Shown piece by piece: positions 1 to 44,627 of a stretch of DNA of 44,627 bases. The DNA is from Caulobacteraceae bacterium. GTDB taxonomy: Bacteria > Pseudomonadota > Alphaproteobacteria > Caulobacterales > Caulobacteraceae. The stretch lies in the NCBI GenBank assembly GCA_947475845.1, contig CANJMO010000014.1:1-44627 (forward strand), in the 5' to 3' direction. A program made the translations under genes and the position numbers. The first letter of the stretch is position 1; each line of letters opens with the position of its first letter. The notes beneath the pieces are model-generated. The model was not told where the DNA came from, did no database searches, and saw nothing but the letters and a program-made list of their open reading frames with translations.

Positions 1-1995
<1,995 letters not shown>

Positions 1996-2061
1996 CCCAA
2001 CCGCCGTGCTGAACTGAGCGCGATCGGATCCGCAAGAAGTCAGCGGATTGAGAGTGCGCTC

Positions 2062-2079
2062 TTTGACGAAATTGTCAAA
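2062..2079. repeat. Inverted repeat TTTGAC-N6-GTCAAA
   Basis: Six-base perfect arms lie between the convergent ends of ccrM and rnhA, in a locally AT-rich stretch. It could be a weak terminator stem or an operator. There is no strong T-tract on either side. Confidence 0.3.
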
Positions 2080-2099
2080 ATTATTAGCGGCCTAGCCGA

Positions 2100-2546
2100 T
2101 TAGGCCTCGCCCAGCGCCTCGAGCATGCCGCGCCGGGCCAGCTCGTCGGCCCGCTCGTTGAACTCATGCCCGGCGTGGCCTTTGATCCAGCGCCAGTCGA
2201 CGTCATGCCGCGCCCGCGCCGCGTCGAGCCGCTGCCACAGATCGACATTCTTCACGGGGCTCTTGTCGGCGGTCTTCCAGCCCTTGGCCTTCCAGCCGGA
2301 AATCCACTGGGTGATGCCCTTCATCACATACTGGCTGTCGGTGTGCAGCTGCACGCGGCAGGGCATGTTGAGGGCTTCCAGGGCCTGGATCGCGCCCATC
2401 AGCTCCATGCGGTTGTTGGTGGTGTCCAGCTCGCCGCCCCACAGCTCCTTGGTGTGGGCGCCCGCATGCAGGATCGCGCCCCAGCCGCCCGGGCCGGGAT
2501 TGCCACGGCAGGCGCCGTCGGTGTGCACGATCACTTGGGGTGTCAC
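2100..2546 (-). CDS. rnhA: Ribonuclease HI
   Basis: A 148-residue RNase HI that cleaves the RNA strand of RNA-DNA hybrids (R-loops, primer remnants). All the catalytic residues are present at E. coli numbering: D10 in HTDGA, E48 in NRMELM, D70 in HTDSQYV, H124 in KGHAGH and D134 in ERADELA. The length is standard. The start ATG overlaps the thrB stop by four bases (ATGA), so translation is probably coupled to thrB. It is the last gene of the ispH-thrB-rnhA unit and converges on ccrM. Confidence 0.97.
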
Positions 2547-3520
2547 TCAGCGGCCCCGAACAGCACAAGGCCCTCGCCCGAGGCGAAGGCCGCCCGGTGC
2601 ACCGCCAGCTTGCGCTCGTACTGCATCGGGTCGTGCGGCTTAATCAGGGCCCCGTCGGGGGCCGGGCCCCAGTCCTGTAGCCGAGTCAGGAAGAAGCGCA
2701 TGGCCGCGCCCCAGGCCAGGATCGGCAGAGCGGCGCGCTCTGCCTTGGACAGCGGTCGCTCGGCCCCGTAGCCGGCCACCAGGGCGCGCGCGGCAGTGAC
2801 ATTGAGGCTGCCGTCCGCCTCGAAGCACCAGGCGTTCAGGCAGATGGCCAAGTCGTAGGCCAGGGCGTCGGTGCAGGCGAAATAGAAGTCGATGGCGGCG
2901 GCGAACCGGCCCGCCTGGAAGAAGACGTTGTCGGGGAAGAAGTCGGCGTGGATCACGCCCCCCGGCAGGCCCTGGGGCCAGAGCCGCTCGAAACTGGCGA
3001 TATCGGCAGCGACCGTCGCCGCCAGCCCCGGCTTCAGGGCATCGGCCTTGGCCTCGTGACCGGCGAACATCGCGGCCCAGCACGACTGGCCGAGGTCGTT
3101 GACTCGCGCTTCGGAAAAGCCCTCGGCGGCCTTGTGCAGCAAAGCCAACCCCCTGCCCGCCTCGCGGCAATGGGCGACGCTCGGACGGCGCACCGACATG
3201 CCCTTGAGGAACAGCACGATCGCCGCCGGCTTGCCGCGCACCCGCTTGTAGAGGTCCCCGTCCCGCGCGGGCATTGGCGGGGCGCAAGGGTAGCCATGAT
3301 CGGCCAGCCAGCGCAGCAAGGTGAGGAAGAACGGCAGGTCCTTCTCGTGGGTGCGCGCCTCGTAGACCGTCAGGATGAAGCGGCCGGCGTCGGTCTCCAG
3401 CAGGAAGTTGGAGTTGGACACGCCTTCGGCGATGCCCTTGAACGCCAGGGGCTGGCCGAGGTCGAACTCGGCCATGAAGCCTTCCAGCTCCGCGTCGGTG
3501 ATATCTGTGTAGACGGCCAT
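2543..3520 (-). CDS. thrB: Homoserine kinase (APH-fold ThrB)
   Basis: A 325-residue kinase of the aminoglycoside-phosphotransferase fold, the ThrB type common in Alphaproteobacteria and unrelated to the GHMP homoserine kinase of E. coli. It phosphorylates L-homoserine to O-phosphohomoserine, the substrate of ThrC, which is encoded near the far end of this window. The catalytic loop HADFFPDN (H191, D193, N198) and the metal-binding aspartate in IDFYFA (D211) are present, as is the N-terminal nucleotide-binding lobe ([11 protein letters not shown]). It lies 50 bases downstream of ispH and overlaps rnhA by four bases. Confidence 0.94.
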
Positions 3521-3570
3521 GGCGTCTGATCGGCGAGCCCGGCGTCCGGGTCAAGGCGAAGCTGGCGGGA

Positions 3571-4527
3571 TCAGTCCGCCAACAGCACCCGGGGCAGCTT
3601 GAAGGTGACATTCTCGCGGGTCGGGTTGATCTCCTCGACCTCCAGCTCATAGCGCGTGCGCAGGGCCTGGATCACGCCCTCCACCAGCACTTCGGAGACC
3701 GAGGCCCCGGCGGTGAGGCCGAGCACGCCGACGTCGTTCAGCCAGTTCCAGTAGATCTCGGACGCGTCGTCGATCAGCTTGGCCTCGCGGGCGCCGGCGC
3801 GGATCGCCACTTCGACCAGGCGCAGGGAGTTGGACGAGGTGGGCGAGCCCACCACCAGGACCAGATCGCAGCCCTCCGCCATCCGCTTGATCGCTTCCTG
3901 GCGGTTGGTGGTGGCGTAGCAGATGTCTTCCTTGATCGGCCCGGCGATATCGGGGAAGCGGGCGTTGAGCGCCGCCACGATCTCGGCCGCGTCGTCCAGG
4001 GACAGGGTGGTCTGGGTGACGAAGGCCAGGCGCGAGGCGTCGGCCGGCTGATAGGCCGTCACATCGTCCACGGTCTGGATCAGGGTCACCGCGCCCTCGG
4101 GCAGCTGGCCCATGGTGCCCAGCACCTCGGGGTGGCCGGCATGGCCAATCAGCAGCACATGCAGTCCGTCGTCGAAATGGCGCTGGGTCTCGATATGGAC
4201 CTTGGACACCAGGGGGCAGGTAGCGTCGAGGTAGAACACCCCGCGCTGATCGGCCTCGGCCGGCACCGACTTGGGCACCCCGTGGGCCGAGAACACCAGC
4301 GGCCGGTCGGCCGGGCAGTCCTCGACATTGTCGATGAACACCGCGCCCATCGCGCGCAGGCGCTCCACCACATAGGCGTTGTGCACGATCTCGTGGCGCA
4401 CATAGATCGGCGCACCGTACTTCTCGATGGCCCGCTCGACGATCTGGATGGCCCGCTCCACACCGGCGCAGAAGCCCCGTGGGCTGGCCAGCTGCACCTT
4501 CAGCGAAGGCCGGACGAGAACGTTCAT
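3571..4527 (-). CDS. ispH: 4-hydroxy-3-methylbut-2-enyl diphosphate reductase
   Basis: A 318-residue IspH (LytB), the last enzyme of the MEP isoprenoid pathway. It reductively dehydroxylates HMBPP to IPP and DMAPP using a [4Fe-4S] cluster. The three cluster cysteines are C20 ([10 protein letters not shown]), C104 (DATCPLV) and C203 ([11 protein letters not shown]). The substrate-binding motifs EIVHN, SAHGV and GHPEV (E134) are also present. The N-terminus carries about eight residues more than E. coli IspH. It is the first gene of the ispH-thrB-rnhA unit, with its promoter presumably in the 149-base divergent spacer 4528-4676. Confidence 0.97.
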
Positions 4528-4637
4528 GAGGTCAAATCCAGACAGAAACTGCGGGCTTGTCCGCCGCGCGCGGCCAGGGCGCGTTGCGGCGAAGCGGAGA
4601 AGCCGGTATCAAAGCGATCAACTAGCACAATCGTGTC

Positions 4638-4653
4638 GGCGGGTCTTCCCGCC
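4638..4653 (+). other. Hairpin GGCGGG-TCTT-CCCGCC in divergent spacer
   Basis: A perfect six-base stem with a TCTT loop lies 23 bases before the ATG at 4677, upstream of its RBS (GGAG at 4667-4670). It could be a 5'-UTR stem of the forward gene or an early stem for ispH. No T-tract follows. Confidence 0.35.
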
Positions 4654-4676
4654 CCCTTGCCTTCTCGGAGCGCCCC

Positions 4677-5357
4677 ATGCGCCGCCCCCTCCTTTGCGCC
4701 CTTGCCCTCGCTGTCGCCTGGACCGCCATTCCGGCTACCCATGCTCATGCCCAACAAGGCGATCCGGCCGACGATCCCGCGGCAAAGAAGAAAAAAGACG
4801 ACGAATGGGGCGACAAGCAGGCGCCGCTGCCGGCCCTGCGCAACGCGGGCCCCTGCCCCTACGTCAAGGTGCTGTATGACGCCGCTCGCTATGTCGAGCT
4901 GAAGGACAACCGCGAGGCCGCCGCCGCCGTCGGCTACACCGGCGAGATCCAGGGTCTGAGTTCCTCGTGTCAGTACAAGGGCGATGAGCCCATCAAGGTG
5001 GAGATGGAGGTCCTGTTCGGCCTCGGCAAGGGGCCCCAGGCGCCGTCCTCGCAGAAGACCTATCGCTATTGGGTGGCGGTCACCGATCGCAACCAGGAGA
5101 TCATCGCCAAGGAATACTTCAACCTGCCGGCCACCTTCCCCGCCGGTGCGGACCGCACCCTGATCACCGACAAGGTCTACGGCATCTCCATTCCCCGCGC
5201 CCGCGCCACGGTGTCGGGTTCGAACTTCGAAGTCCTGGTGGGCTTTGACGTGACCCCGGAAATGGTCGCCTTCAACCGCGACGGCAAGCGCTTCCGTCCC
5301 AACGCCGCGGTGACCGCCACCGCCGCCGCGACGCCGGGTCCCGCCGCCAAGCAATGA
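4677..5357 (+). CDS. Exported hypothetical protein upstream of argS
   Basis: A 226-residue protein of unknown function. The first ~25 residues form a Sec signal peptide (RR, then a hydrophobic [11 protein letters not shown] core, cleavage near AHA-Q), so the mature protein should be periplasmic. A lysine- and aspartate-rich linker (KKKKDDEW) follows. The mature domain has two cysteines (in GPCPY and SSSCQY) and ends in an Ala/Pro/Thr-rich tail. GGAG six bases before the ATG supports the start. Its stop overlaps the argS start by four bases, so it is translationally linked to argS. I recognise no catalytic motif and infer no function. Confidence 0.88.
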
Positions 5358-7147
5358 GCGACCTCAAAGGGCTTCTCGGCGAAGCGGTCGGGGCCGCCTT
5401 CGCCGCCGAAGGCTTGTCCGCCGACTATGGCCGCGTCACCGTCAGCGACCGTCCCGACCTGGCCGATTTCCAGAGCAACGGCGCCCTGGCCGCCGCCAAG
5501 GCCGCCGGCCGCAATCCGCGCGAGATCGCCGCGGGCGTGGTCGAACGGCTGAAGGACGACCCGCGCCTGGCCGCGCTGGAGATCGCCGGCCCCGGCTTCA
5601 TCAATATGCGCCTGACCGGCGCCGCCCTTACTGAACGGGCGGCCGAGATCGCCGCCGATCGGCGCTCGGGCGCGCCGACGGTTGCCGAGCAACGCCGCGT
5701 CCTGATCGACTACGCCGGACCCAACGTGGCCAAGCCGATGCACGTCGGCCACCTGCGCTCCTCGATCATCGGCGAGAGCCTCAAGCGCCTGTTCCGCTTC
5801 CTCGGCGACGAGGTGCTGGGCGACGCCCACTTCGGCGACTGGGGCTTCCAGATGGGCCTGCTGATCGTCGCCGCCTCGGACGAGAATCCCGGCTGGGCCC
5901 GCGTGGCGGAAGCTGACGAAGGCGAGATCGAGGGCCTGGGGCTGGAGGTGCTCGACCGCCTCTATCCGATGGCCGCCGCCCGCGCCAAGGAAGACAAGGA
6001 CTACCGCGACCGCGCCCGCCGCGCGACCATGGAACTGCAGTCCGGCAAGGCCGGCTATTTGCGGCTGTGGCGCCACTTCGTCGAGGTCAGCCGCACGGCG
6101 CTCAAGCGCGAGTTCAAGGCGCTGGATGTCGAATTCGACCTCTGGAAAGGCGAGAGCGACGCCGACCCGCTGATCGCGCAGATGGTCGAGGACCTGAAGA
6201 CCAAGGGCCTGCTGGAGCTCGACCAGGGCGCCCAGATCGTGCGCGTGGCGCGCGAGGGCGAGACCAAGAAGAAGAAGCTGGACGACGGCACGGTGGTGGT
6301 GGTCCCCACCCCCGACCCCTTGCTGGTGATTTCGTCCGAAGGCTCGGCCATGTACGGCACCACCGACCTGGCCACGATCCTGGACCGGCGCCAATCGTTC
6401 GATCCGCACCTGGTCCTCTATGTCGTCGACCAGCGCCAGGCCGACCATTTCGAGCAGGTGTTCCGCGCCTCCTACCTGGTCGGTTACGCCGAACAGGGCC
6501 AGTTGGAGCATCTCGGCTTCGGCACCATGAACGGGCCCGACGGCAAGCCGTTCAAGACCCGCGAGGGCGGGGTGCTGAAGCTGCACGACCTGATCGAGAT
6601 GGCGCGCGAGAAGGCCCGCCAGCGCCTGCACGAAGCGGGCCTAGGCGCCGAGCTGTCGCCCGAGGACTTCGAGGCCACCGCGCACAAGGTGGCCGTGGCC
6701 GCGATCAAGTTCGCCGACCTGCAGAATTTCCGCGGCACCAGCTACATCTTCGATCTGGACCGTTTCACCAGCTTCGAAGGCAAGACCGGGCCCTATCTGC
6801 TGTACCAGTCGGTGCGGATCAAAAGCCTGCTGCGCAAGGCCGAGGCTGAAGGCCACGCGGCCGGGCCTGTCGTGGTCGAGGAGCCGGCCGAACGCGAGCT
6901 GGCCCTGACCCTGGATGCCTTCGACGCGGCGCTCAGCGAAGCCTACGCCAAGCGCGCGCCCAACTTCCTGGCCGAGCATGCCTACCGCCTGGCCCAGAGC
7001 TTCTCGAAGTTCTACGCCGCCTGCCCGGTGCTGATCGCGCCGACTCCGGAGTTACGCGCCTCGCGCCTCAACCTGGCGCAGACGACGTTGCGGCAGATGG
7101 ACACCGTGCTGGCCCTGCTCGGCATCGCTACGCCGGAGCGGATGTAG
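5354..7147 (+). CDS. argS: Arginyl-tRNA synthetase
   Basis: A 597-residue class I synthetase that charges tRNA-Arg. The N-terminal Add1-type domain covers about residues 1-100. The HIGH signature is HVGH at 130-133 ([12 protein letters not shown]). The KMSKS equivalent is degenerate, as is usual for bacterial ArgRS ([12 protein letters not shown]). The helical anticodon-binding domain ends in the typical [19 protein letters not shown]. It starts inside the stop of the exported-protein gene (ATGA at 5354). Its own stop (7145-7147) abuts the stop of the convergent glycosyltransferase gene with no spacer. Confidence 0.97.
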
Positions 7148-9034
7148 TCAGGCGTCGAAGGTCGTAGGCGCCTCGCCCGCGCACCAGCGCCGCCACATGG
7201 TGCGGAACGCGGCTTCGAGCCCGCGCGCCTGCAGCGCCCCATCGCACATCGGCGAGGCTATCATCCGCGCCCGCATGCCCCGGCGCAGGTCCGCGCGGCG
7301 AGCGGGGGCGGCGGCCAGCTCAGCGGCGATGCGGACGTAGTCGTCCTCGGATGTCGCGGCCAGTTCGCCGAGTCCGATCTGGTTGAGGAAGCCCAGGGTC
7401 TGGCGCGAGGCGGGCCGGTCGCCGGGCAGGGTCACCACCGGAACCCCCATCCAAAGCGCCTCGGCGCTGGTCAGGCCGCCGCAGAACGGGAAGGGGTCGA
7501 GCGCGATATCGACCTCGGCGTATTCGGCCAGCATCTTGGGATGGGGGGTCGAGCCGCGCCACTCGACGTGGTTCTTGTCGATGCCGGCGGCGGCGAACTC
7601 GGCGCGCAGCTTGTGGCGGATGGAACGCTCGCCGAGCGTCTTCCATTTCAGCAGCAGGCGAGAACCGGGCACGGCCCGCAGCACCCGCGCCCACAGGGCC
7701 ACGACCTCCGGCCCGACCTTGGTCACGTTGTTGAAGCTGCCGAAGGTCACCGGGCCCGGCGGCGGGACTGTCACCCCGGGCGCATAGTCCGGCGGCGCAT
7801 AGCAGAAGCGCCCGTGCGGCAGGCGCGCCACGGCCTCGGCGCACCAGGCTTCGGCGCCCGGCGGCACGGTGTCGGGGTCCATGATCAGGTAGTCGATGGC
7901 GGCAAGGCCGATGGTCCCCGGATAGCCGAGCCACGACGCCTGCACCGGCGCGGGTTTCAGGGCGAACAGAGAAAGCCGGTTCTTGTCGGTGTGGCCGGAC
8001 AGGTCGATCAGGATGTCGATGCGGTCCTGGCGGATTGCGGCGGCGGCCTGCTCGTCATTGGTCTGGGCGATCACGCGCCAATGGTCCGACAGCGCCTGCA
8101 GGCGCGCGGTGACGGCGTCGGTGAACAGGTCGTTGGAGTAACAGAACACTTCCACCGCCGCCCGGTCGCGCTGCTCCAGCGCCTTGGTCAGGAAATAGCC
8201 GATCGGATGGGTCTGGAAGTCGCCGGAGACCAGGCCGATGCGCAGGCGCCGCTCGGGGTCGCGGTCGTTGGCGTGGGGTTGCGGCGCGGCGCGGGCGCCG
8301 TAACGGCGGTCCCACTCGCGGTGGGCGTCGAGCAGGGCCTGGGGCGACACATCATGGCTGTAGGTGAGGCACAGCAGCCGGTTGCCGAGCGCCTCGGCGT
8401 AACCGGGATCGAGCGCCAGCGCCTTGTCGAAACAGGCCAGGGCGCCCGGCAGGTCGCGCTGCGCCATCAGGGCCGAGCCGAGGTTGTAGTGCATCTGCGG
8501 ATAGTCCGGCGCCAGGGCCAGGGCGGCGCGGTAGGCGGCGGCGGCCTCGTCGAACTTGCCGTGCTTCTGCAGGCTGACGCCGAGGTTGTTGTGCGCCTCG
8601 GCCCAGCGCGGCCTCAGCGCAATGGCCCGGCGGTAGGCCGAGGCCGACTCGTCCAACTGGTTCAGTTCGCGCAGGGCGCCGCCGAGCCCGTACCAGGCCT
8701 CGACGTTGTCCTTCTTCTGGCTGACCGCCTTTCGGTAGCTGTCGGCGGCCTCCTTCATCCGGCCAAGCGCCAGCAGAGTCACCGCGCGGTGGGTGTGGGC
8801 TTCCGAATAGAGCGGCTGGACAGCGATCGCCCGGTCGATCAGCTGCAGGGCGACGTCGGGCCGCCCGGCCTCACCCGCCATCACCCCCAGCCAGTGCAGG
8901 GCGTCGGCGTGGCGCGGATCGGCCGCGATGGCCTGGCGGTAGCAGCGCTCGGCGTCCGCCATCCGCCCGGCCTGATGATGCCGCGCGCCCTCGGCGAACA
9001 GCTCAGCGGCGGTGGGGGCAGGTCCGAACATCAT
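7148..9034 (-). CDS. TPR-repeat GT41 (OGT/SPINDLY-like) glycosyltransferase
   Basis: A 628-residue protein. Residues ~8-260 are tandem TPR units of about 34 residues (for example AEAHNNLGVSLQKHGKFDEA). The remainder is the two-lobed catalytic region of family GT41, with RIGLVSGDFQTHPIGYF, DILIDLSGHT, SWLGYPGTIG, TFGSFNNVTKV and DPFPFCGGLTSAEALWMGVPVVTL. Family members transfer GlcNAc or another sugar to Ser/Thr of target proteins, so a cytoplasmic protein-glycosylation role is inferred. The target is unknown. The start is one of two adjacent ATGs (9034 or 9031). The open frame extending to 9178 runs across the divergent gcv promoter and part of the riboswitch and is rejected. Confidence 0.93.
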   Translation of the reverse strand: MMFGPAPTAAELFAEGARHHQAGRMADAERCYRQAIAADPRHADALHWLGVMAGEAGRPDVALQLIDRAIAVQPLYSEAHTHRAVTLLALGRMKEAADSYRKAVSQKKDNVEAWYGLGGALRELNQLDESASAYRRAIALRPRWAEAHNNLGVSLQKHGKFDEAAAAYRAALALAPDYPQMHYNLGSALMAQRDLPGALACFDKALALDPGYAEALGNRLLCLTYSHDVSPQALLDAHREWDRRYGARAAPQPHANDRDPERRLRIGLVSGDFQTHPIGYFLTKALEQRDRAAVEVFCYSNDLFTDAVTARLQALSDHWRVIAQTNDEQAAAAIRQDRIDILIDLSGHTDKNRLSLFALKPAPVQASWLGYPGTIGLAAIDYLIMDPDTVPPGAEAWCAEAVARLPHGRFCYAPPDYAPGVTVPPPGPVTFGSFNNVTKVGPEVVALWARVLRAVPGSRLLLKWKTLGERSIRHKLRAEFAAAGIDKNHVEWRGSTPHPKMLAEYAEVDIALDPFPFCGGLTSAEALWMGVPVVTLPGDRPASRQTLGFLNQIGLGELAATSEDDYVRIAAELAAAPARRADLRRGMRARMIASPMCDGALQARGLEAAFRTMWRRWCAGEAPTTFDA

Positions 9035-9080
9035 GGCTTGGCCTGCAAAGCATAGGTCGGGGTGAAGCTGCAACACACGT

Positions 9081-9127
9081 GAGTCTTCAACCCCGGTTGA
9101 CTCCCCTCCGGCCCCAGCCCAACCTGA
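9081..9127 (+). promoter_or_regulatory. Promoter/operator region of the gcv operon
   Basis: TTGACT at 9097-9102 is a -35-like element. A -10-like region near 9121-9127 would place transcription start at about 9131, just before the riboswitch. Overlapping the -35 is a perfect 14-bp palindrome, TCAACC-CC-GGTTGA (9087-9100), flanked by GAGTC (9081-9085) and GACTC (9099-9103), both GANTC methylation sites. The -10 is weak. The region also serves as the upstream region of the divergent glycosyltransferase gene. Confidence 0.4.
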
Positions 9128-9130
9128 TCT

Positions 9131-9312
9131 TGCTCTCGCGGGAGAGACCGGGCCTTGAGTCCGGAGCCGAAGGCGCAACCACCCCGGAAACGCTCAGGCA
9201 AAAGGACCGCGCGGGCTAAGTCACGCTGGAAAGTGGCGGCGTCAGGCCGCACGCCGACGGAGCAAGGGCCTTTCACAGGCTCGGAATCTCTCAGGCCCAA
9301 GGACAGCGGGGG
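9131..9312 (+). promoter_or_regulatory. Tandem glycine riboswitch
   Basis: Two glycine aptamers are arranged in series. Aptamer 1 (about 9131-9212) has GCGGGAGAG, GCCGAAGG and CTCAGGCAAAAGGAC in order. Aptamer 2 (about 9222-9312) has a CGCTGG stem start, CGCCGACGGAGCAA and CTCAGGCCCAAGGAC. These are the conserved cores of the gcvT-type riboswitch, which normally turns on glycine catabolism when glycine binds. It lies directly upstream of gcvT-gcvH-gcvPA-gcvPB, exactly the expected regulon. Aptamer boundaries are approximate. Confidence 0.95.
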
Positions 9313-9322
9313 TGTGCGATCA

Positions 9323-9336
9323 GGCGGAATCCCGCC
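9323..9336 (+). other. Expression-platform hairpin after riboswitch
   Basis: A GGCGG stem (9323-9327), AATC loop and CCGCC (9332-9336) lie between aptamer 2 and the gcvT RBS (GGAG at 9358-9361). There is no T-tract, so it is more likely part of a translational than an intrinsic-termination switch. The stem includes a GAATC site at 9327-9331. Confidence 0.45.
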
Positions 9337-9366
9337 CGGCGCGCCCACGCGAGACTTGGAGACCGG

Positions 9367-10521
9367 ATGACCGATCAGGCGCTGAAGCGCACCCCCCTCT
9401 ACGAAGCCCACGCCGCATTGGGCGCCAAGTTCGTCCCCTTCGCCGGTTACGACATGCCGGTGCAGTACAGGGACGGCGTGCTGACCGAGCACCGCTGGAC
9501 GCGCGAGCACGCCGGGCTGTTCGACGTCTCGCACATGGGTCCCGCTGTCCTGACCCTGGACGCGCCCACCGGCGATGCGGACGCCGACCACGCCGCCGTC
9601 GCCGCCGCCATCGAACCCCTGATCCCGGGCGACATCGCCGGGCTGAAGCGCGGCCAGCAGCGCTACACCCTGCTGCTCAATGTGGACGGCGGCATCCTCG
9701 ACGACCTGATGATCGCCCGCCCGCTGGAGGACGAGCGCCAGGGCTCGCTGTTCATCGTCGTCAACGCCGGGACCAAGGACGCCGACTTCGCCGTGATCGG
9801 CGCGGCCACCCACGACCAGGCGACCCTGCATCCCCTGGCCGACCACGCCCTGATCGCCCTGCAGGGGCCCGAGGCGGTCGCGGTGTTGAGCGCCCTGGTC
9901 CCCGAGGCCGCCGACCTGACCTTCATGCAGACAGCCGCCCTGCACCTGGACGGCGACGAGCTCACCGTCACCCGCTCCGGCTACACCGGCGAGGACGGCT
10001 TCGAGATCCTGGTGGGCGAGGCCGCGGCCTCGCTGCTGTGGGCCCGCCTGCTGGCGGACGAGCGGGTGCGGGCCATCGGCCTGGGCGCCCGCGATTCCCT
10101 GCGCCTTGAGGCCGGCCTGCCGCTCTACGGCCACGACCTCGCCGAGACCATCTCGCCGGTCGAGGCGGGGCTGAATTTCGCCCTGTCCAAGCGCCGCCGG
10201 CTGGCCGCAGACTTCCCCGGCGCCGCCCGCGTCCTGCGCGAGCTCGACGGCGACCTGAGCCGCGTCCGCGTCGGCCTGAAGGTCACCGGCGCCCCGGCCC
10301 GCGAGGGCGCGGAGATCGCCGACGCATCCGGCGCCATCGTCGGCCGTGTCACCAGCGGCGGCTTTTCGCCCACCCTGTCGGCGCCCATCGCGCTCGGCTT
10401 CGTCCCGCCCGCCCTGTCGGCCGTCGGCACGCCCCTGAACGTCATCGTCCGCGGCCGGTCGCAACCCGCCGAAGTCGCCGGCCTGCCCTTCGTCCCCCAT
10501 CGCTACGCGCGCAAAACCTAG
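9367..10521 (+). CDS. gcvT: Glycine cleavage system aminomethyltransferase (T protein)
   Basis: A 384-residue T protein. It moves the methylene group from the aminomethyl-lipoyl arm of GcvH to tetrahydrofolate and releases ammonia. Family features include [13 protein letters not shown] near the N-terminus, LFDVSHMG, the folate-site segment [11 protein letters not shown], and the C-terminal barrel with [16 protein letters not shown] lies five bases before the ATG. It is the first gene of the riboswitch-controlled gcv operon. Its TAG stop directly abuts the gcvH RBS. Confidence 0.97.
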
Positions 10522-10532
10522 GAGTGCCCACC

Positions 10533-10898
10533 ATGCGTTTCACCAAGGATCACGAGTGGGTCGAACTGGACGGCGATGTCGCCACCGTCGGCATCACCGC
10601 CTATGCCGCCGAACAGCTGGGCGACGTGGTGTTCGTCGAACTGCCCGACGTCGGCAAGGCGCTGAAGCCCGGCGACAGCATGGCGGTGGTCGAGAGCGTC
10701 AAGGCGGCCTCCGACGTCTACGCCCCCATCGCCGGCGAAGTGGTCGCGGCCAACGCCGACCTGCCGGGCACGCCGGAGATGGTCAATCAGGACCCCGAGA
10801 AGAGCGCCTGGATCGTCAAGATCAAGGTAGCCGACAGCGCCCAGATCGACGCCCTGATGGATCGCCCCGCCTACGAAACCTATCTGGATACGCTGTAA
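10533..10898 (+). CDS. gcvH: Glycine cleavage system H protein
   Basis: A 121-residue lipoyl carrier that shuttles the aminomethyl group between the P, T and L proteins. The lipoylation lysine is K57 in [10 protein letters not shown], and FTKDHEWV and [13 protein letters not shown] are family signatures. I chose the ATG at 10533 because GGAG (10521-10524) lies eight bases upstream and the family N-terminus is MRFTKDHEW. The in-frame GTG at 10524 overlaps that RBS and is rejected. Confidence 0.97.
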
Positions 10899-10900
10899 GT

Positions 10901-12253
10901 ATGCGCTACCTGCCGCTCACGCCCGACGACCGCGCCCAGATGCTGGGCGTCATCGGCGCCGCCGACATAGACGCCCTGTTCGTCGATACCCCCGCCTCGG
11001 CCCGGCTGAAGGGCCCGGTCGATCTGCCGCTCCACCAGGGCGAGCTGGAGGTCGAACTCGAGTTGGCGGGGCTGGCCGCGCGTAACCGTCCGGCGGGCGC
11101 GGGGCCGTTCTTCTGCGGCGCCGGAGCCTATCGCCACCATGTGCCGGCCAGCGTCGACCACATCATCCAGCGCTCGGAATTCCTGACCAGCTACACGCCC
11201 TACCAGCCCGAGATCGCCCAGGGCACGCTGCAATATCTGTTCGAGTTCCAGACCCAGGTCGCCGCCCTGACCGGCATGGATGTGGCCAACGCCTCGATGT
11301 ACGACGGCTCCACCGCCTGCGCCGAGGCGGTGATGATGGCCGCCCGCGTCACCCGGCGGACCAAGGCCGTGCTGTCCGGCGGCCTGCACCCGCACTACGC
11401 CGCCACCACACACACCCTGGCCCACGTGGCGGGGGTGCAGACCCTGCGCCTGACCCCGCGCATCGACGCCGAGGCCGGGGTGATCGCCGCCATCGACGCC
11501 GACACCGCCTGCGTCGTCGTGCAGACCCCCAATGTGTTCGGCCAGGTCACCGACGTGACCGCGATCGCGCAGGCGGCCCACGCCGCCGGCGCCCTGCTGA
11601 TCGTGGTCACCACCGAGGCGGTGTCGCTCGGCCTGCTGAAATCGCCGGGCGAGATGGGGGCTGACATCGCCGTGGCCGAGGGTCAGTCGATCGGCAACGG
11701 CCTGAACTTCGGCGGGCCCTACGTCGGCCTGTTCGCCGTGCGCGAGAAGCTGGTGCGCCAGATGCCCGGGCGGCTTTGCGGCGAGACCGTCGACGCCGAG
11801 GGCCGGCGCGGGTTCGTCCTGACCCTGTCGACCCGCGAGCAGCATATCCGCCGCGACAAGGCGACCTCGAACATCTGCACCAACTCGGGCCTGTGTTCCC
11901 TGGCCTTCACCATCCACATGAGCCTGCTGGGCGAGGCGGGCCTGCGCAAGCTGGCCCTGATCAACCACGCCAAGGCCAAGCGGCTGAAAGCAGCGCTGGA
12001 GACCGTGCCGGGGGTCGAGGTGCTGACCCAGCGCTTCTTCAATGAACTGGCCGTGCGCCTGCCGATGGACGCGACCGAGGCCGTCGAACGCCTGGCCGCC
12101 CACGGCATCCTGGCAGGCGTGCCCTACTCCCGTCTCGACCCCGACGCGGGCATGAACGACGTGCTGCTGATGGCGGCCACCGAAACCACCCAGGACGGCG
12201 AGATCGACATCCTGCCCCGCGTCCTGACGCAGATGCTGGAGGCCCGGGCATGA
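10901..12253 (+). CDS. gcvPA: Glycine dehydrogenase (decarboxylating) subunit 1
   Basis: A 450-residue alpha subunit of the split P protein, which with GcvPB decarboxylates glycine through PLP and loads the aminomethyl group on GcvH. Typical segments are [15 protein letters not shown] at the N-terminus, [18 protein letters not shown], the [15 protein letters not shown] turn and [21 protein letters not shown]. It begins two bases after the gcvH stop, and its stop overlaps the gcvPB ATG (ATGA). A longer forward frame begins at 10556 inside gcvH and is an artefact. Confidence 0.96.
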
Positions 12254-13833
12254 GCATGCAGACCATCGGCCGCCCCACCCGACCGGAAACCAACGCCGTG
12301 GCCGCCGCCGCGCCCGAGGGCGCCAAGGGATTGCTGCAATACGAGCCGCTGATCTTCGAACTGGGCGGCTGGAGCAAGACCGGCGTCGACCTGCCGGACG
12401 TCGCCGCCGATGTGGCCGATGACCTCGGCGATCTGGTGCGCACCGCGCCGATCGGCCTGCCCGGCCTGTCGGAGCCCGAGACCCTGCGCCACTACGTGCG
12501 CCTGTCGCAGAAGAACCACGCCATCGACCTGGCGCTCTATCCGCTCGGCTCGTGCACGATGAAGCACAACCCACGGTTGAACGAGAAGCTGGCCCGCCTG
12601 CCCGGCTTCATCGACATCCACCCGTTGCAGCCGCAATCGTCCGTGCAGGGCGCCATCGAGCTGATGGACCGGCTGTCGCACTGGCTGACCACCCTGACCG
12701 GCATGCCCGCCGTCGCCCTGCCGCCCAAGGCCGGGGCCCATGGCGAGCTCTGCGGCCTGCTGGCCATTCGCGCCGCCCACGAGGCGCGCGGCGACGCCAG
12801 GAAGCGGGTGCTGGTCCCCACCTCGGCCCACGGCACCAATCCCGCCACCGCCGCTTTCGCCGGCTACACGGTGGAAGAAATCGCTCAGACCACGGACGGC
12901 CGCGTCGATCTGGCCGATCTGGAGGCCAAGCTCGGCCCCGACGTGGCGGCGATCATGGTCACCAACCCCAACACCTGCGGCCTGTTCGAGCGCGACGTGG
13001 TCGAGATCGCGCGCCTGACCCACGCGGCGGGAGCCTACTTCTACTGCGACGGGGCCAACTTCAACGCCATCGTCGGCAAGGTGCGGCCCGGCGACCTCGG
13101 CGTCGACGCCATGCACATCAACCTGCACAAGACCTTCTCCACCCCGCACGGCGGCGGTGGTCCGGGCGCGGGTCCGGTGGTGCTGTCGGCGGCCCTGGCC
13201 CCCTTCGCGCCCGAGCCGTGGATCGTCCACGATCAGAACGGGTATCGCCTGATCGAGGGCCGCGAGGGCGTCGCCGCCCAGGCCTTCGGCCGCCTCAGCG
13301 CTTTCCACGGCCAGATGGGCATGTTCGTGCGGGCGTACGCCTACATGCTCAGCCACGGCGCGGACGGCCTGCGCCAGGTGGCCGAGGACGCAGTGCTCAA
13401 CGCCAACTACATCAAGGCCCGCCTCGGCGACCTTATGAGCCCGGCCTTCCCCGACGGCCCGTGCATGCACGAAGCCCTGTTCGACGACGCCTGGCTGGAG
13501 GGCACCGGCGTCACCACCCTGGATTTCGCCAAGGCCATGATCGACGCGGGCTTTCACCCTATGACCATGTACTTCCCCCTGGTGGTGCACGGGGCGATGC
13601 TGATCGAGCCGACCGAGACGGAGTCCAAGGCCGAACTCGATCGCTTCTGCGACACCCTGCGGGTGCTGGCGCTGGACGCCCTGTCGGCCAAGGACGATCC
13701 GGCGGCGCTGGAGCGGTTCAAGGCGGCCCCGGTCGCGGCCCCCCTCAGGCGGCTGGACGAGACCCAGGCGGCCCGCAAACCGCGCCTGAAATGGACGCAG
13801 CCTGCGGCGCCGGCGCCACTGGCCGCGGAATAA
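12250..13833 (+). CDS. gcvPB: Glycine dehydrogenase (decarboxylating) subunit 2
   Basis: A 527-residue PLP-binding beta subunit of the split P protein. The Schiff-base lysine is K294 in [12 protein letters not shown], followed by the glycine-rich [21 protein letters not shown] and the histidine-containing [10 protein letters not shown] are also conserved. It starts at an ATG four bases inside gcvPA and is the last gene of the operon. A 602-codon antisense frame covers it but has no family features. Confidence 0.97.
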
Positions 13834-13948
13834 ACATGATCGCTTCTTAATCCATCTTACAGGGCGCCTATCTTCAGCCGTATGGCGGAAGGGGGACGTC
13901 GCTGCCAACGGCGCCGTTTTCCGATTCTCCAATTGCTAACCCGCCGAT

Positions 13949-13965
13949 GCGCCAATGATTGGCGC
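13949..13965 (+). other. Perfect inverted repeat GCGCCAA-TGA-TTGGCGC next to RBS
   Basis: Seven-base perfect arms with a three-base loop end two bases before the AGGA ribosome-binding site (13968-13971) of the gene at 13977. In RNA it would be a stable leader hairpin. In DNA it could be an operator. A GATTC site lies at 13923-13927. Confidence 0.5.
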
Positions 13966-13976
13966 GCAGGAAAATA

Positions 13977-14393
13977 ATGTCCGTTCTGTCGATCTTAACC
14001 TCCGTCCGCTTCGAGACCGCGACCGCCAAGGCCGCGGCCCGTCACGGCGCGCGCTGGGTGATGATGGGCATCGGCATCGCCCTGATCATCGTCGGCGCCG
14101 TCGGCGCCCTGTTGCCGACCCACCTGCTCGGCATCTTCATGGTGATCGGTCTGGCCATCGTGATGCGGACGTCGTACTCGGCCCGCCGCACCTTCATCCG
14201 CGTCCAACGCCGGCACCCCAAGATGGTGTTCCCGCTGCGCCGCCTGCTGCGCCGTGAGCCCGAGGTCATGCCGGTGGCCTGGCAACAACTCCTGCGCACC
14301 GAGCGCGCCTTCTTCCGTCTGCTGCGCCTGCCGCACCGCTGGCGATTGGCCCGCCGGACCCGCCGCCACATCCGCAGCCGCAAGGCGCGCTGA
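13977..14393 (+). CDS. Small membrane protein (PGPGW-like)
   Basis: A 138-residue protein with two closely spaced membrane segments (about residues 27-45 and 47-64) joined by a short turn (LLPTHL), then a very basic arginine-rich cytoplasmic tail. The two-helix hairpin followed by a basic tail resembles the PGPGW family of putative transmembrane proteins, although the PGPGW core itself is replaced. The ATG at 13977 has AGGA six bases upstream. The upstream TTG at 13959 would run through the inverted repeat. Function is unknown. It converges on the ATP synthase operon. Confidence 0.75.
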   Translation: MSVLSILTSVRFETATAKAAARHGARWVMMGIGIALIIVGAVGALLPTHLLGIFMVIGLAIVMRTSYSARRTFIRVQRRHPKMVFPLRRLLRREPEVMPVAWQQLLRTERAFFRLLRLPHRWRLARRTRRHIRSRKAR

Positions 14394-14414
14394 TCCCGAT
14401 CAGCTTCTGAAATG

Positions 14415-14448
14415 AAAAAGGTGCCGGCCCTTGCGGGGCGGCGCCTTT
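14415..14448. terminator. Bidirectional intrinsic terminator
   Basis: Stem AAAGGTGCCG / CGGCGCCTTT with a GC-rich inner stem and TTGC loop, between two converging genes. On the reverse strand the hairpin is followed by a run of five T (CTTTTTCATTTC), a good rho-independent terminator for the Fo operon. The forward side has only CTTTGATC, so forward termination is weaker. Confidence 0.75.
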
Positions 14449-14470
14449 GATCATTCGCACGCTCGACGGC

Positions 14471-14989
14471 CTAGACCTTCAGGCGGGTCGCCAGTTGGTC
14501 GGTGGCGGAGTCGATCAGCGGATCGGACTTGGCGCCGGCCAGGCGCGCGACCAGCACGCCCTCGGCCATCTGCGCGGCCAGTTCGGCGGCGGCGGCCTTG
14601 ACCTCGGCGGAGGCCTGGGCTTCGGCGTTGGCGATGCGGCGTTCGGCCAGTTCGGCGCGGCGCTGGATCTGCTCTTCCAGCTTGGCCTTGGCTTCGGTTT
14701 CGAAATGCTTGGCCGCGTCCTGAGCCGCCTTCAGCATCTCGGCGCCCTGAATCTCGGCGGCGTCACGCTGCTTGCGGATGTCGGCCAGCATGGCCTCGGC
14801 TTCGGCGCGCAGGCGCGCGGCTTCGTCCAGGTCGGTCTTGATCTTGCCGGCCTTGGCGTCGAGCGCGGCGCCGGCCATCTTGAACCCACCGGCGAACCAC
14901 AGGATCGCCAGGAAGAAGATCATGCCGACGGCGACCCACAGCTCCGGGTTGTCGAGCTTCCAGAATTCGAGTTCGAGGAAAGCGGGCAT
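14471..14989 (-). CDS. atpF: ATP synthase Fo subunit b
   Basis: A 172-residue peripheral-stalk subunit with one N-terminal membrane helix (about 15-33, LWVAVGMIFFLAILWFAGG). A long Ala/Glu/Lys-rich coiled coil follows (RLRAEAEAMLADI, ERRIANAEAQASAEVKAAAAE). It holds the F1 head against the Fo ring, paired with b'. It is the last gene of the Fo operon and ends at the shared terminator. It begins 9 bases after the b' stop. Confidence 0.94.
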   Translation of the reverse strand: MPAFLELEFWKLDNPELWVAVGMIFFLAILWFAGGFKMAGAALDAKAGKIKTDLDEAARLRAEAEAMLADIRKQRDAAEIQGAEMLKAAQDAAKHFETEAKAKLEEQIQRRAELAERRIANAEAQASAEVKAAAAELAAQMAEGVLVARLAGAKSDPLIDSATDQLATRLKV

Positions 14990-14998
14990 CGGCCTTTT

Positions 14999-15541
14999 TT
15001 ATCCCTGCAGCTTGGCGAGCGCGGCGTCGAGCTGGTCGTTCGAAGCCGCCTTGCCGGTCAGCTTCTCGATGATGGCCTGGGCCGTCTCGGTCGCCACGGT
15101 GTTGACGTTGGCCATGGCCGAGTCGCGGGCGGCGCGGATTTCGGTTTCCGCGACGGCCAGACGCTCATTGAGCTTGGCTTCCTCGACCGCCTGACGGGCC
15201 TTAGCTTCGGCCTCGGCCTTGGCCTTGGCGTCGGACGCGGTCTTCTGCGCCTTGCCCCGGGCGCCGGCGAGGGCCGTGCGCGCCGCTTCGGCCTGAGCCG
15301 CGGCTTCGGCCTGTACCTGCCTGGCGCTGGCGATGGCGTCGTTGATCGTCGTCTCGCGCTGGTCGAAAATCCGGCGGATGCGCGGTGCGAACACGCGCAA
15401 CATCAGCACATAGAGGATCACGAACAGGATCAGAAGATAGGCGATCTGACCCGCCCAGTGTTGAAACTGGAACTGGGGCAGGCCGGCCGACGCCTCCGGC
15501 TGTTCGGTCGAGGTGGTCAGTGTTTCTGCAGCTTCAGCCAT
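14999..15541 (-). CDS. atpF2: ATP synthase Fo subunit b'
   Basis: A 180-residue b'-type subunit. A Gln/Pro-rich N-terminal extension (about 30 residues) precedes the membrane helix (IAYLLILFVILYVLMLRVFAP), the RIRRIFDQRETTINDAIASA segment typical of b', and a long charged Ala-rich coiled coil. Alphaproteobacteria and phototrophs use a b/b' heterodimer rather than a b homodimer. The 68-base gap from atpE is the largest break between Fo genes here. Confidence 0.93.
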   Translation of the reverse strand: MAEAAETLTTSTEQPEASAGLPQFQFQHWAGQIAYLLILFVILYVLMLRVFAPRIRRIFDQRETTINDAIASARQVQAEAAAQAEAARTALAGARGKAQKTASDAKAKAEAEAKARQAVEEAKLNERLAVAETEIRAARDSAMANVNTVATETAQAIIEKLTGKAASNDQLDAALAKLQG

Positions 15542-15609
15542 GCCGTATCCGTCAGAGTAATCGGGCGCGACGCCGCATCAGCCGGCGCCGCGCGAACGGT
15601 CAGGATGGA

Positions 15610-15834
15610 TCAGCCGTACTTCAGCAGGATGCCGAGCACGAAGGACAGGATGCCCAGGGCTTCGGCGAGGGCGGCGCCCACGAACAGATTGCCGATCTGG
15701 CTGGCGGCGGCCGACGGGTTGCGCAGGGCCCCGTTCAGGAAGCTACCGAAGATGTTGCCCACGCCGATGCCGGCGCCGATCATGCCCATGGTCGCGAGGC
15801 CGGCGCCGATGAGCTTGGCTGCTTCAGGATTCAT
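15610..15834 (-). CDS. atpE: ATP synthase Fo subunit c
   Basis: A 74-residue ring subunit with two membrane helices. The first has the glycine zipper [13 protein letters not shown], the polar loop is RNPSA, and the second carries the proton-binding carboxylate E58 in ALAEALGI. The RNP loop contacts the central stalk. The residues around E58 show no Na+-site signature, which suggests H+ coupling. It lies between atpB and the b' gene. Confidence 0.97.
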
Positions 15835-15880
15835 TGTCTCTCAGTCCTAGGTTGCAGAGTTAAGGTTGGAAGGACGCGGG

Positions 15881-16669
15881 CTAGTGCCCGTGCCCGAGGT
15901 TCACCACATCGTTCAGATAGATGCAGGTGAGAACCGCGAAAACGAAAGCTTGCAGGAAGGCGACAAGGCACTCCAGCGCCGTCAGAGCCACCACCATCGA
16001 CAGCGACAGGGCCGCGCCGGGGATGCCCAGCAGGCCAATCCCGCCGCCAGCGGCCAGGGCCCCCAGCGCGACGACGAAGCCGGCGAACACCTTCAACGCG
16101 ACGTGACCGCCCAGCATATTGCCGAACAGACGCAGGGCCAGGGTGACCGGGCGCAGCAGGAACGAGACGAACTCGATCAGCACGATGACGGGCAGGAGCA
16201 CGATCGGCACGCCCGACGGCACGAACAGCTTGAAAAAGCCGAGGCCATGCTTAGCGAAGCCGATGATGATCACCAGGGCGATGGTCATCAGGCCGAAGGT
16301 GGCGGTGACCGCCAGCTGAGAGGTGACCGTGAAGGTCAGCAGCAGGCCGATGATGTTCATCGCCAGTATGAAGCTGAAAATGGTGAAGACGAAGGGGAAC
16401 AGCTTCTTGCCTTCGTGGCCGATGATCGACTCGCCGAGGTTGTCGATCATGGAGAACAGTTGCTCGCCCACGGCCTGGGTGCGCCCGGGCACCACCTGCA
16501 TGTTGGAGGTGACGATGGTCAGGAAGCCGACGATCAGCACGAAGGCGATAGTCATCGCCAGGTGCGAATTGGTGAAGGCGAGATCAGTCTTGCCGAACAA
16601 CGGCAGGGTCACCTGGCCGAAATCGACCAGCTTGGTGATCTGAAACTGATGAATCGGATCGGCGGCCAT
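15881..16669 (-). CDS. atpB: ATP synthase Fo subunit a
   Basis: A 262-residue polytopic membrane protein that forms the proton half-channels against the c ring. The essential arginine is R180 in LALRLFGNMLGGH. Further conserved segments are AMNIIGLL and the C-terminal helix with LQAFVFAVLTCIYLND. The N-terminus IHQFQI is typical of alphaproteobacterial subunit a. It is preceded by atpI (9-base gap) and followed by atpE. Confidence 0.97.
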   Translation of the reverse strand: MAADPIHQFQITKLVDFGQVTLPLFGKTDLAFTNSHLAMTIAFVLIVGFLTIVTSNMQVVPGRTQAVGEQLFSMIDNLGESIIGHEGKKLFPFVFTIFSFILAMNIIGLLLTFTVTSQLAVTATFGLMTIALVIIIGFAKHGLGFFKLFVPSGVPIVLLPVIVLIEFVSFLLRPVTLALRLFGNMLGGHVALKVFAGFVVALGALAAGGGIGLLGIPGAALSLSMVVALTALECLVAFLQAFVFAVLTCIYLNDVVNLGHGH

Positions 16670-16678
16670 TAGACCTAA

Positions 16679-17032
16679 TCACTCCTCGTCGTCATCGAAG
16701 GGAACCGACTGCGGCTCCCCGTCCTGCTTAGCCATCGCCATCAGGCGTTGCGCCGTGCGCCACGCCATCCATAGCGCGAGGGCGAATCCGAGAAGGACGC
16801 CCCCGATCAAACCTACTGCTGGCGGGACCTTGAAGGCCCATACCACAAAGAACCCACCGGCCAACCCCACCAGGACCCCGCCGAACAGTTCGGCGACGAT
16901 CCGGTAAGCCTGACTGACCGCCTGCTCGCCGGCATGAGAATGCGCCGGCTTCTGCGTCCGGGCCCCCAGCGCGGCAGCCCGTTCGTCGAGACGCTTGAGC
17001 GCCTCTGCACGCGGATCGTCTGCAGGCGACAT
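16679..17032 (-). CDS. atpI: AtpI/AtpZ-family ATP synthase accessory protein
   Basis: A 117-residue protein with a charged N-terminal region and two membrane helices (about 45-68 and 73-92, each with GG/GL packing motifs), ending in an acidic tail (DDDEE). AtpI-type proteins aid c-ring assembly or Mg2+ supply in some bacteria. Its position as first gene of the Fo operon fits. F1 genes are absent from the window, as expected for this class, where Fo and F1 are separate operons. Confidence 0.88.
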   Translation of the reverse strand: MSPADDPRAEALKRLDERAAALGARTQKPAHSHAGEQAVSQAYRIVAELFGGVLVGLAGGFFVVWAFKVPPAVGLIGGVLLGFALALWMAWRTAQRLMAMAKQDGEPQSVPFDDDEE

Positions 17033-17088
17033 GGAAGACTGCGATGCTGGTGGCGGCCGAAGGTTAGCCCGGCCAGATCGCGGCGGAA

Positions 17089-17115
17089 CCTATAGGCCCC
17101 GCCGCAGCGCGTCAA
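17089..17115 (-). promoter_or_regulatory. Sigma-73-type promoter of the Fo operon
   Basis: On the reverse strand TTGACGC (from 17115) is followed after 12 bases by CCTATAGG (17096-17089). This fits the Caulobacter housekeeping consensus TTGACGS-N(10-14)-GCTANAWC with mismatches in the -10. Transcription would start near 17082, about 50 bases before the atpI ATG. Confidence 0.6.
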
Positions 17116-17143
17116 GTTCGCGCATATCTGTCATAAGCCGTTG

Positions 17144-17160
17144 ATTTGTCTGCGACAAAT
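17144..17160. repeat. Inverted repeat ATTTGTC-TGC-GACAAAT
   Basis: Seven-base perfect arms lie 12 bases past the rhlE stop and about 30 bases upstream of the atp -35. It could terminate rhlE transcription, although no T-tract follows, or be an operator for the Fo promoter. Confidence 0.4.
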
Positions 17161-17171
17161 TCGACCCAAAC

Positions 17172-18629
17172 TTAGCTGTCGATCGGGCTCCACGATCCGG
17201 AGGTGATCGCCTTGGGCGAGTGACCGCCGCCGTTGCCGCCACCCGCGCCGCGGCCGGGGCCGCGATTGGGGCCGCCGCGCCCACGACCGGAGCCTTCGCC
17301 CCTGCCCTGGCCTTGACCTTGGCCGCCACCACCGCCGGCGCCGCGGCCGTGCGAACCGGGATGACCCTGGTTGCGGCCGTGCGAGCGATTGGGGCGATTC
17401 GAATCACCGCGGTTGCGTTGTTGCGGATTGACCGGGTCTTCGCGGTTGGCGTCCTTGGGAACCAGCGCGTCGGCGACAGCCGTGGCCTGGGCCAGGATCT
17501 TGTCGTTGCGGCGGTCGAAGGCCGGGATGGTCTGACGGGTGACGCGCTGAATGTCCTTCAGCAGGTTGCGCTCGTCGTCGCAGCACAGGCTGATGGCCAT
17601 GCCCGTGGCCCCGGCGCGGGCGGTGCGCCCGATCCGGTGGACATAGGCTTCCGGCACGTTGGGCAGTTCGTAGTTGATGACGTGGCTGACGCCATCGACG
17701 TCGATACCGCGGGCGGCGATGTCGGTGGCGACCATGGCGCGGCAGGCGCCGGCCTTGAACGCCGCCAGGGCCTTCTCGCGCTGGCTCTGGCTCTTGTCGC
17801 CGTGGATCGAGGCCGAGGGCACGCCCGAGGCTTCCAGATAGCGCGCCACGCGGTCGGCGCCGCGCTTGGTGCGGGTGAACACGATCACGCGGCTGAGGGC
17901 GCGTTCAGCGAACAGCTCGGCCAGCAGGGCCCGCTTACGCTGGGCTTCCACGAAATAGAGGGTCTGCTCGACCTTCTCGACGGTGGTGGACTGGGGCGCG
18001 ACGGAGACCTTTTCCGGGTTCTTCAGCAGCTCGGCCGCCAGCTTGCCGATCTCGCCCGGCATGGTGGCCGAGAAGAACAGGTTCTGACGTTCCTTGGGCA
18101 GCTGGGCGACGATCTTGCGGATCGGCAGCACGAAGCCAAGGTCCAGCATCTGATCGGCTTCGTCGAGCACGAAGATTTCGGTCTCGCCGAGGTAGCAGGT
18201 CTTCTGCTGCAGGTGATCGATCAGGCGGCCGGGGGTGGCCACCAGCACATCCAGGCCATTGGCCAGGGCCTTGATCTGCGGGTTGTATTTGGCGCCGCCG
18301 AACACCACCGCGACGGTGATGCCCATGTGGCGGCCGTAGGAGCGGAAGCTCTCGGCGATCTGGCTGGCCAGTTCGCGGGTCGGGCTGAGCACCAGCACCC
18401 GGGCGCCGCGGCGCGGAGCCTTCTTCGGGTTGGCGGCCAGGCGGTGCAGGATCGGCAGGGCGAAGGCGGCGGTCTTGCCGGTGCCGGTTTGCGCGATGCC
18501 GAGCAGGTCCTTGCCCTGCATGACGTGGGGAATCGCCTGCGCCTGGATCGGCGTCGGCACGGTGTAGCCTTCGGCGGTCAGCGCTTTCAGAAGCGGCTGA
18601 GCCAGGCCGAGGTCGGTGAATTGAGTCAA
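17172..18629 (-). CDS. rhlE: DEAD-box RNA helicase, RhlE type
   Basis: A 485-residue ATP-dependent RNA helicase. In order it has the Q-motif (PTPIQAQAIP), Walker A AQTGTGKT, PTRELASQI, TPGR, the DEAD box, SAT, VFTRTKRGADR, and HRIGRTAR of the second RecA domain. The last ~80 residues are a Gly/Arg/Asn-rich RNA-binding tail (RGGPNRGPGRGAGG). Family members act in RNA decay and cold-stress ribosome assembly. The start is uncertain: a TTG at 18629 gives the family N-terminus (TQFTDLGLAQPLL), while a GTG at 18644 would add five residues. Neither has a strong RBS. Confidence 0.93.
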   Translation of the reverse strand: MTQFTDLGLAQPLLKALTAEGYTVPTPIQAQAIPHVMQGKDLLGIAQTGTGKTAAFALPILHRLAANPKKAPRRGARVLVLSPTRELASQIAESFRSYGRHMGITVAVVFGGAKYNPQIKALANGLDVLVATPGRLIDHLQQKTCYLGETEIFVLDEADQMLDLGFVLPIRKIVAQLPKERQNLFFSATMPGEIGKLAAELLKNPEKVSVAPQSTTVEKVEQTLYFVEAQRKRALLAELFAERALSRVIVFTRTKRGADRVARYLEASGVPSASIHGDKSQSQREKALAAFKAGACRAMVATDIAARGIDVDGVSHVINYELPNVPEAYVHRIGRTARAGATGMAISLCCDDERNLLKDIQRVTRQTIPAFDRRNDKILAQATAVADALVPKDANREDPVNPQQRNRGDSNRPNRSHGRNQGHPGSHGRGAGGGGGQGQGQGRGEGSGRGRGGPNRGPGRGAGGGNGGGHSPKAITSGSWSPIDS

Positions 18630-18803
18630 AAGATATTCTTTCACATAGGCGCATGCGCAGCCGGATCCATTGATCGGGCCGCGTTGCGCGGGAAGTCTTG
18701 GGAAGCGCCCCGCGTGATCCTGGGCGATTTATGGATAGCTCTAAGGGGCTCGACAGGGCTGGATGCGCAGTGAATGCATCCCTCACGCGGCTGGAGCGCC
18801 TCG

Positions 18804-18820
18804 GCGTCGTTGATCGACGC
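18804..18820. repeat. Inverted repeat GCGTCG-TTGAT-CGACGC in divergent spacer
   Basis: Six-base perfect arms in the ~300-base divergent spacer 18630-18932 between rhlE and the forward membrane-protein gene. I see no convincing coding sequence in this spacer and only weak promoter-like elements (TTGACT on the reverse strand near 18855). Confidence 0.3.
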
Positions 18821-18932
18821 AGGGCGGATATGGGGCCGAAGGTGTTAAAAGTCAAAGAATATCGGTGTGCAGTGCAAAACGCCGCAGCTTAAACAGGCCT
18901 GCGACAACCGCATTGAAAGAGCCCGGCCGGCC

Positions 18933-19640
18933 ATGACCTTGAGCAAAGCGCGCTTCGACCGGCCCTTCTACCTCGGCATGTCGCTGCTGATCGCGGCCAT
19001 CGTCATCTATGGCTTCGGCCGCACTGTGGACGGCAGCCTGATCCACCCGGACTTCCCGCGCCCACCGATTCTTTTTGTCCACGCCGCGGTCTACCTGGGC
19101 TGGGTGCTGCTGTTCGTGGCCCAGACGGCCCTGATCGCCCTGCGTCGTCGCCGATGGCACCGCAGACTTGGCTGGATCGCCTTCGTCGTCGGCGGCGCCC
19201 TTCCGCCGCTGGGGATCGCCACGGCCCTGGCCATGACCCGCATCCGCTCAAGCCTTGGCGACAGCGACGACGTCGCATTCCTGGCCGTGGCCTTCTACGA
19301 CATGGCGGCGTTCACGGTCTGCTTTGGCCTGGCGATATGGTGGCGCAAGTCGGCCGAGGTCCATCAGCGGCTGATGCTGATCGCCTCCATCGGCCTGTGC
19401 GTTGCCGCCCTCACCCGCTTCCCTGCAGCGGTCGTGCCGCCCAACTGGGGTTACGTCTTCGTCGACGCCTTGATCGGGGTGGGGGCCGTGCGCGATCTGA
19501 TCGTGCTGAAGCGTATCCACACCGTCTATCTGTGGGCTCTGCCGCTGCTGATCCTGTTCCAGATCGGGGCCAACGCGCTCTACATCCTGCAGCCGATCCC
19601 CTACCTGGACCTGGCCTACGTCCTGATCGGCGGCGGCTGA
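18933..19640 (+). CDS. Polytopic membrane protein, unknown
   Basis: A 235-residue protein with about seven hydrophobic segments, including FYLGMSLLIAAIVIYGF, LGWVLLFVAQTALIAL, IAFVVGGALPPLGIATAL and LWALPLLILFQIGANALY. Histidines sit at or near membrane edges (FVHAAVYLGW, RRWHRRLGW, EVHQRLM). This arrangement is loosely like DUF2306-type or heme-binding membrane proteins, but I cannot assign a family. I chose the ATG at 18933 because the protein becomes hydrophobic shortly after it. An in-frame ATG at 18867 adds 22 unsupported residues. It runs divergently from rhlE and converges on the gene ending at 19645. Confidence 0.72.
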   Translation: MTLSKARFDRPFYLGMSLLIAAIVIYGFGRTVDGSLIHPDFPRPPILFVHAAVYLGWVLLFVAQTALIALRRRRWHRRLGWIAFVVGGALPPLGIATALAMTRIRSSLGDSDDVAFLAVAFYDMAAFTVCFGLAIWWRKSAEVHQRLMLIASIGLCVAALTRFPAAVVPPNWGYVFVDALIGVGAVRDLIVLKRIHTVYLWALPLLILFQIGANALYILQPIPYLDLAYVLIGGG

Positions 19641-19644
19641 GCGC

Positions 19645-20241
19645 TCACTGCCCGCCGCAACGGTAGCGTTGGCCCACGCTGTCGGCGCCGGCCAGGGCCG
19701 AGCCGATCTGGCCCCAGGCATTGCGCGCCTGGTCCCTGGAGCGGCAGCTCAGCGTCCCCTGCTCCAGCTTCGACTGCACGGCCTGGGCTTGCGAGCGCAG
19801 CGACTCAAGCGTGGCGCAGGCGCGCAGGGCGTTGAAGAAGGCCGCCACCTCGCTGGCGCAGCCCTCCTGCCCATCGACAGGCGCCGGCGGGGCGACGATC
19901 ACGGGCATGCGGTCCTCGGCGCGGATTTCGTTGCAGGCTCCGAACGCTTCGTTGGCGTCCTTCTGCGAGCGGGCCAGGGCGCGGAAGGTGCGGTTGGTCT
20001 CGCGCCGCCCTTCCTCGGTCCGCGTCGCCAGAGCCGTCCACAGCACGCCCTGGGTGATCATCCGCCGCGAGGCCGCCACGGCCGTCTTCTGCGGCGCGGT
20101 CAGGGACTCCGGCGGCGCGAAGGCGCTGGGCAGTTCGCCGGACTGCTGCATGTGCGCTGCCTCCAGGGCGTAGGCGGCGGCGCACAGGGCGTCCGAAGGC
20201 GCCTGGGCCGCGAGTGTCGCGCTGATGAGGAGCGAGATCAT
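19645..20241 (-). CDS. Exported hypothetical protein
   Basis: A 198-residue protein with a short signal peptide (MISLLISATLAAQA, cleavage likely after AQA). The mature part is helical and Ala/Gln-rich with five cysteines (ALCAAA, FGACNE, EGCASE, RACATLE, LSCRSR, plus YRCGG at the C-terminus making six), so periplasmic disulfides are possible. I recognise no motif. Its stop lies four bases past that of the convergent membrane-protein gene. It diverges from the acyltransferase gene across 81 bases that contain a GATTC site (20270-20274). Confidence 0.75.
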   Translation of the reverse strand: MISLLISATLAAQAPSDALCAAAYALEAAHMQQSGELPSAFAPPESLTAPQKTAVAASRRMITQGVLWTALATRTEEGRRETNRTFRALARSQKDANEAFGACNEIRAEDRMPVIVAPPAPVDGQEGCASEVAAFFNALRACATLESLRSQAQAVQSKLEQGTLSCRSRDQARNAWGQIGSALAGADSVGQRYRCGGQ

Positions 20242-20322
20242 GCGGGGGACGCTATCCTTTGGGCTGAGGGATTCAAGGGGTGCCGCTTACCGCGCCCGTC
20301 GCAGGTTGCTATCGTCGCCGCG

Positions 20323-21447
20323 ATGGCCGCACCGCCCGCCCCTTCCGAGCCACGCAAGATCGCCAATATCGAGCGGCTGAGGGGGCTCGCCGCCCTAGCG
20401 GTGGTGATCTGCCATATCGGCGGCCATTTCTATGGCTTCACCCGCATCAGCCCCGGTCCGGAGAAGCTGTTCGGCTGGCTCGGCCAGTTCGGGGTGGCGG
20501 TGTTCTTCGTCATCAGCGGCCTGTGCATCCGCCTGCCTGAGGCGCGCGCCCTGGCCGGCGGAGGCGTGGTCCGCCTGGACGTGCGCGAATATCTGATCCG
20601 CAGATTCCTGCGCATCGCCCCGCCCTACTGGATCGCCCTGTTCGCCTCGATCGCGGTCGGCGCCCTGATCAAGACCGAACTGATCGACGGCGCCGGCTCC
20701 CCGTTCGACGTGGTCAGCCACCTGCTGCTGCTGCACACCCTGGCCCCATCGACCTTCCTGGGGACCAACGGGGTGTTCTGGACCATCGGGCTCGAGGTCC
20801 ATTTCTACCTGGCCTACATCCTGTTCGCGAACCGCCCGGCCAAGGTCTGGACGGCCGCCGCCCTGCTGGTCCTGGCGCTGGTGGTGTTCGGCGCGGCCTC
20901 CAAGCTGCTGGCGACCGGCAACCCCTGGCGCATCGTCGGCCAGGAGCTGTTCCTGACCTCGTTCTGGCAATGGTACCTCGGCGCCCTGATCGCCGACTGG
21001 GCGCTCAAGCAGCCGCGCGCCGCTGCCGCCCCGCCCCTATGGACCGCCCGCATCGCCGCTGTGATCCTGACCCTCGGCCTGGGACTGTTCGACCCCATGC
21101 TGGGCCCGATGCACCTGCGCGACTGGCTGCTGCCGTTCGGCGCGGCGGCCATCGTCGCCCTGTTCGTCATGCGGCCGGTTGATGCCGGTGAGGACTCAAA
21201 CCTGCTGGAACCGCTCAATGCCCTCGGACGGGCTTCCTACTCGCTCTACCTGTTCCACCCCGTCGCCCTGTCGCTGGCGGCCTTCGCGATTATGTCCCGG
21301 GGCTGGTCGACGGGCGCGGGCGCTGCGCTGTGCCTGATCCTGGCCCTAATGCTGGCGGGAGCCTCCTACCGGCTTATCGAGAAGCCGCTGCTCGCCTGGC
21401 GCAGGCGCTTGCGCCCCGCCCCCAAGCCTCAGGGACAGGCTCGCTAA
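20323..21447 (+). CDS. Acyltransferase-3 family membrane protein (OafA-like)
   Basis: A 374-residue integral membrane acyltransferase, the type that O-acetylates surface glycans or lipids. The opening IERLRGLAALAVVICHIGGH carries the R and H typical of the family. AVFFVISGLCIRLP, a basic RRFLRIAPPYW loop, and a C-terminal SYSLYLFHPVALSLAAF helix with LIEKPLL are also classic. About ten membrane segments are visible. The ATG at 20323 has no clear RBS, and a start further upstream in the same frame is not ruled out. No polysaccharide cluster surrounds it, so the acceptor is unknown. Confidence 0.85.
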   Translation: MAAPPAPSEPRKIANIERLRGLAALAVVICHIGGHFYGFTRISPGPEKLFGWLGQFGVAVFFVISGLCIRLPEARALAGGGVVRLDVREYLIRRFLRIAPPYWIALFASIAVGALIKTELIDGAGSPFDVVSHLLLLHTLAPSTFLGTNGVFWTIGLEVHFYLAYILFANRPAKVWTAAALLVLALVVFGAASKLLATGNPWRIVGQELFLTSFWQWYLGALIADWALKQPRAAAAPPLWTARIAAVILTLGLGLFDPMLGPMHLRDWLLPFGAAAIVALFVMRPVDAGEDSNLLEPLNALGRASYSLYLFHPVALSLAAFAIMSRGWSTGAGAALCLILALMLAGASYRLIEKPLLAWRRRLRPAPKPQGQAR

Positions 21448-21522
21448 TCTTGCTTCCCCGCTTCAGATGGCTGAGCTTGAGCTTTGGTGGACGATCATAC
21501 TTCATCGCGAGGGGCCAAAATC

Positions 21523-21972
21523 GTGGCCGGCGTTCGACGAGGCTTTCTGGTTGCGGCAGCGTCAGCTTTTTCAAGTGCCGCTCTAGCTCAGGCGCCGCAT
21601 GTCGCTGTGATCACTAATCCGGACTGGGTTGTGAAACCAACCACGGACGATATGGCCCGCTTCTACCCGCCTTTTCCCCGAGTGTTGAACTTGGAGGGTC
21701 GTGTAATGCTCAAGTGCGCGGTCGATCAATTCGGCACAGTTCGCGATTGCACGGTGTTGTCCGAGTCACCTGTCGGCATGGGCTTCGGGCGGGCTGCAGT
21801 GAACATGTCCGCGTCCTTTAGAATGAAACCTAAAACTGTTGATGGAGTGGCGGTATCTGGAGCGGAAATTTCCGTACCGATTGCGTTTTCGTTCGGAGGA
21901 GATGACCCACCGCCGCCTGATCCTCCGGTGCTTTTTGACAAGCCCACCGCAGAAGCTCTCGCATTAGGATGA
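21523..21972 (+). CDS. Exported TonB C-terminal-domain protein, possibly truncated
   Basis: About 149 residues from a GTG at 21523, which has AGGGG (21510-21514) eight bases upstream and yields a good signal peptide (VRRGFLVAAASAFSSAALAQA). The open frame itself reaches back to a TTG at 21484. The domain from GRVMLKCAVDQFGTVRDCTV to VPIAFSF matches the TonB C-terminal fold, with SPVGMGFGRAAVNMSASFRMKP as the family helix and strand. It lacks an N-terminal membrane anchor, so it is not a canonical TonB. It ends at TGA 21970-21972, and the same frame continues into a DUF2059-like segment. GC is visibly lower than in its neighbours. Confidence 0.65.
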   Translation: MAGVRRGFLVAAASAFSSAALAQAPHVAVITNPDWVVKPTTDDMARFYPPFPRVLNLEGRVMLKCAVDQFGTVRDCTVLSESPVGMGFGRAAVNMSASFRMKPKTVDGVAVSGAEISVPIAFSFGGDDPPPPDPPVLFDKPTAEALALG

Positions 21973-22401
21973 CGTCTGGCTGTTGCGGACGGTGTTCCAA
22001 TATCGGCAGCGCAGTCCCTCTCACGCGATCTGGCGCCTCTCTTGAGGGACGACTACGAGATTCGATCCAGATCCGAAGCCACAGTGCAAATGGCTGCGGC
22101 AAGCGCGCTTTTGGCGGCCTTGGAGAATCCGCCACGCGATTTAGATCAAGCGGCGTTGCTTTACGCGCAGCAGTTCTCCGTCGAGGAACTCACGGGAATT
22201 GTCGCGTTCTTGGAAAGCCCGGCAGGCAGGGCCTTGCAGGCCAAGCAACCCATTCTTCTATCCCTGCAACGTAAGATGATCGATCAGTCCACAACGGCGC
22301 TTCAACAAGATGCGCGGCGCCCCTTTTGTCAGACTAACATCTGCTCGGTGACAGAGGGCGCACCGCCACAGACCAACTCGTCCGCTGCGAAAAAGAACTA
22401 A
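21973..22401 (+). pseudogene. DUF2059-like segment in frame after the TGA
   Basis: The 143 codons after the TGA stay open to a TAA at 22399-22401, in the same frame as the preceding gene. The sequence LYAQQFSVEELTGIVAFLESPAGRALQAK is typical of DUF2059. Between the TGA and the domain there is no ATG or GTG in this frame. The first possible start is TTG 22042, with no RBS. Replacing the TGA by CGA would give a continuous helix ALALG-R-RLAVADG. I therefore read this as the 3' half of one TonB_C-DUF2059 gene cut by a nonsense mutation, though stop readthrough (TGA followed by C) or a separate weakly initiated gene remain possible. It ends seven bases before the smc stop. Confidence 0.55.
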
Positions 22402-22408
22402 GCGCCGC

Positions 22409-25400
22409 CTACTGCGCCACCAGCGCCTCGGCCTGAACCAGGTCCACCGACACCAGTTGCGAGATGCCCCGCTCGGGCATGGTCACGCCGAACAGCCGGT
22501 CCATCCGCGCCATGGTCACCGGGTTGTGGGTGATGGCGATGAAGCGGGTGTCGGTGCGGGTGCGCATCTCGTGCAGCAGGTTGCAGAAGCGGTCGACGTT
22601 GGCGTCGTCCAGCGGCGCGTCCACTTCGTCCAGCACGCAGATCGGCGCCGGGTTGGCCAGGAACACGCCGAAGATCAGCGCCGCCGCCGTCAGCGCCTGC
22701 TCGCCGCCCGACATCAGCGACATCTGCGCCAGCTTCTTGCCGGGCGGACAGGCGAAGATCTCCAGGCCCGCCTCCAGCGGATCGTCGGACTCGATCAGCC
22801 GCAGCTCGGCCTCGCCGCCGCCGAACAGGGCCTGGAACAGGGTCTGGAAGTGGCCATTGATCACCTCGAACGCGGCGAGCAGGCGCTCGCGGCCCTCGGC
22901 GTTCAGTTCCTCGATGCCCTGGCGCAGGCGGGTGATCGCCCCGGACAGGTCGCCCCGTTCCAACCGCATGGTCTCCAGCCGCTCGGCGTGCTCGTTGGCC
23001 TCTTCCTCGGCGCGCAGATTGACCAGCCCCAGGGCGTCGCGCTCGCGCTCCAGCCCGCGCAGGTGCTGCTCGACCCCCGCCGGATCGACCGGAATGGTGG
23101 AGCCGTCTTCCTTAAGCTTGCGGCCGAGATCTTCCGGTTCGGCCTGCACCGCCTCGCGGATGTCGCCGGTGACTTCGATCAGCCGCTCGCGCGCCGCCTC
23201 CAGCCGCGCCGACAGCGCCGCCATCAGCTCGCGAGCCTCGGACGCCTGATGGTCGGCCAGACGCGAGGCCCGGTCGCTCTCGGTCAGCACCGCCTCGGCC
23301 GCGCTGAGGGCGTCGCCGGCCTTGGAGCGGCGCGCCTCGGCCAGGGTGAAATCGTCGAGCAGCTTGGCCTTGCGCCCGATCAGGGCTTCCGGCGTCTGGC
23401 GCGCGCGCACCAGGGCGGCTTCGGCCTTCACGCGATCCTCGTCCAGGGTCTCCATCCGCTTGGCGGCGGTCACGGAGCGCCGCGACCAGTCGTCGTGGTC
23501 GCGCTTGACGCCTTCCAACCGGCGCTGACGCCCATCGCGTTCGCGCCGTTCGATATCCAGAGCGGCTCGCGCGCCTGACGCCGCCTCGCGCGCCGCCGCC
23601 GCCGCCTGGCGCGCATCGGCCACGGGCGCGGTCAGGATTTCGGTGCGGGCGCGGTCTTCGGCTTCCTTCTCGGCCTGGGCCAGCAATTGGGCGGCCTCGG
23701 CGTGTTCGGCTTCGAAGCGGACGATGGTCTCGTCCAATGACTGAGCGCGGGCCTCGCGCCGCGCGCTCTCGCGGGCCAGGGCGTCCACCGCGTCGCGCGC
23801 CTGACCCAGGGCCCGCTCGGCGTCAGGCGGCGCCTTGCGGGCGTTGCGCACGGCCTCCTCAGCCAGGCGTTGCTTGCCGGCGGCGTCCTGATGCTCGGCG
23901 GACGCCTTGGCCGCGGCCGGAGTCAGCTTGTCGATCTCGGCCTCGAGCTCGGCCAGGCGGGTCTTCTGCGCCATCCGCACCGCCGCCGGACGCGGCGCCT
24001 CGGCCCGGGCCACGAACCCGTCCCAGCGCCACATGTCGCCTTCGCGCGAGACCAGCCGCCCGCCGACAGGCAGGGATTTCTGCAGGCGGTCGCCGTCGGC
24101 CCGCTCCACCAGCCCGACATAGGCCAGGCGAGCGTCCATCGCGGCGGGCGCCTTGACCAGGGGTCCCAGCGCCTTGACCCCTTCGGGCCATTTGGGCGGC
24201 GTGGCCTCGGCTCCGCCCCAGTAGGCGGCGGCCTTTGCGTCCAGCGCAGCGTCGAGATCATCGCCTAGCGCTGCGGCCAGTGCGGCCTCCAGGCCGCGGT
24301 CGGGAGCCACCGAGTCGGAGGCGCGGGCAAAGCCGCCCTTCAGGCTCGGCGCGGCCAGCTGGGCGAGGCCTCGGGCCTCGGACTTGATCCGGGCCAGCTG
24401 GTCCTCGGCCTTGCGGGTCGCGTCGCGGGCGGCGGCCTCTTCCTGGGCGGCGGTGCGCTGGGCCAATTCGGCGGCTTCGAGCGCGGCACGGGCGGCGCGC
24501 AGGGCTTCCAGGGCCGCATCGAAGCGGACCTTGGCGTCCGCCGCGCCGGGATCCTCGGATGGGCCCAGGGCGGCGCGCTCGGCCTTTGCGGCTTCCAGCG
24601 CACGCTGAGTGCGCGCGGCGCGCTGGCGGGCTTCTTCCAGCCGCGTGGCGGCGGCGCGGCGTTCGGCTTCCTGGGCGGCGGCTTCGGAGGCCAGCCGCTC
24701 CACCTCGGCTTCGGCGGCGGCGCGAGCGGCCTCGGCGGCCTGGGAGGCGGCTTCCAGTTCCGGCAGGCGTTCGGGGGCGGCGGCGATCTCGGCTTCCAGC
24801 CCCGCCACCTCGACCGTCAGCCGCACCAGGGCGCCCTGGGCGTCCTCGACGATATGTTCCTCGCGCTCGCGGTCGCCGGCGATGCGGGCGATCTCGGCCT
24901 CCAGCCGCGTCACCTCGGCCTGAGCCTGCTCGGCCTCGCGCTCCAGTCTGTCCTTCTCGATGGCCAGGCGATGCAGGACGGCGGCGGCGATCGCCTCCTC
25001 CTCGCGCAACGGTTTGATCGCCTCGCCCGCGATCAGAACCTTCTCGCTGGCAGCGGCGGCGACGCGGGCGGTCTGCTCGACGGCGCCGGACGCCGTCTCG
25101 GCCTCCTCGGCGGCCTTGTCGCGGGCCTTCTGCGCCTCGCTCCAGCGGGCGAACAGCATGGCGCTCTGGACCATGCGGATTTCGGCGGCCAGGCGCTTGT
25201 ACTTCTCCGCCGCGCGGGCTTCGCGCCGTAGCCGGTTCAGCGCGGTGTCCAGCTCGCGCGCCACGTCCTCCAGCCGAACCAAGTTGGCCTCGGCGGCGCG
25301 CAGGCGCAGCTCGGCTTCGTGGCGGCGGGTGTGCAGCCCCGACACCCCAGCCGCCTCTTCCAGGATCATGCGCCGGTTCTGCGGGCGGGCGGCGATCAGT

Positions 25401-25852
25401 TCCGAAATCTGTCCTTGGCGCACCAAGGCCGGGGAATTGGCCCCGGTCGAGGCGTCGGCGAACAGCAGCTGTACATCGCGCGCGCGCACTTCGCGGCCGT
25501 TGACGCGGTAGGTCGAGCCGTCGCCCTTGTCGATGCGCCGGGTCACCTCCAGCACCGGGTGCCCGTTGAACTGGGCCGGCGCCGTGCGGTCGGAATTGTC
25601 GATGGTCAGGGTGACTTCGGCGTGGTTGCGCGAGGGGCGCGTGCCCGAGCCGGCGAAGATCACGTCGTCCATGCCGCCGGCGCGCATCGCCTTGGCGGAA
25701 TTGGCGCCCATCACCCAGCGCAGGGCTTCCAGCAGGTTGGACTTGCCGCAGCCGTTGGGCCCGACGATGCCGGTGAGCCCCGGCTCAATGCGGAACTCGG
25801 TCGGCTCGACGAAGGATTTGAACCCCGAGAGGCGCAGCCGCTGGAACTGCAA
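22409..25852 (-). CDS. smc: Chromosome segregation protein SMC
   Basis: A 1147-residue SMC ATPase that forms the condensin core with ScpA/ScpB. Walker A is GPNGCGKS at 31-38. Long coiled coils rich in Ala/Glu/Arg flank a hinge at roughly 500-630. The C-terminal head has the ABC signature LMSGGEQAL and Walker [18 protein letters not shown]. The length is normal. It is the last gene after the tandem dsbA-like pair (18-base gap), so it probably shares their transcript. Many long antisense frames overlap it because of its Ala/Arg-rich codons. Confidence 0.97.
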
Positions 25853-25870
25853 GGGAGGTAGGGCCTCCCC

Positions 25871-26479
25871 TTACTTGCTCGCCGCGGCGACGGCGGCGTC
25901 GAGCTGGGCCATGGTCTGCTCACCCTCGAGCTTGGTCCCGTTGATGATGAAGGTCGGCGTGGATTGAACCCCGTCCTTGGTCGAGGCTTTCTCAACGCGG
26001 GCGTTCAGCGCATTGAGCGCTTTCTCATCGGAGATGCAGTCGGTGAATTGCTTTTCAGTCATGCCGGACGACTGCGCGATCCGCAGAAGACCTCCGCCCA
26101 AGTCCCCGGACTTATAGATGTTTTCCTGAGCGCGAAAAATCGCGTCGAGAACGTCGAAATACTTGCCCGGGCCGGCGCAGCGCGCGGTCAGGAAGCCGGC
26201 GGCCGCGAACTGCACCGGCGGCGTCAGGAACTCGTGGAAGACGTACTTCACCTTGCCCGTGTCGATGTACTTCTTCTTGAACTCGGGGAAGACGGTGTTG
26301 TTGAACTCCGCGCAGTGCGGGCAAGAGGCCGAGGCGTACTCGTTCATCACCACCTTGGCGTTGGCGCTGCCCATGGTCATCGCCTCGGAACTGTCGGCCG
26401 AGCCGCCCCCGGTCTTGTTGCAGGCGCCCACAGCGAGGACGACGGCGGCGATCAGAAGGCTGCGGCGAAGAGTGGCCAT
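25871..26479 (-). CDS. DsbA-like thiol oxidoreductase, predicted lipoprotein
   Basis: A 202-residue protein with a lipoprotein signal (LAVGAC, acylated C20) and a DsbA-type thioredoxin fold with an inserted helical domain. The redox motif is CPHC at 53-56 in YASASCPHC, with the cis-Pro loop at STPTF. Extra conserved cysteines occur in TARCAGP and TDCISDE. It should act in the periplasm as a disulfide oxidase or isomerase. It is the second copy of a tandem pair. Its start overlaps the end of the upstream paralogue by 28 bases, and smc follows 18 bases on. Confidence 0.9.
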   Translation of the reverse strand: MATLRRSLLIAAVVLAVGACNKTGGGSADSSEAMTMGSANAKVVMNEYASASCPHCAEFNNTVFPEFKKKYIDTGKVKYVFHEFLTPPVQFAAAGFLTARCAGPGKYFDVLDAIFRAQENIYKSGDLGGGLLRIAQSSGMTEKQFTDCISDEKALNALNARVEKASTKDGVQSTPTFIINGTKLEGEQTMAQLDAAVAAASK

Positions 26480-27219
26480 GGATGGTTTCCCGAAAAATCA
26501 GATCTAGGAGTTAAGCGCGATTCCGCGCCCAAAGCATGGCCGCGACCCTGCCTGCGAGGAACCCCTGCAAGCCGGGCTTTGTCAATTGGCGGGCCCTGCT
26601 TGGCCAGCAGGGGATCGATCACGGCGCTGATCTGAGCCAGGGTCTTTTCGCCCCCCAGCTTGGTTTCGCCGATGACGAAGGTGGGGGTGGAGTCGAACCC
26701 GTCGTTGCTGGCCTTGGTCACACGGTCGTTGATGCCCTCGATGGCGCGCTCGTCCGAGGTGCAGGTGGACACCTGCTCGCCGGTGAGGCCGAACTTGGCG
26801 GCGATCTTCAACAGGCCGCCGGCCAGGTCCCGGCTCTGGTAGATGGCCGCCTGTTGGTGAAACACCTCATCGAGAACCGCGAAGTATTTGTCCGGCCCGG
26901 CGCAGCGGGCGATCAGGAAGGCGGAGCCGGCGAACGGCACCGGATCGGTCAGCATCTCGCGGAACACGTACTTCACCTTGCCCGTGTCGATGTACTTCTT
27001 CTTGACCGCCGGAAAGACGTCGTTGTTGAAGGCGGCGCAGTGGGGGCAGGACGCCGAGGCGTACTCGACCATCGTCACCTTGGCCTGGGGATTGCCCATG
27101 ACCATTTCTTCGGCCAGCAGCGGCGCCGCGGCCGGGGCGGTCGCGGCGGAGGCGCCGCGGATGCCGATGGCGGCGACCAGGGCGAGCAAGACAAGGCTAA
27201 GCCGGCGATTAGGCGCCAT
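26452..27219 (-). CDS. DsbA-like thiol oxidoreductase, paralogue with unusual tail
   Basis: A 255-residue paralogue of the next gene. It has a Sec signal peptide (cleavage near ASA-A) in place of the lipobox, CPHC at 58-61, and STPTF for the cis-Pro loop. The segments YASASCPHC and KKKYIDTGKVKYVF are identical or nearly so in both copies, pointing to tandem duplication. The domain ends near residue 208, as in the paralogue. A further ~47 residues with no paralogue match run through the intergenic region into the next gene, suggesting loss of the original stop by a small indel. A TTGACA lies in this tail on the reverse strand and could drive the downstream copy. Confidence 0.85.
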   Translation of the reverse strand: MAPNRRLSLVLLALVAAIGIRGASAATAPAAAPLLAEEMVMGNPQAKVTMVEYASASCPHCAAFNNDVFPAVKKKYIDTGKVKYVFREMLTDPVPFAGSAFLIARCAGPDKYFAVLDEVFHQQAAIYQSRDLAGGLLKIAAKFGLTGEQVSTCTSDERAIEGINDRVTKASNDGFDSTPTFVIGETKLGGEKTLAQISAVIDPLLAKQGPPIDKARLAGVPRRQGRGHALGAESRLTPRSDFSGNHPWPLFAAAF

Positions 27220-27271
27220 GGGGAACCATCCGTAAAATCAGCCGCCTACTAAGAGCGATAGAGCGCCGCCG

Positions 27272-27832
27272 TCAACGCTCGTCCTCGGCGCGCAGCACCT
27301 CGCGGCCGAGCCGCATCAGGGCCTGCTTGAGCGGCCCGTCCCCGGCCTTCTCCAGCCCCTGCTCCAGTTCGGCCTCCTTGGCAGCGTCCAGCGGACGGGC
27401 CCTCTTGCGCCGCGCAGCGGCGGCGGCGGCCGCCTGGACCTGGGCCGCCGGCGGCTTCACCCGCCCCTGCACGATGCGCAGCTTGGCCACCGCGCCTTCA
27501 CCCAGGAACATGTTGACCCGCGCCAGCACCTCCGGCGCCTGATGCTGAATCAGGGCGGCGGCGGGCCCGTCGACCTTCAGCTCCAGAGTGGCGCCCCCCG
27601 TGCGGCTCTTGACCAGCTTCACCGGCTCGGTGCGCAGCGCCAGGGTCTCCCCGGCGATCTCGCGCCAGCGGTCGCGCAGCACGTCCGGCCCCTGGCCGAA
27701 ACGCTCTTCCAGCCCCTTCAGCAGCTTGCCGAGCCCCTTGCCCGCCGACGGCGGCGGACGGCGCTGGGGCCGCGTCCGGCGCCGGGCCAGGATGCGCATG
27801 GTCTCCGAAGCGTCGGGAAGGCGGCGGGGCAT
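27272..27832 (-). CDS. DUF721 (DciA-like) protein
   Basis: A 186-residue basic protein. The central segment, from LGKLLKGLEERFGQGPDVLRDRWREIAGETLA through LELKVDGPAAALIQHQAPEVLARVN, matches DUF721. That family includes DciA, a loader of the replicative helicase in bacteria lacking DnaC. The C-terminal half is an Ala/Arg-rich extension. The ATG at 27832 begins the plausible MPRRLPD sequence, and the TTG at 27850 is rejected. It is divergent from mutY (45-base spacer) and upstream of the dsbA-like genes. The helicase-loading role is inferred from the family only. Confidence 0.82.
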   Translation of the reverse strand: MPRRLPDASETMRILARRRTRPQRRPPPSAGKGLGKLLKGLEERFGQGPDVLRDRWREIAGETLALRTEPVKLVKSRTGGATLELKVDGPAAALIQHQAPEVLARVNMFLGEGAVAKLRIVQGRVKPPAAQVQAAAAAAARRKRARPLDAAKEAELEQGLEKAGDGPLKQALMRLGREVLRAEDER

Positions 27833-27877
27833 GGCGATATCTATGCACAAAAAGCGCCGGGCGCGCTAACACACCGC

Positions 27878-28918
27878 GTGTCCGCGACCTCCGACATCCG
27901 CGCCAGATTGCTGGCCTGGTACGACGCATCCGCCCGCGCCCTGCCCTGGCGCGTGGGGCCGCACGACCACGCCGCAGGGGGGCGCGCCGATCCCTACCGT
28001 GTCTGGCTGTCGGAGGTGATGCTGCAGCAGACCACCGTACCCCACGCCACGCCATACTTTCTGGCCTTCACCCGCCGCTGGCCGACCGTGAATGATCTGG
28101 CTCGTGAGCAGGACGGCGAGGTCATGGCCGCGTGGGCCGGGCTCGGCTACTACGCCCGCGCCCGTAATCTGCTGGCCTGCGCCCGCGCAATCGCCGACCG
28201 CCATGGCGGCGTCTTTCCCGACACCGAGGCGGGCCTGCTCGCCCTGCCCGGCGTCGGCGCCTACACCGCCGCCGCGGTGGCCGCCATCGCCTTCGACCGC
28301 GAGGCCAATGTGGTGGACGGCAATGTCGAGCGGGTGATCAGCCGCCTCTTCGCCGTGCAGACGCCCCTGCCCGCCGCCAAGCCCGAGTTGAAGGCGCTCG
28401 CCGCGACCCTCGTAGGACCTGAGCGTCCCGGCGACTGGGCTCAGGCTCTCATGGACCTCGGCGCCACCGTCTGCCGCCCCAAGTCGCCCCTGTGCGACCG
28501 CTGCCCGCTCACCGCCGACTGCGCCGCCTATGCCGAGGGCGAGCCGAGCGGCTATCCGCGCAAGACCGCCAAGGCCGACCGCCCCCATCGCAACGGCGTC
28601 GCCTTCCTGCTGATGCGCGGCAACGAAGTCGGGCTCGTCCGCCGCCCGGACAAGGGCCTGCTCGGCGGCATGCTCGCCCTGCCCTCGGGCGAATGGGCCG
28701 CGCAATCGGACGGGATGGCAGCCGCGCCCGCCAAGGCCGACTGGCGCCCCGCCGGCCAGATCGAGCACGTCTTCACCCACTTCTCCCTGACCCTGCAGGT
28801 GATGCGGGCGGAGGGCGATGCGTCGGGCTTGATCTGGACGCCCATCGACGAGGCGGCGCGGTCATTGCCCAGCGTGTTCCTGAAGGCCCTGCGCCAGGGC
28901 CTCAACGGCCTGCTCTAA
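27878..28918 (+). CDS. mutY: A/G-specific adenine glycosylase MutY
   Basis: A 346-residue base-excision repair enzyme that removes adenine opposite 8-oxoguanine. It has the catalytic Glu in SEVMLQQTTV, the helix-hairpin-helix LPGVGAYTAAAV with the catalytic Asp in VVDGNVERV, and the [4Fe-4S] ligands C-X6-C-X2-C-X5-C in CRPKSPLCDRCPLTADC. A C-terminal NUDT1-like domain contributes 8-oxoG recognition (LLGGMLALPSGEW, FTHFSLTL). The start is a GTG at 27878, since upstream codons lack family similarity. Its stop overlaps the convergent Nudix stop by four bases. Confidence 0.95.
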   Translation: MSATSDIRARLLAWYDASARALPWRVGPHDHAAGGRADPYRVWLSEVMLQQTTVPHATPYFLAFTRRWPTVNDLAREQDGEVMAAWAGLGYYARARNLLACARAIADRHGGVFPDTEAGLLALPGVGAYTAAAVAAIAFDREANVVDGNVERVISRLFAVQTPLPAAKPELKALAATLVGPERPGDWAQALMDLGATVCRPKSPLCDRCPLTADCAAYAEGEPSGYPRKTAKADRPHRNGVAFLLMRGNEVGLVRRPDKGLLGGMLALPSGEWAAQSDGMAAAPAKADWRPAGQIEHVFTHFSLTLQVMRAEGDASGLIWTPIDEAARSLPSVFLKALRQGLNGLL

Positions 28919-29319
28919 AGTTTCGAGCCGAACTTCTCCCAGGCGTCCCTAATCACCTGCTTGGTCGTGTCCCATTCCACCGTGACGATCGCCTCCTCCA
29001 CCGGGAAGAAGCGCGCGTCGACCGCGTCGTCGCCGGCCACCGGCTCGCCCTCCAGCCAGCGGGCGGCGTAGTCGATCAGCACATAGTGGCGCTGGTCGCC
29101 GAAGAAGCCGTCGAGCACGTCGACGATGCCGAGCAGTTCCGCGCGCACTCCGGTTTCCTCGAGCAGCTCGCGCAATCCGCAGTCGCGCACCGCCTCGTTC
29201 CACTCCAGCCGGCCGCCGGGGATGCTCCAGTCGCCCATGCGCGGCGGCTTGCCGCGCCGGATCAGCAGCACGTCCGAGCCGCGGAAACAGATCACGCCGA
29301 CCGTGGGGACCGGGGTCAA
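28915..29319 (-). CDS. Nudix hydrolase
   Basis: A 134-residue Nudix protein with a complete box Gx5Ex7REUxEExGU, in GRLEWNE ... RELLEETGV. The ending is similar to small ADP-ribose or dNTP pyrophosphatases, but the substrate cannot be read from the sequence. The start is probably the TTG at 29319, which overlaps the patatin stop (TTGA) and has GGAAAG eight bases upstream inside the patatin gene. The much longer frame to 30180 is antisense-like noise over the patatin gene. It converges on mutY, another 8-oxoG-related gene. Confidence 0.88.
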   Translation of the reverse strand: MTPVPTVGVICFRGSDVLLIRRGKPPRMGDWSIPGGRLEWNEAVRDCGLRELLEETGVRAELLGIVDVLDGFFGDQRHYVLIDYAARWLEGEPVAGDDAVDARFFPVEEAIVTVEWDTTKQVIRDAWEKFGSKL

Positions 29320-30356
29320 AGGAAGGTCTTTCCAAGATCGAGGCTCGAGCTCTCGCCCACCGACGGCAGGTCCTGGCTCAGCCACTGCTCCGCCGCGGCC
29401 CGTCCGCGCTTCTTCAGGTCCTGCAGGAAGGTCCAGTCGGTGTTGGCCTTGCTCGACAGGTTCAGGTCGTGCAGCGGCTTGTCGGCGCTGATCATATGGA
29501 AGCGCAGGCGCATATAGCCCGAGGCGGTCTTCAGCAGGCCCCGGCCGATCATGTCCTGCACCGTGGCCAGGGTGCGCAGCTCGGCCAGCAGCGAGGCGTT
29601 GAAGCCGATCTCGTTCAGCCGGTCCATGATGTCGGACGACGACCGGGGCGTGCCCTTGGACACGATCGGATTGAGCAGCAGCATAAGGATGTCGCGCGGG
29701 CGGCACTGCACCAGCGGCCAGATCGGCGGATTGGCCAGGTAGCCGCCATCCCAATAGGCGACGCCGTCGATCTCCACCGCCTGGAACGCGTCTGGCAGAC
29801 AGGCCGGGGCCAGGATGTGCTCGGGCGTCAGTTCGGCGGCGTGGAACAGCTTGGCCTCGCTGGTGCGCACGGCCGTGGCGGCAATGAACATGTCGACGGT
29901 CGACTTCTCGCGGATCGCCTTGAAGTCGATCTGGTCGTGCAGGATGTCGCGCAGCGGGTTCAGGTTCAGCGGATTGAAATCGTAGGGCGACACCGTCGGC
30001 GTCAGGCTCTGCAGATAGCTGGACACCGGATTGCTGGTGAACCAGTCGGTGGCCATCCGAGTCATGATGTTCTCGCCGAACATGCCGCCCGATCCGCCCT
30101 GGCTGACCGCCCGCCAGAAGTTCTCCAGCTTCTTGCGCGCGCCCTCCGCCCCGCCTTCGAGCATGCCTGAGACCAGGCAAACGGCGTTCATCGCCCCGGC
30201 CGAGGCGGCGCTGATCGATTGGATATCCAACTCGCCGTATTCAAGCAGCCGGTCCAGCACGCCCCACTGGAACGCGCCGTGCGCGCCGCCGCCCTGCAGC
30301 GCCAGGCTGATCGGCTTGCCGGCCCCGTTGTCGGGGCCCTTGCGGGTGAGGCGCAC
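29316..30356 (-). CDS. Patatin-like phospholipase/esterase
   Basis: A 346-residue cytoplasmic patatin-family hydrolase. It has the oxyanion-hole glycines GGGAHG (22-27), nucleophile S52 in AASAGAMNA and the catalytic Asp in WDGGY (D203), giving a Ser-Asp dyad. The usual GxSxG is AxSxG here. A C-terminal extension of ~100 residues is typical of the subgroup found beside 3-hydroxybutyrate dehydrogenase. It begins at a GTG whose G is the last base of the bdhA stop (TAGTG), so the two are tightly coupled. A role in polyhydroxybutyrate or lipid turnover is inferred from that neighbour. Confidence 0.9.
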   Translation of the reverse strand: MRLTRKGPDNGAGKPISLALQGGGAHGAFQWGVLDRLLEYGELDIQSISAASAGAMNAVCLVSGMLEGGAEGARKKLENFWRAVSQGGSGGMFGENIMTRMATDWFTSNPVSSYLQSLTPTVSPYDFNPLNLNPLRDILHDQIDFKAIREKSTVDMFIAATAVRTSEAKLFHAAELTPEHILAPACLPDAFQAVEIDGVAYWDGGYLANPPIWPLVQCRPRDILMLLLNPIVSKGTPRSSSDIMDRLNEIGFNASLLAELRTLATVQDMIGRGLLKTASGYMRLRFHMISADKPLHDLNLSSKANTDWTFLQDLKKRGRAAAEQWLSQDLPSVGESSSLDLGKTFL

Positions 30357-31153
30357 TAGGCCGCCGTCCAGCCGCCGTCGATGGCCAGCCCGGCTCCGTT
30401 GACCGAAGCCCCGGCGTCGGAGACCAGATAGATCAGCAGTCCGCCGATTTCGTCGAACTCGACGAATTTCTTGGTCGGCTGGGCGGCCAGGATCACCTCT
30501 TTCATGACCTGCTCGGGGGTCATGCCGCGCGCCTTGGCGGTGTCGCCGATCTGCGCTTCCACCAGGGGCGTACGCACATAGCCCGGGCAGATGGCGTTGC
30601 AGGTGATGCCGTGCTCGGCCACTTCCAGGGCCACGGTCTTGGTCAGGCCCAGCACCCCGTGCTTGGCGGCGACATAGGCCGACTTGAACGGCGAGGCGAC
30701 CAGGGCGTGGGCGGAGGCCAGGTTGACGATCCGCCCTCTGCCTTGCGCCTTCATGATCGGCACCGCCGCGCGGGTGGCGTGGAAGGCCGACGACAGGTTG
30801 ATGGCGATGATCTGGTTCCACTTGTCGATCGGGAAGTCCTCGATCGGCGAGACGAACTGGACCCCGGCGTTGTTGAGCAGCACGTCGAGCCGGCCGAACT
30901 CGCGCTTGGCGAAGTCGACCATGTCGGCGATCTCCTCCGGCTTGGTCATGTCCGCGCCGTGGTATTTAACCTCGACGCCGAACTCGGCGGCGATCCCGGC
31001 CCGCTCTTCCTCGATCTTGGCCGGATCGCCCAGGCCATTGACGATGATGTTGCAGCCCTGCTTGGCAAGCTGCTTGGCCATGGCCTGGCCGATCCCGCTG
31101 GTGGATCCAGTGACGATGGCGACGTGACCCTTGAGGTCGGCTGAGATCGTCAT
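30356..31153 (-). CDS. bdhA: 3-hydroxybutyrate dehydrogenase
   Basis: A 265-residue short-chain dehydrogenase that interconverts D-3-hydroxybutyrate and acetoacetate with NAD. It has the cofactor motif TGSTSGIG (15-22), NNAG (94-97), and catalytic S147, Y160 and K164 (YVAAK). The closing segment GAGLAIDGGWTAA and YVRTPLVEAQI are characteristic of this SDR subgroup. It heads a bdhA-patatin-Nudix unit. A PhaR-like inverted repeat lies 28 bases before the ATG. Confidence 0.94.
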   Translation of the reverse strand: MTISADLKGHVAIVTGSTSGIGQAMAKQLAKQGCNIIVNGLGDPAKIEEERAGIAAEFGVEVKYHGADMTKPEEIADMVDFAKREFGRLDVLLNNAGVQFVSPIEDFPIDKWNQIIAINLSSAFHATRAAVPIMKAQGRGRIVNLASAHALVASPFKSAYVAAKHGVLGLTKTVALEVAEHGITCNAICPGYVRTPLVEAQIGDTAKARGMTPEQVMKEVILAAQPTKKFVEFDEIGGLLIYLVSDAGASVNGAGLAIDGGWTAA

Positions 31154-31180
31154 GGCGGGTACGCTCCGTTACGAGAGATG

Positions 31181-31197
31181 ATGTTGCGATGCAGCAT
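31181..31197. promoter_or_regulatory. PhaR-like inverted repeat upstream of bdhA
   Basis: ATGTTGC-GAT-GCAGCAT with six of seven arm positions matching. The core TTGC-N3-GCAG is one base from the CTGC-N3-GCAG sites reported for the PHB regulator PhaR in Paracoccus. Its position 28 bases upstream of a PHB-degradation gene is suggestive. PhaR itself is not in the window. Confidence 0.4.
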
Positions 31198-31225
31198 AAA
31201 CCCGTGAATACTGTTCGCGATGCAC

Positions 31226-31993
31226 TTAGTCGAGCGTGCGGCTGAAAATCCATTCCTCTGGGGTGGAAAGGCCCGCTTGATAAGCATAGCCGGCGACCTT
31301 GAAGTCTTTGAGACCCTCGGGCCGGTCCAGCCGCTGGTCGATGGCGTAGCGGGCCATCAGGCCGCGCGCCTTCTTGGCGTAGAAGCTGATGATCTTGCTC
31401 TCCCCGCCTCGGGTCTCCTTGAACTGGCAGGTCACCACCGGCAGCGTCAGCGCCTCGCGGTTCACGGCGCCGAAATATTCCTGGCTGGCCAGATTGACCA
31501 GGGTCGGATCGCCCTGCCCCTCGGCGGCAAGGTTGAGCGCCTTGGCGATGCGGTCGCCCCAGAAGGCATAGAGGCTCGGCCCGCGCTTGGTCTTCAGCCG
31601 CGTCCCCATCTCCAGGCGATAGGGCTGGATCACGTCAAGCGGCCGCAACAGGCCGTATAGCCCCGACAGGATGCGCAGCCGCGCCTGGGCATAGGCCATT
31701 CCGCCCTTGTCCAGCTCACGAGCCTGCAGCCCGGCGTAGACGTCGCCGTTGAAGGCCAGAGCCGCCTGCAACCCGTCCTCGCTTTCGGGATCGAACGCCT
31801 GGAAGCGCTCATGGTTGAGCCGGGCCAAGTCGTCGGAGATCGACATCAGCCGCTTGAGGTCGCTCTTGCGCAGCTTGCGGGTGACCTTGGCCAGCTCGGC
31901 GATGTCGGCGGCCATCTCGGGCGTGGTCGCCCCCATGCCGCGCGGCGCGGGCGTGAAGTCGAGGGACTTGGCGGGGGAGATGACCATCAGCAT
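31226..31993 (-). CDS. yaaA: Peroxide stress protein YaaA
   Basis: A 255-residue YaaA (DUF328/UPF0246) protein. The N-terminus MLMVISPAKSLDF, the central GLYGLLRPLDVIQPYRLEMGT, the LVNLASQEY segment and KKARGLMARY are family hallmarks. In E. coli YaaA lowers intracellular free iron and protects DNA during H2O2 stress, and it binds DNA. It lies 80 bases downstream of the FAD-dehydrogenase gene region in the opposite reading order and 72 bases upstream of bdhA. A peroxiredoxin gene lies about 3 kb away. Confidence 0.95.
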   Translation of the reverse strand: MLMVISPAKSLDFTPAPRGMGATTPEMAADIAELAKVTRKLRKSDLKRLMSISDDLARLNHERFQAFDPESEDGLQAALAFNGDVYAGLQARELDKGGMAYAQARLRILSGLYGLLRPLDVIQPYRLEMGTRLKTKRGPSLYAFWGDRIAKALNLAAEGQGDPTLVNLASQEYFGAVNREALTLPVVTCQFKETRGGESKIISFYAKKARGLMARYAIDQRLDRPEGLKDFKVAGYAYQAGLSTPEEWIFSRTLD

Positions 31994-32073
31994 GCGGGCG
32001 GACTTTGGCTGCCGGCTTGGCGGTGGGCAAGGCTCGCGCCCAAGGCGTCCCCAGCTATCTAGAACAGCACGCT

Positions 32074-33483
32074 TTAAAACAGGACTCTGGGATTCATGAT
32101 CCGCTTGGGATCCAGCGCCCTGCGGATCGCCCGCATCGCCTCGATCTCCACCGGCGACTTGTAGCGCAGAGCCTCGACCACCTTCATCGCGCCGATGCCG
32201 TGTTCGGCCGAGATCGAACCGCCCAGATCGGCGACGATGTCGTGCACCACCTCGGCGGCGGCGTCCCGCGCAGCCTCGAAGGCGTCCCGGTCGCCGCCCG
32301 CCGGCTGGGCGATGTTGTAGTGCAGATTGCCGTCGCCGACGTGGCCGAACGCCCCGATCCGGCAGTCGGGCCAGCGGGCCAGCAGAGCCGCGTCAGCGCA
32401 TGTTATAAATTCGGGAATCTTGGACACCGGCACCGAGATATCGTGCTTCCAGTTCAGCCCCTCGGGCTTCTGCGCCGCCGACAGGTCTTCGCGCAGCCGC
32501 CACATCAGTTTGGCCTGGCTGTCAGTCTGGGCAATCACCGCGTCTTGGGCGAAGCCGGCGTCCAGCGCCTCGGCCAGCACCCGCTCCAGCGCCGCCTCGG
32601 CCCCGCCCGGCTCGCCGCTGATGGTTTCGATCAGGATGTACCAGGCGTGCGCGTCCTGCAGCGGCTCGCGCAGGCCGGGGATGTTCTTCAGGGCGAACGC
32701 AATGGACTGGCGCGACATCAGCTCGAACGCCTCGACCCCGCCGGCGCTCTGCTGCTTGGCGATCGCCAGCATCTCGATGGCGTCCTGCGGCTTTCCGATC
32801 CCGACGATGCCCACCGCCCGCGACACCGGCTGGGGGAACAGCTTCAGGCTGGCCGCCGTCACCACCCCCAGGGTCCCCTCGCCGCCGATCAGCAACTGCT
32901 TCAGATCGTAGCCGGTGTTGTCCTTGCGCAGCCGCTTCAGCCCCCGCATCACCTCGCCATTGGGCATCACCGCCTCGATGCCCAGCACCAGGTCGCGCAT
33001 GTTGCCGTAGTGGATCACCGCCGTGCCGCCGGCGTTGGTCGAGATCAGGCCGCCGATGGAGCATGAGCCCTCCGAGGCGATGCTCATCGGAAACAGCCGC
33101 CCTACTCCCGCCGCCGCCTCGCGAACGGTCAGGAGCGTCACCCCCGCCTCGGCGATCAGCACGTCGTCCAGCGGCGCGATCTCGCGGATCGTCTTCATCC
33201 GGTCCAGGGACAGCAGTATCTCGCCCTGCGGCACTTGACCGGCCACCAGCCCGGTATTGCCGCCCTGAGGCACGATCGGCGTACCGGATTCAAAACAGAC
33301 GCCGACCACTGCCGCGACTTCGTCCACGGTCTTGGGCAAGACCAGCAGCGGCGTGGTCCCGCGCCACCGGCCGCGCTCCTCCACCAGCTTGGACGCCAGC
33401 CGGTCCGGATCCTGGCTCCAGCCGCCCTCGCCGAGCATGCCTTTCAGGCGCGAGATGACGTCGGCGGGCACGGAAACGGTCAT
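32074..33483 (-). CDS. FAD-linked D-2-hydroxyacid dehydrogenase (GlcD/D2HGDH-like)
   Basis: A 469-residue flavoprotein of the PCMH-type FAD family. The FAD-binding motif PQGGNTGL is at 72-79. GGLISTNAGGTAVIHYGNMRDLVLG and GGEGTLGVVTAA follow. The C-terminal FAD-oxidase domain carries the metal and active-site histidines in GHVGDGNLHYNI and EHGIGAMKV. These fit D-2-hydroxyglutarate, D-lactate or glycolate dehydrogenases, and the true substrate is undetermined. It begins 24 bases after the b561-Sua5 fusion gene, so it is likely co-transcribed with it. An electron link to the b561 domain is speculative. Confidence 0.92.
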   Translation of the reverse strand: MTVSVPADVISRLKGMLGEGGWSQDPDRLASKLVEERGRWRGTTPLLVLPKTVDEVAAVVGVCFESGTPIVPQGGNTGLVAGQVPQGEILLSLDRMKTIREIAPLDDVLIAEAGVTLLTVREAAAGVGRLFPMSIASEGSCSIGGLISTNAGGTAVIHYGNMRDLVLGIEAVMPNGEVMRGLKRLRKDNTGYDLKQLLIGGEGTLGVVTAASLKLFPQPVSRAVGIVGIGKPQDAIEMLAIAKQQSAGGVEAFELMSRQSIAFALKNIPGLREPLQDAHAWYILIETISGEPGGAEAALERVLAEALDAGFAQDAVIAQTDSQAKLMWRLREDLSAAQKPEGLNWKHDISVPVSKIPEFITCADAALLARWPDCRIGAFGHVGDGNLHYNIAQPAGGDRDAFEAARDAAAEVVHDIVADLGGSISAEHGIGAMKVVEALRYKSPVEIEAMRAIRRALDPKRIMNPRVLF

Positions 33484-33507
33484 GGCCTCGATTTAACCCG
33501 TCGCAGC

Positions 33508-35031
33508 CTAGCCGACAAACCCGGCCGCCCGCCGCAGCCGGTCGTTGACCGCTTCGCCAAGCCCGGTTTCCGGGACGGGAGCGACCGCGATGCCCTTCGG
33601 CTTCAGCTTGTCCGCCTCGCGCAGACAGGAGAACAGCCGCTGGGCCGCCTCGCGCACGTCGCCGTTCGGGCTAAGGCTGAGCGGGCCGTGGAAGCCGTCG
33701 CCGAAGCCGAGGAACGCCTCACCGGGCTCAGGCGCCGCGGCGTTCAGACGGATCGGGGCATCGGGGGCGTAGTGGCGCACCAACCGCCCCGGAGAGCGCT
33801 TGGCGTCGTCGTCGGCCTCGGCGAGAGGCCCGACCACGGCCTCGATCGCGTCGCGCGCCACCCCGCCGGGTCGCAGCAGCCGCACCGGCCCGCCCGGCAA
33901 CACCGCCACCACCGTGGACTCCACCCCGACCGTGCACGGCCCGCCGTCGAGCGAGGCCTGGACGGCGAATCCGGTCTCGTCCATCGCGTCCTCGAAGGTC
34001 GTTGGGCTCGGCCGTCCCGACCGATTAGCGGAAGGCGCGCAGACCGGGCCGCCGAACGCCATCAGCAAGGCGCGGCAGGTCGGATGGCTCGGCGCCCGCA
34101 CGCCCACCGTATCCAGCCCCGCCCGCGCCAGGTCGCACACCGCGGTCACGTCGGTGATCGGAACGACGATGGTCAAGGGTCCGGGCCAGAACGCCTCGGC
34201 CAGCTTGACCGCGCGCTCGTCGAAGCGGGCGAACCGTCGTGCGGCCTCCAGCCCAGTCACATGAGCGATCAGAGGATTGAACCGGGGGCGGCCCTTGGCC
34301 TCGAACAGCTGGGCGATGGCCTCCGGATTGGAGGCGTCCGCCGCCAGGCCATAGACCGTCTCGGTCGGCATCAGAACCAGCCCGCCGTCCTGCAATGCTC
34401 TGGCGCCCTTGGCCACGTCTCCCGGCGAAACCTTCAACGCCACGAACGGGATCGCGCCGAACGGGAGCATGCGGTGCATCACCGGGCCGAGGTTGAACAG
34501 CTGATGCTTGAGCGCGCCCACGATATGCAGGGCCATCAGCCCCGCCGCCGACCAGCCGAACAGATCGTGGGCCTGGGCCGAGGTGCTGGTCAGCGCCACC
34601 TTGTGGCCGAACGACAGGCTCTGCAGGCCCGGCACGTCCGGCCAGGGGATGCCCGGCAGGCCCCAGTTGCGGAAGATCACCGTGGAGGTGTGGATCGGGC
34701 TGGAGGACACCATCATCCAGCCGCTGACCGGCATGGCGATCAGCACCGCGTAGAAGCCCCAGTGGGTCACCCGCGATGCGATCCGCTCCAGCGGCGACAG
34801 CGGTGAGGCGTAGGGCGGCGGCGGATGGGCCAGCCGCCAAGCCAGCCGCACACAGGTCAGCAGCAGGATGGCGATGCCCACCGTCTTGTGGTCGCGGAAC
34901 AGGTCGAACTTGGCAGCCGCCGGTGCCGTGCGCAGCGCCAGCCCCTGATACAGGCACAGCAGCAGCAGGTAGGCGATCAGCCAGTGCAGGACGATCGCTC
35001 CAAGGGAGTACCGATGGAGCGGCCTGTCCAT
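33508..35031 (-). CDS. Cytochrome b561 - Sua5/YrdC fusion protein
   Basis: A single uninterrupted 507-codon frame encodes two unrelated domains. Residues 1-190 are a complete di-heme cytochrome b561, with heme histidines H16 (LHW), H48 (DHKT), H155 (AHDLFGW) and H169 (LHI) across four membrane helices. Residues ~203-507 are a full threonylcarbamoyladenylate synthase, which makes the TC-AMP precursor of tRNA t6A37. That part has MPTETVYGLAADA, KGRPRFNPL, PSANRSGRPSPT, and the Sua5 C-terminal domain after PGRLVRHYAPDAP. There is no linker. An internal start (GTG 34443, TTG 34437 or GTG 34416) is possible but none has a well-placed RBS. It lies between the peroxiredoxin and FAD-dehydrogenase genes. 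Confidence 0.85.
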   Translation of the reverse strand: MDRPLHRYSLGAIVLHWLIAYLLLLCLYQGLALRTAPAAAKFDLFRDHKTVGIAILLLTCVRLAWRLAHPPPPYASPLSPLERIASRVTHWGFYAVLIAMPVSGWMMVSSSPIHTSTVIFRNWGLPGIPWPDVPGLQSLSFGHKVALTSTSAQAHDLFGWSAAGLMALHIVGALKHQLFNLGPVMHRMLPFGAIPFVALKVSPGDVAKGARALQDGGLVLMPTETVYGLAADASNPEAIAQLFEAKGRPRFNPLIAHVTGLEAARRFARFDERAVKLAEAFWPGPLTIVVPITDVTAVCDLARAGLDTVGVRAPSHPTCRALLMAFGGPVCAPSANRSGRPSPTTFEDAMDETGFAVQASLDGGPCTVGVESTVVAVLPGGPVRLLRPGGVARDAIEAVVGPLAEADDDAKRSPGRLVRHYAPDAPIRLNAAAPEPGEAFLGFGDGFHGPLSLSPNGDVREAAQRLFSCLREADKLKPKGIAVAPVPETGLGEAVNDRLRRAAGFVG

Positions 35032-35039
35032 CGCCGGGC

Positions 35040-35528
35040 TCAGCCCTTCAGCTGTTCGAGCATGTAGTCGGAGGCCGAGACGCGGAATTCGCCGCCGGCT
35101 TCGACGTTGAGCTTATCGACCACCCCGTCCTTGACGATCATGGAGTAGCGCTGCGAGCGCGGGCCCATGCCGAACTTCGAGCCGTCCAGCTCCAGGCCAA
35201 CCGCCTTGGTGAAGGCGCCGTTGCCGTCCGCCAGCATCACCACGTCCTCGCCGACATTGGCCGACTTGCCCCAGGCGTTCATGACGAACACGTCGTTGAC
35301 CGAGACGCAGGCCACCGTGTCCACGCCCGCCGCCTTCAACTTGGCCGCGTCGTCGACATAGCCCGGCAGGTGGCGCGCCGAGCAGGTCGGGGTGAAGGCG
35401 CCCGGCACGGCGAACAGACCCACGGACTTGCCGGCGAACAGTTCGGCGGTGGTGATCGGCTTGGGCCCGTCGGCGGTGAAGATGGTGAAGGTGGCTTCCG
35501 GCAGGCGGTCGCCGACTTGGATGGTCAT
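35040..35528 (-). CDS. Peroxiredoxin, Prx5 type
   Basis: A 162-residue redoxin that reduces H2O2 and alkyl hydroperoxides with thiol or glutaredoxin/thioredoxin partners. The peroxidatic cysteine is C49 in PGAFTPTCSARH, with the PxxxTxxC motif complete. The segments NDVFVMNAW and RSQRYSMIV are typical of Prx5 (PMP20-like) proteins. A second cysteine lies in TVACVSV. The start is the ATG at 35528, and upstream codons are not family-like. It ends 8 bases before the b561-Sua5 gene and is divergent from yqgE. Confidence 0.94.
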   Translation of the reverse strand: MTIQVGDRLPEATFTIFTADGPKPITTAELFAGKSVGLFAVPGAFTPTCSARHLPGYVDDAAKLKAAGVDTVACVSVNDVFVMNAWGKSANVGEDVVMLADGNGAFTKAVGLELDGSKFGMGPRSQRYSMIVKDGVVDKLNVEAGGEFRVSASDYMLEQLKG

Positions 35529-35680
35529 GATGTGTCTCCACTCGAACAGGGCCGCCCTATCCACGCCAAATCCCGGCCCCATTCAAGGGCGATTGTGGCT
35601 TTGCCGGCGGCGCGGCTTGAAACCCCGGCGGGATGCAGGAAACATCAAACCATGGACGGCGGCCAATCTCTGAGAGCGCT

Positions 35681-36247
35681 ATGACCGACGGCTTCCTCGC
35701 GGGCCGTCTGCTGATCGCCATGCCCGGCATCGACGACCCGCGCTTCGAGCGCGCCGTGATCCTGATGTGCGCGCATGGCGAGGACCACGCCATGGGCCTG
35801 ACCCTCAACCGCCCGGTCGAAGGCCTGACCGCTCCGGACCTCCTGCGCCGCCTGGATATCCCGGTGACCTTTCCGATGGCCGACGACCCGGTCCTGTTCG
35901 GCGGGCCGGTGGAGCGCGAACGCGGCTTCGTGGTCCATACCGACGACTACGCCTGCGCCGACACCACGGTGCCGATCACCGAGGGCCTGGCCTTCACCGC
36001 CACCCGCGAGGTACTGCAGGCCATGGGCGACGCCCACGCCCGCCCGCGCAAATCGCTGCTGGCCCTGGGTTACGCCGGATGGGGCGCCGGCCAGCTGGAG
36101 CGCGAGCTGCAGGAGAACATCTGGCTGACCTGCGATCCGGACGAGGACCTGCTGTTCGGTCCCGAGCACGAGCTGAAATGGGCGCGCGCCCTGGCTAAGA
36201 TCGGGGTGTCGGTGGAACGGCTTTCGGGTCAGGCCGGGCGAGCCTAG
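35681..36247 (+). CDS. YqgE/AlgH family protein (UPF0301)
   Basis: A 188-residue UPF0301 protein. The family pattern is clear: GRLLIAMPGIDDPRFERAVI, GLTLNRPVEGL, VLFGGPVERERGFVVH, LALGYAGWGAGQLERE and NIWLTCDPDEDLLF. The molecular function of the family is not established, and AlgH was linked to alginate regulation in Pseudomonas. The start is the ATG at 35681. An earlier in-frame ATG at 35633 adds 16 unsupported residues. It converges on the EAL remnant, with a four-base overlap. Confidence 0.93.
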   Translation: MTDGFLAGRLLIAMPGIDDPRFERAVILMCAHGEDHAMGLTLNRPVEGLTAPDLLRRLDIPVTFPMADDPVLFGGPVERERGFVVHTDDYACADTTVPITEGLAFTATREVLQAMGDAHARPRKSLLALGYAGWGAGQLERELQENIWLTCDPDEDLLFGPEHELKWARALAKIGVSVERLSGQAGRA

Positions 36248-36767
36248 ACCGTCGCCCCGCGTGACTTCACCGGGGCCGCGCCATCGACGTAGCTCTCGTT
36301 GAGATAAACCTCGGCCTCCTGCGGCGACAGGGCGGGCGCATAGCCGAAGCCCTGGCCGTAGTCGCAGCCGATTGACAGCAGGTGGCGGGCCATCACTGCG
36401 TTCTCCACGCCCTCGGCCACCACCTCCAGATCGAGGTCGCGCCCGAGATTGACCACCGAGCGCACGATCTTGGCTGAGCCTTCGTTGGGCCGCCGCGCAT
36501 GCGCACCTTCACGGCGATCTCCTCGCCGGGGGTCTGCGGCTGCAGGAATTCCTCCATCAGCGCACGGTCCTGCGGCGCGGCCAGGGCGAGGATGGCGGCG
36601 GTCGAACATTCGGGGGCAAGCGGGCCGAGACCCAGGCCACGGGCGGGTCCGGTCACGCGCAAGCTGTCGCGTTCGGGGTCCCACATCCACAGGACGACGC
36701 CGGCGGCTCCCAGAGATTCCAGCGCCGCGGTGGCGTCCCAGACGAAGCGGTCTTGCCGCCCCGTCAC
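36244..36767 (-). pseudogene. Remnant of a PAS/GGDEF-EAL cyclic-di-GMP protein
   Basis: Reading from a GTG at 36767, about 92 residues form an N-terminal PAS-like sensor segment (GVVLWMWDPERDSLRVTG, ending near VRMRGG). At about 36490 the sense switches to another frame, which encodes the last ~80 residues of an EAL phosphodiesterase: NEGSAKIVRSVVNLGRDLDLEVVAEGVEN, then GCDYGQGFGYAPALSP. The GGDEF domain and most of the EAL core, including the EAL motif, are missing, and the two parts are out of frame. This is an internal deletion with a frameshift. From memory, C. crescentus carries the GGDEF-EAL phosphodiesterase CC3396 near thrC, so this may be its remnant. Confidence 0.8.
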
Positions 36768-36862
36768 GACGCTGCGCCGACGCAGTTATCCTGCGCGTCC
36801 ATCACTTCGCACTCTTTCCTCGCGCGAGAGCGACCGTTCTGGCCGCTCTTTGGAAGTGACGG

Positions 36863-37480
36863 TTAGGGAGCCGCGGAAACCGACGGTGAGTCTGTCTGCG
36901 CGGATGGGCCCGGAGCCGTCATTCCGAACAGGAGATGGTCTCGCCAATTCCCGTTAATTTTCAGATAAGTCGGGGCCATTCCTTCTTCGCGGAAACCGCT
37001 TTTGAGGAGCAGGCGCCGCGACGGCTGGTTCTCCGGCACGCAGGACGCTTCCACTCGGTGCAGGCCGATGTCGCCGAAGGCGAAGTCCAGCACAGCCGGC
37101 AGGGCGGCGCTCATCAGGCCCTGCCCGGCGAACGGCTCGCCGACCCAATATCCGACCGTGGCCATCTGGGCGACGCCGCGCCGCACGTTGGACAGGGTCA
37201 CCCCGCCGACCAGGGCGTTGTCCGCATGGCGGAAGATGAAGAAAGGATAGGCCCCGCCCGCATCGATCTCGCGGCTGTAGGCGGCCAGGCGCCGGCGGAA
37301 GGCGCTGCGCAGCAGGTCGTCCTCCGGCCAGATCGGCTCCCACGGCTGCAGGAACTCGCGCGATTGCAGGCGCAGGCGCGACCAGGCGGCGTAGTCGCGC
37401 CAACGCGGCACACGCAGGCGCACCCCCTTGCCGTCGAGGCAAAGACCGCTTTCCGGGGTGATCCAGTCGAGCAGGGCCAT
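36863..37480 (-). CDS. GNAT acetyltransferase, RimJ/RimL type
   Basis: A 205-residue GCN5-related N-acetyltransferase. It has WRDYAAWSRLR, LVGGVTLSNVRRG, the acetyl-CoA loop GYWVGEPFAGQGLM and the RimJ hallmark HRVEASCVPENQPSRRLLLKSGFREEG. RimJ-type enzymes acetylate the N-terminal alanine of ribosomal protein S5 and also other targets, so the exact substrate is open. It is 36 bases downstream of the M16 protease gene, probably the tail of the cta-thrC operon. The 95-base stretch between it and the EAL remnant holds no evident feature. Confidence 0.9.
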   Translation of the reverse strand: MALLDWITPESGLCLDGKGVRLRVPRWRDYAAWSRLRLQSREFLQPWEPIWPEDDLLRSAFRRRLAAYSREIDAGGAYPFFIFRHADNALVGGVTLSNVRRGVAQMATVGYWVGEPFAGQGLMSAALPAVLDFAFGDIGLHRVEASCVPENQPSRRLLLKSGFREEGMAPTYLKINGNWRDHLLFGMTAPGPSAQTDSPSVSAAP

Positions 37481-37516
37481 GCCCGAGGCTAGCGCGCCTT
37501 CAGGCCCGGCGCAAAG

Positions 37517-38779
37517 TCAGCCGAACAGGGCGCGCTCGAACGCGTCGCCGGCCTTCAGCGCCGACTTCGGCCCCAGCACCGCCCCGGCGGTCTTGTGGGT
37601 GCTCAGCAGGCGTTGGCCATAGGCGCGGATGTCGCCCGGGCCGACCGCCTCGATGGCCTCGGCGATCTCGCCGGTGGAGAACAGCTTGTCGAACAGCAGG
37701 GTCTGGCCGGCGGCCTGCTCGGCGCGGGCCAGGGGCGACTCGCGGGCCATGAACATCGAGGCCTTCAACTGCGCCTTGCAGCGCTTCAGCTCGGCGTCGT
37801 CGATGGCGTCGACCAGGGACAGCAGTTGCTGCGCCACCACCACGGCGGTCTTACCCGCGTCACCGGCCGCCGTGCCCGCGTAGACGCCGAAAATCCCGGT
37901 GTCGGCATAGCTCTCGCCATAAGCGTCGATGGCGTAGGCCAGGCCCAGGCGCTCGCGCGCTTCCTGGAACAGGCGCGAGGACATGCCGCCGCCAAGGGCC
38001 TCCGCGAACAGGCGTTGAGCGAAATAGGCCTCGTCGCGGGCGCCGACGCCCGGCAGCAGCAGGACGGTGTGAGCCTGCTCCAAGCGACGCGACTCAGCCG
38101 TAAATCCGCCCACGAACGCCGCCGCCGCGTCATCGACCGCTTCGGGCGCCTGCTCGGCGCCCAACAACCGCTCCACCAGGGCCAGAAACTCGGCCTCGTC
38201 CACCGCTCCGGCAGCGCTGACCACCAGGCGGTCGGGTGCGTATTGGCGGGTGCGAAACAGGCCGAGCGCGGCGGGATCGGCGGTGCCGATGGTATCCACT
38301 TCGCCGAGGATCGGGCGGCCCAGCGACTGGGCCCCGAAGGCCCTGCCCTGCGCCAGGTCGAACACCCGGTCGTCCGGCGCGTCGGCCGCCTCGGCGATCT
38401 CCTGGGCGATCACGGACTTTTCGCGCTCCAGTTCGGTGGCGTCCAGCGTCGGTCGCAGCACCAGATCGGCGAGGACGTCCAGCGCCAGCGGCAAGCCGCC
38501 CTTCAGCGCCCGCACCTGGAAGCTGGTCCGCTCGTAGCCGGTGGCGGCGTTGATCTGGCCGCCGGCGGCCTCGATCACCTCGACGATGTCGCGGGGCGAA
38601 CGGTCGCCCGCGCCCTTGAACACCATGTGCTCCAGCAGGTGGGCCCAGCCCGACTGCGCCTCTGCTTCGGCCCGCGCGCCGCGTCCGGCGACCACGCTGA
38701 CCGCGAGGGTCTCCAGGTCCGGCATCGGGTCACAGATGACCCGGACGCCGTTGCTCAGGCGATGCAGGCGCCCGCTCAA
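37517..38779 (-). CDS. M16 family zinc peptidase (mitochondrial processing peptidase-like)
   Basis: A 420-residue inverzincin. The zinc site HLLEH is at 47-51 (WAHLLEHMVFKG), with the downstream metal Glu in EREKSVIAQEI (E127). The glycine-rich GGGMSSRLFQEAR of the second half is also typical. The family degrades or processes peptides in a clam-shell chamber. There is no signal peptide, so it is probably cytoplasmic. The start is a TTG that overlaps the thrC TGA (TTGA at 38779), and the next residues (SGRLHRLSNGVRVICDPMP) match the family start. Confidence 0.94.
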   Translation of the reverse strand: MSGRLHRLSNGVRVICDPMPDLETLAVSVVAGRGARAEAEAQSGWAHLLEHMVFKGAGDRSPRDIVEVIEAAGGQINAATGYERTSFQVRALKGGLPLALDVLADLVLRPTLDATELEREKSVIAQEIAEAADAPDDRVFDLAQGRAFGAQSLGRPILGEVDTIGTADPAALGLFRTRQYAPDRLVVSAAGAVDEAEFLALVERLLGAEQAPEAVDDAAAAFVGGFTAESRRLEQAHTVLLLPGVGARDEAYFAQRLFAEALGGGMSSRLFQEARERLGLAYAIDAYGESYADTGIFGVYAGTAAGDAGKTAVVVAQQLLSLVDAIDDAELKRCKAQLKASMFMARESPLARAEQAAGQTLLFDKLFSTGEIAEAIEAVGPGDIRAYGQRLLSTHKTAGAVLGPKSALKAGDAFERALFG

Positions 38780-40185
38780 GCGGCCCCGGCGAAGTTGCGC
38801 AGGTAGGCTTTCACCGCATCCGCATCGTTGGGCAGGCGGTCGAATTTCTCGGTCTTCTTGTCCAGGCCCACGGCGGCCAAAGGCATGCGTGGCTCAACGC
38901 CGGCCGCTTCCAGCACCGCCTCGGGGAACTTGGCCGGGTGAGCGGTCGACAGCACGATCAGGGGCTGTGAGCTGTCCTTGGCCTGCAGACGGCGCGCGGC
39001 GCGGATGGCCACGGCGGTATGCGGGTCGATCACCTCGCCGGTGTCAGCCAGGGTCTGGGCGATAGCGGCGCTGGTCTCGGCTTCATCGACGGCGTCACCG
39101 TTGAACAGCTTGCGCATGAAGGCCAGGGCGTCCGGCGGGATGTCGATACCGTCGGCGTTGTTGGCCTGGGCAAAGGTCTTGAACGCCAGGGCCGTGGCCG
39201 CCGCGTCGCGGCCCACAGCCTCGAAATAGAGCCGCTCGAAATTGGACGCGATCTGGATATCCATCGCCGGGCTCTGGGTCGCCTGCACCGCGCCGCGCGC
39301 ATAGCGGCCGGTGGTGATCGCCCGGGCCACGATGTCGTTGGAGTTGGTCGCCACCGTGATGGTCTCGATCGGCAGGCCCATCTGCTTGGCGACATAGCCG
39401 GCGAAGGCGTCGCCGAAATTGCCGGTCGGCACCACGAACGACACCTTGCGGTGGGGCGCTCCGAGCGCCACGGCGCTGGTGAAATAGTAGACCGCCTGAG
39501 CCGCGATCCGCGCCCAGTTGATCGAGTTGACGCCCGACAGATCGACGTCCTTGCGCAACGCGGCGTCGCCAAACATGTCCTTGACGATGGTCTGGCAGTC
39601 GTCGAACGAGCCCTGCACCGCGACATTGGCGACATTGGCCTCGCCGGTGGTGGTCATGAACCGGCGCTGCACCTCGCTGATGCGGCCCTCGGGAAACAGG
39701 ATCATGATGCGGGCGTTGGACGCCCCGCGGAACGCCTCGACCGCCGCGCCGCCTGTGTCGCCCGAAGTGGCGGCGACGATGGTCAGGTGACGGCCCTTGG
39801 CCTTCAGCGCCTTGTCGTAGAGCCGCGCCAGAATCTGCATCGCCACGTCCTTGAACGCCAGCGTCGGGCCGTGGAACAGCTCCAGCAGATAGAGGTTCGG
39901 ATACAGCTCCTTGACCGGCGTCACCGCCGCATGGGTGAACGTGGCGTAGGCCTCGGTGGTCATGGCCAGCAGTTCGGCCGGAGCGATGTCGTCGCCCGCG
40001 AACTTGCCGATCACGGCGGCGGCGACCTCGGCGTAGGGCTTGCCGGCGAAGGCGGCGATCTCGGCCGAGGTGAAGGTCGGCCACGCCTCGGGAATATAGA
40101 GCCCGCCGTCGGGCGCCAGTCCCGCCAGGACCGCATCCCAGAAGCCGATCGCCGGAGCTTGGCCCCGGGTTGAGACATAGCGCAT
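38776..40185 (-). CDS. thrC: Threonine synthase
   Basis: A 469-residue PLP enzyme that converts O-phosphohomoserine to threonine. The PLP lysine is K112 in HGPTLAFKDVAMQ. SGDTGGAAVEAF and VPTGNFGDAFAGY bind the cofactor phosphate. MRYVSTRGQAPAIGFWDAVLAGLAPDGGLY is the family N-terminus, so I chose the ATG at 40185 over an open frame beginning at 40245. It sits directly after surf1 (one-base gap) and is coupled to the M16 gene. The matching homoserine kinase thrB is about 35 kb away in this window. Confidence 0.97.
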   Translation of the reverse strand: MRYVSTRGQAPAIGFWDAVLAGLAPDGGLYIPEAWPTFTSAEIAAFAGKPYAEVAAAVIGKFAGDDIAPAELLAMTTEAYATFTHAAVTPVKELYPNLYLLELFHGPTLAFKDVAMQILARLYDKALKAKGRHLTIVAATSGDTGGAAVEAFRGASNARIMILFPEGRISEVQRRFMTTTGEANVANVAVQGSFDDCQTIVKDMFGDAALRKDVDLSGVNSINWARIAAQAVYYFTSAVALGAPHRKVSFVVPTGNFGDAFAGYVAKQMGLPIETITVATNSNDIVARAITTGRYARGAVQATQSPAMDIQIASNFERLYFEAVGRDAAATALAFKTFAQANNADGIDIPPDALAFMRKLFNGDAVDEAETSAAIAQTLADTGEVIDPHTAVAIRAARRLQAKDSSQPLIVLSTAHPAKFPEAVLEAAGVEPRMPLAAVGLDKKTEKFDRLPNDADAVKAYLRNFAGAA

Positions 40186-40186
40186 C

Positions 40187-40891
40187 TTAGTCTGGCCGCT
40201 TGCGAAAGAGGCTGGCGACATAGACGCCGACCAGGGCGGCGGCAAGCCCGAACCAGGTCAGGGCGTATTCGAAATGCCGGTTGGGGATGTTGGTGGGGAT
40301 CGCCGCGCGGGCCAGCCGGCAGCCGGTCGCGGGCTGCGGCCCCTGCTCCAGCGCCAGGAACAGCGGCAACGGCGGACCAGCCTTCAGCGCCTGGGCGATC
40401 GACGTCAGGTCACGCCAGTACCACAGCATCGCCTGGGGTTGGTCGGGAGGCGTGACGAAGGTGCGCGCGTCGGGTTTGCGCAGGATGCCGACCAGTTCGC
40501 CTGCGAACGGCGGCGTCTCCTTGGCCGCGCAGTCCTCGTAGCCGATATCGACCAGCACGCTGCCCGACTGGCCCGGCAAGGGACAGGCGGCCATCTGGCG
40601 ATAGACGATCTGGCCATCCTGCACGCCGTAGATCTTGGCGCGCGGCGCGGCGACCAATGAGGGGCACGAGAACGACACCCGTGTGTAGTCGAGGTCGCTG
40701 CCGGCCTTGAGCGCCTCGCCCAGCGGGCGCGCCGGGGCGTCTCGCAAGGCAGCGATGTGCGCCAGCAGGCCTTCTTTCCACGCGAGCCTTTGCAGCTGCC
40801 AGACGCCCAGCCCGATCAGGATGCAAAAGCCGATCAGCGCCAGGATCGTGGAAACAGGCTTCGGCCGCTGGATCGTCAGGCTAGACATCAT
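40187..40891 (-). CDS. SURF1 family cytochrome oxidase biogenesis protein
   Basis: A 234-residue SURF1/Shy1 protein that helps insert heme a into cytochrome oxidase subunit I. It has two membrane helices at the ends (about 13-30 and 210-228). LGVWQLQRLAWKE follows the first and NRHFEYALTWFGLA precedes the second, both family signatures, with a periplasmic domain between them. Two adjacent ATGs (40891, 40888) are possible starts. It overlaps the DUF983 gene by 11 bases and is followed by thrC. Confidence 0.93.
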   Translation of the reverse strand: MMSSLTIQRPKPVSTILALIGFCILIGLGVWQLQRLAWKEGLLAHIAALRDAPARPLGEALKAGSDLDYTRVSFSCPSLVAAPRAKIYGVQDGQIVYRQMAACPLPGQSGSVLVDIGYEDCAAKETPPFAGELVGILRKPDARTFVTPPDQPQAMLWYWRDLTSIAQALKAGPPLPLFLALEQGPQPATGCRLARAAIPTNIPNRHFEYALTWFGLAAALVGVYVASLFRKRPD

Positions 40892-41249
40892 TGCGGCCCG
40901 CCTCGGACGCCTTGTTGTGGAACTGCATGGCCAGCATCACGCCCTTGAACGGGCGCAGCAGCGCCAGGCACAGGATCAGGGTCAGCGGCAGCCAGACGAT
41001 CAGGTGCACCCACACCGGCGGATGGAAGACGACCTCGGTGATCAGGGCGCCGAAACCCACCAGGCAGCCGACGATCAGGATGATGAAGACGGCCGGCCCG
41101 TCGCCGCTGTCGGCGGCCCGCAGGTCCAAGCCGCAGGCGTCGCAGCGGTTTGTGACGGTGAGGAACCCCGAGAACAGGGCCCCCTCACCACAATTGGGGC
41201 AGCGGCAGGCGAGGCCGGCGGCAACCGGGTTCACGCCTTTGCCGCTCAT
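40881..41249 (-). CDS. DUF983 zinc-ribbon membrane protein
   Basis: A 122-residue DUF983 protein. A zinc ribbon (CPNCG at 17-21 and CDACG at 36-40, plus C15) is followed by two membrane helices (FIILIVGCLVGFGALITEV and LIVWLPLTLILCLALL). The family is regularly placed between coxC/ctaE and surf1 in Alphaproteobacteria, as here, suggesting a role in oxidase biogenesis, though the biochemical function is unknown. It starts one base after the ctaE stop and overlaps surf1. Confidence 0.92.
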   Translation of the reverse strand: MSGKGVNPVAAGLACRCPNCGEGALFSGFLTVTNRCDACGLDLRAADSGDGPAVFIILIVGCLVGFGALITEVVFHPPVWVHLIVWLPLTLILCLALLRPFKGVMLAMQFHNKASEAGRNDV

Positions 41250-41250
41250 C

Positions 41251-42126
41251 TCATTTGCCGAAGATCACATAGATGAAGGCGAACAGAAACAACCACACCA
41301 CGTCGACGAAGTGCCAGTACCAGGCCGCCGCCTCGAAGCCGAAGTGCTGCTTGGGCGAGAAGTCGCCCTTGATCAGGCGCAGCAGGCAGACGGCCAGGAA
41401 GATGGTGCCGATGACGACGTGGAAGCCGTGGAAGCCGGTGGCCATGAAGAACGACGAGCCGTACAGGCCAGCGGCCGAGGCTTCGGGCGAGAAGAACAGC
41501 TTCTCGTGGACGATCTCGGTATATTCGTAGGCCTGGATCGAGGTGAACAGCAGACCCAAGAGCACCGTGAGGATCAAGCCGTACTTGGCGCCCTTGCGGT
41601 CGCCGACCTGCAGGGCGTGGTGCGCCCAGGTCACGGTGGTGCCAGACAGCAGCAGGGTCAGGGTGTTGACCAGCGGCAGCTGCCACGGCGAGACGGTCTC
41701 GACGCCCTTGGGGGGCCAGGTCGCCCAGGCGGCGCGCACTTCTTCGATGCCCGAAGAGGCCCGCACATGATGGAACAGGGCCATTTCGAAGAAGATCCAG
41801 AACCAGGCCACGAAGAACATCACTTCGGACACGATGAACATGATCATGCCGTAGCGCAGGCCGATGGAGACGACCGGGGTGTGGTCGCCGTGGTTGGCCT
41901 CGTCGATCACGTTCAGCCACCAGCCGAGCATGGTGTAGAGCACCCCGGCGAAGCCGAGGAAGAACAGGATCGGATTGTGCTTCTCGATCGCCCAACCGAA
42001 CACGGTCAGGCCCTTCATCCAGGCGACGCCGCCCACCGCCATCACGACGGCGAAGAACGACCCGACCAGGGGCCAGGGGCTGGGATTGACCAGGTGATAG
42101 TCGTGCTTAACGCCGGCTTGGGACAT
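41251..42126 (-). CDS. ctaE: Cytochrome c oxidase subunit III
   Basis: A 291-residue polytopic subunit III of the aa3-type oxidase, with seven membrane helices. Typical segments are [13 protein letters not shown] at the N-terminus, [15 protein letters not shown], the HHAL segment after [19 protein letters not shown] and [16 protein letters not shown] at the C-terminus. I chose the ATG at 42126, because the frame extending to 42252 adds 42 arginine-rich residues not seen in the family and would cover the spacer to ctaG. The 61-base spacer 42127-42187 separates it from ctaG. Confidence 0.96.
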
Positions 42127-42187
42127 CGGTAGTCGGACCCCTAAATCGAGTGCGGCAAGGTCAGCCGCCAAATCGTGTTGCGCATGC

Positions 42188-42814
42188 CTATAACGCCGCC
42201 CGCGCATCCGCGCCAAGGGCCGAGGGCGCCTTTGACGGCGAAGCCTGCGCACTCTTGGGCTGAGGCGGCGGGCCGCCCACAGGGAAGAAGGTATAGGACA
42301 GGGTGATTTCCTGACCGTTCCTGGCGTCCGGATCGGCGGCGTAGGCCGGATCGACGAAATAAACGACAGGGAAGTCCATGCTCTGCCCCGGCTGGAGCGT
42401 CTGGTCGGTGAAGCAGAAGCACTCCAGCTTCTGGAAGTGCTTGCCGGCCGCTTCGGGCGCCACGTTGTAGGCGGCGTGGCCGGTCACCGGCTTGTCGCTG
42501 TGGTTGGTCACGTGGAAGAAGGCCAGGCCCGTGGCCCCGATCTTGACCGTCTGGCTCAGTTGGTCGGCCTTGAAGTCCCAGTCCAGCCCGCGGACGTTGG
42601 TGTCGAAGCGCACCTGCACCGTCTTGTCGAGGATCACGCCCGGCTTCTCGTCGGCCTTGCGCACCGTGCCGTCATAGCCGGTCGCCTCGCAGAAGCGCTT
42701 GTACAGCGGCACCGCTGCGAACGCCGCCCCGACCATGCCGAACGCCACCGCCGCGCTGATCAGCGCGGTGCGCCGCGCGCCCTTGCGCTGTTTGTCAGAG
42801 ATGGGAGTGGTCAA
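42188..42814 (-). CDS. ctaG: Cytochrome c oxidase assembly protein CtaG (Cox11)
   Basis: A 208-residue membrane-anchored copper chaperone that delivers CuB to subunit I. It has an N-terminal anchor (about 15-35), [13 protein letters not shown] with the conserved C42, and the copper-binding pair C132/C134 in [10 protein letters not shown] on the periplasmic immunoglobulin-like domain. [14 protein letters not shown] is also conserved. The start codon is TTG (42814), overlapping the TGA of the preceding 49-codon gene (TTGA). A Pro/Ala/Ser-rich C-terminal tail follows the domain. Confidence 0.95.
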
Positions 42815-42960
42815 AGACAGCCCCCCCCGAGTTTGGCCAGGGTGACGATGAAGATGATCACCACGAACAGGCTCAACCCCACGCCCAGGGCGACGTTGCG
42901 CATGCGGCGCGCCTTGGCCGCCTCGTCGCTTTCGCCATAGGGATTGGGGGCCTTGCTCAT
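42811..42960 (-). CDS. 49-residue single-pass membrane protein between ctaB and ctaG
   Basis: An ATG at 42960 opens a 49-codon frame with a charged N-terminus (MSKAPNPYGESDEAAKARR) and one membrane helix (about 22-43, VALGVGLSLFVVIIFIVTL). It ends in GGGCL. Its ATG overlaps the ctaB stop (ATGA) and its TGA overlaps the ctaG TTG (TTGA), so it is locked into the operon at both ends. Small single-helix proteins, sometimes named CoxF, occur at this place in alphaproteobacterial cta operons. A role as an oxidase accessory subunit is inferred. The C-terminal codons span a run of eight G. Confidence 0.85.
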   Translation of the reverse strand: MSKAPNPYGESDEAAKARRMRNVALGVGLSLFVVIIFIVTLAKLGGGCL

Positions 42961-43955
42961 CCCAGCAGCGCCATCAAACGCAGCGGCTCGAGCCCGGCGG
43001 TGCGCTCGACCAGCAGGGAGGCGAACAGCAGGGTGAGGTACAGGATCGAAAACGCGAACAGGTTGCGGGCCGCCAGGGAGCCGGTCTTGACCGCGTAAAG
43101 GCCGTCGGTGGTGGCGCCGTTGACGTCATCCCCTGCCCGGCTGCGGAAAACCCGAAAGCTGAGCAGCAGGAACACCAGCCCGCCCAGCGCGGACACCGCC
43201 AGATAGACCGGGCCGCCCAGGCCGGTGAACGCCGGGGCGATGGCCACGGGCACGAACAGCAGGGCGTAGATCAGGATCTGCTTGCGGGTCGAGGCGGCGC
43301 CCTTGGCCACCGGCATCATCGGCACCCCGGCTTTGGCGTAGTCGCCGGTGGTGTAGAGCGCCAGGGCCCAGCTGTGTGGCGGGGTCCACAAGGCGATGAT
43401 GGCAAACAGCAGCACCGCGTTCAGCGAAACGTGGCCCGAGGCCGCCGCCCAGCCGATCACCGGCGGCAGGGCCCCGGCTGCGCCGCCGATGACGATGTTC
43501 TGCGGCGTCCAGCGCTTCAGCCACATGGTGTAGACCACGGCGTAGAAGACGATGGTGAAGGCCAGCAAGCCGGCGGCCAGCACATTGGCGGCCAGGGCCA
43601 TCAGCATCACCGAGAACAGCGACAGCACGACGCCGAGGCTGAGCGCGTCGACCGGCTGGATCTTGCCCATCGGGATCGGCCGGCCGCGCGTGCGGCGCAT
43701 CAGGCCGTCGATGTCGGCGTCGTACCACATGTTCAGCGCGCCGGACGCGCCGGCGCCGACGGCGATGCACAGCACCGAAACCATGGCCAGGGCCGGGCTC
43801 ATCGGCGCGCGGGCGCAGACCAGGCCGGTCAGCCCAGTGAACACCACCAACGACATCACCCGCGGCTTGAGCAGCTGCAGATAGTCGGTCCAGCGCGCCG
43901 GAGCGGCCGAAGACACGGTGTCTGAAATCTGCGCGGACGCAGTGATGTCGGTCAT
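42957..43955 (-). CDS. ctaB: Protoheme IX farnesyltransferase
   Basis: A 332-residue UbiA-family prenyltransferase that converts heme b to heme o, the precursor of heme a. The first Asp-rich motif is NMWYDADIDGLMRRT (NxxxDxxxD) with RGRPIPMGKI following. The second loop is YTTGDYAKAGVPMMPV. About eight membrane helices are visible. I chose the ATG at 43955, which directly precedes the usual short N-terminal segment; an in-frame GTG at 43991 adds 12 residues. A 114-base spacer (43956-44069) separates it from ctaD. Confidence 0.96.
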   Translation of the reverse strand: MTDITASAQISDTVSSAAPARWTDYLQLLKPRVMSLVVFTGLTGLVCARAPMSPALAMVSVLCIAVGAGASGALNMWYDADIDGLMRRTRGRPIPMGKIQPVDALSLGVVLSLFSVMLMALAANVLAAGLLAFTIVFYAVVYTMWLKRWTPQNIVIGGAAGALPPVIGWAAASGHVSLNAVLLFAIIALWTPPHSWALALYTTGDYAKAGVPMMPVAKGAASTRKQILIYALLFVPVAIAPAFTGLGGPVYLAVSALGGLVFLLLSFRVFRSRAGDDVNGATTDGLYAVKTGSLAARNLFAFSILYLTLLFASLLVERTAGLEPLRLMALLG

Positions 43956-44069
43956 CTCGTCAGGTCGCCTTGCATCGGCGCGGGGAGGCACCTGGCAAAA
44001 TCGAGGATGGCGGAGCCGCCGAGCCTTGAGCCCGGCGACCCCGCCTTGGAAGTCTTCAGTCCAGCCGGC

Positions 44070-44627
44070 TCAGTGCGAGTCGGCCTTGATCACCGGCAGT
44101 TCGTTGAACTGGTGGAACGGCGGCGGCGACGGCAGGGTCCATTCCAGCGTCGTGGCGCCTTCGCCCCACGGGTTGGCGGACGCCTTGCGGCGGCGGATGG
44201 CGGACTCCAGCAGCATCAGCAGGAACACGCCCACACCCGCCAGGGTGATGACGTAGCCGTAGGAGGAGATCTTGTTCCAGTAGGAGAACGCTTCCGGATA
44301 GTCGATGTAGCGGCGCGGCATGCCCTGCAGGCCCAGGAAGTGCTGCGGGAAGAAGATCAGGTTCACGCCGACAAAGGTGATCCAGAAGTGGGTCGCGCCG
44401 AGGAACTCGTTGTACTTCACGCCCCACATCTTCTCGTACCAGTAGTAGAAGCCCGCGAAGATGGTGAACACCGCGCCCAGCGACAGCACATAGTGGAAGT
44501 GCGCCACCACGTAATAGGTGTCCTGCAGCGAGTAATCGATGCCGGCGTTGGCCAGAACCACGCCGGTGACGCCGCCCAGGGTGAACAGGAAGATGAAGCC
44601 GATCGCCCACAGCATGGGCGTCTTGAA
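44070..44627 (-). CDS. ctaD: Cytochrome c oxidase subunit I, C-terminal part
   Basis: The last ~185 residues of subunit I. The N-terminus lies beyond the window edge, so the frame is open to 44627. The segment [20 protein letters not shown] contains the histidine ligands of heme a3 and heme a. [19 protein letters not shown] is another hallmark of aa3-type oxidases. The tail ends after a final helix with [22 protein letters not shown]. It is the upstream gene of the ctaB-orf49-ctaG-ctaE run. Confidence 0.97.

What the first reader, a model, noticed from the sequence alone, without database searches (positions are those of the whole stretch)
33508..35031. Cytochrome b561 fused to Sua5/YrdC (tRNA t6A synthesis) in one frame
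A complete membrane di-heme b561 domain (H16, H48, H155, H169) is followed without linker by a complete threonylcarbamoyladenylate synthase. Sua5 is normally soluble and essential, so this fusion would tether t6A precursor synthesis to the membrane and to a redox domain. The neighbours are a peroxiredoxin and an FAD-linked dehydrogenase. I do not recall this architecture being described. The simpler explanation is loss of a stop codon between two adjacent genes, with or without internal initiation.
Basis: partly seen in the sequence, partly recalled or inferred. Interest (0 to 1): 0.65.

Follow-up and report, generated by a model that had tools for sequence, protein, structure and literature searches.

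The report
Membrane cytochrome fused to tRNA-modification enzyme
In a small genus of Caulobacter relatives, the only gene found for a key tRNA-modification enzyme (Sua5) has become the tail of a membrane heme protein, so the enzyme is probably anchored to the inner membrane; it looks like a real, inherited gene fusion rather than a sequencing error, but what it does for the cell is unknown.

Summary
On the minus strand, 35031-33508, one 507-codon frame encodes a complete cytochrome b561 (residues 7-190) and a complete Sua5 (212-504). The Sua5 part is the only PF01300 match in the held 98.67%-complete genome. A second genome of the genus (G025, Kiruna2_bin-3040) has the same fusion, 80-81% identical, no stop, with a 3-nt in-frame indel at the junction; both halves show purifying selection. 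A sequencing error is therefore unlikely. A third species is cut by contig ends. No other fusion appeared in the printed rows for 299 family, 398 order, 337 class and 299 phylum genomes (overlapping sets, cut tables). The source is a Caulobacteraceae cassette: of 94 genomes in 22 genera read directly, 66 have b561, not fused to sua5, upstream of it on the same strand, 55 of them with yceI between and 11 directly beside it. The fusion most likely arose by loss of yceI and the intervening stop. Most likely reading: an ordinary Sua5 held on the cytosolic membrane face by an oxidative-stress cytochrome. Redox control of t6A is unsupported; an internally started Sua5 (e.g. ATG188) is not excluded. 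Membrane-bound Sua5 has a precedent: vertebrate Ato-Sua5 fusions.

The parts
33508..35031 (-). b561::sua5 fusion gene, 507 codons plus stop
   Evidence: same fusion in G025 (L006/L064)
34462..35013 (-). cytochrome b561 domain (residues 7-190): four long predicted helices and a short one, heme ligands H16/H48/H155/H169, also H90 and H176
   Evidence: PF01292 88.7 bits; 5oc0_A by sequence and by fold, E 6e-3, TMt 0.60; conservation; helices
34420..34455 (-). junction, residues 193-204; differs from G025 by one whole codon
   Evidence: low pLDDT
34468..34470 (-). ATG188, best-placed possible internal start for a Sua5-only product (anti-SD energy -7.0 kcal/mol; strongest 10% of random sites begin at -7.1)
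34435..34437 (-). TTG199, near the usual place of a Sua5 start; GTG in the same alignment column in G025; no SD-like sequence (-1.3 and -1.7 kcal/mol)
33865..34398 (-). Sua5 YrdC/TsaC domain (residues 212-389); only PF01300 match in the held genome
33520..33855 (-). SUA5 C-terminal domain (residues 393-504), with H420-Y421
35040..35582 (-). peroxiredoxin (Redoxin family; probable start 35528), directly upstream; also upstream in G025 and G038
32074..33483 (-). FAD-linked oxidase (GlcD-like), directly downstream; a match follows sua5 in the held flank of 54 of 94 family genomes
31226..31993 (-). peroxide stress protein YaaA, end of the cluster; same order in G025 (L064)

Best explanation
This is a genuine gene fusion, found in one small genus of Caulobacteraceae, between an LcoA-type cytochrome b561 and the only Sua5 found in the genome. 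It arose inside a widespread cassette (b561 - yceI - sua5, often with a FAD oxidase) when yceI and the intervening stop were lost. Shown: one open frame, both domains complete, same fusion in two species, selection on both halves, widespread cassette. Inferred: the protein is made full length; four membrane helices place both ends in the cytoplasm, so Sua5 stays cytosolic on a short flexible tether and makes threonylcarbamoyl-AMP for t6A as usual; the cytochrome still moves electrons between membrane quinone and an oxidant. Tethering is probably a tolerated by-product of the shared gene cluster, not a new regulatory link, although the b561 tail has changed in the fused proteins.
For: One frame with both families over cut-off. 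Only PF01300 match in the held genome. G025 carries the same fusion over residues 3-507 with no stop and a 3-nt in-frame indel at the junction. NG86 dN/dS: b561 0.20/0.73, Sua5 0.07/0.77. Of 94 family genomes in 22 genera: 35 b561::yceI in one ORF then sua5, 20 b561|yceI|sua5, 11 b561|sua5 adjacent, 2 fused, 6 yceI only, 20 neither in the flank held. Stretches PTETVYGL, SANRSGRPSPT and HYAP, which I recall as active-site motifs, are invariant in 30 of 30 Sua5 rows. AlphaFold2: Sua5 blocks mostly 82-98, with lows of 64, 44 and 71. Foldseek neighbours are Sua5 structures and superoxide oxidase.
Against: Only two genomes show it, both drafts (G025 is titled a MAG). G025 has no ATG, GTG or TTG between the prx stop and its residue 32, so its start is non-standard or miscalled. 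ATG188 has a moderate SD-like match in both genomes (-7.0, -6.1 kcal/mol), so a free Sua5 could be made. The b561 half lost the aspartate matching E. coli CybB D164, kept in 15 of 15 unfused b561 proteins aligned, and sits on a long branch (0.98). It is modelled with low confidence (block means 37-69). 20 of 94 family genomes show neither b561 nor yceI in the flank held.
Confidence: 0.72

Rival explanations
1. Fused frame, two products: translation also starts inside (ATG188, or TTG199, which is GTG in G025), giving a free 309-320-aa Sua5 (32-33 kDa) beside or instead of the fusion protein. This overlaps with the best explanation as to the gene itself.
For: ATG188 lies behind an SD-like stretch (-7.0 in the window, -6.1 in G025); a start-capable codon stands at column 199 in both genomes. 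In the three unfused g3 relatives tested, sua5 starts in an ATGA/GTGA overlap with the b561 stop and has no SD-like site (0.2 to 1.9 kcal/mol), a sign of coupled translation.
Against: M188 is invariant in 17 of 17 b561 proteins, so b561 alone can explain it. Column 199 has no SD-like site (-1.3, -1.7). No unusual synonymous conservation at 175-192: rank 50 of 433 windows.
Confidence: 0.35
2. The fusion links t6A supply to membrane redox state: the cytochrome or quinone state changes Sua5 activity or location under oxidative stress.
For: Neighbours are a peroxiredoxin and YaaA; b561 lies upstream of sua5, fused or not, in 68 of 94 genomes read; the b561 tail where Sua5 joins has changed in both fused proteins.
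Against: No redox cofactor is known to me for Sua5; flexible junction; co-location in a gene cluster is enough to explain the fusion; no biochemical data.
Confidence: 0.07
3. Assembly or base-calling artefact that removed a stop between two genes.
For: Draft assemblies; 1.2 kb upstream the window's pdeA-like gene lacks about 1.15 kb present in G025 and its two pieces are in different frames, which may itself be an assembly fault.
Against: Two genomes with 80-81% protein identity share the fusion, with a 3-nt indel at the junction.
Confidence: 0.04
4. The b561 half is decaying and serves only as a leader or anchor.
For: Long branch, lost D164 equivalent, no standard start in G025, two other PF01292 matches in the genome.
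Against: All four heme histidines plus H90 and H176 kept in both fused proteins; dN/dS about 0.27 for b561 and 0.24 for residues 3-40.
Confidence: 0.15

Closest known systems
Sua5 / TsaC2 threonylcarbamoyl-AMP synthase (e.g. P. abyssi 6F87, S. tokodaii 3AJE)
   Same: Both domains and conserved motifs, including the HY mutated in entry 6F89
   Different: N-terminus joined to a membrane cytochrome instead of being free
LcoA-BcnA (cytochrome b561 - YceI lipocalin) system, PMC9113575 (passages seen)
   Same: b561 with the same gene-cluster place; the paper reports b561::lipocalin fusions in most alpha-proteobacteria, Caulobacter named, and a role against membrane lipid peroxidation
   Different: Here the part after b561 is Sua5, not the lipocalin; no yceI match in the held stretch round the gene
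Superoxide oxidase CybB (5OC0; PMC11869295, passages seen)
   Same: b561 fold; H16, H48 and H90 align with CybB H13, H45 and H87 (counted by hand); H169/H176 match H151/H158 by spacing
   Different: R35 is A38 and R38 is K41; D164 equivalent is G182; extra Sua5 domain
Vertebrate Ato transporter - Sua5/YciO/YrdC fusions (PMC13316224, passages seen)
   Same: A Sua5-type domain at the C-terminus of a membrane protein
   Different: Transporter of the AceTr family in animals; unrelated membrane domain and lineage
TsaN, TsaD-TsaC-SUA5-TcdA modular enzyme (8IDE; database title only)
   Same: Sua5 module inside a larger fusion
   Different: By its title fused to other tRNA-modification modules, not to a membrane protein

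Membership tests
Sua5 (TsaC2) | YrdC/TsaC domain followed by SUA5 domain | tested here: met
   PF01300 and PF03481 over cut-off; TIGR00057 over cut-off
Sua5 (TsaC2) | conserved motifs and HY of the linker loop | tested here: met
   invariant in 30 of 30 rows; aligns with 6F87; motif roles recalled
Sua5 (TsaC2) | makes threonylcarbamoyl-AMP | not testable with these tools
   needs an enzyme assay
Prokaryotic cytochrome b561 (PF01292) | profile match and four heme histidines | tested here: met
   85.6 bits; H16, H48, H155, H169 in 17 of 17
Superoxide oxidase (CybB) | quinone-site H87, H158, D164 and antenna R35, R38 | tested here: inconclusive
   H90 and H176 present, K41 for R38; A38 for R35 and G182 for D164 (roles from PMC11869295). 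H90 is kept in only 12 of 17 family b561 proteins. C-terminal mapping is by spacing. Not filed as a member
LcoA-BcnA fusion | YceI lipocalin domain after b561 | tested here: not met
   no YceI match in the protein or in the held stretch round the gene; yceI holds that place in 55 of 94 family genomes

The most novel reading that the evidence does not exclude
A membrane redox cytochrome controls the supply of the t6A precursor: the b561 part senses superoxide or quinone state and, through its changed cytosolic tail, sets Sua5 activity or place, coupling decoding fidelity to oxidative stress; the wide b561-yceI-sua5 linkage in Caulobacteraceae would then reflect an older functional bond.
Probability: 0.07. 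Interest if true: 0.8.

Novelty: new variant of a known kind. Interest (0 to 1): 0.45.

Why it matters
If the fusion is made full length, an enzyme thought to be soluble works from the membrane in a bacterium, with no second copy found in the genome. It also offers a series for how a gene fusion arises: a cassette with b561 and yceI before sua5, loss of yceI, overlapping genes, and one frame. And it points to a linkage of sua5 with a lipid-peroxide defence module across Caulobacteraceae.

Tried and rejected
Stop-codon artefact: rejected because of G025. Genus g3 (b561 beside sua5) as direct precursor: I first assumed it, but the Sua5 tree puts g1 next to g20 (95/79, just under the tool's mark) and the b561 tree does not join g1 to g3, g7 or g17, so b561|sua5 adjacency probably arose more than once. 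A first codon comparison was one codon out of register; it was redone and the first numbers dropped. Apparent extra conservation at codons 175-192 did not stand out (rank 50 of 433 windows). A joint alignment of b561 and Sua5 proteins (A3) misaligned the two families and was not used. A Pfam scan of L010 between b561 and sua5 gave nothing, probably a wrong frame; YceI is shown for L053 in that call and by tblastn.

Fusions elsewhere: in the printed rows no other stop-free match begins before residue 180. Several stop-free matches begin at 180-200; of these I looked at G266 (180-507), whose upstream flank has no b561 match, and left others unexamined. Tables are cut, and a fusion with a divergent b561 could be missed. 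The six genome-contig loci other than G025 have b561 and yceI but no sua5 match in the held stretch.

Literature: searches (b561, Sua5, fusion; threonylcarbamoyl-AMP synthase, b561; YrdC, b561) gave 0 papers; only open-licence PMC papers are searched. One search gave PMC10321239 (passages seen; no membrane fusion in them). One search turned up the Ato-Sua5 paper.

Full report
What is there. The minus strand 35031-33508 holds one frame of 507 codons. Residues 7-190 match prokaryotic cytochrome b561 (85.6 bits), 212-389 Sua5_yciO_yrdC (187.4 bits) and 393-504 Sua5_C (76.3 bits); TIGR00057 is over its cut-off. In the held genome (2.65 Mb, 101 contigs, 98.67% complete) this is the only PF01300 match, while PF01292 has three. 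That t6A is essential in many bacteria is general knowledge; I saw only a title to that effect in a reference list.

Is it real? A second genome of the same genus, G025, has the same fusion over residues 3-507, 81% identical, no stop. Its contig is CAIYVC010000085.1, uncultured Caulobacteraceae Kiruna2_bin-3040 (identified by equal contig length and position). The junction differs by one whole codon. NG86 dN/dS is 0.20/0.73 for b561 residues 3-192, 0.07/0.77 for Sua5 213-507, and 0.40/1.53 for the 19 junction codons: both halves are kept and the joint varies in frame. The third genome of the genus, G038, has a b561 piece ending near residue 141 and a Sua5 piece starting at residue 220 on two contigs, so it cannot be judged.

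How rare? With the protein or the two-row profile I searched 299 family, 398 order, 337 class and 299 phylum genomes (sets overlap, printed match tables are cut). Only G000 and G025 match both halves in one stop-free frame; no other printed stop-free match begins before residue 180. G209 (genus g3) matches both in the same frame but with a TGA between, the stop of a separate b561 gene. The one genome-contig scan, built on two b561 peptides, found 7 loci, of which one (G025) covers both halves; the other six have b561 and yceI without a sua5 match in the held stretch.

Where it comes from. For 94 family genomes in 22 genera I read the flank upstream of sua5. The sample is not random: 30 are best matches, 16 best matches, and 48 I picked by genus or as odd rows; most flanks are about 1.5 kb or less. 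Result: b561::yceI in one ORF before sua5 in 35; b561, yceI, sua5 as three genes in 20; b561 directly beside sua5 in 11 (seven g3, two g17, one g7, one g21); fused in 2; yceI but no b561 in the flank in 6; neither in 20 (G038, cut by its contig end, among them). A FAD-oxidase match follows sua5 in 54 of the 94 (36 within 120 nt), and a peroxiredoxin lies upstream in 4: G000, G025 and both g15 genomes. In the three g3 genomes tested the b561 stop overlaps the sua5 start (ATGA or GTGA) with no SD-like site. In the trees g1 does not descend from g3: Sua5 of g1 groups with g20 (95/79), in which 3 of 3 genomes read have neither b561 nor yceI in the flank, a point that leaves the exact precursor open. 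My reading: adjacency of b561 and sua5 arose repeatedly after loss of yceI, and once became a fusion. PMC9113575 (passages seen) reports lcoA-bcnA (b561-YceI) fused in most alpha-proteobacteria and a role of the pair against membrane lipid peroxidation.

How it most likely works. H16, H48, H155, H169 and H176 are invariant in 17 of 17 b561 sequences, H90 is kept in 12 of 17, both fused ones among them. H16, H48 and H90 align with E. coli CybB H13, H45 and H87 (counted by hand); H169 and H176 match H151 and H158 by spacing. H151 as heme ligand and H87, H158, D164 at the quinone site are from PMC11869295 (passages seen). The D164 equivalent is present in 15 of 15 unfused single-domain proteins aligned and is glycine in 2 of 2 fused ones: the tail where Sua5 is attached has changed. 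Four helices and basic loops (read by eye) put both ends inside, so Sua5 would face the cytosol. AlphaFold2 gives Sua5 with mostly high confidence, b561 as four long helices and a short one with low confidence, and an uncertain junction; Foldseek finds Sua5 structures (E 9e-25) and superoxide oxidase 5OC0 (E 6e-3, TMt 0.60). I therefore favour an active Sua5 on a short tether, with no direct redox coupling.

What is open. An internal start cannot be excluded: ATG188 has an SD-like match in both genomes, and a start-capable codon stands at column 199 in both; but M188 is invariant in b561 anyway and shows no extra codon conservation. In G025 no ATG, GTG or TTG lies between the prx stop and residue 32, though codons 3-40 are under selection, so it uses an unusual start or holds a base error.

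Compared with what is known. Sua5 in fusions is not new: TsaN (8IDE, title) and, as a membrane protein, the vertebrate Ato-Sua5 proteins (PMC13316224, passages seen). b561 in fusions is not new (lcoA-bcnA). The pair b561::Sua5 is in no paper found. Verdict: a real, lineage-specific, new domain pairing; function probably conventional.

Noticed in passing
36247-36767, minus strand: pdeA-like gene: PAS_PdeA (118 bits) and the end of an EAL domain (44 bits) lie side by side in different frames. In G025 (L064) the same two pieces are about 1.15 kb apart, so the window's copy has lost its core, or the assembly has.
   Followed up: partly
L006/L064, before the b561::sua5 gene of G025: No ATG, GTG or TTG between the prx stop and residue 32, though the segment is under purifying selection; possible non-standard start or base error.
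   Followed up: partly
L005 and L006 versus 15 unfused b561 proteins: The aspartate matching CybB D164 is glycine in both fused proteins and kept in 15 of 15 others.
   Followed up: partly
L050, L051 (genus g15): A peroxiredoxin match runs up to the start of sua5 (prx-sua5-FAD oxidase), with no b561 match in the held stretch.
   Followed up: no
L065-L070 (sphingomonads): b561 and yceI together without a sua5 match in the held stretch, so the link to sua5 seems to be a Caulobacteraceae trait; not tested widely.
   Followed up: no
9129-9219, plus strand: Glycine riboswitch aptamer, 69.9 bits.
   Followed up: no
33235-34806, plus strand: 523-aa antisense ORF over the fusion gene; I saw no support for it as a gene, a reminder that long chance ORFs occur in this GC-rich DNA.
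   Followed up: no
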